The notes below the pieces were generated by a model. It saw only the letters and a program-made list of their open reading frames with translations, made no database searches and was not told where the DNA came from. Positions 1 to 64,000 of a DNA stretch of 64,000 bases are shown one piece after another. The stretch spans positions 558,001 to 622,000 of the forward strand of contig CANNDF010000003.1 in NCBI GenBank assembly GCA_947503305.1, read 5' to 3'. The first letter of the stretch is position 1; each line of letters begins with the position of its first letter. The DNA is from an uncultured Dokdonia sp. Lineage in GTDB: Bacteria > Bacteroidota > Bacteroidia > Flavobacteriales > Flavobacteriaceae. The translations under genes were made by a program, and so were the position numbers.

Positions 1-1331
1 TACTATTTATAGGAATTTCAATTATTGTTATAGGCATTTTAAGCCTTGTTTTAAAACCTTTCTTACCTTCTATTAAACTATTGAACTGGTTTAATCCCAA
101 AAAAAGTATACAAATCATTGCAGTAGGAATATTCATGAGTATTTTCTCAGGAGTGTTCTTTTATGCAGAACCAGGTACAGCCTATGCTGTACAATATCCT
201 TGGGGAGGGCAAAAAGCAGTTTTCAGACAAGGTATTAACACAAAGATGTGGGGACGTCTTATTCCAATTCAATTTGAATTACCTATTAAATATGTAATTC
301 CAAACGCTGATGGGAAGTTAGGAGAACAGAGCAAATATGCTTATGTTCAAAAATCTAATGAATGGGAATTTAATGATGCTGTAAAAGGAAAAATTGCAAC
401 TTCAGTTGTATTGAGTATTCGTATTTCAGACGAAGAGCAATTCCTTTCTGTAGCAGATCGTAATAAAACAGAAAGAAATCTTGTATACTCTCGTATTGTT
501 CCTAATATAGATCAAGCCATAAAAAACACATGTAAGCTCATGGCAGCACAAGATTATATCTCTGGGCAAGCAGCAGATTTTGATCGTTATTTTCAAGATC
601 AATTAGAAAATGGTATGTATGTTCTCGAAGAATTTATTTTAGAGGAAAATCCAGAAATAATCGGAGACAGTACGACCATACGTAAAGTTGTAAATCGTAG
701 AGGAAAGCAAAAACGATTCCGTATAAAAGTACGTGATGGAGAACCTATTCGTGTCAATGGTAACTCTTTAAAATCATATGGTCTTACTGTAATTCAAGCA
801 GTTGTCAATGAAATAGACTGGGAAGATACTTTTGATAAACGGTTACAATTACAAAAAGAAGAAGTAGCACAAACACAATTAGAAAAACAACAGGCAGAAC
901 GTGAGTTTTACAGAGCTCAGAAAGAAAAAGCAAAAGGAGAAGCAGAAAAGGCAAAAGAAAGAGCTCGTTTAGAAAAAGAGCAAATACAACAAACCATTAC
1001 TGCGGAAACCGAAGCAAAGGTCGCCGAGTTTAATCTAACAAAAGAAAAAAAGCAATTTGAAGTTGAGCAATTTAAAGCAAAAAGTAAAAAAGTGGCAGCA
1101 GATGCTCAGTATTATGAAAATGCAAAATTAGTAAGTGCTGGACTTACTCCGCAGGAACGCGCTGAGTGGGATTATAGAACATCGGTAGATGTAGCTAGAG
1201 AAATTAAATCTTTAAAACTACCCGAAATTTATATAGAAGGTACTCAAGATAAAAGCTCTGATAGCAATTTATTACAATCGCTAATAGGAGCAGATCTCGC
1301 TAAAAAAATGATGAATACTAAGAAAAACTAA
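1..1331 (+). CDS. SPFH/band-7 (prohibitin-like) membrane protein, 5' partial
   Basis: The frame is open to the left edge, so the gene starts upstream of the window; a TTG at 81 is not a credible start because a hydrophobic helix is already encoded at about 6-65. A second helix follows at about 110-170, then an SPFH-type domain (AEPGTAYAV, GRLIPIQFELP, SVVLSIRISDEEQF, RNLVYSRIVPNIDQAI). The C-terminal third, about 850-1130, is a charged coiled coil rich in Glu, Lys, Gln and Ala, as in flotillin/prohibitin-like proteins, which oligomerise on membranes. The exact subfamily is not clear. A hairpin follows the stop, and the next gene (ytxJ) is convergent. No operon partner is visible inside the window. 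Confidence 0.8.
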   Translation, partial: LFIGISIIVIGILSLVLKPFLPSIKLLNWFNPKKSIQIIAVGIFMSIFSGVFFYAEPGTAYAVQYPWGGQKAVFRQGINTKMWGRLIPIQFELPIKYVIPNADGKLGEQSKYAYVQKSNEWEFNDAVKGKIATSVVLSIRISDEEQFLSVADRNKTERNLVYSRIVPNIDQAIKNTCKLMAAQDYISGQAADFDRYFQDQLENGMYVLEEFILEENPEIIGDSTTIRKVVNRRGKQKRFRIKVRDGEPIRVNGNSLKSYGLTVIQAVVNEIDWEDTFDKRLQLQKEEVAQTQLEKQQAEREFYRAQKEKAKGEAEKAKERARLEKEQIQQTITAETEAKVAEFNLTKEKKQFEVEQFKAKSKKVAADAQYYENAKLVSAGLTPQERAEWDYRTSVDVAREIKSLKLPEIYIEGTQDKSSDSNLLQSLIGADLAKKMMNTKKN

Positions 1332-1358
1332 TCTATTGCGTTTTCTAGATTAGTTGAT

Positions 1359-1395
1359 AACCTCTCAAGCTCTTGATCAGATTTGGGAGGTTTTT
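1359..1395 (+). terminator. Terminator after the SPFH gene
   Basis: AACCTC (1359-1364) pairs with GAGGTT (1387-1392) and a T-run ends the element. It lies between two convergent genes, 28 bases after the SPFH stop. The inner part can form a weak second stem, TCAAG/CTTGA. Confidence 0.5.
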
Positions 1396-1405
1396 CATAT
1401 ACACT

Positions 1406-1801
1406 TTATAGATATGTTTTTAAAGCACCTGCAGTAATTGCTCCATGAGAATCTGCATATACAGCAGTACCATTTTTAATAACTAGTAATTGAGGACTCT
1501 GGTGTATTACTTGAAAACGATATCCTACTTCATCAGAAACATCTCTATATGCTTTTAAGTCTAAATAGTATAGATCCATTTGTGTAGGGTCAATATCATA
1601 TTGAGATTCAAACTGTCTAATTACCATACGACTGATCCCACAAGTGGTAGAATGTTTAAAAATAGCTACTGGCCTGGATTTTGAATCCTCAACAATAGCA
1701 TCTAGCTGCTCTAACGTTCTAAGTTGTTGCCATGGTAAAGGTGTACGTTCTTCCTTAGGGTGTTCATCCCCTCCATTAAAAAGTTTATTTAAAAATCCCA
1801 T
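1406..1801 (-). CDS. ytxJ: Bacillithiol-system monothiol bacilliredoxin YtxJ
   Basis: This 131-residue thioredoxin-fold protein has a single active-site cysteine, C54, in FKHSTTCGISRMV, where thioredoxins have CxxC. The pattern, the length and the later HQSPQLLVIKNG segment (the cis-Pro region) match the YtxJ/DUF2847 family. That family is associated with de-bacillithiolation in organisms that use bacillithiol. It has no signal peptide, so it acts in the cytoplasm. It is transcribed alone from a near-consensus promoter and converges on the SPFH gene. Confidence 0.85.
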   Translation of the reverse strand: MGFLNKLFNGGDEHPKEERTPLPWQQLRTLEQLDAIVEDSKSRPVAIFKHSTTCGISRMVIRQFESQYDIDPTQMDLYYLDLKAYRDVSDEVGYRFQVIHQSPQLLVIKNGTAVYADSHGAITAGALKTYL

Positions 1802-1817
1802 ACTATTTATTTTAATG

Positions 1818-1825
1818 CAAAGATA
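1818..1825 (-). promoter_or_regulatory. -7 promoter element for ytxJ (TATCTTTG)
   Basis: Read on the minus strand the bases are TATCTTTG, an exact fit to the Bacteroidota -7 box TAnnTTTG, 16 bases before the ytxJ ATG. No clear -33 TTG was found at the usual distance. Confidence 0.5.
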
Positions 1826-1906
1826 GTCGTTTGAAAAAGGAGATACTTACTCTAATAAACGACATAAACGAGAATGAAAACAGTATCCTGCTACAGCATC
1901 CTGAAT

Positions 1907-1950
1907 TGACAAAAAGTCACTAAAAACAAAGGCTTTACAGACATTTTGTC
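1907..1950 (+). promoter_or_regulatory. Two GACA-type inverted repeats upstream of clpB
   Basis: TGAC-AAAAA-GTCA (1907-1919) and GACA-TTT-TGTC (1940-1950) lie about 90-130 bases before the clpB start. Two short dyads upstream of a chaperone gene could be a stress-regulator site. No regulator is identified and the repeats are short enough to be chance. Confidence 0.25.
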
Positions 1951-1983
1951 TTGTAGTGTTGATTGGAATACGTTTTGACTTAT

Positions 1984-1997
1984 GCTTTCGCGAAAGC
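1984..1997. repeat. Dispersed palindrome GCTTTCGCGAAAGC, intergenic copy
   Basis: An exact copy, 41 bases upstream of the clpB start, in a position that should be within or close to the 5' untranslated region. Confidence 0.85.
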
Positions 1998-2038
1998 GGT
2001 CTTTAAAGTAATGCAAAAGACCTAAATCTTATAAAATT

Positions 2039-4645
2039 ATGAACTTTAATAAGTACACTATAAAATCGCAAGAAGTCATCCAGCAAGCACAGCAACTTGC
2101 ACAGGAGTTAGGACATCAACAGATTGAAAACGAGCATATTTTCAAAGCAATCCTTGAAGTCGATGAGAATGTAACCCCGTTTTTATTGCAGAAATTGGAT
2201 GTAAACATTCCATTATTACAACAAATATTAGAAAGTACACTTAGTAGTTTTTCAAAAGTCTCAGGATCAGATCTAATGGTATCTAGAGAAGCAGGTAAAG
2301 CTATAAATGATGCAAGTATCATTGCCAAAAACATGAATGATGAGTATGTATCTATAGAGCACTTACTACTTGCTATTTTTAAAACGAAAAGTAAAATTGC
2401 TCAAATCTTAAAAGATCAAGGAGTTACAGAGAAAGACTTAAAAGCAGCTATTGAAGAACTACGCAAAGGAGATCGAGTCACTTCTCAAAATGTTGAAGAA
2501 ACCTACAACGCCCTTACTAAATACGCAAAAAATCTTAATCAACTTGCAAAGGATGGAAAACTAGATCCAGTGATTGGAAGAGATGAAGAAATTCGTCGTA
2601 TTCTTCAAATCCTGTCCAGAAGAACAAAAAATAATCCTATACTCGTAGGTGAACCAGGAACAGGAAAAACAGCCATTGCAGAAGGGCTTGCTCATAGAAT
2701 TATAGATGGAGATATTCCAGAAAATTTACAGCAGAAACAAATTTTTGCTTTGGATATGGGCGCCTTGATTGCAGGTGCAAAATTCAAAGGAGAATTTGAA
2801 GAGCGATTAAAATCTGTAATCAAAGAAGTAACAACTAGCGATGGAGATATCGTATTGTTTATCGATGAAATTCATACCCTAGTAGGTGCCGGAGGAGGAC
2901 AAGGCGCTATGGATGCCGCAAATATATTAAAACCCGCATTGGCTCGTGGAGATCTAAGAGCAATCGGAGCTACAACCTTAGATGAATACCAAAAATACTT
3001 TGAGCAAGATAAAGCGCTCGAACGTCGATTTCAAAAAGTATTAGTCGACGAGCCAGACACAGAAAGTGCTATATCCATCCTACGAGGAATTAAAGATAAA
3101 TATGAAACACATCATAAAGTACGTATCAAAGACGATGCAATTATTGCTGCTGTAGAACTTTCTCAACGTTATATTACAAGTCGTTTCCTGCCAGATAAAG
3201 CCATAGATCTTATGGATGAAGCAGCTGCCAAAATGCGTATGGAAATCAACTCTAAACCAGAAGAACTAGATGTACTAGATCGCAAAGTCATGCAATTAGA
3301 AATTGAGATCGAAGCTATAAAACGTGAAAAAGACGAGACAAAACTCAAAAGTTTGTACGCAGAATTATCAGAAATCAAAGAAGCACGTAATGAAATTCAT
3401 GCAAAATGGCTCTCAGAAAAAGAAGTTGTAGAACGTGTACAAACAACAAAATCTGATATAGAAAACTATAAGTTAGAAGCAGAAAAAGCAGAACGGGAAG
3501 GAGATTATGGACTTGTTGCCGAATTGCGTTATGGAAAAATAAAAGATGCTCAAGAACGTCTAGAAAAACTTCAAAAAGAGCTCATAGCACAACAAGAAAC
3601 TGCATTAATAAAAGAAGAAGTCACCAGTGAAGATATTGCAGAAGTAGTTGCTAAATGGACAGGAATTCCAGTTACAAAAATGCTACAAAGCGAACGTGAG
3701 AAGCTTTTACAACTAGAGTCAGAATTGCATAAACGAGTAGTAGGGCAAGAAGAAGCTATCATAGCCGTAAGTGATGCTGTGCGCCGTAGTCGAGCAGGAC
3801 TCCAAGATCAACGTAAACCCATAGGCTCTTTCTTGTTTTTAGGAACTACAGGCGTAGGAAAAACCGAACTTGCCAAAGCACTTGCAGAATATCTCTTTGA
3901 TGATGAAAGTGCAATGACACGTATTGATATGAGTGAATATCAAGAGAGTCACAGTGTAAGTAGGCTTGTAGGAGCACCTCCTGGATATGTAGGCTACGAT
4001 GAAGGAGGACAACTCACAGAAGCAGTACGACGCAAACCCTACTCTGTTGTATTACTAGATGAGATCGAAAAAGCACACCCAGATACTTTTAATGTGCTCT
4101 TACAAGTACTTGATGAAGGAAGGCTTACTGATAATAAAGGTCGTTCGGCAGATTTTCGTAATGCTATTATAATCATGACATCAAATATAGGAAGTCATAT
4201 TATTAAAGAACGATTTGAAGCCATTCCCGATATGGACAGTGCCATTGAAGCGGCAAGAGTAGATGTATTGGGTCTCTTAAAACAAAGTGTACGACCCGAA
4301 TTCCTTAATCGTATAGATGATATTATTATGTTTACTCCGCTTACGCGAAAAAACATACGGAATATTGTAAAACTACAGTTTAAAGGAATCAAAAAAATGC
4401 TGCATGAACAAGGCATTACTCTAGATGCTACTAAACAAGCTATAGATTTCTTAGCCGAAAAAGGCTTTCAACCAGAATACGGAGCACGCCCAGTAAAACG
4501 TACTATACAAAGAGAGGTGTTAAACCAACTTTCCAAAGAAATTTTGGGAGGTACTATCACTACAAATAGTATCATACTTTTAGATGCTTTTGACAATACA
4601 TTAGTATTCAGGAATCAAGACGAATTAACTGGAGAAGAAGAATAG
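2039..4645 (+). CDS. clpB: ATP-dependent chaperone ClpB (disaggregase)
   Basis: A full-length 868-residue Hsp100 protein. The N-domain starts MNFNKYTIKSQEVIQQAQ. AAA+ module 1 has Walker A GEPGTGKT at residues 204-211 and Walker B LFIDEIHT. A coiled-coil middle domain covers roughly 400-530, which separates ClpB from ClpA and ClpC. Module 2 has Walker A GTTGVGKT at 602-609, the pore segment SRLVGAPPGYVGY and Walker B VLLDEIEKAHP. With DnaK it extracts polypeptides from aggregates. It is monocistronic, with its own terminator downstream and a 237-base upstream region holding short dyads and one dispersed palindrome. Confidence 0.97.
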   Translation: MNFNKYTIKSQEVIQQAQQLAQELGHQQIENEHIFKAILEVDENVTPFLLQKLDVNIPLLQQILESTLSSFSKVSGSDLMVSREAGKAINDASIIAKNMNDEYVSIEHLLLAIFKTKSKIAQILKDQGVTEKDLKAAIEELRKGDRVTSQNVEETYNALTKYAKNLNQLAKDGKLDPVIGRDEEIRRILQILSRRTKNNPILVGEPGTGKTAIAEGLAHRIIDGDIPENLQQKQIFALDMGALIAGAKFKGEFEERLKSVIKEVTTSDGDIVLFIDEIHTLVGAGGGQGAMDAANILKPALARGDLRAIGATTLDEYQKYFEQDKALERRFQKVLVDEPDTESAISILRGIKDKYETHHKVRIKDDAIIAAVELSQRYITSRFLPDKAIDLMDEAAAKMRMEINSKPEELDVLDRKVMQLEIEIEAIKREKDETKLKSLYAELSEIKEARNEIHAKWLSEKEVVERVQTTKSDIENYKLEAEKAEREGDYGLVAELRYGKIKDAQERLEKLQKELIAQQETALIKEEVTSEDIAEVVAKWTGIPVTKMLQSEREKLLQLESELHKRVVGQEEAIIAVSDAVRRSRAGLQDQRKPIGSFLFLGTTGVGKTELAKALAEYLFDDESAMTRIDMSEYQESHSVSRLVGAPPGYVGYDEGGQLTEAVRRKPYSVVLLDEIEKAHPDTFNVLLQVLDEGRLTDNKGRSADFRNAIIIMTSNIGSHIIKERFEAIPDMDSAIEAARVDVLGLLKQSVRPEFLNRIDDIIMFTPLTRKNIRNIVKLQFKGIKKMLHEQGITLDATKQAIDFLAEKGFQPEYGARPVKRTIQREVLNQLSKEILGGTITTNSIILLDAFDNTLVFRNQDELTGEEE

Positions 4646-4672
4646 TTTAATTATATAAAATACAAGAATTAT

Positions 4673-4697
4673 AAGCACTCCCTGGAGTGCTTTTTTG
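4673..4697 (+). terminator. Rho-independent terminator after clpB
   Basis: AAGCACTC pairs with GAGTGCTT around a four-base loop, followed directly by a T-run, 28 bases after the clpB stop. Confidence 0.85.
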
Positions 4698-4777
4698 TTT
4701 TATAAATAAAAAAAAAATCGTGTAACAAATCCTCTCCTCAATCTTCTTAATAACTACATCAATCAAAATCAATACAT

Positions 4778-5470
4778 ATGAAACTAACTCAAAATTCAGG
4801 GAGAGTCTTTGGATTGCTTTTCCTTTTAACTTCTATAGCAGGAGGTGTGGGCACAGCATTTAGAGGACTTTCTTCAGGAGCTCCATCAACAACCACAACA
4901 TTTTTAAAAGAAGTCTTCGAAAATACTTCTCAAATGAAACAAGCCATAGGCCTAGATATGTTAAGTACAGTCTTGGCGCTTTGTATGGTTATATTTTTAT
5001 ATCCCTATGTCAAAAAACATAATCAGCGTGTAGCATCGGGGTATCTCGCCATCGGAATAATTAATTCTGGAGTAATAACCATAAGTAACATCTTCCATTT
5101 TGCATTGCTTGCTATAAGTGCTAATTATATGGATACGACTCCTGTAGACGCATCTTATTATACAGTGGTAAGTCATATGCTATATGAGAGTTATTATTCA
5201 GCACATTTTATAACTCTTATACTTTTCAGCATTGGTAACTTCATACTAATGTATTACTTCTTTAAGACACATATAATTCCTAAAGTATTAGTCATATGGG
5301 GATTCTTAGCAAATTTTTTAGTGTTTCTAGGAGGGCTCTTCCAACTTGCAGATATCAGTGTGTCTGGTTACCTCTTTGTTCAAAATGGAATTTATATCTT
5401 AATTTTTATTATCTGGTTACTAATTAAAGGGTTTTCAGTAAAGAACTCTTTTTATGAAGAAGCTGTATAG
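4778..5470 (+). CDS. DUF4386 family integral membrane protein
   Basis: The 230-residue protein has about six hydrophobic helices. The opening (SGRVFGLLFLLTSIAGGVGTAFRG), the LSTVLALCMVIFLYPYVKK helix and the PKVLVIWGFLANFLVFLGG helix fit the DUF4386 family of unknown function, often annotated as a putative membrane sensor or permease. It begins after an A-rich leader, is flanked on both sides by terminators and so is probably transcribed alone. No catalytic motif is visible. Confidence 0.75.
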   Translation: MKLTQNSGRVFGLLFLLTSIAGGVGTAFRGLSSGAPSTTTTFLKEVFENTSQMKQAIGLDMLSTVLALCMVIFLYPYVKKHNQRVASGYLAIGIINSGVITISNIFHFALLAISANYMDTTPVDASYYTVVSHMLYESYYSAHFITLILFSIGNFILMYYFFKTHIIPKVLVIWGFLANFLVFLGGLFQLADISVSGYLFVQNGIYILIFIIWLLIKGFSVKNSFYEEAV

Positions 5471-5545
5471 GTTTTAAGCTATTTATTATTAAAGAACTAT
5501 CGTTGATCAAACATTATCGATATCTACTTTGAAATCGTATTTATA

Positions 5546-5586
5546 AAAAATACTACTTATTATTTGAGATAATAAGTAGTATTTTT
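5546..5586 (+). terminator. Strong hairpin terminator after the DUF4386 gene
   Basis: A perfect 18-bp stem, 5546-5563 with 5569-5586, encloses the loop TTGAG and ends in Ts. The A and T ends of the stem make it usable from either strand. The next gene starts 34 bases later and must have its promoter in or just after this hairpin. Confidence 0.85.
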
Positions 5587-5620
5587 ACCCTACTTCTAAA
5601 AATATAGTAGTAGGACCATT

Positions 5621-6673
5621 ATGGTAGTTAAAATATATCCCGAGATTAATAAGGTGTATTTTATAGAAGAATACACGCTTTTTCATATTCTCAATGGAAA
5701 AGGGGGGATCGAAGTAGACTTTAAAACCTATTATGATTGGGAAGACAAGGCTATTTATTTAGAAAAAGGGCAATACATTAAATTCTTATCTGAAGACTTT
5801 ATAGTTCGGAAAATAGAATTTCCAAGTCAGGAAAAATTTCAGAATCAAGAAGTACGAGTCTTATTTAAGCATCTGATTTCTCTGGGTTATATCAATCTCA
5901 TGGAATGCGAAGAATGTCATCGTTATCTATCCAAAACTGCTTTTTCAGATACGACCAGTGATATTCTAGATATTTCTTCAAAACAATGGTTTTGGCAAAA
6001 TCCTTTTCACGCTAGTAAGGAAGAATATCAGATTATCTTTGATATGAAAGATATTATAGATAAAGAATTTTCAAACCACCTTACTAATGCAGATTTAACA
6101 AGTCTTATCAATCAAAACGGATATGATGCACAGGCTTTATTAAAATCAAAAATCGGACTCTCAGCAAAAACCCTTCTGGGTAAAAAAAGACTCATCGAAA
6201 GTCAAAAAGAAATAGCATTTACAGATAAAAATATTCAAGAAGTCTCATATGATTTAGGGTTTACTGACCCAGCATATTTTAATAGAGTGTTTAAAAATAA
6301 CATTGGGTTAACCCCAAAAGAATTTAGAGAAAGTTTTGATTTTGAAAAAAGGGATCAGTTTTCTCAAGACATTTTGGAACTATTAAAAACACATCATACC
6401 TCTGAGCGTTCACTGAGTTTTTATGCAGATCAAATGAATCTATCTATAAAGACATTATCCAAAAAAGTGAAACAAAAAATGAATACCTCATTAGGGCAAC
6501 TCATACGCCTAGAGCTTATCAATACTGCAAAAATGATGCTTCTTAATGAGTATCCTATACACACAGTTGCCGTACGGTTAGGTTTTGAAGAATCAAATCA
6601 TTTTTCAAGATTTTTCAAACACTATGCAGGCATTTCTCCTTCTGAATTCAAAAACAAAAAGTCCAATCTTTAG
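5621..6673 (+). CDS. AraC-family regulator with two tandem HTH domains
   Basis: This 350-residue protein carries two separate AraC/HTH_18 domains. The first, about residues 150-245, contains KNIQEVSYDLGFTDPAYFNR and NIGLTPKEFRES. The second, about 255-345, contains YPIHTVAVRLGFEESNHFSR and YAGISPSEFKN. Both have the second-HTH signature (LGF..xxxFxRxFK, G.(S/T)P.E(F)), and each is preceded by a first-helix segment. Residues 1-145 lack a recognisable ligand-binding fold. A single AraC protein normally has one bipartite HTH module, so this one may contact two half-sites as a monomer. It lies 79 bases upstream of the NTF2-like and YHS genes on the same strand, which are possible targets. Confidence 0.85.
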   Translation: MVVKIYPEINKVYFIEEYTLFHILNGKGGIEVDFKTYYDWEDKAIYLEKGQYIKFLSEDFIVRKIEFPSQEKFQNQEVRVLFKHLISLGYINLMECEECHRYLSKTAFSDTTSDILDISSKQWFWQNPFHASKEEYQIIFDMKDIIDKEFSNHLTNADLTSLINQNGYDAQALLKSKIGLSAKTLLGKKRLIESQKEIAFTDKNIQEVSYDLGFTDPAYFNRVFKNNIGLTPKEFRESFDFEKRDQFSQDILELLKTHHTSERSLSFYADQMNLSIKTLSKKVKQKMNTSLGQLIRLELINTAKMMLLNEYPIHTVAVRLGFEESNHFSRFFKHYAGISPSEFKNKKSNL

Positions 6674-6752
6674 TCTTTTTTTGGTATCTCTTTTTCTACA
6701 CTATTGATTGAATTTTGCAGTGTAATTATTAATTCACTTAAAAATTTAAACA

Positions 6753-7106
6753 ATGAATATTAAAGAAAATGTATTAAAAATGGATGCTGTAGTAAGCACA
6801 GGTGCTATAGTAGATGCTGTAAAAGAATTCTTTGCAGAAAATGCTACAACCGCTGATTACGGTGATAACGCTACCACTAATAAATCTCAAATGGTAGAAA
6901 AAATGGAAGGATTTGCTGGATCTATAGCTGCAGTAAATGGAATTACACATCATCATTCTATTGTAGACGGAAACGTATCTGCATCAGAATTTACTTTTGA
7001 TTTTGATATGAAAGACGGTAGTAAAATATACTGGCATGAAATCATTCGTAGAATATGGAATGACGAAGGAAAAGTAATTCAGGAAGAATACTTCAATGCC
7101 GAATAA
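6753..7106 (+). CDS. NTF2-like/SnoaL-like protein
   Basis: A 117-residue protein of the cone-shaped NTF2/SnoaL fold: an N-terminal helix with VKEFFAENATTADYGDNAT, a loop of HHHSIVDGNVSASEFTFDFD, then strands ending IIRRIWNDEGKVIQEEYFN. Small stand-alone members are usually of unknown substrate or act as isomerase-like folds, so no reaction is assigned. It has no signal peptide. It starts after an A-rich leader and is followed 30 bases later by the secreted YHS protein, probably as one transcript. Confidence 0.75.
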   Translation: MNIKENVLKMDAVVSTGAIVDAVKEFFAENATTADYGDNATTNKSQMVEKMEGFAGSIAAVNGITHHHSIVDGNVSASEFTFDFDMKDGSKIYWHEIIRRIWNDEGKVIQEEYFNAE

Positions 7107-7136
7107 AAATAAAATTAACAAATAAAATATATAACA

Positions 7137-7607
7137 ATGAATATTATAAAATCAACCTTCGTCTTAGTCGCATTTTTATTGAGTACAACTTTAATTGCTC
7201 AGGATAAAATGGCAAACAATATAGATAACAGTAATATCGCGCTACAGGGATACAGTCCTGTCTCATATCTGGACTTAGGGCTAGCTCAAAAAGGGAACAA
7301 AAGCTTTAAATCAGAATACCAGAAGATTACCTATTATTTTACCTCAGCAGACCAGAAAGCAACCTTTGACAAAAATCCATCAAAATACCTACCTCAATAT
7401 GGCGGTTTCTGCGCTTTCGGGACCTATGCTGGTGCAAAATTTAGAGTAGATCCTAACAAGTTTTTAGTAAAAGATGGCAAATACTATCTCTATCTTAATA
7501 ATGTAGAGCTTGATGCATTACAATTATGGCACGCAGAAAATAATCATAGTAAATTAGTAAATACTGCGAATGCTAATTGGAAAAAATTACAAAAGACACA
7601 TAATTAA
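7137..7607 (+). CDS. Secreted YHS-domain protein
   Basis: A signal peptide (MNIIKSTFVLVAFLLSTTLIAQ) precedes a 156-residue protein with a single YHS-like domain: ALQGYSPVSYLDLG, then TYYFTSADQKATFDKNPSKYLPQYGGFCAFG with one cysteine, C92. YHS domains are small folds tied to metal handling or to sensing in larger proteins; secreted single-domain forms like this one are common in Bacteroidota and their function is not settled. It probably forms a unit with the preceding NTF2-like gene. The terminator for this unit lies inside the 3' end of argH. Confidence 0.8.
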   Translation: MNIIKSTFVLVAFLLSTTLIAQDKMANNIDNSNIALQGYSPVSYLDLGLAQKGNKSFKSEYQKITYYFTSADQKATFDKNPSKYLPQYGGFCAFGTYAGAKFRVDPNKFLVKDGKYYLYLNNVELDALQLWHAENNHSKLVNTANANWKKLQKTHN

Positions 7608-7629
7608 GGAATCCTTCTTTCTAATAGCT

Positions 7630-7666
7630 AAGGGAGCATATAAATTTATGACTCCCTTATTTTTTG
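7630..7666 (+). terminator. Terminator for the plus-strand YHS unit, inside the argH 3' end
   Basis: AAGGGAGCATA pairs with TATG-A-CTCCCTT, followed by ATTTTTTG on the plus strand. The argH stop codon (7646-7648, minus) is within this hairpin. The minus-strand reading has no T-run after the stem, so it serves the plus-strand unit only. Confidence 0.6.
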
Positions 7667-8938
7667 CTTATCGAACTTATATTGGATTTTATCCAAACAC
7701 AAATGATGTATACTTCCTATATGCGTATGTGCCTTTGTATCTACACTTCCAAAAGTCCCATCGGCTACTTGAGCTCCTACAATTTGATAAGCTTCTCTAA
7801 ATGGGATTCCAGACACTACCAAATCATTAATAGCATCTACTGTAAATAAGTGTTGATATTTAGGTTGAGATAAGTCTATTTTTTGCACCTGCACCTGAGC
7901 TATAGCAAAATTAAAAATGTCCAGCACTACTTTAATATTTTCTACAGCCTTAATACTATTCTCTTTTAATAATTGAAAATCTCTGTGATAACCACTAGGC
8001 AAATTATTTGTAAGTAAAACCATTTCAGAAGGAATAGATTGCAACTGATTGCATTTCCCTCTCAAAAGTTCAAATACATCCGGATTTTTTTTATGAGGCA
8101 TAATACTGCTTCCTGTCGTCAGATTATCTGGGAAAGAGATAAACCCTAAATCCTGACTGTTATACAAACAGATATCCATAGCAAATCGACCTAGTGTATT
8201 AGCAATATTTGCAATCGCTTGAGTCACGGTACGTTCACTCTTCCCTCTCCCTAATTGCGCAGCAACTACATTATACTTTAAATCTTTAAATCCTAATAAT
8301 TGTGTTGTAAGTTCTCGATCAATAGGAAAACTAGAGCCATAACCCGCCGCACTTCCTAAAGGATTTTGATCTACTACTTTCTGAGCCCCTTTCAAAAGGT
8401 ATATATCATCTATTAATACTTCTGCATAAGCACTAAACCATAACCCAAAAGAAGATGGCATAGCCACTTGTAAATGTGTATATCCAGGAAGTAATTCTTC
8501 CTTATACCTAGCTGCCAGTTCAAGCAAGGTATCAAATAGGGTTTCTATTAATATACGTACCTCTGACAATTGTTCTTTAAAGTATAACTGAAGAGCTACT
8601 AAAACCTGATCATTACGAGATCTCGCTGTATGTATCTTTTTACCAGTATCTCCTAATGCTTTGACCAATTCATATTCAATTTTTGAATGTACATCTTCAA
8701 AAGAGGCTTCAATCTTAAAAGTGCCTTGATCTACCATAGCAAGCATACGGTCTAATTCTATACATAATGCATTACATTCATCTTCAGTAATAATAGTAAT
8801 AGCCTGTAGCATTTGTGCATGGGCTTTACTTGCCAATAAATCATATTTGGCAATATGGATGTCTATTTCTCTATCATTACCAACAGTAAATGTTTCGATT
8901 TTTTTATGTGTTGGTATTCCTTTTTCCCAGAGTTTCAT
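7646..8938 (-). CDS. argH: Argininosuccinate lyase
   Basis: This 430-residue member of the fumarase/aspartase superfamily splits argininosuccinate to arginine and fumarate, the last step of arginine synthesis. The superfamily signature GSSIMPHKKNP is at about residues 275-285, and the conserved TARSRNDQV and GYTHLQVAMP segments are present. It is a little shorter than the roughly 460 residues of many homologues, mostly at the C-terminus. It is the last gene of the arginine operon, 14 bases after argE. Confidence 0.95.
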   Translation of the reverse strand: MKLWEKGIPTHKKIETFTVGNDREIDIHIAKYDLLASKAHAQMLQAITIITEDECNALCIELDRMLAMVDQGTFKIEASFEDVHSKIEYELVKALGDTGKKIHTARSRNDQVLVALQLYFKEQLSEVRILIETLFDTLLELAARYKEELLPGYTHLQVAMPSSFGLWFSAYAEVLIDDIYLLKGAQKVVDQNPLGSAAGYGSSFPIDRELTTQLLGFKDLKYNVVAAQLGRGKSERTVTQAIANIANTLGRFAMDICLYNSQDLGFISFPDNLTTGSSIMPHKKNPDVFELLRGKCNQLQSIPSEMVLLTNNLPSGYHRDFQLLKENSIKAVENIKVVLDIFNFAIAQVQVQKIDLSQPKYQHLFTVDAINDLVVSGIPFREAYQIVGAQVADGTFGSVDTKAHTHIGSIHHLCLDKIQYKFDKQKIRES

Positions 8939-8952
8939 ACAGTAATAGATTT

Positions 8953-10035
8953 TTATTTGTTTTCTTCATTATGAAGAAAGTTTTTTAATAATTCAATATA
9001 AAGTGTTATTCCTTCCTCAATCTCATGGATATAGACATACTCATCTGCCATATGGGATCGAGTGCTATCCCCTATTCCGAGTTTTAATGAGGGGCATGAT
9101 AAACATGCCTGATCAGATAAGGTAGGAGATCCATATGCAGTTCTTCCTAGCGATAAACCAGATTGAACTAAGGGGTGTTCTTTAGGAATACGTGAACTGT
9201 TTAATCGTAGGGATCTAGGGGTTATAGTATCACAAGGTGCTTCTTGTAGAATTTCTGCAATTTGAGTATTTGAATAAAGTTCATTCACACGCACATCGAT
9301 GACCAGACTTACCTTAGCAGGCACAACATTATGTTGTTCTCCAGCTTGAATTTGTGTAACGGTAACCTTAGTCTCTCCTAGGGTTTCAGATACTTTATCA
9401 AATTTTTTGTTTTTAAACCATTGCAAGGTCTCTATGGTATTATAGATCGCATTATTTTCTTTGATATGTGCAGCATGTCCAGCAGTTCCATATACCTCAG
9501 CATCAAAAACAACAAGTCCTTTTTCGGCAATAGCAAGATCCATTAATGTAGGTTCTCCTACAATAGCTACATCAATTGCAGGGATTGTAGTTAACATACT
9601 ATTTAATCCATTAGGCCCACTTGATTCTTCTTCGGCAGATGCTACTATGACTATATTGTGTGACACATCAAGAGTATCATAAAAACTGACAAAGGTAGCA
9701 AGTAAGCCCACTAAGCTCGCCCCTGCGTCATTACTTCCCAGCCCAAATAATTTTCCTTCTATAACTTCTGCCTGAAATGGATCTCTAGTATAGCCTTTAT
9801 TAGGAATTACGGTATCATGATGAGAATTTAATAAAAGGGTAGGTTTTGATGGATCAAAATGCTTATTATGGGCGTATACATTATTTTGCTTTCGCGAAAG
9901 CGTACTCACCCCATTCTCCATAAGCCAATCCCAAATCAACTGTGCAGTATCATGCTCTTCTCCAGAAAAAGAAGGGGTTTCAATTAATTTTTTTAAGAGG
10001 GCAATTGCACTATTTGTCAATTCATTTATAGACAT
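8953..10035 (-). CDS. argE: M20-family N-acyl-ornithine/citrulline deacylase (ArgE-like)
   Basis: A 360-residue M20 metallohydrolase. The likely metal ligands and catalytic residues are in NSHHDTV (residues 70-76), GSNDAGASL (D103) and ASAEEESSG (E136/E137). It removes the N-acyl group from the acylated intermediate of arginine synthesis. In Bacteroidota with an ArgF'-type carbamoyltransferase the substrate is likely to be N-acyl-citrulline rather than N-acyl-ornithine; that is inferred from the neighbour. A copy of the dispersed palindrome encodes LSRKQ at residues 46-50. Its start overlaps the end of argB by 10 bases. Confidence 0.88.
   Translation of the reverse strand: MSINELTNSAIALLKKLIETPSFSGEEHDTAQLIWDWLMENGVSTLSRKQNNVYAHNKHFDPSKPTLLLNSHHDTVIPNKGYTRDPFQAEVIEGKLFGLGSNDAGASLVGLLATFVSFYDTLDVSHNIVIVASAEEESSGPNGLNSMLTTIPAIDVAIVGEPTLMDLAIAEKGLVVFDAEVYGTAGHAAHIKENNAIYNTIETLQWFKNKKFDKVSETLGETKVTVTQIQAGEQHNVVPAKVSLVIDVRVNELYSNTQIAEILQEAPCDTITPRSLRLNSSRIPKEHPLVQSGLSLGRTAYGSPTLSDQACLSCPSLKLGIGDSTRSHMADEYVYIHEIEEGITLYIELLKNFLHNEENK
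9888..9901. repeat. Dispersed palindrome inside argE
   Basis: Exact GCTTTCGCGAAAGC copy, read in the frame that gives LSRKQ near the N-terminus of the protein. Confidence 0.85.
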
Positions 10036-10811
10036 AATATAGTATGTTTTTGAGTTACATCGGTTAGGATTTCTATAGTTCCTAAATGTACTTGAAGGAC
10101 TCCTTTTTCTAATGCTTCAAAAGCCGTTTGTAACTTAGGTAGCATCCCTGAATATATTTTTCCTTCCTTTTTTAATTGTATATACATTTCTTGATTTATT
10201 TTGGGAATTACGGATAAAGGGATATCGATATTTTCTAATACTCCTATTTGATCAAAACAATAAAACAACTGAACGTGATAAAGTGAACTCATAGCACTAG
10301 CAATAATTGCTGCTAGTGTATCTGCATTGGTATTTAATAATTGCCCCTTTCCATTATGTGTTATCGCACAAAATACAGGTGTTTTCCCCGAAGTTAATAA
10401 CTCGTGAATCAGGCTTACATTGACCATGTCTATATCACCAGCAAATCCATAGTCTATATCTATAACTTCACGTTTATGAGCTCTTATTGCATCTCCGTCT
10501 ACCCCTGATAGTCCAATAGCATTCTTCCCTATAGCTTGTAATCCGGCTACAAGTTTTTTATTAAACAATCCTGCATACACCATCGTGACTACCTCTAAAG
10601 TCTCTGTATCGGTAATACGTCTTCCGTCAATCTTCTGTGGTGTAATTCCTAGTTTTTCTTGTAATTGAGAGGCATAATTTCCTCCTCCATGAATAATAAT
10701 TTTAGGCCCTGAAATATTTTTTACCTGTTCATAAAAAGCAGTAAGGACAGAAGTACTATCAATGATTGCTCCTCCTATTTTAATTATAGTAAGTGGTTGT
10801 TTAGCTTCCAT
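10026..10811 (-). CDS. argB: N-acylglutamate kinase (ArgB)
   Basis: A 261-residue amino-acid kinase: the phosphate-binding opening TIIKIGGAIID, IIIHGGGN, the KIDGRRITD substrate loop, and LNTNADTLAAIIA near the ATP site. It phosphorylates N-acetylglutamate, or N-succinylglutamate if the pathway is succinylated as proven for Bacteroides fragilis. Its start overlaps the end of argF' by 11 bases and its end overlaps argE, so the three are translationally coupled. Confidence 0.92.
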   Translation of the reverse strand: MEAKQPLTIIKIGGAIIDSTSVLTAFYEQVKNISGPKIIIHGGGNYASQLQEKLGITPQKIDGRRITDTETLEVVTMVYAGLFNKKLVAGLQAIGKNAIGLSGVDGDAIRAHKREVIDIDYGFAGDIDMVNVSLIHELLTSGKTPVFCAITHNGKGQLLNTNADTLAAIIASAMSSLYHVQLFYCFDQIGVLENIDIPLSVIPKINQEMYIQLKKEGKIYSGMLPKLQTAFEALEKGVLQVHLGTIEILTDVTQKHTILCL

Positions 10812-11766
10812 AGTCCAATATTTTTTTTAAAACCCATTGTGCTGCAATTGTACGATTACCTGCTTGTTGTATCACAGCACTTGCAGAAGAATCTAATACT
10901 GCATCATCAATCACTACATTACGACGTACGGGAAGACAATGCATTACTTTTGCGTTATTGGTGTGACTTATTTTTTCTTGAGTAATCATCCAATTAGGAT
11001 CCTTTGATAGTATTTTTCCGTACGTTTGATAACTACTCCAGTTTTTTACATAAATAATATCTGCATCAGAAAAGGCAGAATTCTGGTTATAGTCTATAGG
11101 TATATCTTTTACAATTTCAGGATTCAAATCATAACCCTCTGGATGAGTTATCGTCAGATTCACATCGAGTCGTTTCATTGTTTGTATAAATGAATTTGCG
11201 ACAGCATGTGGTAACGCTTTGGGGTGTGGTGCCCATGTAAGAACAACTTTAGGAGTTTTACCTTGTGCCCGTATTTCTTTGGTAAGCTCTCCGATCGTAA
11301 ATGCATCTGTAAGTCCTTGTAAAGGGTGTGCAGTACTACTTTCTAAATTTATAATGGGAACTGTAGCATAGGCTACAAAGGCAGAGAGCACCTCTTCTGT
11401 TTCGTCTTTGGATTTATCTATCAATCCTGGAAACGCTCGTATACCTAGCACATCACAGTATTGTGACAGCACGCCTGCAGCTTCCTTAATATGCTCAGCT
11501 TTTGTTCCGTCCATTATGCGCCCATCTGTAAATTCAAGTTGCCAGGAATCACTATTTATATTAAGTATTTGTACATTCATCCCAAGCTGAATTGCCGCTT
11601 TTTCTGTACTCATTCGTGTACGAAGACTTGAATTAAAAAAAAGCAAGCCTAAGGTTTTATGAGTTCCCGCTTTCGCGAAAGCATATAAATCATTTTTTAC
11701 ATCCTGCATTTCTTTTAATGCCTGATACATATCTGGAATATCATTTATACTCAAATAATGCTTCAT
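10801..11766 (-). CDS. argF': N-acyl-L-ornithine carbamoyltransferase (ArgF'-type)
   Basis: A 321-residue aspartate/ornithine carbamoyltransferase-family enzyme of the acylornithine branch. The carbamoyl-phosphate loop is FFNSSLRTRMST (about 43-54); STAHPLQGLTD, TWAPHPKALP and MHCLPVRRN complete the active site. The last two are typical of N-acetyl/N-succinyl-ornithine carbamoyltransferases, not of ornithine carbamoyltransferase. The residue that separates the two types, recalled as Glu92 in the Xanthomonas acetyl enzyme and Pro90 in the Bacteroides succinyl enzyme, is Ala90 here (DGTKAEH). A dispersed palindrome encodes AFAKA at 29-33. The start overlaps argD by four bases. Confidence 0.9.
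   Translation of the reverse strand: MKHYLSINDIPDMYQALKEMQDVKNDLYAFAKAGTHKTLGLLFFNSSLRTRMSTEKAAIQLGMNVQILNINSDSWQLEFTDGRIMDGTKAEHIKEAAGVLSQYCDVLGIRAFPGLIDKSKDETEEVLSAFVAYATVPIINLESSTAHPLQGLTDAFTIGELTKEIRAQGKTPKVVLTWAPHPKALPHAVANSFIQTMKRLDVNLTITHPEGYDLNPEIVKDIPIDYNQNSAFSDADIIYVKNWSSYQTYGKILSKDPNWMITQEKISHTNNAKVMHCLPVRRNVVIDDAVLDSSASAVIQQAGNRTIAAQWVLKKILDYGS
11669..11682. repeat. Dispersed palindrome inside argF'
   Basis: Exact copy, read here in the frame giving AFAKA close to the N-terminus, just before the carbamoyl-phosphate loop. Confidence 0.85.
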
Positions 11767-12887
11767 AATTCTGTCTTTAATGCTTCAAATAATTGATCAA
11801 TATGTTTTGATTGTATCGTTAATGGAGGAAGAATACGAAGTACATTTTTTGCCTTAGCTCCTCCTGTAAATATGTGGTGATCATAGATCAATCGTTTACG
11901 GAGTGTACTTACATCATAGGGAAGTTCTATTCCTAGCATAAGACCCCGCCCTTTTACTTGAATTATGTCTGAATGCATAACTGCTTTATTTCTAAAGTAG
12001 GTTTCCATTGCCAGAGCATTTGCCATTAACTTTTCTTTTTTGAGGGTCTTTAGGACTGCTTTTACCGCTGCACAAGCAAGGTGATTCCCTCCAAAAGTGG
12101 TGCCCAGCATTCCATACTGGGCTTCTATTTCTGGATGAATCAAAACACCTCCTACTGGAAATCCATTACCCATGCCTTTTGCCATGGTTATAATATCTGG
12201 AGTACAGTCATAATACTGAAAGGCAAAAAAATCACCTGTACGACCAAAACCTGATTGTACCTCATCTGCAATAAACTTTGTCCCGTATTGTTTACATAAT
12301 GAAGCTACTCCTTTATAAAAAGTTTCTGTAGATTCATCGAGTCCTCCTACACCTTGTATACATTCTACAATCACTGCACATACGTCCTTCTTTTGTAATG
12401 CATTTTCTACTAATCTCAGATTACCCAAAGGAAGAATTTCAACTTCGTGCTGTGCATTAATCGGAGCAATAATTGCTTTATTATCGGTAGTTGCTACTGC
12501 CGCAGAAGTACGACCATGGAATCCATTTTGAAAAGCTACTACCTTGGATCTTCCTGTTGCAAACGATGCAAGTTTTAAAGCATTCTCGTTGGCCTCTGCA
12601 CCAGAATTACAAAAAAACAATTGGTAATCATCACAACCTGAAAGTGTTCCTAAACGTTTTGCTACTTCTACTTGTAGTGGATTGTGCACCGCATTTGAAT
12701 AAAATCCTATCTGTCGTAATTGTTTTCGCAAAGCTTTTATATAGGTGGGATGTTTATGTCCTATAGATAGTACCGCATGTCCTCCATATAAATCTAAATA
12801 GGGCCTTCCGGTTTTGTCATATACATAGATCCCCTCAGCTTTTACAGGTGTAACGTCGTATAATGGGTATACATCAAATAATTCCAT
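11763..12887 (-). CDS. argD: N-acylornithine aminotransferase
   Basis: A 374-residue class III PLP aminotransferase. NSGAEANENALK (94-105) binds the cofactor phosphate, FIADEVQSGFGRTG (206-219) holds the ring Asp, and MAKGMGNG contains the Schiff-base lysine K237. It converts N-acyl-glutamate semialdehyde to N-acyl-ornithine. It sits between proC and argF', 5 bases after the former and overlapping the latter by ATGA. Confidence 0.93.
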   Translation of the reverse strand: MELFDVYPLYDVTPVKAEGIYVYDKTGRPYLDLYGGHAVLSIGHKHPTYIKALRKQLRQIGFYSNAVHNPLQVEVAKRLGTLSGCDDYQLFFCNSGAEANENALKLASFATGRSKVVAFQNGFHGRTSAAVATTDNKAIIAPINAQHEVEILPLGNLRLVENALQKKDVCAVIVECIQGVGGLDESTETFYKGVASLCKQYGTKFIADEVQSGFGRTGDFFAFQYYDCTPDIITMAKGMGNGFPVGGVLIHPEIEAQYGMLGTTFGGNHLACAAVKAVLKTLKKEKLMANALAMETYFRNKAVMHSDIIQVKGRGLMLGIELPYDVSTLRKRLIYDHHIFTGGAKAKNVLRILPPLTIQSKHIDQLFEALKTEL

Positions 12888-12892
12888 GGTCT

Positions 12893-13684
12893 TTAATTTC
12901 CAATACTGTTGATTTTATTATATGAAGTCACAATCCCTTTGATAAGGCTAGAGCTTAACCCCTGATGCTCCATTTCATTAAGCCCTTCAATCGTGCACCC
13001 TTTAGGAGTTGTTACTCTATCAATTTCTTGTTCTGGGTGGTTTCCCGAGGTAATTACTAGACTGGCTGCTCCTAAACATGTTTGCATGGCTAGTTCTTGA
13101 GCTTCTTTTGCATCAAAACCTAATTGAATAGCTCCCTGTGTTGTTGCACGTATGAGACGCATCCAAAATGCAATCCCACTGGCGCAAATCACTGTAGCAG
13201 CTTGCATTTGTTCTTCTGGAATACTAAGAGATGTGCCTAATTTATTAAATATAGCCTCGGCTATTTGAATTCTTTTTTTACCTACTTCATTACTGCAAAT
13301 ACATGTCATACTTTTACTTACAGATATAGCAGTATTGGGCATTGCTCGTATAATAAACCGATCATTACCTACTTCTTGCGCTATTTGAGAAATCTTATAG
13401 CCTGTAATTGTAGAAATGAGGATATGGTTTTCATGTAAGTGATTTTTTATTTTATTTAATATCTCCCCAAAATGCCTAGGTTGTACAGCAAAAATGAGGA
13501 TATCACTATTTTGAACAGCCTCTATATTATCTGATGTAACAGTTACGTTTGGGTAGTCTGCCCATGTACTGATAGAAGCCGTATCTCGCTTTGTTAGATA
13601 CAAAGTTGTAGCACTATTATGAACTACTAATCCTTTTGCTATAGCAAGTCCTAAATTACCTGCGCCTATAATTGCTATTTTCAT
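12893..13684 (-). CDS. proC: Pyrroline-5-carboxylate reductase
   Basis: A 263-residue two-domain reductase with Rossmann motif IGAGNLGLAIAKG near the N-terminus, AVQPRHF, IIRAMPNTAISV, and the C-terminal TTPKGCTIEGLNEME signature of P5C reductase. It makes proline from P5C, which can arise from ornithine or glutamate semialdehyde. Its place in the middle of the arginine operon ties proline output to arginine regulation. Spacing is 10 bases after argC and 5 before argD. Confidence 0.92.
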   Translation of the reverse strand: MKIAIIGAGNLGLAIAKGLVVHNSATTLYLTKRDTASISTWADYPNVTVTSDNIEAVQNSDILIFAVQPRHFGEILNKIKNHLHENHILISTITGYKISQIAQEVGNDRFIIRAMPNTAISVSKSMTCICSNEVGKKRIQIAEAIFNKLGTSLSIPEEQMQAATVICASGIAFWMRLIRATTQGAIQLGFDAKEAQELAMQTCLGAASLVITSGNHPEQEIDRVTTPKGCTIEGLNEMEHQGLSSSLIKGIVTSYNKINSIGN

Positions 13685-13694
13685 ATTGTTTTTA

Positions 13695-14669
13695 TTAAAA
13701 ATAATTTGCTTTTAATGTTAATCCTGCATTTTGACCAATCCCGAATAATAGATTCATATTTTCAATAGCTTGTCCCGAAGCTCCTTTTATAAGATTATCT
13801 ACAACACTTGTAATCAACAACTTATTACCATGTTTTTCCAGATGCAAAAAACAGAAGTTGGTATTGATTACTTGTTTAAGGTGTAGAGGTTGTGAGACCA
13901 CTTTTGTAAAAACTGCATCCTTATAATACGACTTATACAATGCGATAGCATCTTCAATAGTTCCCTCATAATGGGTATATATGGTTGTAAAAATGCCTTT
14001 GGAAAAGTTTCCTCTGTGGGGTAAAAAGTATACTTCTTTATCAAAACCAGATTGTAGTTGTTTTATGGATTGATAAATCTCATCCAAATGCTGATGATTA
14101 AATGCTTTATAATGGGATACATTGGTATTTCTCCATGCAAAATGGGTTGTCTCTGAAGGGGATCGGCCAGCACCAGTAGCACCAGTAATTCCATGTACAT
14201 GTATATCATCTATAAGAAAACCTTGTGCTGCCAAAGGCAGTAACGCTAGTTGAATAGCCGTTGCAAAACATCCAGGATTTGCAATATTTTGTGCATTTTG
14301 AATCGTAGCTTTATTAAGCTCTGGAAGTCCATATACAAAATCTCTTCCTTCAAAAAATGCAGTACCCTTTAGACGAAACTCATTACTTAAGTCAATAATT
14401 TTTGTCTTAGAAGAAAACGTATATTCTTTTAAAAACATAGCAGAATGTCCATGCCCTAAACAAAAGAATACAACATCTACTTCATCAGAAATAGTATCTG
14501 TAAACGTCATATCAAGCATCGCAAGATCTTGATGAACTGTACCTATGGAATTTCCAGCATTTGATGTACTATATACATATGTCAACGTAGCTTCTGGATG
14601 ATGTACCAATAAACGAATAAGTTCTCCTGCAGTATATCCTGCTCCTCCTATAATACCTACTCTTATCAT
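13695..14669 (-). CDS. argC: N-acyl-gamma-glutamyl-phosphate reductase
   Basis: A 324-residue reductase with NADP-binding GIIGGAGYTAGELIRLL at the N-terminus, the catalytic cysteine C134 in IANPGCFATA, and the GITGATGAGRSPSE and FLPHRGNFSKGI segments of ArgC. It reduces the acylglutamyl phosphate made by ArgB. Its start overlaps the argG stop by four bases. Confidence 0.94.
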   Translation of the reverse strand: MIRVGIIGGAGYTAGELIRLLVHHPEATLTYVYSTSNAGNSIGTVHQDLAMLDMTFTDTISDEVDVVFFCLGHGHSAMFLKEYTFSSKTKIIDLSNEFRLKGTAFFEGRDFVYGLPELNKATIQNAQNIANPGCFATAIQLALLPLAAQGFLIDDIHVHGITGATGAGRSPSETTHFAWRNTNVSHYKAFNHQHLDEIYQSIKQLQSGFDKEVYFLPHRGNFSKGIFTTIYTHYEGTIEDAIALYKSYYKDAVFTKVVSQPLHLKQVINTNFCFLHLEKHGNKLLITSVVDNLIKGASGQAIENMNLLFGIGQNAGLTLKANYF

Positions 14670-15871
14670 AATGACGATATATTAGATATATTATTACCTA
14701 GTGCATATAGCATCTTCCCTTGATTGCTTAGGATTTTAATAAATCCTTTTGCTTCATCTGCTGTCCAACCTTGATTTTCTTCACCATAACTAGCTACTTT
14801 AGATTGCATAAGATCGTTATCAGATTGTATACCATCTATACTAAATCTGTATGGGTATAGTGTGATATAAACTTCTCCTGTAACAGCTTGCTGACTACTT
14901 GCTAATAATGCTTCAAAATCTCGCATTACAGGATCTAGATAAAGCCCTTCATGCAAATGAGTCCCATACCATTGTGCAATACCTTCCTTATGTTGCAATT
15001 GCCATTTACTAAGAGTATGTTTTTCTAAGGTTCGATGGGCCTCTAGAATAATCATAGGAGCCGCAGCTTCAAACCCTACCCTTCCTTTGATTCCTATAAT
15101 CGTATCTCCTATATGCATTCCCCTACCGATAGCATACAAAGAGGCTATCTTCTGTAATTTTACAATACAGTCTACAGAGGATCCAGAAACACCATCAATT
15201 GCTGTAAGTTCTCCTTTAGTAAATTGTAAACAAACTTTTTCAGGGGCTTCTTTTTCCAACTGACTAGGAAATGCAATTTCTGGTAATGGTGTATGAGAAG
15301 TCAAGGTTTCTGACCCTCCCACACTCGTACCCCAGAGTCCTTGGTTAATAGAATATTGTGCTTTTTCCCATGACCAATCTATGCCATGAGATTGTAAGTA
15401 ATCAATTTCTTGCTTTCGCGAAAGCGTATGATCTCTGATCGGTGTAAGAATTTCTATTCCAGGAACTAAAGTTTGAAAAATCATATCAAATCGTACCTGA
15501 TCATTTCCTGCACCCGTACTACCGTGAGCAATAGCATCTACCTCATGGGTTTGTGCATATTTGGCAATTTCTACAGCTTGTACAATACGCTCTGCACTTA
15601 CAGATAATGGATAACTATTGTTTTTTAATACATTTCCAAAAATGAGGTACTTTACCACCGTATCATAAAAAGATTGGATTGCATCTATATGTGTATATGA
15701 CGTTGCACCTAATGCCAGTGCTTTATCTTTATGTAGCTGACGCATTTCTGAAGTAAAACCCCCTGTATTCACGCTTACGGCATGAACTTCATACCCATAA
15801 TCTGCTGTAAAATGTTTTATACAATAGGAAGTATCTAGACCTCCTGAATATGCTACTATTATTTTTTTCAT
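14666..15871 (-). CDS. argG: Argininosuccinate synthase
   Basis: A 401-residue PP-loop ATPase: AYSGGLDTS at residues 7-15, with the HGSTGAGNDQVRFD and WGTSVGGSETLT-type substrate loops. It joins citrulline and aspartate. A dispersed palindrome encodes the LSRKQ stretch in HTLSRKQEID. Overlaps by ATGA occur at both ends, with the GNAT gene upstream and argC downstream. Confidence 0.94.
   Translation of the reverse strand: MKKIIVAYSGGLDTSYCIKHFTADYGYEVHAVSVNTGGFTSEMRQLHKDKALALGATSYTHIDAIQSFYDTVVKYLIFGNVLKNNSYPLSVSAERIVQAVEIAKYAQTHEVDAIAHGSTGAGNDQVRFDMIFQTLVPGIEILTPIRDHTLSRKQEIDYLQSHGIDWSWEKAQYSINQGLWGTSVGGSETLTSHTPLPEIAFPSQLEKEAPEKVCLQFTKGELTAIDGVSGSSVDCIVKLQKIASLYAIGRGMHIGDTIIGIKGRVGFEAAAPMIILEAHRTLEKHTLSKWQLQHKEGIAQWYGTHLHEGLYLDPVMRDFEALLASSQQAVTGEVYITLYPYRFSIDGIQSDNDLMQSKVASYGEENQGWTADEAKGFIKILSNQGKMLYALGNNISNISSL
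15412..15425. repeat. Dispersed palindrome inside argG
   Basis: Exact copy in the same LSRKQ frame as in argE, but at an unrelated place in an unrelated fold. Confidence 0.85.
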
Positions 15872-16515
15872 GATGTTTTATTCTTTTCCTTTTTTAGAAA
15901 TAATGACTGTTTAATACGTTGTAACCGCTTAACGGTTTTTCCATTTATCTTTTTTGAAGTATTCTTTTTAGACTCTTGAATTTGTGATGTAGTCCCTTTA
16001 GGATCATAGAGCATTCCTGTACACAAACACATTTTCTGTTCTGTACGCGTAAGGACATCAAAGTTTTTACAGGTTTGACAGCCCTTCCAAAAAGTAGGAT
16101 CTGTTGTGAGTTCAGAAAATGTTACAGGTTTATATCCTAGCTGAGAATTAATCTTCATAACCGCAAGTCCTGTGGTTATTCCAAATATTTTAGCCTCTGG
16201 ATACTTCTCTTGCGAGAGTTTGAAAATGGTTTCTTTGATACGTTTTGCTAATCCTTGCCCTCTATACTTAGGAAGTACAACTAAGCCAGAATTTGCAACA
16301 TATTTTCCATGATCCCATGATTCTATATAACAAAACCCTGCAAACTCTTCTCCGTCTAAGGCAATGACCGCATTTCCGGCTTCCATTTTTTGGATAATAT
16401 ATTCAGGAGTACGACGTGCTATTCCTGTCCCTCTATCTTGAGCAGAAATTGCAATGGTATCACATATAGCCTGTGCGTAAATAATATGTATATGAGAAGC
16501 TACAACAATATGCAT
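15868..16515 (-). CDS. GNAT acyltransferase opening the arginine operon (probable glutamate N-acyltransferase)
   Basis: A 215-residue protein with a GNAT domain over residues 1-135; the acyl-CoA loop is PKYRGQGLAKRI (R85-A90). A four-cysteine cluster follows (C146, C149, C163, C165: CQTC ... CLC), then a Lys/Ser/Thr-rich tail of about 40 residues. No argA or argJ is seen in the operon, so this first gene is the natural candidate for the N-acetyl- or N-succinyl-glutamate synthase. The Cys cluster could hold zinc. It is the first full gene after the leader ORF and attenuator. Confidence 0.8.
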   Translation of the reverse strand: MHIVVASHIHIIYAQAICDTIAISAQDRGTGIARRTPEYIIQKMEAGNAVIALDGEEFAGFCYIESWDHGKYVANSGLVVLPKYRGQGLAKRIKETIFKLSQEKYPEAKIFGITTGLAVMKINSQLGYKPVTFSELTTDPTFWKGCQTCKNFDVLTRTEQKMCLCTGMLYDPKGTTSQIQESKKNTSKKINGKTVKRLQRIKQSLFLKKEKNKTS

Positions 16516-16582
16516 AGCGATTGATTTAAAAAATTGAAAATAAAATTCCTTTAAAAGGGAATTAAAATGAATATGGTTTTAG

Positions 16583-16611
16583 AAAAAGGGATAGGACTCA
16601 CCTACCATCCC
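16583..16611 (-). terminator. Attenuator terminator ahead of the arginine operon
   Basis: On the minus strand GGGA-tgg-TAGG pairs with CCTA-TCCC (loop TGAGT), followed at once by TTTTTC. It is 16 bases after the leader-ORF stop and about 70 bases before the first operon gene. The 5' arm of this stem overlaps an alternative pairing with the end of the leader ORF. Confidence 0.75.
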
Positions 16612-16634
16612 GCAATAGAATGCACCCTTACGGG
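16612..16634 (-). promoter_or_regulatory. Proposed antiterminator pairing in the arginine leader
   Basis: On the minus strand CCCGTAA (16628-16634, the last codons and stop of the leader ORF) can pair over 7 bp, one of them G-U, with TTGCGGG (16609-16615). That would capture three Gs of the terminator stem. A ribosome on the stop codon would block this pairing; one stalled on the earlier Arg codons would not. Not energy-tested. Confidence 0.45.
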
Positions 16635-16756
16635 CGACGACGAAAGCGACGTACTGGACGGTTAACGCGAGTAGGTACGGGAAGTAATTGCACAGAGGTA
16701 GCAGGAACCAGAATGGCTCTTAGTATCAAAATGCTATGTGCAATAATTTTCTTCAT
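16628..16756 (-). CDS. Arginine leader peptide (42 residues)
   Basis: An ORF on the minus strand directly upstream of the arginine operon starts ATG AAG AAA ATT ATT and ends CGT CGT CGC CCG TAA. It encodes 42 residues, starting MKKIIAHSIL and ending RVNRPVRRFRRRP. Eight residues are Arg and seven of them fall in the last 13, in front of a hairpin with a T-run. Regular protein function is unlikely; the arrangement is that of an attenuator leader peptide, where low charged tRNA-Arg stalls the ribosome. The -7 box ends only 10 bases before its ATG, so the transcript is near-leaderless. Known leader-peptide attenuators are best studied in Proteobacteria and Gram-positives. Confidence 0.75.
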   Translation of the reverse strand: MKKIIAHSILILRAILVPATSVQLLPVPTRVNRPVRRFRRRP

Positions 16757-16766
16757 TGTATACTAA

Positions 16767-16774
16767 CAAAGGTA
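16767..16774 (-). promoter_or_regulatory. -7 promoter element of the arginine operon (TACCTTTG)
   Basis: The minus strand reads TACCTTTG, an exact TAnnTTTG box, 10 bases before the leader ATG. No good -33 TTG is seen. Transcription would begin only a few bases before the leader peptide. Confidence 0.55.
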
Positions 16775-17102
16775 TAAAGTATTTTGAGATGACCTTATGT
16801 TTTTATAAAAATGTCATCCCATCTATAGATTTTTATCAAATTACAACTAATAGAATGATAAAATTATGAGGTTTTAAAAAAATGTAGCAAAAATCTAATA
16901 AAACTAAGAAAGTCAATAATAAATGAACTTGACTTATTCTTGGAAATACTATGTGATGATAGGCTATTACAAAGAGTTTAGTTATGTAAAAATAGCGATA
17001 AAAAGCCTTTTCATAGGTACGGGAAAGTATTATCGGGGTTCACTAAGTGCCGTTATAACCTTTCTTCTTTTGTCTTGTTTAACAAAATAAAACCTATAAA
17101 TT
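16775..17102. other. Intergenic region between divergent arginine operon and propeller gene
   Basis: About 330 bases, AT-rich. It carries upstream promoter sequence for the arginine leader on one strand and for the propeller gene on the other. No repeat, hairpin of note or further ORF was recognised. Confidence 0.6.
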
Positions 17103-18602
17103 ATGAAAACACTTATACTATCAATCTTATTGTATTCAATTACAATTATTTCTACCACGGCACAAACTCAAATAGGTCAAACTATTAATGGAGAAGCAGT
17201 AAATGACAGGTCTGGTTTTTTTGTAGATATAAATTCAAACGGAGATTTTATTGCTATCGGAGCAATAGGAAATACAAATACTAATGGGGAATTTTCAGGT
17301 CATGTACGTGTATTTGAAAATGTAAATGACACATGGACACAGGTAGGGCAAGATATTGATGGAGAAGCATCCGGAGATACTTCAGGTTTTAATGTCCGTC
17401 TTAATGAAGATGGGTCTATAGTTGCAATAGCCGCTCGTCTTAATGATGGTGTAAACGGTCAAGATTCAGGACATGTAAGGGTATATGAAAATATCGATAA
17501 TACATGGATTCAGATAGGAGATGATGTAGACGGAGAGGCATCATTTGATGAGTTTGGGTTTTCTATTGATTTGAGTGCAGAAGGTAACATATTGGCCATT
17601 GGAGGTCGAGGGAATGATGGTGCAAATGGAGAGGGTTCTGGTCATGTACGTGTATTTGAAAATATAAATGGAACTTGGACGCAAGTAGGAGATGATATAG
17701 ATGGCGAGAATGCAGGAGATGCATTTGGGTTTTCTCTGAGTATGAGCACAGATGGATCAATTATAGCTGTAGGCGCAGTAGGAAATGATGGTAATGGTGA
17801 AAATGCAGGGCATGTCCGCGTTTTTGAAAATGTAAATGGTACCTGGACACAAATAGGAAACGATATTGATGGCGAAAATGCTGGGGATGATTTTGGTGGG
17901 TCTTTAGTTTTAAATGGCAATGGGACCATTCTTGCTATAGGTACTGACTTAAATGATGAAAATGGAGAAAATACTGGTGAAGTACGTGTCTTCGAAAACA
18001 TAAATAATTCTTGGGTTCAGGTAGGACAAGATATTAATGGACAAGAAGATTCTCAAGGTATTGGATTTGCTTTATCTATGAGTGAAGATGGTACTATTAT
18101 TGGCATTGGAGCCATTGAAGGTGCCGTAGGACCTGGAAAAGCTTTAATATATAGAAATATAAACAATACGTGGATTCAAGTTGGAGAAGATATAAATGGT
18201 GTGGCTCCAGGTGATGCTTTTGGAGCTTCTCTAAGTTTAAGTGCAGACGGAAGTATTATTGTTGTAGGTGCATTGTTAAATGATGATAGTGCGAATGATG
18301 CGGGTCAAGTAATGGTATTTGATTTAATTGCTGTATTGAGTGTAGAAGAAAACTTTAGTGAAAGTAATATCATGATTTATCCTAATCCAGCATCACACCA
18401 AATAACCTTAGCCTATAATGGACAAAAGCAATTACAAGAGGGCATGATTACAGATATCAATGGAAAAATAATACAACAAATTGATCTCAAAGATTTTAAT
18501 CAAGTACAACAAATAGACATTAGTTTACTCGCAAAAGGAATATATTTTATGAGGTTATTCAGCAATGATAGTACTTTTGTAAAAAAGCTGATTATACAAT
18601 AA
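17103..18602 (+). CDS. Secreted seven-bladed propeller protein with T9SS sorting domain
   Basis: Signal peptide at residues 1-21, then seven tandem repeats of about 57 residues. Each runs Q(V/I)G-DI-GE, G-S-SGDG-I-A-G, then GHVRVFENINGTW, and each probably forms one blade, so the seven close a single beta-propeller of FG-GAP-like type. A Por-secretion C-terminal sorting domain follows (IMIYPNPASHQ ... KGIYFMRLFSNDSTFVKKLIIQ, about 415-499). The protein is exported through Sec and T9SS and then attached or released. Middle repeats are more alike than the outer ones, which suggests recent internal duplication. Its ligand is not known. Confidence 0.85.
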   Translation: MKTLILSILLYSITIISTTAQTQIGQTINGEAVNDRSGFFVDINSNGDFIAIGAIGNTNTNGEFSGHVRVFENVNDTWTQVGQDIDGEASGDTSGFNVRLNEDGSIVAIAARLNDGVNGQDSGHVRVYENIDNTWIQIGDDVDGEASFDEFGFSIDLSAEGNILAIGGRGNDGANGEGSGHVRVFENINGTWTQVGDDIDGENAGDAFGFSLSMSTDGSIIAVGAVGNDGNGENAGHVRVFENVNGTWTQIGNDIDGENAGDDFGGSLVLNGNGTILAIGTDLNDENGENTGEVRVFENINNSWVQVGQDINGQEDSQGIGFALSMSEDGTIIGIGAIEGAVGPGKALIYRNINNTWIQVGEDINGVAPGDAFGASLSLSADGSIIVVGALLNDDSANDAGQVMVFDLIAVLSVEENFSESNIMIYPNPASHQITLAYNGQKQLQEGMITDINGKIIQQIDLKDFNQVQQIDISLLAKGIYFMRLFSNDSTFVKKLIIQ

Positions 18603-18610
18603 GAATGCTG

Positions 18611-18652
18611 ATAGAATGAATATCCTTGTATTACAAAGGGTATTCATTCTAT
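18611..18652 (+). terminator. Hairpin after the propeller gene
   Basis: A 15-bp stem (18611-18625 with 18638-18652, one G-U pair) starts 8 bases after the stop. The run of Ts after it is poor, so termination is likely but not certain. Confidence 0.6.
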
Positions 18653-18741
18653 TATATAATTCATGATTTTGATAAATACTTTACTACAAACTCAGTAACT
18701 TTATCGAACTTTATAGTATTAATCGATAAACTGTCTTTGTT

Positions 18742-19662
18742 ATGAAATCTCAATATCGCATCTTTATATATACTTTTCTTTTTTTAGTGATGATCACTAG
18801 TTGCAAAAATGAAACAACAACTCCTGAGCAAACATCAGAACCTGTAATTGCAAAAATTGATTCTGATCTCGTAAAAGTTCCAGAAAGTTGGATAACTGAT
18901 CGTGTTGCAAAAGCTAAACAAAAACTTACAGCTACTCCAGCAGGTTCTATCGTTTGGAATGCTATGGAAGCGCATGGAGGTCTAGCCAATTGGTATTCTA
19001 AAGGACCTATCGCATTTCATTTTGATTATAAACCTCTTGATGGTAGTACACAACGCAATACGTATCAAACTGTTGATATGTGGCGTAATACAGCGAGACA
19101 TCAACATGCAGATGACCGTTCTCAAGAGTTTGGTTGGGATGGTAAAAAAGCATGGGCCAAGACAACAGATAGTACTGCTTTTAAATACAATATGCGTTTT
19201 TGGGCACTTACTCCTTATTATTTTCTTGCGCAACCATTTGTGCTAGATGGGCAAGGTGTGAACCTTGAGCAATTGGAGGATAAAGTGTTTAAAGACAAAT
19301 TATATGATGTGATCAAAGTAACTTTTAGCGAAGGTACAGGTGATGCTCCAGATGATTACTATGTACTATATTTTGGTAAAGAAGACCATCAATTAGGGGT
19401 AATCAGATATATCGTATCCTATCCTGGTTACTTTGAAAAAGGAAAACACCTTCCTGAAAAATTCATGGAATTGCAAGGCACTACCACTATTAATGGGATT
19501 ACACTAAGTACAGGATATCATACACACTGGTTACAGGAAGATGAAACTCCAGGTGAACATATTACTACAATTACAGTAGATGATATTTCTTTTCAACCTA
19601 GCGCTAAAAAATCGTATTTACAAGTTCCTGAAGGTGCAACAATTTTGGAAGGTTTAAAATAA
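18742..19662 (+). CDS. Putative lipoprotein, DUF6503-like
   Basis: A 306-residue protein with a lipoprotein signal, FLFLVMITSCKNE, whose cysteine would be acylated. The body starts AGSIVWNAMEAHGGLANWYS and includes many strand-forming segments (IAFHFDYK, YVLYFGKEDHQLGVIRYIVSYPGYF, LSTGYHTHWL). The AHGG..W opening and the pattern of a GKEDHQL-type strand resemble the flavobacterial DUF6503 family; this is from memory and not certain. The fold may be a lipid- or ligand-binding beta barrel like LolA. It is alone, 139 bases after the propeller gene. Confidence 0.6.
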   Translation: MKSQYRIFIYTFLFLVMITSCKNETTTPEQTSEPVIAKIDSDLVKVPESWITDRVAKAKQKLTATPAGSIVWNAMEAHGGLANWYSKGPIAFHFDYKPLDGSTQRNTYQTVDMWRNTARHQHADDRSQEFGWDGKKAWAKTTDSTAFKYNMRFWALTPYYFLAQPFVLDGQGVNLEQLEDKVFKDKLYDVIKVTFSEGTGDAPDDYYVLYFGKEDHQLGVIRYIVSYPGYFEKGKHLPEKFMELQGTTTINGITLSTGYHTHWLQEDETPGEHITTITVDDISFQPSAKKSYLQVPEGATILEGLK

Positions 19663-19731
19663 ACATAATAGAAGTTATTATAAGGTTGCATAATACATAC
19701 TCAAAAAATCTATGACAATTGAAAAGTAGGT

Positions 19732-20397
19732 ATGAAAGACAACACCCAAATAGCTGTAGCCATTTTTGATGATCACGCACAAGATTATCAAGAGAAATAT
19801 ATGGATGTGAGTTTATATCACAATACACTAGATACTTTTTGTAATTATATGCCCAAAGAGAAACCTCAAATTCTAGAACTTGCATGTGGTCCTGGGAACA
19901 TTACAAAATATCTAATGGAGCGACGACCTGATTTTGAGATTCTAAGTACCGATTTATCCCCAAAAATGCTTCATCTTGCGCAATTAAATAACCCTAAGTC
20001 AAGATTTAAATTACTAGATAGTAGAAAACTCCATGAGATTAACACCCCGTATGATGCAATTGTTTTTGGTTTTGGTCTTCCCTATTTATCTAAAGACGAT
20101 GCGATAGCATTTATTAAGAATGCTTCTCGACTTCTCAATTCAAACGGCGTATTATACCTAAGTACTATGGAAGGTGATGATACCCTATCTGGATGGAAAT
20201 CCCCAAGCTCAGAAAAAGGAGATCGTATATACATAACGTATTATGAGGCTACTTGTCTAACTAAGGCCTTAACTGCTGCTGATTTTATGATTATAGATAC
20301 AGAACGTATTATATATTCTGATAATAAAGGTGGGGAGATTACAGATCTTATTATAATTGCGCGCAAATCCACATCTTTAAATCAAAAACTGAAATAA
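19732..20397 (+). CDS. Class I SAM-dependent methyltransferase
   Basis: A 221-residue methyltransferase. SAM motif I is ILELACGPGNITKYL, the acidic loop is STDLSPKMLHLA, and motif IV is YDAIVFGFGLPYL. No insertion gives away the substrate, which may be a small molecule. The last 21 bases overlap the end of ilvA on the other strand. Confidence 0.85.
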   Translation: MKDNTQIAVAIFDDHAQDYQEKYMDVSLYHNTLDTFCNYMPKEKPQILELACGPGNITKYLMERRPDFEILSTDLSPKMLHLAQLNNPKSRFKLLDSRKLHEINTPYDAIVFGFGLPYLSKDDAIAFIKNASRLLNSNGVLYLSTMEGDDTLSGWKSPSSEKGDRIYITYYEATCLTKALTAADFMIIDTERIIYSDNKGGEITDLIIIARKSTSLNQKLK

Positions 20398-21642
20398 ATC
20401 AGGTTTATCATTTAGATAATCTCCAAAAAAATTGTGCGCATGCATCCGATCTACAAGAGGGGCTAAATGTTCTGGGTCTTTAAGTTGAATCCCAACGATT
20501 GCAGGCCCTTGTTCACGACTTGTTTTTTTAGAATATTCAAAATAAGTAATATCATCATCCGGGCCTAGAATATCGGCTACAAACTCTTTTAAAGCACCTG
20601 CTCGTTGTGGAAATCGAATGATAAAATAATGCTTAAGCCCTTTATGTAATAACGCACGTTCTTCAATCTCTGCTGTACGAGTGATGTCATTATTACTTCC
20701 ACTTACAACGCAAGCAATTGTTTTTCCTTTGATTTCTTCTTTAAACTGATCAAGTACAGCTAGCGTCATTGCGCCAGCAGGTTCTACTACAACAGCATCC
20801 AGATTGTATAAATCTAAAATCGTTTGACAGACTTTGCCTTCGGCAACAGTGACTACATCATGTACAAACACTTCGCATATCTTAAAGTTACGATCCCCTA
20901 CTCTTTGTACAGCAGCGCCATCTATAAACTTATCTATTTCGGAAAGGGTTGTGTTTTCATTACGTTGTAATGATACTTGCATAGCTGGAGCTCCAGCAGG
21001 CTCTACACCTATAATTTTTGTCTTGGGAGATAATTGATGAAATACACTACTCAATCCAGCAATAAGACCTCCGCCCCCTACAGGTACAAATACATAATCT
21101 AAAAATTTATCGGATTGCTGGATCATTTCTAATCCTACAGTGGCTTGCCCTTCTATAATTTTTTCATCATCAAATGGATGTACAAATGTCTTTCCATATT
21201 GATTGCAATATGTAGTAGCTTTCGCAAAAGCGTTATCAAAAGTATCACCTTCCAATACGACATCTATCCACGATCCTCCAAACATTTTTACTTGTTGTAT
21301 CTTTTGAGAAGGCGTAGGTGCCGGCATATAAATAGTCCCATGTATTTGTAATCGAGCACATGCAAAAGCAACACCCTGTGCATGATTTCCTGCACTGGCA
21401 CATACAATGCCTTGCTTTTTTTGAATATCGGATAAAGAACTGATCTTATTATATGCCCCTCGTATTTTATACGACCGTACTTGTTGTAAGTCTTCTCGCT
21501 TCAAAAAAACCTCTGCCTCGTACTTTTTTGAATAAGTAAAACTACGCATCAAAGGAGTTTGTGTTACTACTTCTTTAATAACTTTTGATGCTTGCGTGAC
21601 ATCTTTAATCGAAGGATAATATGTGAACACTGTCTTTTTCAA
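20377..21642 (-). CDS. ilvA: Threonine ammonia-lyase (biosynthetic threonine deaminase)
   Basis: A 421-residue PLP enzyme. LKREDLQQVRSYKIRGAYNK carries the cofactor lysine K59; ASAGNHAQGVAF and VPVGGGGLIAGLS bind the cofactor. The C-terminal domain (KHYFIIRFPQRAGALKEFV) is ACT-like, and a single copy marks the shorter form. It makes 2-oxobutanoate for isoleucine synthesis. It is the last gene of the ilv operon, 5 bases after the methyltransferase, and contains a degenerate copy of the dispersed palindrome reading AFAKA. Confidence 0.93.
   Translation of the reverse strand: MKKTVFTYYPSIKDVTQASKVIKEVVTQTPLMRSFTYSKKYEAEVFLKREDLQQVRSYKIRGAYNKISSLSDIQKKQGIVCASAGNHAQGVAFACARLQIHGTIYMPAPTPSQKIQQVKMFGGSWIDVVLEGDTFDNAFAKATTYCNQYGKTFVHPFDDEKIIEGQATVGLEMIQQSDKFLDYVFVPVGGGGLIAGLSSVFHQLSPKTKIIGVEPAGAPAMQVSLQRNENTTLSEIDKFIDGAAVQRVGDRNFKICEVFVHDVVTVAEGKVCQTILDLYNLDAVVVEPAGAMTLAVLDQFKEEIKGKTIACVVSGSNNDITRTAEIEERALLHKGLKHYFIIRFPQRAGALKEFVADILGPDDDITYFEYSKKTSREQGPAIVGIQLKDPEHLAPLVDRMHAHNFFGDYLNDKPDLFQFLI
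21218..21231. repeat. Degenerate dispersed palindrome inside ilvA
   Basis: GCTTTCGCAAAAGC, one mismatch from the exact repeat, still in the AFAKA frame. Confidence 0.6.
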
Positions 21643-21647
21643 ATGTG

Positions 21648-22235
21648 TTAGTTTATAACAACTCTAGTGGCAATGATAATTCCAGTAGACCAATTCATTT
21701 TTGTGATTATAAAATCTTCTCTTTCAGCTAGTATTCTCATTAAGTTTGATGCTTTCTTTTTATGCTCATCTGGCCATCCTTTTGTTTCTGTCATATCATC
21801 TATCACATAAAATCCGCCTATTTTTACTAATGCCAGTGCTTCATCAAGATGTTCATACTTCCCTGGCCATGCGTCTGCAAATATGAGATCAAAAGATTCT
21901 CCTTTATAATTATCTAACCACTCACCTCCATCTGCACATACAATATCTACTTGTGGGTTATTTTCAAAATATGATTTACAGATTGCAATAAGTGAGGCAT
22001 CATTATCTATTGTTGTACATTTTGATTTTTTATCCAGTCCTTCTAATATCCATGAAGTCGTGAGACTCATACCAGTTCCTAATTCCAGAAAATTACCAGA
22101 TGGTTTTGAACTCACCAATGTTCTTAATAATGAGCCTATATATACATCAGAAGACATAGAAAACCCCATTTGATTACTTTTTTGCAAAAGTTCATGGTAA
22201 TAATGAGGAGGAGTTATAGAATGTGTGTCGTCCAA
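21648..22235 (-). CDS. O-methyltransferase-like protein within the ilv operon
   Basis: A 195-residue SAM methyltransferase of the catechol-O-methyltransferase type: motif I LELGTGMSLTTSWI, acidic TTIDNDASL, then DLIFADAWPGKYEHLDEAL, and GGFYVIDDMTE. The DAWPGKY part is where related O-methyltransferases bind a metal. It sits between ilvC and ilvA with 13- and 5-base gaps, so it must be made with the branched-chain enzymes, though no methylation step is known in that pathway. Confidence 0.8.
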   Translation of the reverse strand: MDDTHSITPPHYYHELLQKSNQMGFSMSSDVYIGSLLRTLVSSKPSGNFLELGTGMSLTTSWILEGLDKKSKCTTIDNDASLIAICKSYFENNPQVDIVCADGGEWLDNYKGESFDLIFADAWPGKYEHLDEALALVKIGGFYVIDDMTETKGWPDEHKKKASNLMRILAEREDFIITKMNWSTGIIIATRVVIN

Positions 22236-22248
22236 GATGCTATATACT

Positions 22249-23748
22249 TTATGATACGATTGCAGCTTCTTGAGTTGCTGTTTTTATTTTTTTCATAGCA
22301 GTCATACGCTCACGTAATTTTGCTCCAATTTTTTCTACAGGATGATTACGGATAGCGTCATTTACAGCTATAAGCTCCTGATTGTCTACACTATTGGAAT
22401 CTGCATAGGATGTTCCAATGACATTGATATCTATGGTTTTCATAAAATCAACAAGCATGGGTTTACATGCATGATCAAAGAGATAGCATCCATACTCTGC
22501 TGTATCTGAAATTATACGATTCATTTCAAATAACTTTTTACGAGCAATTGTATTGGCAATAAGAGGTGTCTCATGTAACGATTCATAATACGCAGAGTCT
22601 TCTATGATTCCTGCAGCGGTCATTGTTTCAAAAGCAAGTTCTACCCCAGCTTTTACAAAAGCAACCATTAATACACCTTGGTCAAAATAGGTTTGCTCTG
22701 TGATATGATCTCCGGTAACCTCTTGTTTTTCAAAAGCTGTTTCTCCAGTTGCGGCTCTCCATTGTAAGAGATTTACATCATCATTTGCCCAATCTTCCAT
22801 CATTGTCTTTGAGAAATGGCCCGTCATGATATCGTCCATATGTTTTTCAAATAGTGGACGTAAAATAGTTTTTAATTCTTCTGATAATCTGAAAGCTTCA
22901 ACCTTTGAAGGATTATCCAGACGATCCATCATATTGGTTATTCCTCCATGTTTTAATGCTTCGGTTATGGTTTCCCATCCATATTGTATCAACTTTGCGG
23001 CATAAGAAGGTTCGATACCTTGGGCTACCATTTTATCATAACACAGAATAGAACCGCTTTGTAAAACACCACAAAGAATAGTCTGTTCTCCCATCAAGTC
23101 ACTTTTTACCTCTGCGACAAACGAAGACTCTAAGACTCCTGCTCGATGTCCTCCCGTTGCAGCAGCATAGGCTTTTGCCTGCGCTAGCCCTTTCCCTTCT
23201 GGATCATTATTAGGGTGTACTGCGATCAATGTAGGTACTCCAAAACCACGTAAGTACTCTTCTCTCACCTCTGATCCCGGACATTTAGGAGCTACCATAA
23301 TTACCGTAAGATCTTTGCGAATTTGAGTTCCTTCTTCTACGATATTAAATCCATGAGAATAAGATAAGGTCGCTCCTTCTTTCATAAAAGGCATAATCGC
23401 TTTTATAACTGCAGTATGTTGTTTATCTGGTGTAAGGTTTAATACGACATCTGCAGTTGGAATAAGAGTTTCATAGGTTCCAACTGTAAATCCATATTCC
23501 GTAGCATTTTGATATGAAGCGCGTTTTTCATCTATTGCACCTTGTCGTAGTGCATACGAGATATCAAGACCGCTATCTCGCATATTCAGACCTTGATTTA
23601 ATCCTTGGGCGCCACAGCCTACTATAACAATTTTCTTTCCCTCTAATACTTGAACACCATCAGTAAATTCATCGGCATTCATTAATCGGCATTTTCCTAA
23701 TTGTGCTAATTGCTCTCTAAGGGTCAGTGTGTTAAAATAATTTTTCAT
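22249..23748 (-). CDS. ilvC: Ketol-acid reductoisomerase, class II
   Basis: A 499-residue enzyme with Rossmann motif [14 protein letters not shown], followed by SYALRQ, and a duplicated knotted C-terminal domain (about 220-480), so it belongs to the long Escherichia coli-like class, not the 330-residue class I. It rearranges and reduces acetolactate and acetohydroxybutyrate using NADPH. It lies 63 bases after ilvN. Confidence 0.95.
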
Positions 23749-23811
23749 GATATTTTTATTTGCTTGGATAGCTTCCTTTTATCCAGGAGATTTTAATGAG
23801 TTATATATTGT

Positions 23812-24366
23812 TTACGCTTTCGCGAAAGCGGTCTCTTCTTGATTTCCTATACTACTTAATAAACTAGATATAGGCATTTCTGTTTTTGTAACAGCAATAC
23901 GACCAGAACGTACAAATTGCATAATCCCGAAAGGTTTAAGTTCTCGATATACGAGTTCTATTTCTGCACGTCTTCCTGATTTTTCTAAAACAAAAAACTC
24001 TTTATTTACAGTAACTATACGAGCATTACTTTCTTTAATTATATTCTGAATCTGACGTTCTTCAAAGAGCAAATCTGATTTGATTTTAAATAAAGCGCTT
24101 TCTGTAAAAATGGTCTCTTCATCGGTATGGTAATAGGCTTTTATGACTTCTACTTGCCGTTCTATCTGGCCTATAATTTTACGGATTTGTTCCTCAGTTA
24201 CTTTTACCACTAACGTAAACCGAAAAACATCATCGATTTCACTTTCTGAAGCCGAAAGACTCTCTATATTAATATGTCTACGCTGAAATATGGCAGAGAT
24301 ACGGTTTAATAAACCTATATTATTTTCGGTATAAATACTTACGGTATATGTCTTTTGATCATTCAT
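23812..24366 (-). CDS. ilvN: Acetolactate synthase, small regulatory subunit
   Basis: A 184-residue regulatory subunit with an N-terminal ACT domain (YTVSIYTENNIGLLNRISAI, RRHINIESLSAS) and a second domain that ends EIELVYRELKPFGIMQFVRS, GRIAV. ACT domains bind valine for feedback inhibition. The last residues are TAFAKA, coded by the dispersed palindrome, whose bases run almost into the stop codon. It follows ilvB by 38 bases. Confidence 0.93.
   Translation of the reverse strand: MNDQKTYTVSIYTENNIGLLNRISAIFQRRHINIESLSASESEIDDVFRFTLVVKVTEEQIRKIIGQIERQVEVIKAYYHTDEETIFTESALFKIKSDLLFEERQIQNIIKESNARIVTVNKEFFVLEKSGRRAEIELVYRELKPFGIMQFVRSGRIAVTKTEMPISSLLSSIGNQEETAFAKA
23816..23829. repeat. Dispersed palindrome at the 3' end of ilvN
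   Basis: Exact copy. It supplies the last five codons (AFAKA) of IlvN, as if a repeat had been added at the C-terminus. Confidence 0.85.
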
Positions 24367-24404
24367 ATATAAAGGATTATTATAGACGTGTGTCTATTGT
24401 ACTA

Positions 24405-26138
24405 TTATTCAAGTCTTATATCTGCTACCGAAGCTCCCGTAGGGATCATCGGAAATACATTATCTTCTTTTTCTACCATAACTTCAAGGAAAAAAGAATC
24501 TTTGGAAGCAATCATTTTTGTAACTGCATCTGCAAGTTCTTCACGTTTTATAACTCGTTGGGCTTCGATATTATATCCTTGAGCAATTTTAATAAAATCA
24601 GGGTTTTTTAATTCTGTAGATGCGTATCGTTTTTCAAAGAACAGTTGTTGCCACTGGCGTACCATTCCTAAAAACTCATTATTTAATACGACAATCTTTA
24701 CGGGAACCTCACTTTGAAAAATAGTTCCTAATTCTTGTATCGTCATCTGGTATCCCCCATCTCCTATAATGGCTACTACTTCTCGTTCTGGTGCTCCCAT
24801 TTTTGCACCTATTGCCGCAGGTAGAGCAAAGCCCATAGTTCCTAATCCACCAGAAGTGATATTGCTTTTACTCTTATTAAATTTTGCATAACGACATGCT
24901 ATCATTTGATGTTGACCTACATCAGATACAATAATAGCGTTTCCTTCTGTTGCTTTATTTATGTGATGTAAGACTTCTCCCATGGTCAAACCTTCTTTTG
25001 TTGGGGTAAGATCATTCACAATAATTTTATCATATTCGACTTTGTAGAGGTCTTTAAATTTTTGTAACCAACGGGGATGTGTATTCTCTTTTAATAACGG
25101 TAGTAGTTTATGTAAGCTTTCTTTGGCATCTCCCAATACAGCTATGTCTGCTTTTACATTCTTATTAACCTCAGCAGGGTCAATTTCAAAATGAATGACT
25201 TTGGCTTGTTTTGCATAGGTTGCAAGGTTTCCGGTCACACGATCATCAAAACGCATCCCTATTGCAATCAATACATCACACTCATTGGTCAATACATTAG
25301 GTGCATAATTACCATGCATTCCTACCATTCCAATATTTAAAGGATGACTTGTTGGGATGGCAGATAACCCAAGAATTGTCCAAGCTGATGGAATTCCAGC
25401 TTTTTCAATTACGGCTTTAAACTCAGCTTCGGCTTTTCCTAAAATAACCCCCTGCCCCCATACGATCATGGGCTTTTTTGCATTATTAATTAATGCAGCT
25501 GCTTGTTGCAACGCAACTTCATTTACATCAGGTACTGGAGTATAACTACGAATATAATTGCACTTTGCATATGCAAAATCAAGTTCACCAAACTGAGCAT
25601 CTTTTGTAATATCAATAAGTACAGGGCCTGGACGACCACTATTTGCTATATAAAAAGCTTTAGCCAGCACTTCTGGAATTTCTGATGCTTTTGTAATCTG
25701 ATAATTCCATTTGGTTACGGGTGTAGAAATTCCAATAATATCTGTTTCTTGAAATGCATCACTCCCCAATAAGTGTGATGCTACTTGACCTGTAATACAG
25801 ACCATTGGAGTACTATCTATTTGTGCATCGGCAATACCCGTAATAAGATTGGTCGCTCCCGGACCTGATGTAGCAACTGCCACACCTACTTTTCCAGTAG
25901 CACGTGCATATCCCTGGGCTGCATGCGTTGCTCCTTGCTCGTGTCTTGTAAGCACATGTTGGAGTTTATCTTGAAATTTATATAACTCATCATACATAGG
26001 CATAATAGCCCCTCCTGGATATCCATAAATAAGGTCTACACCTTCTGCTAACAGACAGTGGATGATAGCTTCGCTTCCACTCATCGTTTGTGTTTTGGTT
26101 GTTTTTTCCAGTATTGTTGCTTGTTCTTCCATTTTCAT
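24405..26138 (-). CDS. ilvB: Acetolactate synthase, large catalytic subunit
   Basis: A 577-residue thiamine diphosphate enzyme. IYGYPGGAIMPMYD and RHEQGATHAAQGYARATG include the catalytic glutamate. FDDRVTGNLATYA belongs to the FAD region, and IGDGGYQMTIQELGTIFQ...NNEF is the ThDP/Mg2+ motif. It condenses pyruvate with pyruvate or 2-oxobutanoate, the first common step for valine and isoleucine. It lies 14 bases after ilvD. Confidence 0.95.
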   Translation of the reverse strand: MKMEEQATILEKTTKTQTMSGSEAIIHCLLAEGVDLIYGYPGGAIMPMYDELYKFQDKLQHVLTRHEQGATHAAQGYARATGKVGVAVATSGPGATNLITGIADAQIDSTPMVCITGQVASHLLGSDAFQETDIIGISTPVTKWNYQITKASEIPEVLAKAFYIANSGRPGPVLIDITKDAQFGELDFAYAKCNYIRSYTPVPDVNEVALQQAAALINNAKKPMIVWGQGVILGKAEAEFKAVIEKAGIPSAWTILGLSAIPTSHPLNIGMVGMHGNYAPNVLTNECDVLIAIGMRFDDRVTGNLATYAKQAKVIHFEIDPAEVNKNVKADIAVLGDAKESLHKLLPLLKENTHPRWLQKFKDLYKVEYDKIIVNDLTPTKEGLTMGEVLHHINKATEGNAIIVSDVGQHQMIACRYAKFNKSKSNITSGGLGTMGFALPAAIGAKMGAPEREVVAIIGDGGYQMTIQELGTIFQSEVPVKIVVLNNEFLGMVRQWQQLFFEKRYASTELKNPDFIKIAQGYNIEAQRVIKREELADAVTKMIASKDSFFLEVMVEKEDNVFPMIPTGASVADIRLE

Positions 26139-26152
26139 ATTATCTATTTCTA

Positions 26153-27856
26153 CTATACATTCAATAGTGTCTTTTTATCTTCAAATACATCCGTCACACA
26201 TCCCTCAGAGGCAGAGGAAACTGTTTTTGCATATTTATATAAAGCGCCTCTTTTTGCTTTAAGTGCTGGAGGTTGCCATTGGGCATGCCGTTCTTTTATC
26301 TCATCATCTGTAAGCAATACAGAAATGGTATTGGCTTCGGCATCTATTGTTATGGTATCGCCATCTTTTATAAGTGCTATTGTCCCTCCGTCTTGTGCTT
26401 CTGGTGTAATATGTCCTACAACAAATCCATGGGTCCCTCCAGAAAATCGTCCATCAGTAATTAATGCGACATCATTTCCTAAACCTGCACCCATAATTGC
26501 TGCTGTGGGTTTAAGCATTTCTGGCATTCCTGGTCCTCCTTTAGGCCCTTCATAGCGAATAACAATTACATCTCCTTTTTGTACTTTCCCTTCTCCTATG
26601 CCTTTATTTGCTTCATATTCTCCATTAAAAACACGGGCATTCCCTTCAAAACGTAAACCTTCCTTCCCTGTTATTTTTGCTACAGCGCCTTCTGAAGCTA
26701 AATTCCCATAGAGAATACGGATATGCCCTGTTTCTTTAATAGGGTTTGTGACCGTATGAATAACATCTTGATGAGCCTGTAAGTGCGATACATTTTCTAA
26801 ATTTTCTGCGAGTGTTTTTCCAGTAACTGTTAAGCAGTCCCCATGCAGCATACCTTGTTCTAACATATATTTTAATACTGCAGGAACACCTCCTACTTTG
26901 TGCAAATCTTCCATAAGGTATTTTCCACTTGGCTTAAGATCTGCAAGGAAAGGGGTTGTATCACTTATTTTTTGAATATCATCTAAAGAAAACGGAATTT
27001 GAGCTGCTTTAGCGATGGCAAGGAAGTGAAGTACTGCATTTGTCGATCCTCCTAGAACTGTTACGAGTCTAATCGCATTTTCTAGCGATTTACGACTTAC
27101 AATATCTGAGGGTTTGATATCATTTTCAATAAGATGTCTTAGTGCCGCTCCTACTCTAGCACATTCGGCTGTTTTATCGTCGCTGATTGCTGGATTTGAA
27201 GAGTTATATGGTAAACTCATTCCTAAGGCTTCTATAGCAGATGCCATGGTATTTGCGGTATACATCCCTCCACAAGCTCCCGCACCTGGGCATGCTTTTT
27301 TAACTACATTTTTAAATTCAGTCTCATCGATGGTTCCAGCCACTTTCTCTCCCCATGCTTCAAAGGCAGAGACTACATCCAGCTTTTTATCATTATGACA
27401 TCCAGGAGCAATCGTACCACCATATACAAGTATTGACGGCCGATCTAATCGTAACATTGCCATTAATGCGCCTGGCATATTTTTATCACATCCTACAACA
27501 GTTACCAATGCATCATAACTCATTGCTTCTACAACCGTTTCCATAGAATCTGCAATCAGGTCTCGACTGGGTAGTGAAAAACGCATCCCAGGAGTCCCCA
27601 TGGAAATACCATCACTTACACCTATTGTATTGTATATAAGACCAACTAAGTCTGATTTTTGAATGCCTTCTTTTATATCCTTTGCAAGATCATTTAAATG
27701 CATATTGCAAGGGTTTCCTTCATACCCCGTACTTGCAACTCCTACAAATGGTTTTTTAAAATCATCATCTGTAAGACCTATTGCATGGAGCATTGCTTGT
27801 GCAGCCGGCTGTGTCGGGTCTTGGGTAACTGCTTTACTATACTTGTTTAATTCCAT
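26153..27856 (-). CDS. ilvD: Dihydroxyacid dehydratase
   Basis: A 567-residue IlvD/Edd-family iron-sulfur enzyme. Cysteines occur in [22 protein letters not shown] and [16 protein letters not shown], the three places that bind the cluster. The C-terminus contains [17 protein letters not shown]. It makes 2-keto acids for valine and isoleucine. It is the first gene of the ilv unit, and no leu genes are nearby. Confidence 0.95.
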
Positions 27857-28165
27857 AGATATACGAATGTAGTCTCATGAAAAACAATACAACATCTAGT
27901 CCTTTAAAAGCACACGTTAACCAATAGAATGTTTATTTATTTAATAAATTGAAAATCAATATATTAATCGCACAAAAATTACATTTTACAACCATTTAAA
28001 TAATATTTATTTTTATAAAAACTGCATTGTATTCCTATGTTTTATATAGCTTTATGGAGTATAATATTCATTCCCATCTGACAACTAATTAGGTTTTGAA
28101 ATCATTATACCAATTTTGGAATAGTGTTTGAGATACTACCAAAATTATTCATCAATTTTTAGTTA
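27857..28165. other. Intergenic region between the ilv operon and the hydrolase gene
   Basis: About 310 bases, very AT-rich, between divergent units. On the minus strand TACATTCG about 20 bases before ilvD resembles a -7 box with one mismatch. A short minus-strand ORF (27933-27995, 20 residues, eight of them Val, Ile or Leu) is present, but no terminator follows it. Confidence 0.4.
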
Positions 28166-29146
28166 ATGAACGTAATCATTACATCCGTTTTACTGTTATT
28201 TTTTGTGTCTTTGGGTTATGGTGCTACATATAATACAATAAGTAATAACACAATAGATACTACTGAAACCGTACGTATTTCATCTACAAGTCAAGTCATT
28301 CGTATAAAAGGTAATGACCTTCAAAATCCAATACTACTTTATCTAAATGGTGGTCCTGGTGATTCTGTATTAGGGCAAATGGATGCCATGTTTGGTGAAC
28401 TTCAAAAAGAGTTTACAGTAGTACTCTGGGATCAAAGAAATGTTGGAAAAACCTCTCAACAACGCAATGTAAAAGTACCCCTAACTCAAGAACTATTAAA
28501 AAATGATACTTATATACTTGTACAATACCTTCTTAAAAGGTTTGATAAAAAGAAAATTGTACTTGTAGCACATTCTTATGGAACAACACTAGGTTTTGAT
28601 ATGGCTCGTAAGCATCCAGAACTCCTTCATGCTTATGTTGCTACTAACCCATTAATACATCAAGTTGAAAGTGAGCGTATAAGCTTAAGCATGCTTAGCG
28701 AGCATGCACAAAACAACAACAATACAAAAGCACTTAATGAGCTGTCTAAGGTTACCATCCCTTTTAAAACAGGGGAAGAGTTATACTATGCTCGAAAGTG
28801 GCTTTTTGACTTTGAAGGTAAGCGTTTTGCAAAGAAAAAATCTTTTAAAAAAAGGGTATTGTCATGGGCATCAACTTGGTTAGAACTCTTTAATGAAGCT
28901 AGTCTAGAAAACCAATTTGAAGTCACAAAAAAAATGGATTGCCCAGTATTTTTTATCATAGGACAAAAGGATTATCAGACAAATTCAAAGCTCACTAATG
29001 ATTATTACAAACAACTACAAGCCCTACACAAAGACATCCATTCTATAGAAAATGCCGGACATCTTATTCCTTATGAGAATGGAAAAGAATTTCAGAAAGT
29101 AATTACAGAAAATATGGAAACTATACTTCAAAATACTGAAAAATAA
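28166..29146 (+). CDS. Secreted alpha/beta hydrolase, proline-iminopeptidase-like
   Basis: A 326-residue alpha/beta hydrolase with a signal peptide (about residues 1-20). YLNGGPGD at 59-66 gives the oxyanion hole. The triad is S137 in VAHSYGT, D269 in IIGQKDYQT and H299 in NAGHLIP. The HGGPG-type box and the WDQRNVGKT segment resemble prolyl aminopeptidases (S33), but a peptide substrate is not proven. It is convergent with the response regulator, with a palindrome between the two. Confidence 0.85.
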   Translation: MNVIITSVLLLFFVSLGYGATYNTISNNTIDTTETVRISSTSQVIRIKGNDLQNPILLYLNGGPGDSVLGQMDAMFGELQKEFTVVLWDQRNVGKTSQQRNVKVPLTQELLKNDTYILVQYLLKRFDKKKIVLVAHSYGTTLGFDMARKHPELLHAYVATNPLIHQVESERISLSMLSEHAQNNNNTKALNELSKVTIPFKTGEELYYARKWLFDFEGKRFAKKKSFKKRVLSWASTWLELFNEASLENQFEVTKKMDCPVFFIIGQKDYQTNSKLTNDYYKQLQALHKDIHSIENAGHLIPYENGKEFQKVITENMETILQNTEK

Positions 29147-29153
29147 GGGTATA

Positions 29154-29173
29154 TATGCTTTCGCGAAAGCATA
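29154..29173. repeat. Dispersed palindrome between convergent genes
   Basis: Exact core at 29157-29170, extended to a 20-bp perfect palindrome. It lies 8 bases after the hydrolase stop. As RNA it would form a hairpin, but no T-run follows on either strand. Confidence 0.8.
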
Positions 29174-29193
29174 CAATAACTACTACTATCTTA

Positions 29194-29847
29194 TTATTGA
29201 AGTAATCGATGTTCCATAGCATAAAGCACAGCGCCTATACGCGTATTGACTCCGAGTTTTCTGAATAAATCGGCTCTCCTATTGTCGATAGTTTTAGGAC
29301 TCAGACTCATTTCATGTGCAATCTCTTTATAAGTCAGATCTGTTCCACATATAAAGTTTAAAAATTCTTGATCTTTTTCTTTAAAAAGTATGGCTGTATC
29401 TGAAGTATCTATTGCACGAAAACGCGCTTTTTCTCTCATGTCAAGATCAACAACATCACTGTAGACAAAACGCCCTTGACTTGCATAATTAATTGCTTGA
29501 TTTAATAATGAAGGTTCTACGTCTTTAAGTAAATATCCTTTACAACCATAGCGTATCATTCGTGTGATGGTATCTTCATCATCTTCCATGGTGATCGCTA
29601 GAACATGAATATCCGGGTGATTTTCTTTGATCCATAACATGGTGGCTTTACCGTCCATGATGGGCATTCTTACATCGAGTAATACGACGTTGGGTTTTTC
29701 ATTGCCAGCATTGATATAATCTACAAATTCTTTTCCATTACTAGCAACAAAGGTTACATAGGTATCTTCAAAACTAGAAATAAGCGTTTTTAACGCTTTG
29801 GCAAAAAGAACATGATCATCAACTATGACTACTTTTTGTTGACTCAT
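29194..29847 (-). CDS. NarL/LuxR-type response regulator
   Basis: A 217-residue regulator with receiver domain 1-125 (phospho-acceptor D58 in VVLLDVRMPIMDG, K in GYLLKDV) and a C-terminal LuxR HTH (DLTYKEIAHEMSLSPKTIDNRRADLFRKLG). It overlaps the histidine-kinase gene by 29 bases, so the two are a cognate pair. The operon's own upstream region has palindromes whose half-site matches the NarL heptamer, so it may regulate itself. Confidence 0.93.
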   Translation of the reverse strand: MSQQKVVIVDDHVLFAKALKTLISSFEDTYVTFVASNGKEFVDYINAGNEKPNVVLLDVRMPIMDGKATMLWIKENHPDIHVLAITMEDDEDTITRMIRYGCKGYLLKDVEPSLLNQAINYASQGRFVYSDVVDLDMREKARFRAIDTSDTAILFKEKDQEFLNFICGTDLTYKEIAHEMSLSPKTIDNRRADLFRKLGVNTRIGAVLYAMEHRLLQ

Positions 29848-30631
29848 TAGGGATGGTATACGTTACAGTAATTTGAGTACCCTTTTGGGGAATACTCTTC
29901 ATAGCAAACTGTGCGTCAATCAATGTAGCTCTGGTCTTCATATTGATAAGTCCTGAACCGCCTTTTACGGTTTCTTCAAAACCTATTCCATCATCTTCTA
30001 TTATAATGGTTAATGTCTCTTTTTGATACGAAACATTTATAGTAAGATGATTCGCTTGCGCGTGTTTAATCACATTACTACAACTCTCTTGCACTATCCT
30101 AAAAATAATAATTTTTTCCTTTTTTCCTACAAAAAATGGATTTCCACTTACAAATAGTTGTGATTTGGTTTGTGAGAAACGATTGATTCTATCTATTTCT
30201 AATTGAATTACTTCGGGTAATGTCCAGGTAGCAAGTACTTCTCCGTTTACAGCTTTAGAAAGCCCTCTCACCTCTGTAAGGCTCTGTTTTACAGTTTCTA
30301 ATGCCTCTTTAAAGACAGACCGCTTTTCTTTTTCTAATGTATTGACACCCATATTCAATTGCATTTTTGCAACAGAAAGTAACTGTCCTACATTGTCATG
30401 TAATTCCATGCCCACATTTTTAAGCGTTTCTTCTTGAATTTCGTTTTGAGACTCAATAAGTACTTGTTGAAATCGCTGTTTGTCTACAGCTTGTTGTATT
30501 AAAAGTTTGTTTTTACGCTTTTGAAAAGTGAAGAAAAAAACAATAAATAAGATCACCAATACAATTACTACTACTATAAAGTAGATGACAAGGAGGATTT
30601 CGTGTTTGGTGACTTGTTGAACCAGTAGCAT
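29819..30631 (-). CDS. Sensor histidine kinase (HisKA_3 type)
   Basis: A 270-residue kinase. One membrane helix (about 12-35) is followed by the HisKA_3 dimerisation box with phospho-acceptor H78 in MELHDNVGQLLSVAKMQLN. The ATPase domain has EDDGIGFEE and GGSGLINMKTRA. It has no extracellular sensor domain of its own. The gene begins 58 bases inside the preceding membrane-protein gene, in another frame, so sensing may be by that partner. Confidence 0.92.
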   Translation of the reverse strand: MLLVQQVTKHEILLVIYFIVVVIVLVILFIVFFFTFQKRKNKLLIQQAVDKQRFQQVLIESQNEIQEETLKNVGMELHDNVGQLLSVAKMQLNMGVNTLEKEKRSVFKEALETVKQSLTEVRGLSKAVNGEVLATWTLPEVIQLEIDRINRFSQTKSQLFVSGNPFFVGKKEKIIIFRIVQESCSNVIKHAQANHLTINVSYQKETLTIIIEDDGIGFEETVKGGSGLINMKTRATLIDAQFAMKSIPQKGTQITVTYTIPNESTKSSHS

Positions 30632-31323
30632 CGTAAGAAAGCAAATATAAACATTCCATATAAGAAGTAATTTCCAAAAGAAAGAATGCTCTTATAATAT
30701 TTAATAAATACAACCTCTTCTTTTGTGTAAAAAACACTGCTTAAAAAAATTGGAGTCATACTCAAATAATATAATAGAAGTGTAAAGGAAATATAAAATG
30801 GTAGCGAGCTATTTACTTTCAAAATATCATTACTATTAAGAAGTTCGTAGTAGTAAAATGATATTGCGCAAATAATAATTAATAAGCCAGTAAAATCAGT
30901 ATATTGAGAAAAAGCTTTAAAAAATATATCTGTTACAGATATATTTATAATTGTAGTAATCAAGAATATATATACTGAATAAGTAAGGATTTTTTTGAAA
31001 ATTTTATTTTTTAATTGCTTTTTAAAATAAATAACTATTATAGAATATATTACGATACTATATATATTAAATATCCAATAGTTTTTAAGTAGTTTTTGAT
31101 TATTAATAAAAAAATCCGATTTATCTATCCCAATATGATCTATATATCTTGGATAATGACCTATAAATTCACAAAACACTCCTATCCACAAAAATCTTAA
31201 TAAATAGTCAGAAGCTTCGAAATTAATAGTTTTTCTATATTTTATAAAAGTAATTGTGGCCACTAACGCAGCCACAAGTTCCAGTTTGAAAATATTAGAA
31301 AGTAATGATAAGTATTCTATCAT
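30574..31323 (-). CDS. Multi-pass membrane protein, possible sensor partner of the kinase
   Basis: A 249-residue protein with about seven hydrophobic helices, rich in Ile, Phe, Tyr and Ser. No known domain was recognised. The last helices run into the region where the kinase gene starts. It is encoded between the small protein (5-base gap) and the kinase, so it is likely to be translated with both and may be the membrane input module of the pathway. The ending, NKSPNTKSSLSSTL, is polar. Very AT-rich compared with the neighbours. Confidence 0.65.
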   Translation of the reverse strand: MIEYLSLLSNIFKLELVAALVATITFIKYRKTINFEASDYLLRFLWIGVFCEFIGHYPRYIDHIGIDKSDFFINNQKLLKNYWIFNIYSIVIYSIIVIYFKKQLKNKIFKKILTYSVYIFLITTIINISVTDIFFKAFSQYTDFTGLLIIICAISFYYYELLNSNDILKVNSSLPFYISFTLLLYYLSMTPIFLSSVFYTKEEVVFIKYYKSILSFGNYFLYGMFIFAFLRCYWFNKSPNTKSSLSSTL

Positions 31324-31328
31324 TATTT

Positions 31329-31694
31329 TTATGGATTGTATGTTTTAGGAGGATCTCCTCCTTCATTTCTATTATAAGGTTGTATAGAATATACATTTTC
31401 TGCATCGATAGAGCCATCTACTGTTGGTGACATAAAAATAGTACTTTTTGGATCTTTACCCTCAGAATAGGCTCCTAAATATACGCGTATTCCCGTGGCA
31501 GTAATTCCTTGATCAGCCGCTTCGCTTTTAATATATGCGATATAGCTTTCAAGATCTTCAATACTCATAGTATATTCACAAGTATCTGTATACCCCAGGT
31601 CTTTTTTTAAATCTACTCCTCGAGTTACTGCCCATTGATTAAACAAAGTTTGAGCTTCTTGAGGTGTAATACAATTGTCAGGTGCTTTTCCCAT
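31329..31694 (-). CDS. Small hypothetical protein at the head of the two-component operon
   Basis: The start at MGKAPDNCITPQEAQ gives 121 residues; an upstream ATG at 31727 would add 11 and is less likely, because an A-rich leader precedes the chosen start. A helical N-terminus (TPQEAQTLFNQWAVTRG) leads into a segment ending YIKSEAADQGITATGIRVYLGAYSEG. Family not recognised, though the ITATGIRVYLGAY segment looks conserved in kind. It has no signal peptide. As the first gene of the operon with the kinase and regulator it may be a soluble component of the signal path. Confidence 0.65.
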   Translation of the reverse strand: MGKAPDNCITPQEAQTLFNQWAVTRGVDLKKDLGYTDTCEYTMSIEDLESYIAYIKSEAADQGITATGIRVYLGAYSEGKDPKSTIFMSPTVDGSIDAENVYSIQPYNRNEGGDPPKTYNP

Positions 31695-31802
31695 AATAAA
31701 TATTTTTTTAGAATTAGTATACTTCAAAGTACATAAAAGCCATCAACTTTCAAACAAATCTGTAAATAAATAACAAGTAAAAATTAAAAATTGTAAGAAA
31801 AA

Positions 31803-31859
31803 AGGGGTATTCCCCTAGAAAATGAAAAGTATATTGTAAAAACAGGGGTAAATACCCCT
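31803..31859. promoter_or_regulatory. Paired GGGGTA/TACCCC palindromes in a divergent promoter region
   Basis: Two dyads: AGGGG-TATT-CCCCT (31803-31816) and AGGGGTA-AA-TACCCCT (31844-31859), centres 42 bases apart, four helical turns. The half-site TACCCCT fits the NarL heptamer TACYYMT, with a 7-2-7 layout in the second dyad. No transcribed gene runs into them on either strand, so a terminator is unlikely. They lie 109-165 bases before the two-component operon and 68-124 before the divergent gene. Confidence 0.6.
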
Positions 31860-31926
31860 TTTTATTAACTCATTATCTTCATACATTAGCCATATAATCC
31901 TACATATATATCTAAAAAACTACTAC

Positions 31927-32229
31927 ATGGGAAGAGCCAGTAAATCAGAAAGACTAACTTCAATAAGACCTATAGTTATGCCTACTACCATAACCTTTAG
32001 TAAGCTTACATTAAAAAAAATGTATGCAAAAAGCAGAAGATTACGTATTGCACAATGGAATGATGCCTTAGATTATGCAGAATTTATCCACGCACTATGG
32101 AATACAATGCTCAATCATGATGAGCTTAAAAATGATGCTATCCAATTACAAGAAATGCTTGGTAAAGGAGATGCCATTCAGTTATTGAGTGACACCGTTT
32201 TGGAGCATAGAAGGTTAGTCAATCAGTAA
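31927..32229 (+). CDS. Orphan small protein divergent from the two-component operon
   Basis: A 100-residue basic-to-neutral protein, mostly predicted helical: TLKKMYAKSRRLRIAQWNDALDYAEFIHALWNTM, then ELKNDAIQLQEMLGKGDAIQLLSDTVLEHRR. Family not recognised. The N-terminus is basic and has no signal peptide. It reads away from the palindrome pair at 31803-31859 and converges on pxpC, overlapping its 3' end by 15 bases. It is a candidate target of the NarL-type regulator. Confidence 0.6.
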   Translation: MGRASKSERLTSIRPIVMPTTITFSKLTLKKMYAKSRRLRIAQWNDALDYAEFIHALWNTMLNHDELKNDAIQLQEMLGKGDAIQLLSDTVLEHRRLVNQ

Positions 32230-33084
32230 CAGGGATAATTGATCTCCTTGTTTTTTCTGTGCTAATACATCCATAGAAGTTTCCGATAGTTGTAAAATAC
32301 GAGGATATCCTCCTGTGGTTTGACAATCCCTCATTAATAAAATAATATTTCCAGAAGGAGTTAATTGTACGATACCTGGTACTACTGGCCCAGTTACTAT
32401 AGAAGGAATTTGATCAAATAATTTTTGTTCTAACTGTATAGCCATACGATTCCATAACTTAGATACTGAAAAAACAGTCTCTTTTAAAAAATTAATATGT
32501 CTTTCACCTAATACGTTGAATTCGGGGCCCATATGGGCCTCAATTTTTTGTATGTGTTCTTTGTTAGATTGCTGTACCGTTTTTAGGTTTTTTATGCCTA
32601 CGCCTTTAAATGTTCCATAATTAGAAGCTCCTATCTGTATCCTATCCCCTTTTTTTAATGTTGATGTCTCTGTAACTGGGCTATACATACTCTGACTTCC
32701 TAATACTGGAATCGTAAGCAGCCCTCCTGAAATAGCAAGATACCCCCTACATCCGCTTATAAAATGTAAGCACTTTAACATGTCTCCTTTTTTTGCGATA
32801 TATACTTTACCTGTTGTTACAGCAATGCCATTTATATATGCTTTTATATCCCCTCCAGTAATTACAAAATGTCTTTCACACTCAAATTGTATTGTAGGTC
32901 CCATTATAGTAAATTCTATTACTGCAGTATGCTCTGGATTATTTACCAAAGCATTTGCTATACGCCATGCCTTTCTATCCATTACACCACTTTCCGGAAT
33001 TCCTAAGTGTGCATATCCATAACGTCCTGCATCTTGAATACTGCTGTACAATCCTGGATGTATAATTGTAATGCTATCTATCAT
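32215..33084 (-). CDS. pxpC: 5-oxoprolinase subunit PxpC
   Basis: A 289-residue member of the biotin-dependent carboxyltransferase-like (KipA/PxpC) family: opening IIHPGLYSSIQDAGRYGYAHLGIPESG, then LSGGLLT-type and the ending RDCQTTGGYPRILQL. PxpA, B and C together are the ATP-dependent bacterial 5-oxoprolinase, hydrolysing pyroglutamate to glutamate. It overlaps pxpB by 11 bases. Confidence 0.9.
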   Translation of the reverse strand: MIDSITIIHPGLYSSIQDAGRYGYAHLGIPESGVMDRKAWRIANALVNNPEHTAVIEFTIMGPTIQFECERHFVITGGDIKAYINGIAVTTGKVYIAKKGDMLKCLHFISGCRGYLAISGGLLTIPVLGSQSMYSPVTETSTLKKGDRIQIGASNYGTFKGVGIKNLKTVQQSNKEHIQKIEAHMGPEFNVLGERHINFLKETVFSVSKLWNRMAIQLEQKLFDQIPSIVTGPVVPGIVQLTPSGNIILLMRDCQTTGGYPRILQLSETSMDVLAQKKQGDQLSLLLID

Positions 33085-33799
33085 ATTGATAAGATTCTAT
33101 GTGCATACTCCCTGTTGCAAAAGCCGCTTTCATTGCGATATGTGTTTGCTTATCTATTGCATAAAACTGAATAACATCTCCCGCTTTGAAAGGTGTAGGA
33201 GGTTTTGATGTCGGGTTAAAAAAGGAAATAGGACTATTGCCTATAACATGCCATCCTCCAGGGCTTTTTTGAGGGTATATTCCTGTCTGATTTCCTCCTA
33301 TAGCGACACTGCCCTTTGGTACGCTTTGTCGAGGGGTTGACTTACGCTCAATAGATAGTCTTTGATCTAACCCTTCTAAATATGGAAAACCTGGTAAAAA
33401 ACCCATGAAATATATAGTATATATAGGTTCTGTGTGTCGAGATATGATTTCAGAAATTGTACATTTTTTTGTATTTGAAACTTCTATGATATCATTCCCA
33501 AATTCAGGGTCATAACATACAGGAATACGGAATAGTGTGGATGTTTTTATAGGTACTGTCGTTATGCTGTTTACTATTTCGCGAAAGCGGACTTCTACAT
33601 CAACCACATCCAAAGTATGTCTCACATCTTTGATCAAAAGTTCTGTATACGTATGCACAATTTCTACATCATATAATGCAGACAATTTTTTCTTTACAGC
33701 TAGCAGATAATATAGTAGTTCTTGTGAAGGCGTATACTTCCATTGAAGAAGCCAGTTAGACTCCCCCATTTTATGTATACGAAGTGTATCCTCAATCAT
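33074..33799 (-). CDS. pxpB: 5-oxoprolinase subunit PxpB
   Basis: A 241-residue KipI/PxpB-type protein with PVCYDPEFGNDI, YTIYFMGFLPGFPYLEGLDQRL and KSPGGWHVIG. The family member KipI also inhibits kinase KinA in Bacillus, but next to PxpA and PxpC the oxoprolinase role is the more likely one. A degenerate copy of the dispersed palindrome codes for RFRE. It begins with one base shared with the pxpA stop. Confidence 0.9.
   Translation of the reverse strand: MIEDTLRIHKMGESNWLLQWKYTPSQELLYYLLAVKKKLSALYDVEIVHTYTELLIKDVRHTLDVVDVEVRFREIVNSITTVPIKTSTLFRIPVCYDPEFGNDIIEVSNTKKCTISEIISRHTEPIYTIYFMGFLPGFPYLEGLDQRLSIERKSTPRQSVPKGSVAIGGNQTGIYPQKSPGGWHVIGNSPISFFNPTSKPPTPFKAGDVIQFYAIDKQTHIAMKAAFATGSMHIESYQYDR
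33575..33588. repeat. Degenerate dispersed palindrome inside pxpB
   Basis: The left arm has two mismatches and the right arm is intact. Encodes VRFRE, the third frame in which the repeat is used. Confidence 0.5.
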
Positions 33800-34530
33800 C
33801 AGGTAACTTTAATTTGATGTTTTTTAAACTCGGTATGCAATGTATCTAGAATCTCAAAAGCTGTACTTGTATCTCCGTGAACACATAGCGTATCTATCGT
33901 AAAAGGAATTTTCTTTCCAGTTACTGTATGTACCATTTGTTCTTTAACCATTGGTAATACATGTTGTATGACTTTATCCGGATCTTTAATCAATGCCTTG
34001 GGTTCTGATCTCTGAACTAGCGTATAGTCATCTTTATAATTACGATCTGCAAAGCCTTCTGTACACGTTCTAATCTTAGATTGAGCAATATTTTCTATTA
34101 CAGATTTATAGGGTACATATAACAGTAATGTGTCATCTATATCACAAATCACATCGATAATAAGCTTAGCTATTTCTTCATTGACTGCTGCTTGATTGTA
34201 CAAGGCACCATGAGGCTTTATGTGATGTATTTTTTGATGTTGCCTTTCGGCGAAAGTTTTTACTTTCCATATCTGATCTGATACACTTTGTGTTAATTCC
34301 TTCTTTGATATATTAAGAGTTTTACGGCCAAAATTGCTACGATCAGGGTAGCTGGGATGTGCTCCTATTTTGACTTTATGTATGGATGCCAAACGAATCA
34401 CTTCTTGTAGTGTTGTATCATCTCCTGCATGTCCACCACATGCGATATTACATGAACTCAAAAATGGAAGTAACGCGGCTTCATTTCCAATACCTTCTCC
34501 AACGTCGCTATTTATATCAATAGTGTACAT
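33799..34530 (-). CDS. pxpA: 5-oxoprolinase subunit PxpA (LamB/YcsF family)
   Basis: A 243-residue protein with the family opening DINSDVGEGIG and ACGGHAGDDTTLQE, then IGAHPSYPDRSNFGR, HIKPHGALYNQAA and CVHGDTSTAFEIL near the end. Conserved Asp and His residues suggest a metal site. First of the three oxoprolinase genes, 2 bases after the Nramp-fold transporter. Confidence 0.92.
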   Translation of the reverse strand: MYTIDINSDVGEGIGNEAALLPFLSSCNIACGGHAGDDTTLQEVIRLASIHKVKIGAHPSYPDRSNFGRKTLNISKKELTQSVSDQIWKVKTFAERQHQKIHHIKPHGALYNQAAVNEEIAKLIIDVICDIDDTLLLYVPYKSVIENIAQSKIRTCTEGFADRNYKDDYTLVQRSEPKALIKDPDKVIQHVLPMVKEQMVHTVTGKKIPFTIDTLCVHGDTSTAFEILDTLHTEFKKHQIKVT

Positions 34531-34532
34531 TT

Positions 34533-35756
34533 TTATAATACATCAAATACCTTTAATATACTACGCAATCCCAAACCAAAAACAATAAGCCAGATCAAAA
34601 TACCTAGTATATTTTGCCACTTCTTGTTTACATATGTTCCTAAAAGTTCTTTTTTATTGGCCATCCAGATTAAATACCCAGCAATGATAGGCAATAAAAT
34701 ACCATTAGCTACTTGTGCAAATTTGATAATCTCTACGGGTTTATATCCTGATGATGAAAAAAGGATTCCTAAAACCAGAATAAAAGCCCATACTATTCTA
34801 AATTTACGGGCCTTAATGTCTTTTTTCCAACCTAAACATCCCTGTACTACATATGCTGCTGCCAATGGTGCTGTTATAGCCGAAGTCAATCCAGCAGCTC
34901 CCATTCCTACTCCTACAAAATAGCGTGCATATTCTCCAAAAAGAGGTTCCAGACTTTTTGCAAGATCTCCAGCGTTTCTAATCTCACTCCCTTGAATAGC
35001 GGCTGCACATATAATGATAGCCATTGATACAAGCCCTCCTAAGATTACTGCAACAAATGTATCTCGTCTTGCTATAGCTAGGGATTCTTTTCCTTGCCAT
35101 TTTTCTGTAACTAAAGAGGCATGTAAAAACAAATTATAAGGGACGACAGTTGTTCCTACTAATGCTATAATTGTCAATGTACTATCCTTTGGAAATGATG
35201 GAACAAAACTTCCTTTTAATACTCCAATAATATCAGGTCGGGTAACTATCGCTGTAATGATAAACGCCATGCTCATAAACAAAACAAGCCCTACTAAAAC
35301 TCGTTCTAATACCTTATAATTTCCTATAAAAAGAATGATTGCTGCCAGTATGCCGATTCCTAAACTCCATCCATTAAGTGACAAGCTCCCCCATTGAAAT
35401 GCGCCTGAAAATCCTAGTGCTTCAACTCCTAGTACACCTCCGCTTATATTTCCTGCTTCGTATGCTGCATTTCCGATCACAATAGCACTTAACATCAATA
35501 AAATAACAATAATACGAGCTATGGGATGTCGCATCTGAGTCCGGATAACGGTAGCAAGTCCTTTATTAGTGACTAACCCTATACGAGCAGCCATTTCTTG
35601 TAATACAATGGTTGCAATAATAGATAAAACCATTGCCCATAGCAATGCATAGCCATAAGAAGCGCCAGCTATAGAACATACTGTTACTGTTCCCGGGCCT
35701 ATAAAAGCGGCAGCAATGAGAACACCAGGACCAGAAATATCAAACCATTTTTTCAT
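34533..35756 (-). CDS. Nramp-fold transporter lacking usual metal ligands (with pxpABC)
   Basis: The start at MKKWFDISGPGVLIAA gives 407 residues; an upstream ATG at 35807 adds a poorly matching leader. About eleven membrane helices of the Nramp/SLC11 fold (GYALLWAMVLS, YNLFLHASLV). In typical Nramps helix 1 has DPGN and helix 6 MPH; here they are GPGT and VPY, so the Asp, Asn, Met and His that hold Mn2+ or Fe2+ are replaced. It heads the pxp operon with a 2-base gap, as YcsG does in the Bacillus ycsFG-kipIA cluster, so the substrate may be a small organic acid such as 5-oxoproline. Confidence 0.8.
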   Translation of the reverse strand: MKKWFDISGPGVLIAAAFIGPGTVTVCSIAGASYGYALLWAMVLSIIATIVLQEMAARIGLVTNKGLATVIRTQMRHPIARIIVILLMLSAIVIGNAAYEAGNISGGVLGVEALGFSGAFQWGSLSLNGWSLGIGILAAIILFIGNYKVLERVLVGLVLFMSMAFIITAIVTRPDIIGVLKGSFVPSFPKDSTLTIIALVGTTVVPYNLFLHASLVTEKWQGKESLAIARRDTFVAVILGGLVSMAIIICAAAIQGSEIRNAGDLAKSLEPLFGEYARYFVGVGMGAAGLTSAITAPLAAAYVVQGCLGWKKDIKARKFRIVWAFILVLGILFSSSGYKPVEIIKFAQVANGILLPIIAGYLIWMANKKELLGTYVNKKWQNILGILIWLIVFGLGLRSILKVFDVL

Positions 35757-35862
35757 AGAAATTAATAGACTAAAGGATATAAATCCACAAAAGGAAAGGT
35801 ACTCCAAAATTTACAATTAATTGCTAACTCATAATCAATGACACTGTCTTATAAGAAACAGA

Positions 35863-35897
35863 AAACGGATTTACTGTCTATGACAGTAAATCCGTTT
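35863..35897 (-). terminator. Strong terminator after the five-gene accessory operon
   Basis: A 16-bp perfect stem (35863-35878 with 35882-35897) with a three-base loop. On the minus strand it follows the stop of the 1138-residue enzyme by 34 bases and is followed by TTTTC. Confidence 0.85.
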
Positions 35898-35931
35898 AAA
35901 CAATTCATAAATATTTACGCTATCACTCTTT

Positions 35932-38900
35932 TTAACAGCGTCTGCGTACACGTATGTTATTAACAATATAGTTACCACGTATCCGTGCACCTGCACTATT
36001 GGTTCTATGTTCAATAGCTCCATATTGATTTGCACGATTTACGGTTCCATCTACATATGGGATAAATACGTTTTTATATCCAGCTCTATTACTTTGACCT
36101 TGAGCCAGGACTCTTGCTTCTTGTATTCCATAAGTAAAATTAGAAGTAGGCATTTGTAAGAGAGAATTTACAATCGCATAGAACGTATTAATATTAAAAT
36201 GTTTAGGATCTCCATGTCCGTAACGAACTCTACCACTACTCGTATGATATTCTACAGATCTATCTACTTCTCTGTGAATTGTAGTCTCTATAAGTCTTCC
36301 TTTTCTAATACAACAAATAACATATGCATAGGCTAGCAACTCATATTGTCGATATGTATAATACGTTCCTGCATCTTTTACATTAGGGACTGCCGCATTA
36401 AGTTGAGGGTGTCTGGTAAGTTCTGTATGGACAAAACATCCATTGGAACCACGTTCTATTTTTACACCAGATCCTCGTTCATTCCAATCCTTAGCAAGTA
36501 TTGCATTATTAATATTTAACCAAAAGTGTATTCCTTTTCTAGAGGCTCTACTTCTGGTAATATCTCTAGTAACGGCTGTATCGTGTATTACAAAATAATT
36601 TGCTGTTACAGGTAAGTCAGGATTTCCCAGTATTTCATTGGCTACTGCTCCGTGACTTTGTATAAAATTGCTTTGAAAAGCAGCTTTATCAAACCATTCG
36701 GGTAGTGGTAATAGACAAAGGTTATGTTGCGGTTCTGAGGCAAAAAATGTCTTTTCTAACTTCTTCTCATTAATCCACTGTAGCTTTACCTCATCTGTCC
36801 ATGTAAAATTTTCCCCAGGGGGTGATGATACCCCTGTAGTTGGAGGCCTATATTCCCAATGCCAGGGTTCATCAATACGTGTATTTTGATAAAAATGATA
36901 ACGAGCAGCATTGGTAGTTAACCAATTCCACAGTTGTGTTCTCCTCCAAGCATTTGTATAGGTAGTACGGGTTCTATTACGTAATGTTACCCCATTCTCA
37001 GTATTTCGGATATCAATAGCAAGCCCTTGATTATGATTACTAAACCCTGGAGTTGCAATTCTTCCTCTGATATAGCGTGCTAGATATTGTTGAGCAGCTA
37101 CTCCATGTTCTCCTCCATTGAGTGTACGTCTATGGCTTTGTGTAGCACTATAATATTGATTTATAAAATATCTATTCCACAACCTAAATTGATGTGACGC
37201 CGAACGATAGGCACTTGTAAGCCCTATAGTAACATTAACTCCTTGAGTAGCTATGGCACGACGTACATCTTGAAACATTAATCTACAAGATGCTGCCGCC
37301 GCTGTTTTTAATTGATATCTCCCTTCTACAGTAGCTAGTTGACTTGCAGGGACATCGGCTACAAAAGTTCCTCGAGAAGAAGAACGTCTAAGATTGATAT
37401 CATATACATTCCGCATAAAATTAATTTGTGCAGAAGTGGCCCCTGTCCATGTTAATCCACTTGAAGGAAGCGTCTCTTGATATGCATTTTCACTATGTTC
37501 TAAAAAGGGCATATAACTAGGTATATATTTTTTGACCCGCTCTGTATATGTTTCTAATACGTTATCCATTACTTCGGGAGTATACTGAGGGGTTGTATGT
37601 GTAGTATGCTGTTGATATGGTCTCATGTCTTTATTTTTTTTTCTGATTATTGACTTAATATTATTTTGGAATTTTTGAAGGTTGATATATCCATTTCCAA
37701 TGCGATGAGAATTAGATACGTTCTTATTATTATGTAATGATTTGAATAAAAGACGTCTTGTCTCTTGTATACTTAATAATTCATCACTCTCTTGAAAAAG
37801 TCTAGCTATTAATCCCGCTATAAATGGGGAAGCCATACTAGTCCCAGATTTCATTGTTAGATTTCCTTTAGAATAGGCTTCTTTTCTGGATGCTGATTTT
37901 GCTGCTATAATCTGAACCCCTGGGGCTACTACATCTGGTTTTATACGACCATCTGCGGTAGGGCCACTACTGCTAAACTTTGCTATCTTTTTTATAGCAC
38001 TCATATCATCATAGGCCCCTACAGCAATTGTATAAAACCCATTACATATAGTCCCCAGCGTCACTTTTCTATCTACATCGACTGGATTGAATTGAGACTG
38101 TGTTCGTATAGAACCATCTCGTTCTATCCATGCATTATACCTGCCATCTACGACATTATCCCCTTGGATTTTTACTTTCCACTGTAACGGTGTCGAATTA
38201 TTATATAGAAAAATATCTATGTGATTTAAGCCCGTGTTTGGCTCATGGCTTCTATGATATATTTTTCCTATTTCTTCTCCTACATTATTAAGGATTGTTG
38301 CATTTTCGCCTCGAGCTGAAACAACTTTTTTATATCCTTTTCCATATAAAGTAACTGTAAAACTATCTTTTCCGGGATACCATATTTCTAGCTCATTTGT
38401 AGTATAATCATTAGGTTTTATCTCCCATTGAAGCCATTTTTCTCCACCGTGTAGTACTCTACCTGATGCATGTGCATTTACGGTATAGTAATTACCTGCG
38501 CTCTGTACAATAGCTCTTCCTTTATTAGCTAATAGGAATTTATCAAAAGCTTGCTCTACTAATGTCATTCCTCTATGCGCATCTCCATGACTTCCAACAC
38601 TAAGATTAATAACTAGTGGTTTTTCTTGTGCAACTGTGTGCATAAAATCTACGCTTTCCAGTAGCCTGCTTTGATCTCCTAATGAAAATGTTTCTGCGGC
38701 TTTTGATGTGCCTAGATGTACAGCAACCAGATATGAAGATGGCGCATTGCCTTCATCTCCTACACTACCATTACCGGCAGCAATATCTAGGACATGCGTC
38801 CCATGACTACCTATACCAGATGCGTCTGCTATAGCAGGGTGATAGTTCAATGTTTTAAAAGGCGTCTTAGATTGAAGCGCTTCATTGATCATTGCAGCGG

Positions 38901-39348
38901 TATATACTTCTCCATATCCATAGGGATTAGATCCGTCATAGGGTGCTGCTTGATTCCAAATTGCCAGAAATCGGGTTGAATCATCTTGATTTCTAAAATT
39001 AGGGTGTGTAAAGTCAAATCCCCAATCTGCAATGCCTACAACTACTTGTTTTTTTAAAACAGCTTCAGAGACTATTGATTTCTGAAGCTGTTTCTTTCTC
39101 TTCTTTACAACAGGAATTGAACGAACTAATGCTTGATTTACAGAACGCGATGCTTTAAGGCTTGCTATTCTCTTATCTGCCCAAATAGTATAAATATCAT
39201 TTCTTTGAATCCTACCTGTAACGATAGTATCAAAAGCTGTGATAACCCTAAAATTTTCGGGCACTGTATTAGGTTTTTGTAAACGAGCAATGACCTCTAT
39301 CTCATCTTCTTTCTTACCTTCAATTAACTGTTGTAATGCAGGATCCAT
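35932..39348 (-). CDS. Subtilisin + VanY-type peptidase + amidase-like fusion enzyme
   Basis: A 1138-residue protein. A S8 protease covers about 100-560: catalytic D108 (GIADWGFD), H182 (GSHGTHV), N286 (SAGNYY) and S504 (KSGTSMASP). An M15B VanY-like carboxypeptidase covers about 640-835: SAYRS, zinc ligands H772 and D779 in SNHNQGLAIDI, and H830 in EPWHWEY. An amidase-like domain covers about 850-1138: FVIHDTA (H922) and CFVHTE (H974). All three catalytic sets look intact. There is no signal peptide and no T9SS tail. Protein and peptidoglycan cleavage in one chain suggest an enzyme for lysis, predation or release. It is the last gene of the operon, 6 bases after the acidic membrane protein; the C-terminus is RVRRRC. 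Confidence 0.85.
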   Translation of the reverse strand: MDPALQQLIEGKKEDEIEVIARLQKPNTVPENFRVITAFDTIVTGRIQRNDIYTIWADKRIASLKASRSVNQALVRSIPVVKKRKKQLQKSIVSEAVLKKQVVVGIADWGFDFTHPNFRNQDDSTRFLAIWNQAAPYDGSNPYGYGEVYTAAMINEALQSKTPFKTLNYHPAIADASGIGSHGTHVLDIAAGNGSVGDEGNAPSSYLVAVHLGTSKAAETFSLGDQSRLLESVDFMHTVAQEKPLVINLSVGSHGDAHRGMTLVEQAFDKFLLANKGRAIVQSAGNYYTVNAHASGRVLHGGEKWLQWEIKPNDYTTNELEIWYPGKDSFTVTLYGKGYKKVVSARGENATILNNVGEEIGKIYHRSHEPNTGLNHIDIFLYNNSTPLQWKVKIQGDNVVDGRYNAWIERDGSIRTQSQFNPVDVDRKVTLGTICNGFYTIAVGAYDDMSAIKKIAKFSSSGPTADGRIKPDVVAPGVQIIAAKSASRKEAYSKGNLTMKSGTSMASPFIAGLIARLFQESDELLSIQETRRLLFKSLHNNKNVSNSHRIGNGYINLQKFQNNIKSIIRKKNKDMRPYQQHTTHTTPQYTPEVMDNVLETYTERVKKYIPSYMPFLEHSENAYQETLPSSGLTWTGATSAQINFMRNVYDINLRRSSSRGTFVADVPASQLATVEGRYQLKTAAAASCRLMFQDVRRAIATQGVNVTIGLTSAYRSASHQFRLWNRYFINQYYSATQSHRRTLNGGEHGVAAQQYLARYIRGRIATPGFSNHNQGLAIDIRNTENGVTLRNRTRTTYTNAWRRTQLWNWLTTNAARYHFYQNTRIDEPWHWEYRPPTTGVSSPPGENFTWTDEVKLQWINEKKLEKTFFASEPQHNLCLLPLPEWFDKAAFQSNFIQSHGAVANEILGNPDLPVTANYFVIHDTAVTRDITRSRASRKGIHFWLNINNAILAKDWNERGSGVKIERGSNGCFVHTELTRHPQLNAAVPNVKDAGTYYTYRQYELLAYAYVICCIRKGRLIETTIHREVDRSVEYHTSSGRVRYGHGDPKHFNINTFYAIVNSLLQMPTSNFTYGIQEARVLAQGQSNRAGYKNVFIPYVDGTVNRANQYGAIEHRTNSAGARIRGNYIVNNIRVRRRC

Positions 39349-39354
39349 TGGTAT

Positions 39355-39996
39355 CTACTTTGAATTTCCGCTTTTACGACTTACCATTTTGGGTTTATCT
39401 TCTATAGTGCCTTGGGTTATTTCTCCTGGAGTAGTATCCATTTTAAACTCTATAGTTGCTGGAATGGTCCCTTTTTCAAAATACTGTTGTACTAGTTGTT
39501 TTTCATAAAAAGCAACTATAGTTACATCAGTATCTTTAGGGTAAAATAGATTTGCATTTCCACTTACGTCAGAGATAGCAAAATCAAATGATTTTTCTTT
39601 TAATAAGCGCTTGAAATCATCTCCTAATTTCCCATAGATAGATGCAAAATTTACTCTATCGAGGGAGATTCCATTTTCATTTATTGCTTTAATATTTACT
39701 ACAGGTGATGAATGCTCATTTGTAGTACATGTCTCTGCGGTTTCTTCACCTTCAGTAGTAGACCCTTCTTGAGGTTTTTCTTCTTCCTGCTGTTGATCTT
39801 GGGTTGCTTTAAGAGCAATTAGCTTTTTTGCTTCTTTATCTACCATAAGATATCCTAACATAGGAATTGTAGGTGCTGCGATTCCATATACCAATGCTTT
39901 TGTCATAAAATCTGAGGGCACTGATATCTCCTGAGCTTCTAGCTCTTCTTTCTTTTTATTTGCTAAAACATAGTTCAGCAGCATATAATTATTCAT
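39355..39996 (-). CDS. Acidic, single-helix membrane protein of the accessory operon
   Basis: A 213-residue protein. A helical N-terminus (LNYVLANKKKEELEAQE), one membrane helix at about 33-52 (KALVYGIAAPTIPMLGYLMV), a Gln/Glu-rich low-complexity linker (66-95), then a C-terminal domain of about 110 residues with FASIYGKLGDDFKRLLKEKSFDFAISDVSG. Family not recognised. It may anchor the neighbouring products to a membrane or particle. Spacing is 7 bases from the charged-block gene and 6 to the fusion enzyme. Confidence 0.7.
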   Translation of the reverse strand: MNNYMLLNYVLANKKKEELEAQEISVPSDFMTKALVYGIAAPTIPMLGYLMVDKEAKKLIALKATQDQQQEEEKPQEGSTTEGEETAETCTTNEHSSPVVNIKAINENGISLDRVNFASIYGKLGDDFKRLLKEKSFDFAISDVSGNANLFYPKDTDVTIVAFYEKQLVQQYFEKGTIPATIEFKMDTTPGEITQGTIEDKPKMVSRKSGNSK

Positions 39997-40003
39997 GATA
40001 CTT

Positions 40004-40834
40004 CTATTTTTTAGATAATAATAACACTAACATTAATGGGTCTATTCCTCCATTTCCTCCTGATAAAGCAAGGATCGGTAACAATTGATTCATATCTCCA
40101 TTTCCAGAACCTCCTAGTCCTCCACTAAGCAATAGTGGTAATAAAGCTGCCGAAGAGTCTGCCTCTGTAGAGTTTACCTGAATATTCTTAGTCACCTGTC
40201 CATCAGTAATATTCATAGATTTAATATTTGGACCAGAAATAGCATTGATAAGATTCATCATACTCATGCTTTCTACTTTCTTATCGATAGCACTGATCTT
40301 AGTATTGAGTTTTACTTGATTTTTTGAGATCTTATTAAATCCTGCAGCTAGTTTTTTATGACCAGATACTAATCGTTTTACTTTGCTATTTGTGCTATGA
40401 AGTCTTCGCTTAAGCGTTCCTACATTTTTACAGCATGCATTTGATCTTCTAGGTTTTCTTCCTCTACCGCGTCTACGGTTTCTTCGTGCTCTTCTACGTG
40501 CTCTACGTCGTGCTCTACGTCGTGCTCTTCTACGTCTTCTACGACGGCGACCACGTCGTTCTGGAGATGCTTCATCATCTACATGTTCTGCATCCAAAAT
40601 GCCATCATCATCATAGTCTTCATCATCGTAATCTTCGTCGTCGTAGTCTTCATCATCATAATCTTCGTCGTCGTAATCTTCATCATCATAGTCTTCATCG
40701 TCATAATCTTCGTCATCATAATCATCGAAGTTATCATAAAATTCATCTTCTAGATACAATCCGTCATTAAACGAATCTGTAGGTATCAGTTCTTCTTGAA
40801 GGATACCTTCGTCATTAAAATTTGTTGTTGTCAT
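40004..40834 (-). CDS. Charged-block protein: (YDDED) repeat plus poly-Arg tract
   Basis: The start MTTTNFNDEG (276 residues) follows an A-rich leader; an upstream ATG at 40903 would run back into the previous gene. Residues about 37-76 are eight units of YDDED, coded by a 15-base tandem repeat. Residues about 91-128 are an Arg block, 28 Arg of 38, with RRRA repeats. A cysteine pair (NACCKN) and a helical region (to about 205) follow, and a Gly/Leu-rich hydrophobic C-terminus. Opposite charge blocks in one chain favour self-association or condensates, and the Arg block could bind nucleic acid or cell wall. Family not recognised. Confidence 0.75.
   Translation of the reverse strand: MTTTNFNDEGILQEELIPTDSFNDGLYLEDEFYDNFDDYDDEDYDDEDYDDEDYDDEDYDDEDYDDEDYDDEDYDDDGILDAEHVDDEASPERRGRRRRRRRRARRRARRRARRRARRNRRRGRGRKPRRSNACCKNVGTLKRRLHSTNSKVKRLVSGHKKLAAGFNKISKNQVKLNTKISAIDKKVESMSMMNLINAISGPNIKSMNITDGQVTKNIQVNSTEADSSAALLPLLLSGGLGGSGNGDMNQLLPILALSGGNGGIDPLMLVLLLSKK
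40606..40725. repeat. 15-base tandem repeat coding YDDED units
   Basis: Eight units in phase, such as CATCATCGTAATCTT and CGTCGTCGTAGTCTT. Third-position changes vary among units and keep the protein sequence, which points to selection for the acidic repeat and not to a new expansion. Confidence 0.9.
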
Positions 40835-40850
40835 TTTTTCACTTTTTAAA

Positions 40851-41138
40851 TTAAACATTATCAAATCGGTTATTGGCATTCTTACTGTTTTGAATAGCCT
40901 CAAGTTCCTCTAGTACCTCTTCATGATCTTCTTTTAGGTCTTCATAGACTTCTATGAGATCTTCATTAATTCTTTTAAGTTTTAGAAAGGCATTTTTAAG
41001 TTTTTGAAACTCTCCTGTGAGAGCTTCATACTGTTCTTTATAATCGGTATCAGAGTTATTTTCTTTTAATAAATTCATCACCGAGGCTAGCTTGGGATCG
41101 TTCATTAATTCTGCTGGTAATACGGTATTTGTGTCCAT
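40851..41138 (-). CDS. Small coiled-coil protein of the accessory operon
   Basis: The start MDTNTVLPAELM gives 95 residues; the upstream ATG at 41171 overlaps the previous gene and is not preferred. Residues about 35-85 form a charged coiled coil (YEALTGEFQKLKNAFLKLKR ... LKEDHEEVLEELEAI). Family not recognised. It may be a scaffold or assembly protein for the larger products. Spacing is 20 bases after the glycine-zipper gene and 16 before the charged-block gene. Confidence 0.7.
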   Translation of the reverse strand: MDTNTVLPAELMNDPKLASVMNLLKENNSDTDYKEQYEALTGEFQKLKNAFLKLKRINEDLIEVYEDLKEDHEEVLEELEAIQNSKNANNRFDNV

Positions 41139-41158
41139 CGGTATCTTGTTTTTATGGT

Positions 41159-41884
41159 TTAGTGAGCGCACTCACAATGTGTTTCTTCCATATCATCATA
41201 CATCTCATCTTCATAATGATAAGCTTCATAATCATCGTGATATTCGGGAGTAGGATAGCTTTCTTCAAAAGAGACATCCAGTAGATCTTCTGAGAGTTGT
41301 TTCATGGTATTGACATGGCTAATAAAACTTTCTGAGGTTCTAGGGGTACGTGATGATTGTGTAGGTATTACGGCTCTTAATAATTGAATCAAATACTCTG
41401 GATTATTAATAAGTACGAGTAATTGTTTTCCTACTGGCGCATAGCCCGCAGGGGTTCCTGCTATATTTCCAGAAGGGCTTGAAAAAGCAGGTGACGGAGC
41501 TTGTCTTCCTTGTAGTGATGGTGCAGGTTGGTTTCTAGATGCTTGCTGTCTTCCTGCACCTCCAGAACTAGCGATAGCTCCTCCTAAAGCTCCTCCTAAC
41601 TTTGCGCCTACGGGACCTCCTATTACGGCGCCTGCTGCTGTTCCTATAATCGGTGCGGCTTTCTTTAATATGGGCGCTACGACTTTCAGTCCTTTTTTTG
41701 CAACGTTGACTAATCCACTTAAGAACCCTTCGGCTTCTTCTTCGGTCATATCATAAGTGGCCTCTGCAAGTAACCTGTCTATTTCTTCTCTGGATAGTTG
41801 ATCGGTATGATCTGTAAGCACATACTCTGCTGTCTGGTACCAACTCTCTATAAATTCTTCTTGATTTGATATACTACTTTCCAT
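41159..41884 (-). CDS. Glycine-zipper, amphipathic protein heading the accessory operon
   Basis: A 241-residue protein. An acidic helical N-terminus (1-55), a basic amphipathic stretch (KKGLKVVAPILKKAAPI, 63-79), a glycine-zipper at about 80-110 (GTAAGAVIGGPVGAKLGGAL), a Pro/Gln/Ser-rich linker, a short helical part (VLINNPEYLIQLLRAVI) and an acidic C-terminus ending HCECAH. Glycine zippers often insert in or form pores in membranes; that is an inference. No signal peptide. First gene of the operon, with a -7 box 20 bases before the start. Confidence 0.7.
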   Translation of the reverse strand: MESSISNQEEFIESWYQTAEYVLTDHTDQLSREEIDRLLAEATYDMTEEEAEGFLSGLVNVAKKGLKVVAPILKKAAPIIGTAAGAVIGGPVGAKLGGALGGAIASSGGAGRQQASRNQPAPSLQGRQAPSPAFSSPSGNIAGTPAGYAPVGKQLLVLINNPEYLIQLLRAVIPTQSSRTPRTSESFISHVNTMKQLSEDLLDVSFEESYPTPEYHDDYEAYHYEDEMYDDMEETHCECAH

Positions 41885-41904
41885 ATGTTTATGATTTTAT
41901 GGTT

Positions 41905-41912
41905 CAAAAGTA
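41905..41912 (-). promoter_or_regulatory. -7 promoter element of the accessory operon (TACTTTTG)
   Basis: The minus strand reads TACTTTTG, an exact TAnnTTTG box, 20 bases before the first ATG. A TTTG lies farther upstream than the usual distance, so the -33 box is weak. Confidence 0.5.
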
Positions 41913-42128
41913 GTGTAGCAATATGAACGAAATAAGAGTCAAATAGCTGATTGTTAGATAGTTAAATACACTTATTTTAATACGTGTTTTACTTATTACA
42001 CATCAGCCTTTTTCCCTTTTATCTATCAGTAAAAAGACTCAGGATTATAGGTACATTTATGAGTTTGGATATGAATTATAGACGTTGAATAAGTGCTATC
42101 ACTCCATTTTATAAGAGTATGTGGTATG

Positions 42129-42152
42129 AGTACGCTTTCGCGAAAGCGTACT
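42129..42152. repeat. Dispersed palindrome, longest intergenic copy (24 bp)
   Basis: The exact core at 42134-42147 is extended on each side by matching bases to a 24-bp perfect palindrome, 92 bases before the DUF1697 start. Confidence 0.85.
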
Positions 42153-42243
42153 TCTAATGTACCTCAGTTAATATATTATGGTATATTTCTACATAACTTA
42201 TATTTGTCTACAGGATAGAAACGAGCTAAAACGGAAACTAGTA

Positions 42244-42801
42244 ATGACTACACAAACGTATATTGCTTTTTTACGGGGAATTAATGTAGGGGGGCATCAT
42301 AAAGTCCCTATGGCCGACTTAAAAAAAGAGTGCGCTATCTTAGGTCTAGAGAATGTTAGAACCTTACTAAACTCTGGCAACATTATTTTTGAGTCTACAT
42401 ATAAAGATATACATGTTCTTAAAGAGGAGTTATCAAAGCATTTAGAAATTTCTTTTGGTTTTTCTATTCCAATAATAGTAAGAGATTCACAATCCATTAC
42501 TAGGCTGTTAATGAATAACCCATTTAAAGAGGTCTCACTTACTAAAGACACTCGGTTATATGTCTCTTTTATACAAAACCACACAAATCACGAGATAGAA
42601 GTGCCATGGGCAAGCGATGATCACTCTTTTCAAATTATTGACAGAAGAGAAGATGCATTATGTAGTGTGTTGGACCTTTCTATATCAAAAACGACTATTG
42701 CAATGGGTATTATAGAAAAGAATTATGGTAAAAATGTTACTACTCGCAACTGGAATACATTAGTAAGAATTGGTAAAAAACTTGGAGTTTTAATTGATTA
42801 A
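42244..42801 (+). CDS. DUF1697 family protein
   Basis: The start MTTQTYIAFLRGINVGGHH is the classic family opening and gives 185 residues; an ATG at 42178 would add 22 poorly matching residues. LRGINVGG, TLLNSGNIIFES and MGIIEKNYGKNVTTRNWNT mark DUF1697. Its function is unknown. It is followed 14 bases later by the DinB-like gene. Confidence 0.9.
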   Translation: MTTQTYIAFLRGINVGGHHKVPMADLKKECAILGLENVRTLLNSGNIIFESTYKDIHVLKEELSKHLEISFGFSIPIIVRDSQSITRLLMNNPFKEVSLTKDTRLYVSFIQNHTNHEIEVPWASDDHSFQIIDRREDALCSVLDLSISKTTIAMGIIEKNYGKNVTTRNWNTLVRIGKKLGVLID

Positions 42802-42815
42802 AAAATCTAATCGTA

Positions 42816-43289
42816 ATGGAAAACACATATCAGATAGCTACTCGACTTAACGAAGTAATTTTTAATGGGACATGGGTTGCAAATACCAATTATAAAGATC
42901 AATTAAAAGATTTGGATTGGAAAATAGCTACAATGTCATTTACATCTTGCAATACGATTGCTGTTTTAGCACAGCATATCCATTATTACATTCATGGTGT
43001 AAAAAATGTATTTGAAGGAGGAGCTCTTGAAATAAGAGATGCCTATAGTTTTGACTTTCCTCCTATTGAATCACAACAACAATGGGATGCATTCTTAACT
43101 AGATTTTGGAAGGATACCGAAGATCTCGCTTATTTAATTACTCAAACTCCTGATAAAAAATTGGATGAGGTATTTGTAGATGAAAAATATGGAACATATG
43201 CACGAAATATTAATGGAATCATAGAGCACTCCTACTATCATCTTGGGCAAATTGTACTACTTAAGAAAATGGCTATTAGCAAACAATAA
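42816..43289 (+). CDS. DinB-like (DUF1572-type) protein
   Basis: A 157-residue four-helix protein with His at 54 and 56 (LAQHIHYYIHG) and 138 and 142 (EHSYYHLGQ), the pattern of a metal site in DinB-like enzymes, some of which are thiol-dependent (bacillithiol) transferases. The presence of ytxJ in the same window makes a bacillithiol link possible but not shown. Probably co-transcribed with DUF1697. Confidence 0.8.
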   Translation: MENTYQIATRLNEVIFNGTWVANTNYKDQLKDLDWKIATMSFTSCNTIAVLAQHIHYYIHGVKNVFEGGALEIRDAYSFDFPPIESQQQWDAFLTRFWKDTEDLAYLITQTPDKKLDEVFVDEKYGTYARNINGIIEHSYYHLGQIVLLKKMAISKQ

Positions 43290-43322
43290 CAGACACGTAG
43301 TATTACATACTAACAAGTTACC

Positions 43323-44186
43323 TTATTCATTAATTTCTAGCTTATAGCCTACTCCATGAATATTTGTTAATTTAATACGGTCATCGTCTTTTAATTTTTT
43401 ACGAAGTTTAGATATATATGTATCGAGGCTTCTCCCTACAAAAACACCGTTGTCTTCCCATACCTTTTTTGTTAATTCATCTCGTTTTATCACCTCATTG
43501 GGACGTGTTACAAAAAGCGCCAATAACTCACATTCTTTTTTTGACAAATTGATCTCTACTGCTGCTTTTACGAGTTTACTTTGCTCTGGATAAAATTCAA
43601 AACTACCAATTCTATTGTATGAAATGTCATTCTTATGAAGATGTTGTTTCCTTTTTGAATACAAATAATCTAGTATAATGACTACAATACATCCCAATAG
43701 ATAGTATAAAATGGATTGTCTATTAAAAAAGGGGGGGATCCTTTTAGTAAATGTAAAGACTATTGTATAGCATTGCTCTGGTAAAATACGGCCGACACAT
43801 GCAATAATCGTATTCTCATTTTCGGCATTTATTTCATAACTATAAGCTACTTCTTTATCGGAGCATTGAAGCACTTCTACACGGTAGTAATCTGGGAAGT
43901 TAGATTTTAGAAATGTGTCTTCTACTATAGAAACCAAAGTACCTGGTTCAAAAGAAAGTTTTGTTTGAAATGATAATTTATACTTAGACGCATCTATAGC
44001 TACTATGGGTAATACCAATGATGTAGAATCTTGATGTGTTAATAGTAATTGATTACCCACCTCTCTCAGCGCTATCTTTATACGAGATGAAAATTCGTCA
44101 TTCTTTTCTTTAGGGCTTGAAAATAGGAATGCAATTCCTCCTAAAGCTATCAAACTACAATATATGTATATCCTTTTTTTGCTCAT
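43323..44186 (-). CDS. Membrane-bound winged-helix regulator (ToxR-like topology reversed)
   Basis: The start MSKKRIYIYCSLIALGG gives 287 residues; upstream ATGs at 44204 and 44258 are possible. The layout is one N-terminal helix, an extracytoplasmic region of about 140 residues, a second helix (YYLLGCIVVIILDYLY), then a cytoplasmic OmpR-type winged helix (IGSFEFYPEQSKLV to the end, DELTKKVWEDNGVFVGRSLDTYISKLRKKL). DNA-binding is at the C-terminus, not the N-terminus as in ToxR. It lacks a receiver domain, so it should signal directly from the periplasm to DNA. It is divergent from YceI. Confidence 0.85.
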   Translation of the reverse strand: MSKKRIYIYCSLIALGGIAFLFSSPKEKNDEFSSRIKIALREVGNQLLLTHQDSTSLVLPIVAIDASKYKLSFQTKLSFEPGTLVSIVEDTFLKSNFPDYYRVEVLQCSDKEVAYSYEINAENENTIIACVGRILPEQCYTIVFTFTKRIPPFFNRQSILYYLLGCIVVIILDYLYSKRKQHLHKNDISYNRIGSFEFYPEQSKLVKAAVEINLSKKECELLALFVTRPNEVIKRDELTKKVWEDNGVFVGRSLDTYISKLRKKLKDDDRIKLTNIHGVGYKLEINE

Positions 44187-44318
44187 ATTATATGTAAAGA
44201 ACATACTTTTTAATCTCTTTTTACAACTGTTGACATATCTTTTACACTTTTTTGACACTTCCCATTTAAGATCCCTATAGTTTTACTCAAACAAAAGTTA
44301 ATTATAGTATTTAATCTT
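44187..44318. promoter_or_regulatory. Divergent promoter region with GACA-like direct repeats
   Basis: Between the regulator and YceI the plus strand carries GTTGACAT, TTTTACAC and TTTTGACAC at about 44230-44265. Repeated half-sites in the only region between a one-component regulator and its neighbour could be its operator. The repeats are short. Confidence 0.3.
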
Positions 44319-44891
44319 ATGAAAAAACGAATTTTAATTACCCTATTTCTGGTTTTATCGATTACTATCTCATATGCTCAATACGCGGTAGATATTAATA
44401 CAATTCCTATTAATACTTCTAAAAGTGAACTCAAATGGTATGGTGAAAATGTATTTTATTTTGGCGGGCATTACGGTACCATACAATTCAAAAAAGGAGA
44501 ATTTATACAAGCTAATGATAAAATCACTGGAGGTACTTTTATAATAGACATGAATACCATTATAAATACGGATGGAGAATACATGGATGGCCTAGTAAAG
44601 CACTTAAAAAATGAAGATTTTTTTGATGTTCCAAAATATCCTACTTCTCATCTTGTAATCACCGAAGTATATTATCATGATAAAACACATTTAGAAATAA
44701 GAGCAGACCTTACTATAAAAGGGATCACGCAACCTATAAAATTTCAAGCAGAAGTAAATTATGAATTGAAGGAAATGAAAACAAAATTCAAAATTGACAG
44801 AACTCGCTGGGGAATCACTTATAACAGTAAATTAAAAGATAATGCTATTTCTGATGCTATTGGATTTGAGGTAACACTACGTGTTATGTAA
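44319..44891 (+). CDS. YceI family periplasmic protein
   Basis: A signal peptide (1-21, ending ISYAQ) and a 170-residue YceI lipocalin-like barrel: SELKWYGENVFYFGGHYGTIQFKKG, GGTFIIDMNTI, LKNEDFFDVPKYPTSHLVIT, ADLTIKGITQPIKF. YceI proteins bind polyisoprenoid-like lipids or isoprenoid quinones in their cavity. Divergent from, and probably controlled by, the membrane winged-helix regulator. Convergent with the M14 gene. Confidence 0.92.
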   Translation: MKKRILITLFLVLSITISYAQYAVDINTIPINTSKSELKWYGENVFYFGGHYGTIQFKKGEFIQANDKITGGTFIIDMNTIINTDGEYMDGLVKHLKNEDFFDVPKYPTSHLVITEVYYHDKTHLEIRADLTIKGITQPIKFQAEVNYELKEMKTKFKIDRTRWGITYNSKLKDNAISDAIGFEVTLRVM

Positions 44892-44934
44892 AAGAAACCA
44901 GTAATTTATAAAGCAGGCGCAATGGGATTTACTT

Positions 44935-47292
44935 TTATTGTTTAATAACTTTCACAATCCTAGTAACGTTGTCATTATGTATACTTACAAAATAAATCCC
45001 CGTTCCAAATCTACTATAATCAATTTGAGTATTCCCCGAATGAGTCTCAGGTTTTAATACCTGTTGTCCTAAAATATTATATGTAGTTATAGTGTAATCT
45101 ACTTGTGTTGTTTGGATATTTAAAACATCATTTATAGGGTTAGGGAAAAAAGCGAATTCTTCAACATTGGTATCCTCTATAGCAAGAAGATCTTCAATAA
45201 CATTAAATGTCAAATCATCAAAATAGAAACCATCCATCGTATTTATAGCATCTGACACCAATTGAAAACGTGCCAAAATTTCCTGCCCTAAATATTCATT
45301 TAAATCAATTTCTTCAAAAACCCATTCGCTTTGCACTCCATGATATGCAGACTCTCCGTTTAATATTTGTGTATTTGTGTAGAGTCCGCATTGTGGAATC
45401 CAATTGGTACCATTATCAATAGAAATTTCAAACTGTACATAATCAAAAACTGGTTCTATTTCCCAACGGGCAAAGAAATGTACCGATGCATATTCAGCTT
45501 CGCTAAGGTCAATCTCTTGAGCTATAACAATAGAAGAATCTTGATTTAGTTCATAATTCCCTTCTGGAGAATCGGTTATTGAACTAGAAGGAGAAATAAA
45601 TGTATCATCTGTTACCCCCCAGTCATTGTCACTAAAATTTGTAGTGGTAGAATTTCCAAAATCTTCAAAAGGAATTTCTGGAAGTCCGAACCGCTTTTCT
45701 ATTAAAAATACAGAATTAAAATCACCATTATCAACTATTAATTCAAAAATAATATCATCTCCTAAACTTGCCTGATCATCTATAGTATATTCTATATCTA
45801 CTTCTAAGTTTTCAAGAGGATTCAAATTATCAAAAGATAATGGATTGCCTACTTCAATAATATTAGTAGATATGGGATTAATACTGATATCAAAATTATT
45901 TAATCCCGTAAGTGCCATATTCTGTATCGTAAACTTATGACTTACTGATAACTGATTTCCTATAAACAAAGGACTCAAATCATTAATACGCGCGCTTCTA
46001 TTTGTCATTTTTGCAACTGCAAGGTTTAAGAACATCATATCCTTAGAAACGGGTATAATTTCATCAATAGGCAACCAAAACTGATCTCCAATTTCTGGAG
46101 TTATAGAAAAAATTCTTTCATGAGTATTTACAGTTCCGTACATAAAATCATTAGTAGTTCCTGCAATTCCTAATGTTTTTCTAGCAAAGTATCCATTTCT
46201 AGAGGTTAATATTCCTAGAAAATCCTCATAAAGTTCATGTTCGGGTGTAAATGCATCAGAAGTATATCCATATGGAAAAAAGATACCATTCCCAAAGCTA
46301 TGATTGTTTACTCCCATTACAAAGTCATGTTGTTCACAAAACCATTTTACAGCTTTACTTTCGACTTCAGAAAATGGTCCAGTTCCTGGAAAAACATTAC
46401 TATTAGGATCACTTGAAGTGCCTTCACCACCCCATATATTGTTAGAAGGATCGCCATCAATAAAATAATCATAATTGCGATTAACATCTGTGCCAGTAAT
46501 ATCTTTTCTATTCTTTCTCCATAGTCCCCCTCCCTCAGGATTTGTTTTTTCATTAAACAAGTATCCATCTGGGTTTACTACAGGTATAAAATAGAGTTCT
46601 GTATTGTCAACAATACTTCTCACCTCTGGGTCACTCTCATAATTCTCCAGCAAATACCACATAAAAAAGATAAGTTGTGTTAATGAAGTGGGTTCACGGG
46701 CATGATGAACAGCAGTATATATACTCTTTGGTTCATTCTCTGAAGAACTGTTTGGGTTATCACTTATTTTTAACCATTTTATACCATTCCCACCTATAGG
46801 AGGTGTTGTAGTAGGGTCTGGTTCTCCGTCTGTCAAGAAATTACTTATATTCTCTGGGGCAGTAATTAAATCAGGGTATAATTCAAACATAAGATCTAAT
46901 TGAACTAAAAACTCCTGATAAGTATAATACCCTCCCATACTCCCCAAAGTAAAATTATTAGGTGTTGGGTATTCATCATTACACGATGAATTCAATTTAC
47001 TATTAGAAGTCAAAATTTTTTCGTTTTGTTCCAAATAGTGTTTAATAGAATCTTCTAATAAGATTTCAATAGAAAAACCTGCATTTCTAGCATCATCAAC
47101 TTCATTTTCAGAAAAGTCTGATAAAACATAACCTCGATCATAGTATATCCCGTGATCTATAGGAATTCCTATTTCATTCAATGTTTTTAATTCTTGAGAA
47201 GAATTAAAATAAATTTTTGCTCTTTGATATTTTTCTTGAGAAAATAAAGATGAAGTAATGATCAATAAAATAATCAAAGTAGGATTTTTCAT
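44935..47292 (-). CDS. Secreted M14 zinc carboxypeptidase with T9SS sorting domain
   Basis: The start MKNPTLIILLIITSSLFSQ gives 785 residues, with a signal peptide. The M14 domain covers about 95-430: the HxxE zinc pair in AVHHAREPTS, an ASLDVNRNYDYF-like segment (TDVNRNYDYFIDG), the third ligand in GVNNHSFG, and a catalytic Glu in TPEIGDQFW. Adhesion-like beta domains follow (about 450-690), then a sorting domain (EFAFFPNPINDVLNIQ ... GIYFVSIHNDNVTRIVKVIKQ). It digests peptides outside the cell. Start choice: an upstream ATG at 47367 would put 25 residues before the signal. Confidence 0.9.
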   Translation of the reverse strand: MKNPTLIILLIITSSLFSQEKYQRAKIYFNSSQELKTLNEIGIPIDHGIYYDRGYVLSDFSENEVDDARNAGFSIEILLEDSIKHYLEQNEKILTSNSKLNSSCNDEYPTPNNFTLGSMGGYYTYQEFLVQLDLMFELYPDLITAPENISNFLTDGEPDPTTTPPIGGNGIKWLKISDNPNSSSENEPKSIYTAVHHAREPTSLTQLIFFMWYLLENYESDPEVRSIVDNTELYFIPVVNPDGYLFNEKTNPEGGGLWRKNRKDITGTDVNRNYDYFIDGDPSNNIWGGEGTSSDPNSNVFPGTGPFSEVESKAVKWFCEQHDFVMGVNNHSFGNGIFFPYGYTSDAFTPEHELYEDFLGILTSRNGYFARKTLGIAGTTNDFMYGTVNTHERIFSITPEIGDQFWLPIDEIIPVSKDMMFLNLAVAKMTNRSARINDLSPLFIGNQLSVSHKFTIQNMALTGLNNFDISINPISTNIIEVGNPLSFDNLNPLENLEVDIEYTIDDQASLGDDIIFELIVDNGDFNSVFLIEKRFGLPEIPFEDFGNSTTTNFSDNDWGVTDDTFISPSSSITDSPEGNYELNQDSSIVIAQEIDLSEAEYASVHFFARWEIEPVFDYVQFEISIDNGTNWIPQCGLYTNTQILNGESAYHGVQSEWVFEEIDLNEYLGQEILARFQLVSDAINTMDGFYFDDLTFNVIEDLLAIEDTNVEEFAFFPNPINDVLNIQTTQVDYTITTYNILGQQVLKPETHSGNTQIDYSRFGTGIYFVSIHNDNVTRIVKVIKQ

Positions 47293-47671
47293 AATGAGAT
47301 AGTTTCTATAAAAATACAATATAATATGTGCTATATGGAATTTAACGCTATAAAATAAATGAGGCAAAAAGGTACCTAAAGGATTACCTAATAAGAGCTT
47401 ATAAATTCAATATATGTTGTGATAAAGCAATAGGTGATTAAGTAAAATGAATTCTTACTTTTAACAGAAATCAAAATTAAGTAAATTAACTCGTACCCTT
47501 TCTCATAACTAATTATATTTAACCTTAATTATGTGTGACTCCGGTACGATCGATATTGTAAATTATGGATTAATACATGAATAATAAAAATGTATATGTT
47601 GGAAGTAAAAATTGACAAAACCTGTCCGACTGGTTCCATAAAATAAGGTTGACAAAAACTTAAAGTTTAAA
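47293..47671. other. Intergenic region before the GNAT gene
   Basis: About 380 bases, AT-rich, divergent. No hairpin, repeat or ORF with support was recognised. It marks the left edge of a loosely packed, all plus-strand stretch. Confidence 0.5.
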
Positions 47672-48112
47672 ATGAGCAAAATCAGTATTATAGATCGTGT
47701 AATGACATCAAAAGAAATTAAGCTTATGAACTTAGGGTTTGATGCGCTTTCACTTGAGGAAGGTATAGAAATAGAAAGTTCGGAAACAGTTAGTTTTGTA
47801 GCATTAAAAGAAGATACCTTTATCGGATGCGCTTCAGGGTTAGCATTCAAAAACGGTGAAAATTATTCAGGCTGGTTTTTCCTAACAGATTTATATGTTG
47901 AGAAAGGATATCGATCTAAGGGACTAGGATTGCAATTATTGAAATCCATAGAAGAGAAAGTAATAACGCTAGGAGTAAAACATATTTGGCTCTGGACTTC
48001 AGGGTATAAAGCGTTAAAATTTTACCAAAGAGAAGAGTACAAGAAATTTACAGAAATGGAAAATTGGTATTCGGATGGAAGCAGTCGCGTAGGGCTAAGA
48101 AAAAATTTATGA
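47672..48112 (+). CDS. GNAT family N-acetyltransferase
   Basis: A 146-residue single-domain GNAT: strand WFFLTDLYVEKGYRSKGLGLQLLKSIEEKV with acetyl-CoA loop GYRSKGLG, then LWTSGYKALKFYQREEYKKF and the final strands. Substrate unknown. Isolated by long intergenic stretches on both sides. Confidence 0.85.
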   Translation: MSKISIIDRVMTSKEIKLMNLGFDALSLEEGIEIESSETVSFVALKEDTFIGCASGLAFKNGENYSGWFFLTDLYVEKGYRSKGLGLQLLKSIEEKVITLGVKHIWLWTSGYKALKFYQREEYKKFTEMENWYSDGSSRVGLRKNL

Positions 48113-48278
48113 CAATACTATAACCGAATTCAAAAAAATATCTACTACTAAAAATGACTACTTATTCTCACCTACTTCTGAAAATCCTAATGTATTATTA
48201 GTTCGGTGTATACTTGCGAAATATAGTGTTAATCCATACAACTACTCATAGTCGAGAACGTTAACCATAATTTAAAAA

Positions 48279-49381
48279 ATGAGATTATTCAATAAAAAAT
48301 ATAAGTGGGATGGTTATTGGGAAACCTGCTACTTTTTAAAAGAGTTTAACATAGATCAAGAAATTGACATCCAATTTGAAGATGAGTTATCTGAGATCCC
48401 AAAACCAAAAGACTCCCAAATAAATGCTGTTACCTATATAATAAACAATCAATCTAAAATACTTAATAGGTTATGTGAAAGTTTTTTATCTGAATACAAA
48501 AAATGGAAAGAAATTTATGATGAGCATTTACCTGAAATGAAATCCATAGACGATGTTAAAAAGCATATTGAAATATCATCAATATATATTGATTTACCAG
48601 AAAAAGAGGGCCTTTCTTATATTGGATACAGAGGAGGATGTTCCTGGGACGAAGAACATGGTATTGGTTTTATACACATAAATTAGAAGTTTTGGAAATT
48701 GGAGAGTCTTCAATTGGTTTTAGTGGCACATGGAATGCCTATAAAGATTTAGGAATAGAAGAAGAAATCAAACTTAAAATAGAAGATAATAAGAATAACC
48801 CAAAATTGCCAAAAAGATACGATCCACATCCAATTTATGGTTTGAAACCTTCCCAAGAAGATGCTAACAAAGGATATTATTATCATTTAATAGAGAGAGG
48901 ATTCAATAAAGAATTCATCAACCATTTTAGCCAAGGGGAAATAAATACTGAAACAAGAACAGGCTATATAAATATGTACTTTCTGGAAAGAGCATGTCAA
49001 TTCAATAATAAAGAAATAGTAGAATTCCTCTTATCAAAAAAGCCTATTGAAACAAAAGGTTGTTTAAAGCAAGCTTGCTACAAATTAAACTTATCAATCA
49101 TAAGACTACTAGTTAATTACGGAATTAATATAAATGAGCAGGATAGTTGGTTTAAAGATTATCCAATCCAAAATACGGTTTCTTCAATTGGTACATTAGT
49201 TAGAAATAATGAACCAAAAGAAAAATATTTGAAGGGGCTAGAAGTTTTGAAATGGATGTTGCAAAACGGTGCCAATCCTGAATTTGTTTTAAATCCATTA
49301 AAAGAATACGATACATTAGAATATAGTTTTAAAGATGAGAATACAAGGAAGGAGATTGAAGATATTTTAAAAAGTATTTGA
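48279..49381 (+). pseudogene. DUF6985 + ankyrin-like gene interrupted by a frameshift
   Basis: The first frame (48279-48686) encodes a DUF6985-like domain ending YRGGCSWDEEHGIGFIHIN-stop. The second frame (in use from about 48668) continues THKLEVLEIGESSIGFSG, the expected next strand, then an ankyrin-like repeat region to 49381. Adding one T in the TTTT run at 48668-48671 fuses both into one 367-residue protein with GIGFYTHKLEV. The gene is thus broken, phase-variable or affected by a base-call error. Without the fix the second ORF has no convincing start. The role of DUF6985 proteins is not known to me. Confidence 0.65.
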
Positions 49382-49508
49382 ATGTAAAAACTCTTAACAA
49401 CAATCTACAAGCCAAATTTTAAAGGGTTTAACTCTTCCCGAATCCACCAAGAATTACTAAAACCAGTACTTAATCTTAAAATAATCATTAAATTAACACC
49501 TAACTAAC

Positions 49509-49533
49509 AGTTATACGCCCCCTGCGTTTAACT
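49509..49533. repeat. Hairpin AGTTATACGC-CCCCT-GCGTTTAACT before the cyclase gene
   Basis: A 10-bp inverted repeat with one mismatch and a CCCCT loop, 20 bases before the cyclase ATG. Half of it, GTTTAAC, fits an integron R' box (RYYYAAC), but the partner box does not. The GC-rich core stands out from the AT-rich surroundings. Confidence 0.35.
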
Positions 49534-49552
49534 AGCAATTAAATCAGATAAT

Positions 49553-50635
49553 ATGATATCTCATAGATCAAAAAGATATCTTGTGAAGATTATTCCTTTT
49601 GGTCTAATTCCAATGGTATTTAGCATAATTTATTCGCTATTAGAAAAAGGAATTTTAGGAAATCATGAATTCTACCCTTCAACAGGAAATCCATACAATT
49701 TTAACCTAATTGTACCTGCTATAGTCTCTTTTGTAGTAGGTATATTTATTGGAACACTTGAAGTCTTCTATCTCAATAAAATTTTTATAAAAAACTCTTT
49801 TGCAAAAAAAATAGTCTTTAAAACTTTAATTTATTTCTGTGTACTAATTTTATCAATTTTTACAATCGCTATTTTAAGTACTGCCTATGAATTAAAATTA
49901 AGTCCAATAAACTCAGAAGTTCTTCAAATCATTGCTAATTTTTTCTCCAACTTTGCGCTTTGGAGTATTTTATTTTATTTCACTCTTGGACTTGTTTTCT
50001 GCTTATTCTATTTAGAAATAAGTGATAATATAGGTCAATATGTTATCTTAAATTTTTTTACAGGAAAATACCACAAACCTATTGAAGAAGAACGAATATT
50101 CATGTTCCTAGATATGAAATCATCTACCTCAATTGCAGAAAAATTAGGCCATATAAAATATTTTGACCTCTTAAATGATTATTATAGAGATTTATCTGAT
50201 CCTATTATAAAATATGGAGGTGAAATTTATCAATATGTTGGTGATGAATTAGTTTTATCTTGGAAACTAAATAAGAATAATAAGAACACCAATTGTATCG
50301 AATGTTTCTTATCAATGCAAGAGTCGCTTTCTAAAAAATCAGATATATACTTATCAAAATATAAGGTAGTTCCAACTTTTAAAGCCGCTATCCATTCTGG
50401 TTTAGTAACTACTGGAGAAATTGGGAAAATTAAAAAAGATATTGTTTTTACTGGAGATGTTTTGAATACTACTGCAAGAATTCAAGGTCTTTGTAACAAA
50501 TACGGTGTAAAACTTCTACTTTCAAGTGCATTAAAAGATATATTAGAACTAAAAAACAGCTACAATTTAATAGAGTTAGGTCAAACTCAATTAAGAGGTA
50601 AAGAAGAAACAATAATTTTATATTCAATAAGCTAA
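49553..50635 (+). CDS. Class III adenylate/guanylate cyclase with membrane N-terminus
   Basis: A 360-residue protein. About four helices occupy residues 10-165, and the class III catalytic domain lies at about 180-360. Metal-binding Asps are D187 (FLDMKSSTSIAEKLG) and D231 (YVGDELVLSWK). FKAAIHSGLVTTGEIG and GDVLNTTARIQGLCNKYGVKLLLSS complete the domain. This is the usual form of single-domain cyclases in Bacteroidota with an N-terminal MASE-like membrane part. Whether it makes cAMP or cGMP is not clear. It stands alone. Confidence 0.88.
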   Translation: MISHRSKRYLVKIIPFGLIPMVFSIIYSLLEKGILGNHEFYPSTGNPYNFNLIVPAIVSFVVGIFIGTLEVFYLNKIFIKNSFAKKIVFKTLIYFCVLILSIFTIAILSTAYELKLSPINSEVLQIIANFFSNFALWSILFYFTLGLVFCLFYLEISDNIGQYVILNFFTGKYHKPIEEERIFMFLDMKSSTSIAEKLGHIKYFDLLNDYYRDLSDPIIKYGGEIYQYVGDELVLSWKLNKNNKNTNCIECFLSMQESLSKKSDIYLSKYKVVPTFKAAIHSGLVTTGEIGKIKKDIVFTGDVLNTTARIQGLCNKYGVKLLLSSALKDILELKNSYNLIELGQTQLRGKEETIILYSIS

Positions 50636-50947
50636 GTAAAACAGAGTGTATATAGGTTATGGCAGAAAATCATAGCTTATTTCCCCTCAAAACTATACAT
50701 AAATGTGTTGCAAATAGTACAAAAACTGAGTAAATAGAAATAACTTATAAATATTTATTACTGGACTCTTTTTTAATATAATTATAGAGGGTTCTCAAGA
50801 AAGAAATCAATACTGATAATAACCTTCTATCCATTATTGATGGACCAGATACTGTTTCTTATTCTGACTATTCTATATCTGGACACCTGCTCTTCGACTT
50901 AACGCCTACGTTCAGATCTTCCTTTCAGGGACAGTATTTATAGTTAT
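50636..50947. other. Intergenic region between the convergent cyclase and comM genes
   Basis: About 310 bases. No T-run terminator of either gene is evident. No ORF or repeat was recognised. Confidence 0.45.
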
Positions 50948-52486
50948 TTACCCTAACCACCCGTCACGATCCAAACTACGATATTGTATAGCTTCACTGA
51001 TATGTGTTCCTGTCACTAGATCACTCCCTGCCAGATCTGCAATGGTACGAGAGACTTTTAAAATACGATCATAGGCACGTGCAGAAAGGTTCAAACGTTC
51101 CATGGCTGTTTTTAATAAAGTTTTGGAAGCTTCATCGAGGGCACAGTACTTTCGGATTTGTTTGACATTCATCTGAGCGTTATAGTTTGTTTTTTCGCTT
51201 TCGCGAAAGCGTACTACTTGTATCTCACGTGCCGCTGTAACTCGTTTTCTAATCTCTATACTAGATTCTGCTTTTTGGTCACTACTCAATTTTTCAAAAG
51301 GAACAGGGGTCACTTCTATATGAATATCGATACGATCTAACAGAGGACCACTTATCTTACCTAAATACCGTTGCATCTCTGCAGGACTACTTGTTACTGG
51401 AGCATCTGGATCATTAAAATATCCGCCCGGACTTGGATTCATACTGGCAACCAGCATAAAACTACTGGGATATGTCACTGTAAATTTGGCTCTTGAAATA
51501 GTGACTTCCCGATCTTCCAGAGGTTGACGCATCACTTCCAATACTTCTCGTTTAAATTCTGGTAGCTCATCCAAAAACAAAACTCCATTATGAGAAAGCG
51601 AAATCTCACCAGGTTGCGGATAACTCCCCCCACCTACAAGAGCCACATTTGATATGGTATGATGTGGTGATCGAAATGGACGTTCACTCATCAACCCTTG
51701 ATGATCTTTAACCCTCCCAACGACACTATGAATCTTCGTGGTCTCTAATGCTTCTCGTAAACTCATAGGCGGTAAAATACTGGGGAGACGCTTACTTAAC
51801 ATGGTCTTCCCAGAACCTGGTGGGCCTATTAAAATTATATTATGACCTCCAGCTGCTGCAATTTCCATACAACGTTTGATGGATTCTTGGCCTTTTACAT
51901 CGGCAAAATCAAACTCTGGATGTGCTATATTTTTATAAAACTCAGCTCGTGTATCAATTACTGTTTCTTCAATAGGAACTCCTTTATCAAAAAAGTCTAT
52001 GACTTCGCTTATGTTTTCTACGCCATAAATAGCTAAACCATTTACGATAGCTGCTTCTTTTGCATTTTGTTTGGGGAGAATAAACCCTTTAAAACCTTCA
52101 TCGATTGCCTTTATTGCAATGGACAAAGCCCCTTTTATAGGTTGTAAACCACCATCAAGAGATAATTCTCCCATGATTATATAATCTTCAATATGCGCCC
52201 CTTTTATCTGTCCAGTGGCAATTAATATTCCTGTAGCTAATGTAAGATCATAAGCAGAGCCTTCTTTACGCATATCGGCAGGAGACATATTTAAAATAAT
52301 TTTTTTTCCAGGGATTTTATAGCCATTATTCTGTAGCGCGGCCGCAATTCTATAATTACTTTCTTTAATCGCATTATCAGGAAGCCCTACCAGATGATAA
52401 CCTATTCCCTTGTCTACATTTACCTCTACGGTAATCGTTGTGGCATCTACTCCAAAAACAGCACTGCCAAAAACTTTAGTTAGCAT
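50948..52486 (-). CDS. comM: ComM/YifB-type AAA+ protein (Mg chelatase-like)
   Basis: The start MLTKVFGSAVFGVDA gives 512 residues and is the family start; an ATG at 52525 adds 13. An N-terminal ChlI-like domain is followed by an AAA+ module with Walker A IGPPGSGKT and Walker B GVLFLDELPEF, and the C-terminal NLSARAYDRILKVSRTIADL segment. The Vibrio and Haemophilus ComM is a helicase for branch migration of donor DNA during transformation. A dispersed palindrome codes for FRES in the C-terminal part. Two GGGGTA palindromes lie upstream. Confidence 0.92.
   Translation of the reverse strand: MLTKVFGSAVFGVDATTITVEVNVDKGIGYHLVGLPDNAIKESNYRIAAALQNNGYKIPGKKIILNMSPADMRKEGSAYDLTLATGILIATGQIKGAHIEDYIIMGELSLDGGLQPIKGALSIAIKAIDEGFKGFILPKQNAKEAAIVNGLAIYGVENISEVIDFFDKGVPIEETVIDTRAEFYKNIAHPEFDFADVKGQESIKRCMEIAAAGGHNIILIGPPGSGKTMLSKRLPSILPPMSLREALETTKIHSVVGRVKDHQGLMSERPFRSPHHTISNVALVGGGSYPQPGEISLSHNGVLFLDELPEFKREVLEVMRQPLEDREVTISRAKFTVTYPSSFMLVASMNPSPGGYFNDPDAPVTSSPAEMQRYLGKISGPLLDRIDIHIEVTPVPFEKLSSDQKAESSIEIRKRVTAAREIQVVRFRESEKTNYNAQMNVKQIRKYCALDEASKTLLKTAMERLNLSARAYDRILKVSRTIADLAGSDLVTGTHISEAIQYRSLDRDGWLG
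51197..51210. repeat. Dispersed palindrome inside comM
   Basis: Exact copy, read as RFRES, the third frame, in the C-terminal part of the protein. Confidence 0.85.
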
Positions 52487-52565
52487 ATTGTAAGAATTTT
52501 CTTCAATATAAAAAGATCTTACCAATTAATCTATACGATATTCAAAAAGAGCCAATTATATTTAT

Positions 52566-52637
52566 GGGGTATGGAAATACCCCCATTTTTAATAAAAAAT
52601 AAGCTATAAAAAAACAGAAATAGGGGTATATACCCCT
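52566..52637. promoter_or_regulatory. Paired GGGGTAT palindromes upstream of comM
   Basis: Two dyads: GGGGTAT-GGAA-ATACCCC (52566-52583) and AGGGGTATATACCCCT (52622-52637, 16-bp perfect), centres 55 bases apart and 80-151 bases before the comM start. They match the pair at 31803-31859. No transcribed gene runs into them from the left on the plus strand. Confidence 0.6.
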
Positions 52638-52762
52638 TTTCTTGCTTCTACCTATATAATACATTTAACATATAATTACGCTAAGGTTTGTTTAGATTAG
52701 TTTACATGGGATTGTGATGTGTCACTTTTGAGTGTTTTGATAGATGATATTTTACATATTCC

Positions 52763-52809
52763 ATAATTTAGGGGTGAAAGGCATCCCGCAGTAGCGGGGT
52801 GTTTTTCTT
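52763..52809 (+). ncRNA. Tandem hairpin element, copy 1
   Basis: The conserved lead AATTTAGGGGTGAAAGGCATC is followed by a hairpin, CATCCCGC/GCGGGGTG (52782-52789 with 52794-52801, one G-U), and TTTTTCTT. A TTG with TATTTTAC 17 bases later precedes it and could be its promoter. It is very like copy 2 outside the stem, and inside the stem the bases differ but still pair. Confidence 0.6.
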
Positions 52810-52858
52810 AGAAAAACCACTCGTGTTTTTATCCTACATATAAAATATAAATTAAATT

Positions 52859-52876
52859 GCTTAGGGGAGCCTAAGC
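52859..52876 (+). other. Hairpin between the tandem elements
   Basis: GCTTAGG pairs with CCTAAGC around GGAG, then a smaller CTGT/ACAG hairpin at 52890-52901. No T-run follows; it may belong to the same RNA as copy 2. Confidence 0.4.
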
Positions 52877-52910
52877 GTTGAGAGTAGAGCTGTTGATACA
52901 GTGAGCTTTC

Positions 52911-52968
52911 ATAAATTTAGGGGTGAAAAGCATCTTACCATAAAATAGTAAGGTGTTTTTCTTTTTTA
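52911..52968 (+). ncRNA. Tandem hairpin element, copy 2
   Basis: Same lead, AATTTAGGGGTGAAAAGCATC, then CATCTTAC/GTAAGGTG (52931-52938 with 52948-52955) and TTTTTCTTTTTT. Three inner base pairs differ from copy 1 by two-sided changes (C-G to T-A twice, G-C to A-T once). The 3' arm can instead pair with AACACCTTAC at 52972-52981 over 10 bp, which could compete with the first stem. Confidence 0.6.
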
Positions 52969-52981
52969 TAGAACACCTTAC

Positions 52982-53016
52982 AAAAAAGAGCCCTTACATA
53001 AGGGCTCTTTTTTACT
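52982..53016. terminator. Bidirectional terminator between hairpin elements and the CocE gene
   Basis: AAAAAAGAGCCCTTA pairs with TAAGGGCTCTTTTTT. It has T-runs on both strands, so it ends the minus-strand cocE-type gene (stop at 53044) and any plus-strand RNA. Confidence 0.85.
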
Positions 53017-53043
53017 ATACTTATAATGTATTTACAATCGTAT

Positions 53044-54882
53044 TTACCTAAGAATACTAAATACAATTTTAGAAGAATGAAAGACAGTATGTGTCTCTTT
53101 TTTAAAATCTACTTCTTTGGCCTCAAAGATATTATCTACATAACTTTGGGGATTTAAGTCAATTAATGGAAACCATGTACTCTGTATTTGAATCTGGATT
53201 TTATGTCCTTTTTTGAACGTATGCAATACATCCTGAAGTTTTACAAAAACCTCTTCTTTCTTTCCTGGCACAAAAGGTTGCGGACGTTCCATACTCCTTC
53301 TAAAACGACCACGCATTACCTCACTACGTACCATCTGATGATACCCTGCCATTTGTACTCCCTCTTCTGTTTCTTCAGTATTAGGAACATCATCTGGATA
53401 TACATCAATCACTTTTACAATCCAGTCGGCAGCAGTACCAGTAGTAGCGACCTCTAGTTTTGCAATAATTTCTCCAGCTAAGGTAAGCTCATCATCTAAT
53501 ACAGGGGTTTCATAAACAAGGACATCATCTCTTTTTGCAGCAAAACGTTGATCATCGGTCATGTATTTACGGGGTGTAAATACCATTTTCTTCCCTTCTG
53601 CATAGGGAACTGGATTTGCTGGATCACTTACAAAAGTTTCTCCTCCATTTTTTGTAGATGGACTTCCAGAAAGTTTATTATTTGTATCTAAATAGAAGGT
53701 AGCATCCATCATCGTTTTTGGAGGCCATGTATCAAAAGATTTCCATTCTTTAGTTCCTGAATCAAAAATATGAGCTTCTGGTAGTCCAGCGTCCTTACCT
53801 CCCATTCCTTTCAGGAAATGATTAAAAAACTTTGTTTCTAATTCTTTTTGAAAATAATCCGAAATATCATCTCCAAAATATACATTACCTACTGCTTGCC
53901 TTTTCTTTGTACGAGCCCAATCGCCATGACTCCATGGACCAAAAACGACAGTATTATAGTTATCACTTCGCTTTTCAATATTCTTATAGGTTTCCCATGG
54001 TCCGTAAAGATCTTCTGCGTCATACAATCCTCCTACGGTCATTACAGCTGGTTCTATATTTTCTAAATGTTGTATAATACCTCTGGATTTCCAAAAACTA
54101 TCATAGTTAGGATGTTCTTTAAGCTGTGTCCAAAACTCATTAGTTTCATCATAATACGTATCCAAATTTGATAGCGGCCCTGTTTTAAGGAAAAAGTCAT
54201 ATTGATCATCGCTATCTAATTTTGGAAATGTATACCATGCCTCTTTAGTAGGTCCTTCTTTTTGATATCCAAACACTGCCGTAGCTCTCCAATAACTTAG
54301 TAAATATGCACCATTATGATGAAAATCATCAAAAAAGAAATCTCCTATACAAGCTTGAGGAGATGCTGCTTTTAATGCAGGATGGCCACTCAACAAGGAG
54401 TACGTAGCATAAAAGCCTGGATATGAAATCCCCCATGTTCCTACATTCCCATTATTATTTGCTACATTTTTAACCAACCAATCTATGGTATCATAGGTAT
54501 CACTAGCTTCATCTACTTCCCCTACCGTTTTATTAGGAATATAGGCACGCATATTATCATATTTACCTTCACTCATCCATCGCCCTCTAACATCTTGGTA
54601 TACGATAATGTATCCATCTTCCATCATGTACTTATTAGGGCCTATTTTAGACCTAAATTGATCTTCCCCATACGGTCGACAACTATAAGGAGTACGTTGC
54701 ATGACTATAGGGTATTTTTTGGATGTATCTTTAGGAGCATATATTGTGGTATGTAACTTTATACCATCTCGCATTTCAATAGCTACTTCCTGTTTTGTAT
54801 AGTACTTACTGACATCATAGGTTTCTTGAGTATACGCTTTCGCGAAAGCAAAAAACAGTACTACCAATAGTATTTTTTTCAT
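53044..54882 (-). CDS. Secreted CocE/NonD-family hydrolase (S15-like)
   Basis: A 612-residue protein with a signal peptide (1-19, KILLVVLFFAFAKAYTQ). The alpha/beta hydrolase domain of the X-Pro dipeptidyl-peptidase type has nucleophile S153 in VGTWGISYPGF, oxyanion-region YQDVRGRWMSEG, and a C-terminal jelly-roll (about 420-600, GHKIQIQIQSTWFPLIDLNP). It cleaves esters, beta-lactam-like amides or peptides. The dispersed palindrome codes for AFAKA within the signal peptide. Last gene of the tilS-dsbD unit, 4 bases after the DsbD-like gene. Confidence 0.9.
   Translation of the reverse strand: MKKILLVVLFFAFAKAYTQETYDVSKYYTKQEVAIEMRDGIKLHTTIYAPKDTSKKYPIVMQRTPYSCRPYGEDQFRSKIGPNKYMMEDGYIIVYQDVRGRWMSEGKYDNMRAYIPNKTVGEVDEASDTYDTIDWLVKNVANNNGNVGTWGISYPGFYATYSLLSGHPALKAASPQACIGDFFFDDFHHNGAYLLSYWRATAVFGYQKEGPTKEAWYTFPKLDSDDQYDFFLKTGPLSNLDTYYDETNEFWTQLKEHPNYDSFWKSRGIIQHLENIEPAVMTVGGLYDAEDLYGPWETYKNIEKRSDNYNTVVFGPWSHGDWARTKKRQAVGNVYFGDDISDYFQKELETKFFNHFLKGMGGKDAGLPEAHIFDSGTKEWKSFDTWPPKTMMDATFYLDTNNKLSGSPSTKNGGETFVSDPANPVPYAEGKKMVFTPRKYMTDDQRFAAKRDDVLVYETPVLDDELTLAGEIIAKLEVATTGTAADWIVKVIDVYPDDVPNTEETEEGVQMAGYHQMVRSEVMRGRFRRSMERPQPFVPGKKEEVFVKLQDVLHTFKKGHKIQIQIQSTWFPLIDLNPQSYVDNIFEAKEVDFKKETHTVFHSSKIVFSILR
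54836..54849. repeat. Dispersed palindrome inside the CocE signal peptide
   Basis: Exact copy coding for AFAKA at the end of the hydrophobic core. Confidence 0.85.
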
Positions 54883-54886
54883 AGAA

Positions 54887-56884
54887 TTAATTATTATTAA
54901 ATCGTGTTATTCCTTCTTTAAGCCATGCCTCATACTCTTCAATATCTGGTGTATATCCTACAGGAGTATTTAAGTTGGATTCATCATGATCCATAAGGAC
55001 ATAATAAGGTTGGGCATTTACTTGATAACGTTTGATCTGGAAATCACTCCATTTATTGCCGATAGTTTTTATTCGTTTTCCTGTAGTTTCACTAATATGC
55101 TGTCCCGATTTTGGAAGTTCTTTTTTTGAATCTGCATATAAAGAAATAAGGACAATATCATTTTTAAGGAGGTTCAAAATTTTTGGATCTGACCAAACAC
55201 GCTCTTCCATGCGTCTACAGTTGATACATGCATATCCTGTAAAATCTATAAGCACAGGTTTATTTTGCTCTTTTGCATAAGCTAGTCCTGCTTCATAATC
55301 TGTAAATGCCAAAATATCATGAGGTCCTAATTCTGAGTAATCGGGAATCATCGCTTCATCAGAAGCCAATCCCCCTTTTGTAGACCCTACACCATAAGGC
55401 GACTCACTATAATTCATAGGAGGAGGAAATCCACTTATAAGTTTTAAAGGAGCCCCCCAAAGGCCCGGAATCATATAAATCACAAACGATAAACTTACTA
55501 ATCCTAATAACAATCTTCCTACTGAGATATGTTGTATTTCAGAATCATGAGGAAGCTTGAGTTTACCAAACAGGTATAATGTAAGACCTATCAATACTGC
55601 AATTATAATTGCTATAAAAACTTCTCTTTCCAATATATGTGCTTGTAAGACTAAATCTGCATTTGAAAGAAATTTAAACGCCAAACCTAGTTCTAAAAAA
55701 CCTAGTACTACTTTTACAGAATTTAACCATCCACCAGATTTAGGTAATGAATTCATCCAACCTGGGAACATTGCAAACAATGCAAACGGAATTGCAATAG
55801 CCGATGAAAAACCTAACATTCCAATTGCAGGAGCTAGGCCACCTTTAGATGCTGCTTGTACTAATGTCGTACCTACTATAGGTCCTGTACAGCTAAAAGA
55901 AACTATAGCCAGTGCAAGTGCCATAAAAAAGATCCCTATAATACCTCCTCGATCTGCCTGACGATCTACTTTATTTGCCCAAGAGTTGGGCAACACAATT
56001 TCAAACGCTCCTAGAAAAGATATTGCAAATATGACTAAGAGTATAAAGAATATTAGATTGAAAGCAACACTCGTGGACAATGCATTTAAAGCATCTGCTC
56101 CAAAAACTGCAGTTACAGCTAGTCCTAAAACAACATAAATAAGAATAATAGAAATTCCATATATAAGTGCATTACGTACACCCGCTGATTTCGTCTTACT
56201 TTGCTTTGTAAAAAAACCAACCGTCATAGGAATCATTGGAAATACACATGGTGTAAATAAGGCAGCAAGTCCTCCTAAAAAGGACAGAAAAAATATAGAC
56301 CACAGTCCCTTAGGAATTTCATCTCCAGAAATAGGAGTTGCTTTTTTACTTTTTGTTACTCCTTTATAGGATTCAAAATCTTTATACGCTTCAAAGACGG
56401 TAACTTTCTCTCTTGCAAAGTCATGAATCACATAAAATTCTTGTGTTATACATACCTCTTTACACACCTGGTAGTTAATAATTGATTTTACCAATGAGGT
56501 ATTTATGTCCTTAAGAATTACTTGTTGGGACAATCGACCAGTATCTTTCCAGAATACCTCATCAACTTCAAAAATATCGCTATATGCTCTATGCGTAGGG
56601 CTTTCAACAGCTTTGCCTTTTGGAGTATAGGTAGCGCCATTTTCTGGTAAAAATTCAAATTGAAAAGGAATTGGACCTCCTTCAGGTGTAAACTGACTAT
56701 AAATATGCCAGTCTTTTTCTATCACAGCATCATAATGGAGTATATATGCTGTATCTGATACCTTTTCTATAGCTCCAGACCATTTTACAGGGTCGTATTT
56801 TTGTCCACCACCAAAAGCCTGTCCAAAGACCGTTGATGTCATTACTATGAATAGTACAACTATATTAAGCGTCTTACGCATCAT
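54887..56884 (-). CDS. dsbD: DsbD-like thiol:disulfide interchange protein
   Basis: A 665-residue protein with signal peptide 1-22, an N-terminal DsbD-alpha-like beta domain (about 25-180, CKEVCI), eight helices (from FLGGLAALFTPCVFPMIPMTVGFF, and GALYGTPC-like FSCTGPIVGT), then a C-terminal thioredoxin domain with CINC at 553-556. It moves electrons from cytoplasmic thioredoxin to outside substrates such as cytochrome c maturation or disulfide-shuffling proteins. The tilS gene overlaps its 5' end by 11 bases. Confidence 0.92.
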   Translation of the reverse strand: MMRKTLNIVVLFIVMTSTVFGQAFGGGQKYDPVKWSGAIEKVSDTAYILHYDAVIEKDWHIYSQFTPEGGPIPFQFEFLPENGATYTPKGKAVESPTHRAYSDIFEVDEVFWKDTGRLSQQVILKDINTSLVKSIINYQVCKEVCITQEFYVIHDFAREKVTVFEAYKDFESYKGVTKSKKATPISGDEIPKGLWSIFFLSFLGGLAALFTPCVFPMIPMTVGFFTKQSKTKSAGVRNALIYGISIILIYVVLGLAVTAVFGADALNALSTSVAFNLIFFILLVIFAISFLGAFEIVLPNSWANKVDRQADRGGIIGIFFMALALAIVSFSCTGPIVGTTLVQAASKGGLAPAIGMLGFSSAIAIPFALFAMFPGWMNSLPKSGGWLNSVKVVLGFLELGLAFKFLSNADLVLQAHILEREVFIAIIIAVLIGLTLYLFGKLKLPHDSEIQHISVGRLLLGLVSLSFVIYMIPGLWGAPLKLISGFPPPMNYSESPYGVGSTKGGLASDEAMIPDYSELGPHDILAFTDYEAGLAYAKEQNKPVLIDFTGYACINCRRMEERVWSDPKILNLLKNDIVLISLYADSKKELPKSGQHISETTGKRIKTIGNKWSDFQIKRYQVNAQPYYVLMDHDESNLNTPVGYTPDIEEYEAWLKEGITRFNNN

Positions 56885-58220
56885 ATGTGTATGTTATTTT
56901 TATAATATTTTTTGTGTCTTTATTTGCATAAAAACGACGATCTGCACGATGTAAAATTATCCAAACAATAGCATCTCCACTACATAGAAGCCATGCATTT
57001 TCTTTGGCAACCAAAGATAGCTTTTCATCCTTAAAAAACTTACTCAATTTCTTTTTCCCTTTCATTCCTGTAGGATAAAAAAAATCTCCTTCTTTCCAAT
57101 GCCTGATAGTCAATGGAAAAGTAAGGGCTGATCTATCAATATATATTTCATTTGCAGCCTTTACAGGCAGTATTTCAGGCACCTCATCAAAAAATAAAGA
57201 ACCATAAACATCTTTGTGAGAAGTCCCTCCTTCTGGAAGGATAAAAGAAGTCGTATTAATTTCAGATTCTTTACGATGTTTATATAGCTGTAGGGTATCA
57301 CGATCTTTTAATAAGCGATGAGTATTGGAAAACACCTGTTTCCCAGATTGTGCATCTAGTAAGTGATAGACATCTTCCCAAGATGTAAATCCATATTCTT
57401 TAAGTAATTCATACAAAACTGCTTTGGGATCAGAATGTTCTTTTAGTAAAGAAACTCCTATACACATGGCACTCTCTCCAACAATACTATTAAGTGGGTA
57501 GGTATATTTTGCCTTAAGTTCTTTTCTATAAACAGACAACAATCTATCTGTCTGTTGAAGGTGTTTTTGAGTAACTTCAAAACGATCTAATATATCTGGA
57601 CGTATCTGTTCTAGTTCTGGAAGCACATGATGGCGTATGGCATTACGGAGGTACACATCAGAAGCATTGCTACTATCTTCTCTCCATGTAATATCTGATT
57701 GGATTGCAAAATCATGAATTTGCTTTCGCGAAAAAGGTAATAGTGGTCTTATAATTTTACCCGATATCTGAGATATTCCAGTGAGCCCCTCTATTCCTGT
57801 ACCCCTACTTAAATTGATAAAAAAGGTTTCTAGATTATCGTTTGCATGATGTGCAGTTGCTATATAATCAAACTCTTCGATAACAGAAAGTTCTTCAAAC
57901 CAACCATACCGAAGTTCCCGAGCAGCCATTTGAGTAGAGCACTTGTTTTTTTTCGCGTAAGCGTATGTATCAAAATCTTTAGAATAAAAAGGAAGGTCTA
58001 GTTTTACAGCCGTTTTTTTTACAAAAAGAGCATCTGCATCACTTTCAGCATCGCGTAGTTTAAAATTACAATGAGCTACACTAACATCTATGCCTAAAGA
58101 AACAAAAAGTTGTAACAATACCATACTGTCTAATCCCCCACTTACAGTCACCAAAACTTTATGGCCCTCTATAAAAGGAAATACATCTCCTATATGTAAT
58201 TGAAACGCTTTAAGGAGCAT
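56874..58220 (-). CDS. tilS: tRNA(Ile)-lysidine synthetase
   Basis: A 448-residue PP-loop ATPase. SGGLDS is at residues 27-32, AHCNFKLRDAESDAD and TAHHANDNLETFFINLSRGTG follow, and a C-terminal TilS domain recognises the tRNA. It makes lysidine at C34 of tRNA-Ile(CAU), so AUA is read as Ile. It contains one degenerate copy of the palindrome in KQIHDF (FSRKQIHDF). Confidence 0.95.
   Translation of the reverse strand: MLLKAFQLHIGDVFPFIEGHKVLVTVSGGLDSMVLLQLFVSLGIDVSVAHCNFKLRDAESDADALFVKKTAVKLDLPFYSKDFDTYAYAKKNKCSTQMAARELRYGWFEELSVIEEFDYIATAHHANDNLETFFINLSRGTGIEGLTGISQISGKIIRPLLPFSRKQIHDFAIQSDITWREDSSNASDVYLRNAIRHHVLPELEQIRPDILDRFEVTQKHLQQTDRLLSVYRKELKAKYTYPLNSIVGESAMCIGVSLLKEHSDPKAVLYELLKEYGFTSWEDVYHLLDAQSGKQVFSNTHRLLKDRDTLQLYKHRKESEINTTSFILPEGGTSHKDVYGSLFFDEVPEILPVKAANEIYIDRSALTFPLTIRHWKEGDFFYPTGMKGKKKLSKFFKDEKLSLVAKENAWLLCSGDAIVWIILHRADRRFYANKDTKNIIKITYTYDA
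57722..57735. repeat. Degenerate dispersed palindrome inside tilS
   Basis: GCTTTCGCGAAAAA, with the last two bases of the core changed, in the LSRKQ-like frame (FSRKQ). Confidence 0.5.
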
Positions 58221-58230
58221 ATCGTTTTTA

Positions 58231-58413
58231 TTACACTCTGCCTTTTAAAGCATTAAACACCCATGCAATTGCAAAAAAACCAATTCCAACAGCTGCAAAT
58301 CCCCACCCAGCAACATCATCATACCTAAAAGCTCCTAAAGCAATTAATGAAAGACCTACAACAATCATAATAAAAGTAGCCCAAGCGAGTACTGTATTTT
58401 TATTCATTCCCAT
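58231..58413 (-). CDS. CAL67264 family mini membrane protein
   Basis: A 60-residue protein with two helices, MGMNKNTVLAWATFIMIVVG and WGFAAVGIGFFAIAWVFNAL, separated by FRYDDVAG. It is nearly identical in pattern to the flavobacterial CAL67264 family. Function unknown. First gene of the unit with tilS, 10 bases before it. Confidence 0.9.
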   Translation of the reverse strand: MGMNKNTVLAWATFIMIVVGLSLIALGAFRYDDVAGWGFAAVGIGFFAIAWVFNALKGRV

Positions 58414-58473
58414 ATTTTAATATTTATCTGTTAAGTACTACTATGAATAGTAGGGTTAACCGAGGGTGTATTA

Positions 58474-58506
58474 CAAATATCGACTAAATTTGATAAATCG
58501 AACAAA
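58474..58506 (-). promoter_or_regulatory. Probable promoter of the CAL67264-tilS-dsbD unit
   Basis: On the minus strand TTTG (58503-58506) is followed by GATATTTG (58474-58481), one base off TAnnTTTG, with 21 bases between them. The transcript would begin about 55 bases before the first gene. Confidence 0.35.
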
Positions 58507-58633
58507 GAGAAACTATAAGGTTTTCGTAAATTCGAAGATTATTACATAGAATGTCATATTCAAATTAATAGCATCTTTGACTATGACGATACAGAATATA
58601 TTATCCTAAACTATAGATAGCATTCCTTAACAT

Positions 58634-60262
58634 ATGGACCTCAAATTCAATAAAAACGAAGACCACAATAAATTATTACTTTCTGATCTGAAACGCAGGT
58701 TAGCTCACATAAAGCTAGGTGGCGGACAGAAACGAATTGACAAACATCACGCTAAAGGAAAGCTTACTGCTCGTGAACGTATCGATTATCTTGTAGATGA
58801 CCCTAAAAAATGTATTGAAATAGGTGCCTTTGCAGGGGAAGGTATGTACAAAGAACACGGAGGATGCCCAAGCGGTGGAGTTGTAATAAAAATGGGATAT
58901 ATCTCAAAAAAGCAATGCCTTATAGTAGCAAATGATGCCACTGTAAAAGCAGGTGCTTGGTTTCCAATTACAGGAAAGAAAAATTTACGTGCCCAGGAAA
59001 TTGCTATTGAAAACAGACTACCCATTATCTATCTGGTTGATAGCGCAGGTGTTTATCTACCGATGCAAGACGAAATTTTCCCAGACAAAGAACATTTTGG
59101 GCGCATATTTAGAAACAATGCTATTATGAGTAGTATGGGAATTACTCAAATCTCTGCCGTTATGGGGAGTTGTGTTGCTGGTGGTGCTTATTTACCTATT
59201 ATGAGTGATGAAGCCCTTATTGTAAATAAAACAGGAAGTATATTTCTAGCAGGTAGTTACTTAGTAAAAGCGGCTATAGGAGAAAGTATTGATAATGAAA
59301 CGCTGGGAGGTGCTACTACGCATTGTGAAATAAGTGGTGTTACAGACTATAAAGCTGCAGATGATAAAGATGCGCTAGATACCATAAAAAAATTAATGGA
59401 TAAGATCGGAGATTATACCAAGGCAGGATATAATAGATCTGAATCTATTGCTCCTAAAGAAAATACAAAAGATATTTTTGGAATTCTTCCCGCTTCTCGA
59501 GCAGATCAATATGATATGCGAGAGATTATAAAACGTCTTGTAGATGGATCAGAATTTGATGAGTACAAAGAAGGGTATGGACAAAGTATTCTGACGGGTT
59601 ATGCACGAATAGATGGCTGGGCTGTAGGAATTGTTGCCAATCAACGTAAGCTAGTAAAAACAAAAAAAGGGGAAATGCAGTTTGGGGGAGTGATTTATTC
59701 TGATAGTGCCGATAAAGCAACTCGCTTTATTTCCAATTGTAATCAAAAAAAAATCCCATTAGTTTTCCTGCAAGATGTAACAGGATTCATGGTAGGTAGT
59801 AAAAGTGAGCACGGAGGCATTATTAAAGATGGTGCAAAAATGGTCAATGCTGTATCAAATAGTGTTGTCCCAAAATTTACAATAGTTATAGGAAATTCCT
59901 ATGGAGCTGGTAACTATGCAATGTGTGGCAAAGCTTATGACCCTAGACTCATTGTAGCATGGCCAAGTGCTGAACTCGCAGTTATGAGTGGTAATTCTGC
60001 AGCTAAAGTACTCTTACAAATAGAAACTGCATCTCTCAAAAAGCAAGGTAAAGAAATAACTCCTGAGGTAGAAAAAGAACTCTACGATAAAATTAAGGCT
60101 CGTTATGATGAGCAAATTTCTCCATATTATGCTGCTTCTCGAATATGGACAGATGCTGTAATTGACCCATTAGATACTCGAAAATGGATTTCTATGGGAA
60201 TCGAAGCTGCAGATCATGCACCAATAGAAAAACCGTTTAATCTTGGTGTAATACAAGTCTAA
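58634..60262 (+). CDS. Acyl-CoA carboxylase, beta (carboxyltransferase) subunit
   Basis: A 542-residue carboxyltransferase: opening KLGGGQKRIDKHHAKGKLTARERIDYL, DSAGVYLPMQ, GSCVAGGAYLPIMSDE, and GNSYGAGNYAMCGKAYDPR and WPSAELAVM near the C-terminal acyl-CoA region. It moves CO2 from biotin to propionyl- or methylcrotonyl-type CoA. The substrate is not clear from sequence; no biotin carboxylase subunit is next to it. Diverges from the CAL67264 unit. Confidence 0.93.
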   Translation: MDLKFNKNEDHNKLLLSDLKRRLAHIKLGGGQKRIDKHHAKGKLTARERIDYLVDDPKKCIEIGAFAGEGMYKEHGGCPSGGVVIKMGYISKKQCLIVANDATVKAGAWFPITGKKNLRAQEIAIENRLPIIYLVDSAGVYLPMQDEIFPDKEHFGRIFRNNAIMSSMGITQISAVMGSCVAGGAYLPIMSDEALIVNKTGSIFLAGSYLVKAAIGESIDNETLGGATTHCEISGVTDYKAADDKDALDTIKKLMDKIGDYTKAGYNRSESIAPKENTKDIFGILPASRADQYDMREIIKRLVDGSEFDEYKEGYGQSILTGYARIDGWAVGIVANQRKLVKTKKGEMQFGGVIYSDSADKATRFISNCNQKKIPLVFLQDVTGFMVGSKSEHGGIIKDGAKMVNAVSNSVVPKFTIVIGNSYGAGNYAMCGKAYDPRLIVAWPSAELAVMSGNSAAKVLLQIETASLKKQGKEITPEVEKELYDKIKARYDEQISPYYAASRIWTDAVIDPLDTRKWISMGIEAADHAPIEKPFNLGVIQV

Positions 60263-60316
60263 AATATAGTCATCACTATTGGATATGTCATCTAATCGAC
60301 TTCTCTAAATAAATAT

Positions 60317-60347
60317 AATAAAACCCTATAAATCTAGTTTTATTTTT
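60317..60347 (+). terminator. AT-rich terminator after the carboxylase gene
   Basis: AATAAAAC pairs with GTTTTATT around a 12-base loop and ends with TTTT. Weak because of low GC. Confidence 0.4.
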
Positions 60348-60374
60348 CAAATGGTTTATATACATTAGCAGGGT

Positions 60375-62075
60375 ATGGTCAAGGGGAATATTCCGGTTTT
60401 ATTAATTTGCTTATTTACAGCTTTCTTAGGATATAGTCAAGAAGATACACTTGACAGTTATTTTAAAAATCCGCTTGATATACCATTGGTCATGGCTGGA
60501 ACTTTTGGAGAACTTCGAAGTAATCATTTCCATAGTGGACTAGATATAAAAACACAAAGACAGGTAGGTCTTAAAGTATATGCCTCTGCATCTGGAACTA
60601 TAAGTCGTATTAAAATATCACATTATGGATACGGGAAAGCGCTCTACGTGCAACATCCTAATGGCTATACTACAGTATATGCGCATCTAAAAAAGTTTAG
60701 TCCAGAAATTGAAGCATATATTAAAGCCAAACAGTATCAAAAAGAGAGTTTTGAAATAGAAGTCTTTCCACTTTCAGGAGAATTAACAGTAACCCAAGGA
60801 GATGTAATAGCCTATAGCGGAAATACGGGGAGTAGTGGTGGTCCACACCTGCATTTTGAAATACGTGATAAAAATGCGCGACCTATGAATCCATTCTTAT
60901 TTGGTTTGAGCACAAAAGATACGCGTAAACCTATTATATCCAAATTGATAGCATATCCACTTGATGAAAACTCAGTCATAAATCAATCCTCAAATCCATT
61001 AGAGCTTAGACTTACACAATTACAAAATGGAACTTATACTACAGAGAAGATAAATGCAAAAGGGCGTATCGGTATTGGAATTAGTACGATTGATCAACAG
61101 GATCTTGCAAACAATAAAAATGGAATCTATGAAATTAATACTACACTAAATGGGGAAGTAAATTTTGGGTTGCAAATGGATAAATTTTCTTTTGCTGAAA
61201 CTCGCTACCTCAATAGAATGATTGATTATTCATATTTTATGAAATATAAAAATAGAGTTCAAAAACTATTTGTTGAAAAAAATAATCCATTAAGTATTTA
61301 TAAAAATATAGTTGATAATGGAGAATTATGGATAGAAGATAGCTTATCATATCAATATAATATCTCAGTAAAAGATTATGTAGGTAATGAAAGTAAAATT
61401 GTTATGCATATAACAGGAGCTAATGATAGTATTACAAAACCTAAAACCATTCAACCTACAAATCATTATGTGTATGCCGATCAAAATTATAGCTTTTCTG
61501 AGGGGAAATTTGATGTATACATTCCTAAAGGAGCCCTCTATGACGATACGTTTTTAGATTTAAAAACTGATGGCGATATCCTTACCTTTCATCATAAAGA
61601 ACTCCCACTTCATAAAAAAGCATCTATAAGTTATGATGTATCAAACTATGATATAAAAGATAGAGAAAAATTATACTTAGGAATACTTAATTACAAGAAC
61701 GAGGTCTATTATTCAAATACTAAAATTGAAAATAATAAACTATCTATCTCTACTAGAAAACTAGGCACATATAGTATAGGACTTGATAAAAAACCTCCTG
61801 TAATTACTCCAAAAAACATTGTTAAAGGTCGCTGGATGTCTAAATATAGATATCTTAAATTTGAAATAAATGATAGTCAAAGTGGCATAAAAGGGTATCG
61901 TGCTACTGTGAATGGCAAATTCATTCTCATGGAGTATGATTATAAAACAAAGTCGTTAATACACGATTTCAATGATAATATCGTTACAGATACGGAAAAC
62001 AACTTAAAATTAATCGTCACGGATAATGTAGGAAATAGTACTACATTTGAAACAACATTTTTTAGAAAAAAATAA
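60375..62075 (+). CDS. Secreted M23 metallopeptidase (LytM-type)
   Basis: A 566-residue protein with a signal peptide (1-21). The peptidoglycan hydrolase domain is at about 40-170: zinc ligands H53 and D57 in HFHSGLDIK, and H158/H160 in GGPHLHFEI. Beyond it are several beta-sandwich repeats (to about 565), seen in Bacteroidota M23 proteins. All metal ligands of an active enzyme are present. It is followed 4 bases later by the TonB receptor gene. Confidence 0.92.
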   Translation: MVKGNIPVLLICLFTAFLGYSQEDTLDSYFKNPLDIPLVMAGTFGELRSNHFHSGLDIKTQRQVGLKVYASASGTISRIKISHYGYGKALYVQHPNGYTTVYAHLKKFSPEIEAYIKAKQYQKESFEIEVFPLSGELTVTQGDVIAYSGNTGSSGGPHLHFEIRDKNARPMNPFLFGLSTKDTRKPIISKLIAYPLDENSVINQSSNPLELRLTQLQNGTYTTEKINAKGRIGIGISTIDQQDLANNKNGIYEINTTLNGEVNFGLQMDKFSFAETRYLNRMIDYSYFMKYKNRVQKLFVEKNNPLSIYKNIVDNGELWIEDSLSYQYNISVKDYVGNESKIVMHITGANDSITKPKTIQPTNHYVYADQNYSFSEGKFDVYIPKGALYDDTFLDLKTDGDILTFHHKELPLHKKASISYDVSNYDIKDREKLYLGILNYKNEVYYSNTKIENNKLSISTRKLGTYSIGLDKKPPVITPKNIVKGRWMSKYRYLKFEINDSQSGIKGYRATVNGKFILMEYDYKTKSLIHDFNDNIVTDTENNLKLIVTDNVGNSTTFETTFFRKK

Positions 62076-62079
62076 TCTC

Positions 62080-64000
62080 TTGAAAAAAAGTTACTACCTA
62101 CCTATCCTCATTTTTCTCTTCACCATAGCAAATGCATGGAGTCAAACCGCGACTATAAGAGGGATCGTATTAGATGAAAATCAAACCCCTGTACCTGGAG
62201 CCAGTGTCGCATATGGAACTGATGGAGATATTACAAATGATAATGGTTTTTTTATACTTGAAGTCCCTGCAAATACGGATATCACATTACGTTTTTCATA
62301 TGTAGGCTTTAAGAATATTACACAAACCTTTAATTTATCTGCAAATTCTAATATTGAATTTAATCCAATATTTAAAACAGATATAGAACAATTAGGTACT
62401 GTTGTAATAACGGCAAATAAAAGAGAACGTGAACAAGGCATTATAACACTATCTCCAGAAGCTATCCGTAAGATTCCAGGTGCTCAGGCAGGAGTAGAAA
62501 ATTTATTAAAGTCTCTTCCAGGTATCAGTAATAATAACGAACTAAGTACACAATATGCAGTACGAGGAGGAAACTTTGACGAAAATTTAGTCTATGTAAA
62601 TGAAATAGAAGTATATAGACCATTCCTTATTAGATCTGGACAACAAGAAGGGTTAAGTTTTGTAAACAGTGATCTTGTAAGAAATGTTAACTTTAGTGCT
62701 GGTGGATTTCAAGCTAAATATGGTGATAAACTATCCTCAGTCTTAGACATTACGTATAGACGACCCGTAGGCTTTGGAGCTAGCCTCGATGCAAGTCTAC
62801 TAGGAGGTAGCATTGCTGTAGAAGGGATTTCAAAAGACGGAAGACTTACAGCTATAGGAGGTGTACGATATAGAGATAATAGCTTGTTTGTAAACTCAAG
62901 ACAAACAGACTCAAACGTTGAACCTGATTTTTTTGATGCTCAAACATATATTACCTATAAGTTTACAAATAAATTTCAGCTTGACTTTTTAGGAAATATA
63001 GCTGTAAACTCATATAATTTCAAACCTCTAACCCGTCAGACTAATTTTGGAACTTTAACAGACCCTATTGCACTTCTTATATTTTATGAAGGACAAGAAG
63101 AAGATCGATATGATACTTATTTTGGAGCGTTAAAAGGGACATTTGCTCCCAATGAAAATTTTACTCACAAATTTATAGGTTCCATTTATCAAACACAAGA
63201 ACAAGAGTTTTTTGATATTCTTGCAGAATATAGACTTGGGGAACCTAATACAAATATTGGAGATGAAAATTTAGGAGAAGTTGAGTTCACACAAGGGATA
63301 GGGAGTCAACTGACACATGCGCGGAACGAGCTAGATGCATTATTTGTAAATGCAGAATATAAAGGCTCTTTTATTAAGAATGATAATCAAATTGATTGGG
63401 GAATAAAATACACTCACGAAGATATTCGTGACAAACTAGAAGAATTTGAAGTAATTGATTCAGCAGGTTTTTCAATACGACCTCCATTTCCAGATTTTGT
63501 AAATCAACAACCTTTTGAACCTTTTGATGCACCCCTAGAGCCTTTTACAAATATTAGAGCAAGAAATAATGTTCAAATAGACCGAGTTTCTGGGTATGCA
63601 CAATACAGCAAGCGTACAGATTGGGGTAATAGTGAAGTATGGTTAAATGCAGGAGTAAGAGCACATCAATGGACGGTAAGTGGTCAAAACATAGAAAGTA
63701 ACTCTCAAGCAGTAGTGAGCCCTCGCGCACAGTTCAGTATAAAACCAGCATGGAAACAAGATATGCTCTTTAGGTTATCCGGAGGGCTTTATCATCAACC
63801 ACCTATATATAGGGAACTTCGTGATTCTATGGGAATTGTAAGACCCAATGTAAAAGCACAACAATCCGTACATATAGTAGCTGGACATGACTGGAGTTTT
63901 AATTTATGGGGGAGACCTTTTAAATTAACATCAGAGGCATATTATAAAGACTTAACCGATGTAAATCCATATACATTAGAAAATGTACGAATACGCTACA
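62080..64000 (+). CDS. TonB-dependent outer-membrane receptor with carboxypeptidase-like domain, 3' partial
   Basis: A TTG start 4 bases after the M23 stop precedes a signal peptide (KKSYYLPILIFLFTIANAWSQ). A CarboxypepD_reg-like beta domain (TIRGIVLDENQTPVPGASV, FFILEVPANTDITLRFSYVG) follows, then a plug with TVVITANKRE, KSLPGISNNNEL and AVRGGNFDENLVYVNEIE, and the first part of a beta-barrel. The frame is open to the right edge, about 640 residues. No SusD is seen within the window. Next to an M23 gene it may take up or help process cell-wall material; this link is common in flavobacteria but its job is not known. Confidence 0.9.
   Translation, partial: MKKSYYLPILIFLFTIANAWSQTATIRGIVLDENQTPVPGASVAYGTDGDITNDNGFFILEVPANTDITLRFSYVGFKNITQTFNLSANSNIEFNPIFKTDIEQLGTVVITANKREREQGIITLSPEAIRKIPGAQAGVENLLKSLPGISNNNELSTQYAVRGGNFDENLVYVNEIEVYRPFLIRSGQQEGLSFVNSDLVRNVNFSAGGFQAKYGDKLSSVLDITYRRPVGFGASLDASLLGGSIAVEGISKDGRLTAIGGVRYRDNSLFVNSRQTDSNVEPDFFDAQTYITYKFTNKFQLDFLGNIAVNSYNFKPLTRQTNFGTLTDPIALLIFYEGQEEDRYDTYFGALKGTFAPNENFTHKFIGSIYQTQEQEFFDILAEYRLGEPNTNIGDENLGEVEFTQGIGSQLTHARNELDALFVNAEYKGSFIKNDNQIDWGIKYTHEDIRDKLEEFEVIDSAGFSIRPPFPDFVNQQPFEPFDAPLEPFTNIRARNNVQIDRVSGYAQYSKRTDWGNSEVWLNAGVRAHQWTVSGQNIESNSQAVVSPRAQFSIKPAWKQDMLFRLSGGLYHQPPIYRELRDSMGIVRPNVKAQQSVHIVAGHDWSFNLWGRPFKLTSEAYYKDLTDVNPYTLENVRIRY

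Follow-up and report, generated by a model that had tools for sequence, protein, structure and literature searches.

A conserved operon of novel small proteins and a subtilase often fused to, or upstream of, exchangeable wall-acting domains

We find that a close-packed operon in the genome of an uncultured Dokdonia sp. is real and that the association of its genes lies beyond chance: three small genes (g1, g2 and g3), often a fourth (g4), and a subtilase with an intact catalytic triad form what comparison of sequences across genomes shows to be one conserved block. In the window, the 64,000-nucleotide stretch of DNA analysed, the five genes run on the minus strand from 41884 to 35932, as g1 (41159..41884, 241 aa), g2 (40851..41138, 95 aa), g3 (40004..40834, 276 aa), g4 (39355..39996, 213 aa) and an S8 subtilase-VanY fusion (35932..39348, 1138 aa). 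With the preferred starts, ATG 41138 for g2 and ATG 40834, rather than TTG at 40903, for g3, the successive intergenic gaps are 20, 16, 7 and 6 bp, which bears out the five-gene minus-strand operon of an initial annotation made from the letters of the window; the intrinsic terminator that it described is likewise present, as a 16-bp stem at 35863..35897 on the same strand. The promoter proposed there fares less well. A TACTTTTG box, which we take to be a Bacteroidota -7-like promoter element, does lie at 41905..41912 (minus strand), 20 bp 5' of the g1 ATG, but the pattern is frequent in the window (60 matches vs 89 expected by shuffling), so that the box by itself is no proof of a promoter and stands as a candidate element on weak evidence.

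Loci were gathered by the protease alone, which yields 44 clade loci, four of them seeds, and 45 sister-protease loci that serve as controls. Immediately upstream of the protease, one or more of g1-g3 occur in 41/44 clade loci (37/40 without the seeds) and in none of the 45 sister loci, where g1, g2, g3 and g4 are each at 0/45; a refutation test fixed in advance left the co-occurrence of the small genes with the enzyme standing. Profile matches in the 44 clade loci number 40 for g1, 39 for g2, 39 for g3 and 22 for g4, or 36, 35, 35 and 19 of the 40 loci that are not seeds. All but one of the 45 sisters fall on a branch separate from the clade (SH-aLRT 100), the remaining one, L008, having a row 10% filled and an unsure place in the tree. 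The clade loci span nine phyla with a fixed gene order, and carriers among named strains include Flavobacterium enshiense DK69, Hymenobacter montanus BT664, Pseudomonas indica NBRC 103045 and Streptomyces canus NBC_01002. The distribution is very patchy: 3/299 genomes of the window's family carry a clade protease, and a g2-profile search of 672 genomes returns five matches, four of them known carriers (three in the profile) and one a new carrier, which possesses the entire operon. This patchiness, together with the intermixing of phyla in the protease tree, fits poorly with a housekeeping or developmental role, and we consider it distinctly improbable that the operon encodes a differentiation complex (for cell separation, filament breakage, or spore or cyst formation) that trims the producer's own peptidoglycan locally, even though a Csp-like protease and PG-binding, OmpA and PASTA domains that tether to the wall speak for such a complex.

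None of the g1-g3 copies examined (those of the window and of loci L038, L025 and L032) scores above a Pfam curated cut-off, in keeping with the initial view that the small products belong to no recognised family; the strongest sub-threshold match is that of YL1 to the acid/Arg stretch of window g3 (E 4e-6, 27.5 bits vs 29.2). Searches of NCBIfam, PHROGs and PADLOC give nothing convincing among the small-protein copies submitted. PADLOC has no model for window g1, g3 or g4 or for L038 g1-g3, and L038 g4 matches PD-T4-6 via a stretch containing its PASTA part; PHROG matches to g1-g3 are weak (those to g1 are partial, none better than E 6e-4, with one to a named endolysin at E 0.007), and the g4 copies match nothing there. 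The architecture of g1 comprises an N-terminal helical segment, a glycine zipper (residues ~76-110), a Pro-rich linker and an acidic tail, and its structure model has no significant match to any known fold. A g1 profile of 39 relatives, window left out, finds window g1 at E 4.5e-34 as the sole match among 359 window ORFs, and the corresponding g3 profile (38 relatives) finds window g3 at E 2.5e-33, with high bias. The g3 protein carries an acidic repeat, a poly-Arg block, a coiled coil and Leu/Met-rich C-terminal segments, and is as extreme in composition as was claimed (24 D/E in a stretch of 30 residues; 13 R in one of 15).

The g2 protein is a coiled coil, with a Cys4 knuckle in the 38 other members (37 by the strict motif, one variant) that the window copy lacks. 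Because the 38-member profile, built without the window, misses window g2, and a Bacteroidota-only profile matches its coil at E 1e-4, its assignment is mainly positional. The g4 protein consists of a short hydrophobic N-part and a C-part, the latter containing PASTA in two cyanobacterial relatives; a 21-member profile, window left out, misses window g4, which a Bacteroidota profile of the N-part finds at E 9e-8. Its earlier label of membrane anchor is weakened by a marginal hydrophobicity (maximum KD19 only 1.62). Given a g1 that is short relative to the family mean (241 vs 338 aa), a g2 without Cys4, and g2 and g4 only weakly related to their families, the window copy may be degenerate or specialised.

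The subtilase domain of the fusion (Pfam E 4.4e-34) has its catalytic motifs at residues 108, 181 and 502, as a member of peptidase family S8, and the Asp/His/Ser triad and oxyanion Asn columns are intact in 44/44 clade proteases. PADLOC returns only partial S8 matches to the protease, spanning 110-150 residues: its subtilase model scores 75 bits and that of the anti-phage protein IetS 29 bits. A VanY / M15B DD-peptidase domain follows at residues ~624-857 (Pfam E 2.5e-16); the hallmark motifs of this family are HxxGxAxD and WHWE, and they are found at residues 772 and 827 of the fusion. The fusion had been described as a triple enzyme with full catalytic sets, and two of the three enzymes stand. 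The third, an amidase-like domain, lacks confirmation: residues ~860-1138 have no match in Pfam or NCBIfam and none among PDB sequences up to E 10, and neither 246 other genomes nor the collections of viral, plasmid and phage sequences contain a relative; hhalign finds no match to a true Amidase_2 pair (probability 0.2), and an AlphaFold model from the single sequence has a pLDDT of 30. The His-rich motifs of this region are suggestive only of an amidase-like domain. By eye, the N-terminus of the fusion has no obvious signal peptide, as first noted, and those of g1-g4 no obvious Sec signal.

The extension that follows the protease domain ranges from 2 to 1633 aa in the clade (median 725 aa), with six proteases having hardly any, vs a median of 33 in the sisters, 41/45 of which have 72 aa or fewer. 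Similar pairs number 222/703 among extensions vs 946/946 among protease domains. Wall-acting, wall-binding or PLD domains score above cut-off in 17/38 scanned clade extensions, and in the other 21 none does. In seven loci a nearby downstream gene of its own encodes a VanY relative, the L014 one being more distantly related, and clade downstream genes encode VanY, muramidase, amidase or M15 among the matches listed (25 of 40 family rows); the downstream neighbours of control loci show no wall family. Judged by domain content, these data show that many loci have the subtilase in fusion with, or upstream of, an exchangeable partner: a peptidoglycan hydrolase, a peptidoglycan binder or a phospholipase-D domain. 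The exchangeable wall-acting domains, absent from control neighbours, support the suspected link to wall breakage. Wall-acting cargo is typical of contractile injection effectors, and 14/26 carrier genomes tested, the window's included, match VipB or Phage_sheath_1, which would suit an effector set of a T6SS or eCIS with g1-g4 as adaptors. We regard this as highly improbable: 12/26 carriers match neither family (two families only, and some genomes are drafts), and no injection genes are prominent among recurrent neighbour clusters.

Regulator genes adjoin the operon in many loci. In the window, a four-gene signalling module (29194..31727, minus strand) encodes a 132-aa relative of a lipoprotein-like protein, a 249-aa membrane protein, a HisKA_3 kinase and a LuxR-type response regulator (29194..29847), and a homologous module of identical order divergently adjoins g1 in L043, L099 and L100. 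This module is a possible partner of the operon, but 77/149 genomes of the window's family have its membrane protein, so that the link is one of position.

With novel small proteins and an intact protease fused to, or beside, interchangeable wall-cutting enzymes, the unit looks like an undescribed wall-breaking device. Our preferred reading, to which we give slightly less than an even chance, is a regulated effector module, envelope-lytic in action, that has spread horizontally and whose wall enzymes are activated by the protease. The subtilase would process itself and serve as a substrate-specific activator, maturing the wall enzymes attached to it or setting them free, much as CspB activates the cortex hydrolase SleC; the cargo in the window would be the VanY-type DD-peptidase and one further domain (residues ~860-1138). 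Since inspection by eye reveals no clear Sec signal in any part, the four small proteins may form a scaffold made in the cytoplasm: the glycine-zipper g1, the coiled-coil g2 with its Cys4 knuckle in most copies, g3 with its acid/base block, coiled coil and greasy tails, and g4 would assemble with the enzyme and convey it to the envelope or through it. A signal passing via the nearby-encoded regulator would then lead the complex to exit by lysis or another route and to cut cell walls, with other cells a likelier target than the producer itself. Against this reading, we identified neither an export route nor an immunity gene or holin, the profile search covering sheath genes only, and the 12 carriers that match neither sheath family deprive it of the simplest delivery machine. 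The 21 extensions with no such domain above cut-off, the six proteases with hardly any extension, the g1 model that resembles no known fold significantly and the atypical window copy also count against it. The earlier idea of storage, delivery or release of a lytic enzyme for killing or wall turnover is partly supported, by the co-occurrence and the wall-acting cargo, less its third enzyme, with the particle, pore or condensate that the small proteins might build as a conjecture.

Programmed self-lysis or abortive infection, in which g1 and g4 would permeabilise the inner membrane like holins and protease-activated wall enzymes would lyse the producer, e.g., for public-goods release or for halting phage, strikes us as somewhat unlikely. 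The glycine zipper of g1, the adjacent regulators and a cytosolic wall hydrolase without obvious signal peptide, reminiscent of endolysin logic, are all consistent with it, but g1 and g4 are just marginally hydrophobic, the g1-g3 copies submitted have no PADLOC model, and such a device needs no exchangeable cargo. A bolder form of the effector-module reading, in which g1-g4 would be structural parts of an undescribed non-phage particle or translocon, present in at least nine phyla, that packages a self-activating subtilase together with interchangeable envelope-lytic enzymes for delivery to other cells, we rate as unlikely; if true, it would add a new class to the known antibacterial weapons. 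Elsewhere, conserved blocks of several genes from unknown families, paired with exchangeable effectors, have earlier marked new secretion or conflict systems. The operon would define protein families g1, g2 and g3, apparently absent from the Pfam and NCBIfam versions used, and its small size, few genes, known protease active-site residues, measurable wall target and named carrier strains make direct testing easy.

To our knowledge, g1-g4 have no counterpart in the Csp/SleC system, although the Csp germination proteases of Clostridia (CspB/CspBA) are the closest solved sequences to the window subtilase. The alignment covers residues 100-519 and spans a ~130-aa insert, which in CspB corresponds to a jelly roll, and CspB activity is required for efficient SleC cleavage, both according to the part of PMC3567191 available to us. 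In each case a protease is coupled to a peptidoglycan hydrolase, which the operon encodes either as a fusion or close by. Record titles and tree labels assign no clade locus among the 44 to Bacillota, and the window subtilase scores below the NCBIfam cut-off for CspBA (138.6 bits vs 1250). Polymorphic toxin and conflict systems, e.g., peptidase-EAD, resemble the operon in having a constant core and variable effectors that include wall-acting domains, but as described in the accessible part of PMC7159879 they do not include g1-g4, and the operon's recurrent neighbours and the downstream matches listed (25 of 40 rows) show neither an immunity partner nor an EAD, NTPase or NucA. Phage holin-endolysin cassettes likewise combine wall hydrolases that lack an obvious signal and small partners that are partly hydrophobic; the operon differs in that no phage gene is prominent among its recurrent neighbours and that PHROG matches are weak or, for g4, lacking. 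The sister proteases belong to the same S8 subfamily but lie outside the operon clade, and they have no g1-g4 (0/45), a short extension in 41/45 and, instead of wall enzymes, metallo-beta-lactamase partners, with Lactamase_B in 9/38 downstream proteins.

We find that the five-gene arrangement proposed for the minus strand at 35932..41884 is borne out in its positions, with the starts of g2 (coiled coil) and g3 (acidic/poly-Arg) corrected to the ATGs at 41138 and 40834, respectively; the genes are separated by 6–20 bases, and the 16-bp terminator stem is present. Among the five products, only the 1138-residue enzyme exceeds Pfam cut-offs, matching Peptidase_S8 and VanY. Two parts of the triple enzyme described in the initial annotation are upheld, and the third, an amidase-like domain at residues ~860–1138, is left with motifs as its only support. 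NCBIfam returns Csp and mycosin matches, both far under cut-off, and germination proteases, including CspB, rank at the top of a PDB sequence search with the enzyme.

We find that g1 (glycine zipper), g2, g3 and the protease form a conserved unit. A tblastn search with the enzyme identifies relatives of the protease domain on Cupriavidus, Gemmatirosa and Streptomyces plasmids (38–41% identical), preceded by gene strings of the same character as the window's, similar to one another and weakly similar to the window's (g1, E 0.002; g3, E 0.001; among 20 proteins). A genome contig scan with a stretch of the protease insert matched 119 stretches, 84 of them relatives; the best 80 of these 84, eight plasmid loci and the window make up the 89 protease loci compared. 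A 475-bit cut on the protease profile score, set after the scores were known and lying in a narrow gap (479.9 vs 465.8), divides these into the clade (44 loci at or above it, including the window) and the sisters (45 below it); 44 of the sisters occupy one branch of the tree with support of 100. Iterated HMMs, for which the window and the three plasmid loci served as seeds, were applied to upstream plus-strand ORFs of both groups, and match g1, g2, g3 and g4 (weakly hydrophobic) in 40, 39, 39 and 22 of the 44 clade loci, and in 36, 35, 35 and 19 of 40 when the four seed loci are excluded. The proposed co-occurrence check is positive: at least one of g1–g3 adjoins the protease upstream in 41/44 clade loci (37/40 without seeds), whereas none of g1–g4 was detected by HMM upstream of any of the 45 sister proteases, 39 of these loci having at least 3.5 kb upstream. 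Clade loci without g1–g3 are L029 and L036, with only 378 and 843 bases of upstream DNA available, and L042, a miss, with none in 2158 upstream bases. Gene order is g1-g2-g3-g4 in every case, and carriers of g1, g2 and g3 occur in Bacteroidota, Pseudomonadota, Cyanobacteriota, Actinomycetota, Acidobacteriota, Chloroflexota, Planctomycetota, Myxococcota and Gemmatimonadota. The set contains near-duplicates (L047/L048 identical, L025/L027 nearly so); the MAGs that hold the identical protease domains of L047 and L048 carry the labels Saprospiraceae and Flavobacteriaceae, respectively, and probably represent a single organism that was binned twice.

The window is a firm member because its g1, g3 and protease match: with profiles rebuilt without the window, g1 is the sole match among 359 window ORFs at E 4.5e-34, as is g3 at E 2.5e-33, the latter with high bias. 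General g2 and g4 profiles rebuilt likewise match none of these ORFs; Bacteroidota-only profiles detect the N-terminal part of g4 (E 9e-8) and the g2 coil (E 1e-4), and for these two putative assignments the support is position together with weak similarity.

A predicted model of the L038 g1 comprises N-terminal helices, glycine zipper, linker and C-terminal domain; the window's g1 is short. g2 combines a coiled coil with a Cys4 knuckle, strict in 37 of 39 proteins, variant in one further copy and absent only from the window's. g3 carries an acidic run, an Arg block and a coiled coil, with Leu/Met-rich ends in most copies; by eye, L037, L046, L047 and L048 have another, possibly Ig-like, tail instead. 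g4, profile-detectable in half of the clade loci, contains PASTA domains in both cyanobacterial copies scanned with Pfam (L038, L023) and, by eye, in Cupriavidus.

The system is rare, and its distribution is patchy. A g2-profile search of 292 genomes from a cyanobacterial carrier's phylum and 190 from each of two Bacteroidota carriers' families gave three, one and one matches; known carriers account for four of these (three being rows of the profile), indicating that the search works, and the fifth, G1005, is a previously unknown carrier with g1-g2-g3-g4-S8 in order. In the window's family, 6/299 genomes have a protease match at E <= 1e-40, three of them clade-type: the window and two at 39–44% identity, both with g1-g2-g3 upstream. 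The mixed-phylum tree suggests that the system has probably moved horizontally.

Divergent from g1 in L043, L099 and L100 are four genes, encoding a lipoprotein-like protein, membrane protein, kinase and LuxR-type regulator; a kinase and regulator are likewise divergent in L049, L013 and L017. The window has a four-gene module of the same order (31727-29194), a possible two-component module separated from the operon by CT_A_B, CT_C_D and LamB_YcsF genes, which we take to be 5-oxoprolinase-like, and an Nramp transporter (32215-35807). Its regulator, kinase and membrane protein are clearly similar to those of L043, L099 and L100 (E 8e-17 or better), and its small protein more weakly (E 3e-7 to L100); the membrane protein is widespread in the window's family (77/149 genomes) but single-copy in the window's genome. 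The Hymenobacter pairs (L013, 4001-5494; L017, 3816-5290) share only 24–28% identity with the window's and are perhaps a separate pairing. BTAD-type regulators occur at L006, by annotation, and other loci, and sequence reading places sigma54-type regulators upstream at further loci.

We find wall-directed cargo in about half of the scanned enzymes. Beyond the protease domain, the enzymes extend by a median of 725 residues in the clade, some of these extensions being truncated at contig ends, vs 33 in sisters (<=72 in 41/45). The scan covered 38 extensions, namely every clade extension of at least 60 residues (37) and the window's; in 17 of them a domain that acts on the wall, binds it or is of the PLD type exceeds the cut-off, and in 21 none does; the six remaining clade proteases have extensions below 60 residues. 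Among the loci examined, the window alone has its VanY variant, which bears an N-terminal helical extension, fused to the protease; relatives are encoded separately downstream in L013, L014 (a distant one), L017, L023, L031, L038 and L044. Pfam matches listed for 38 clade downstream proteins from 23 loci (25 of 40 families) include VanY (7), Muramidase (2), M15_4 (2), Amidase_2, M15_3 and PG_binding_1 (1 each), the rest being unrelated singles. The sister control, 38 downstream proteins from 20 loci with about half the residues of the clade set, has no wall-acting families among its 8 Pfam families, which include Lactamase_B (9/38 proteins) and PLDc_2 (2/38). Sister loci L060, L061, L063, L065, L066, L072, L079, L086 and L088 have a gene of ~430 residues directly 3' of the S8 protease, which, with the nine Lactamase_B matches in the sister set as a whole, points to what is possibly a second conserved pair.

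The Asp/His/Ser triad columns are intact in all 44 clade proteases, and 38/44 ORFs begin, by eye, with an MDPxL-like start lacking a signal-like stretch. By analogy to CspB and SleC, the Clostridia germination protease and cortex hydrolase (PMC3567191), the protease may gate activation of wall enzymes, with g1–g4 as a putative scaffold and a product that would leave the producing cell and attack other cells rather than self. We advance this whole reading tentatively, as somewhat less than evenly probable; self-lysis, in which the wall enzymes would act on the producer, we regard as less probable still. Among 26 carrier genomes chosen for sheath searches, six have VipB, ten Phage_sheath_1 (six over cut-off) and 12 neither; the window's genome has, elsewhere, a 625-residue Phage_sheath_1-like frame (G000:C1:850589-851254; E 1.9e-5, over cut-off with neighbours), possibly part of a contractile system. 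Since the libraries searched give no convincing name for g1, g2 or g3 and the literature searched yielded no description of the system, we call it categorically new as a whole; its enzymes belong to known families.
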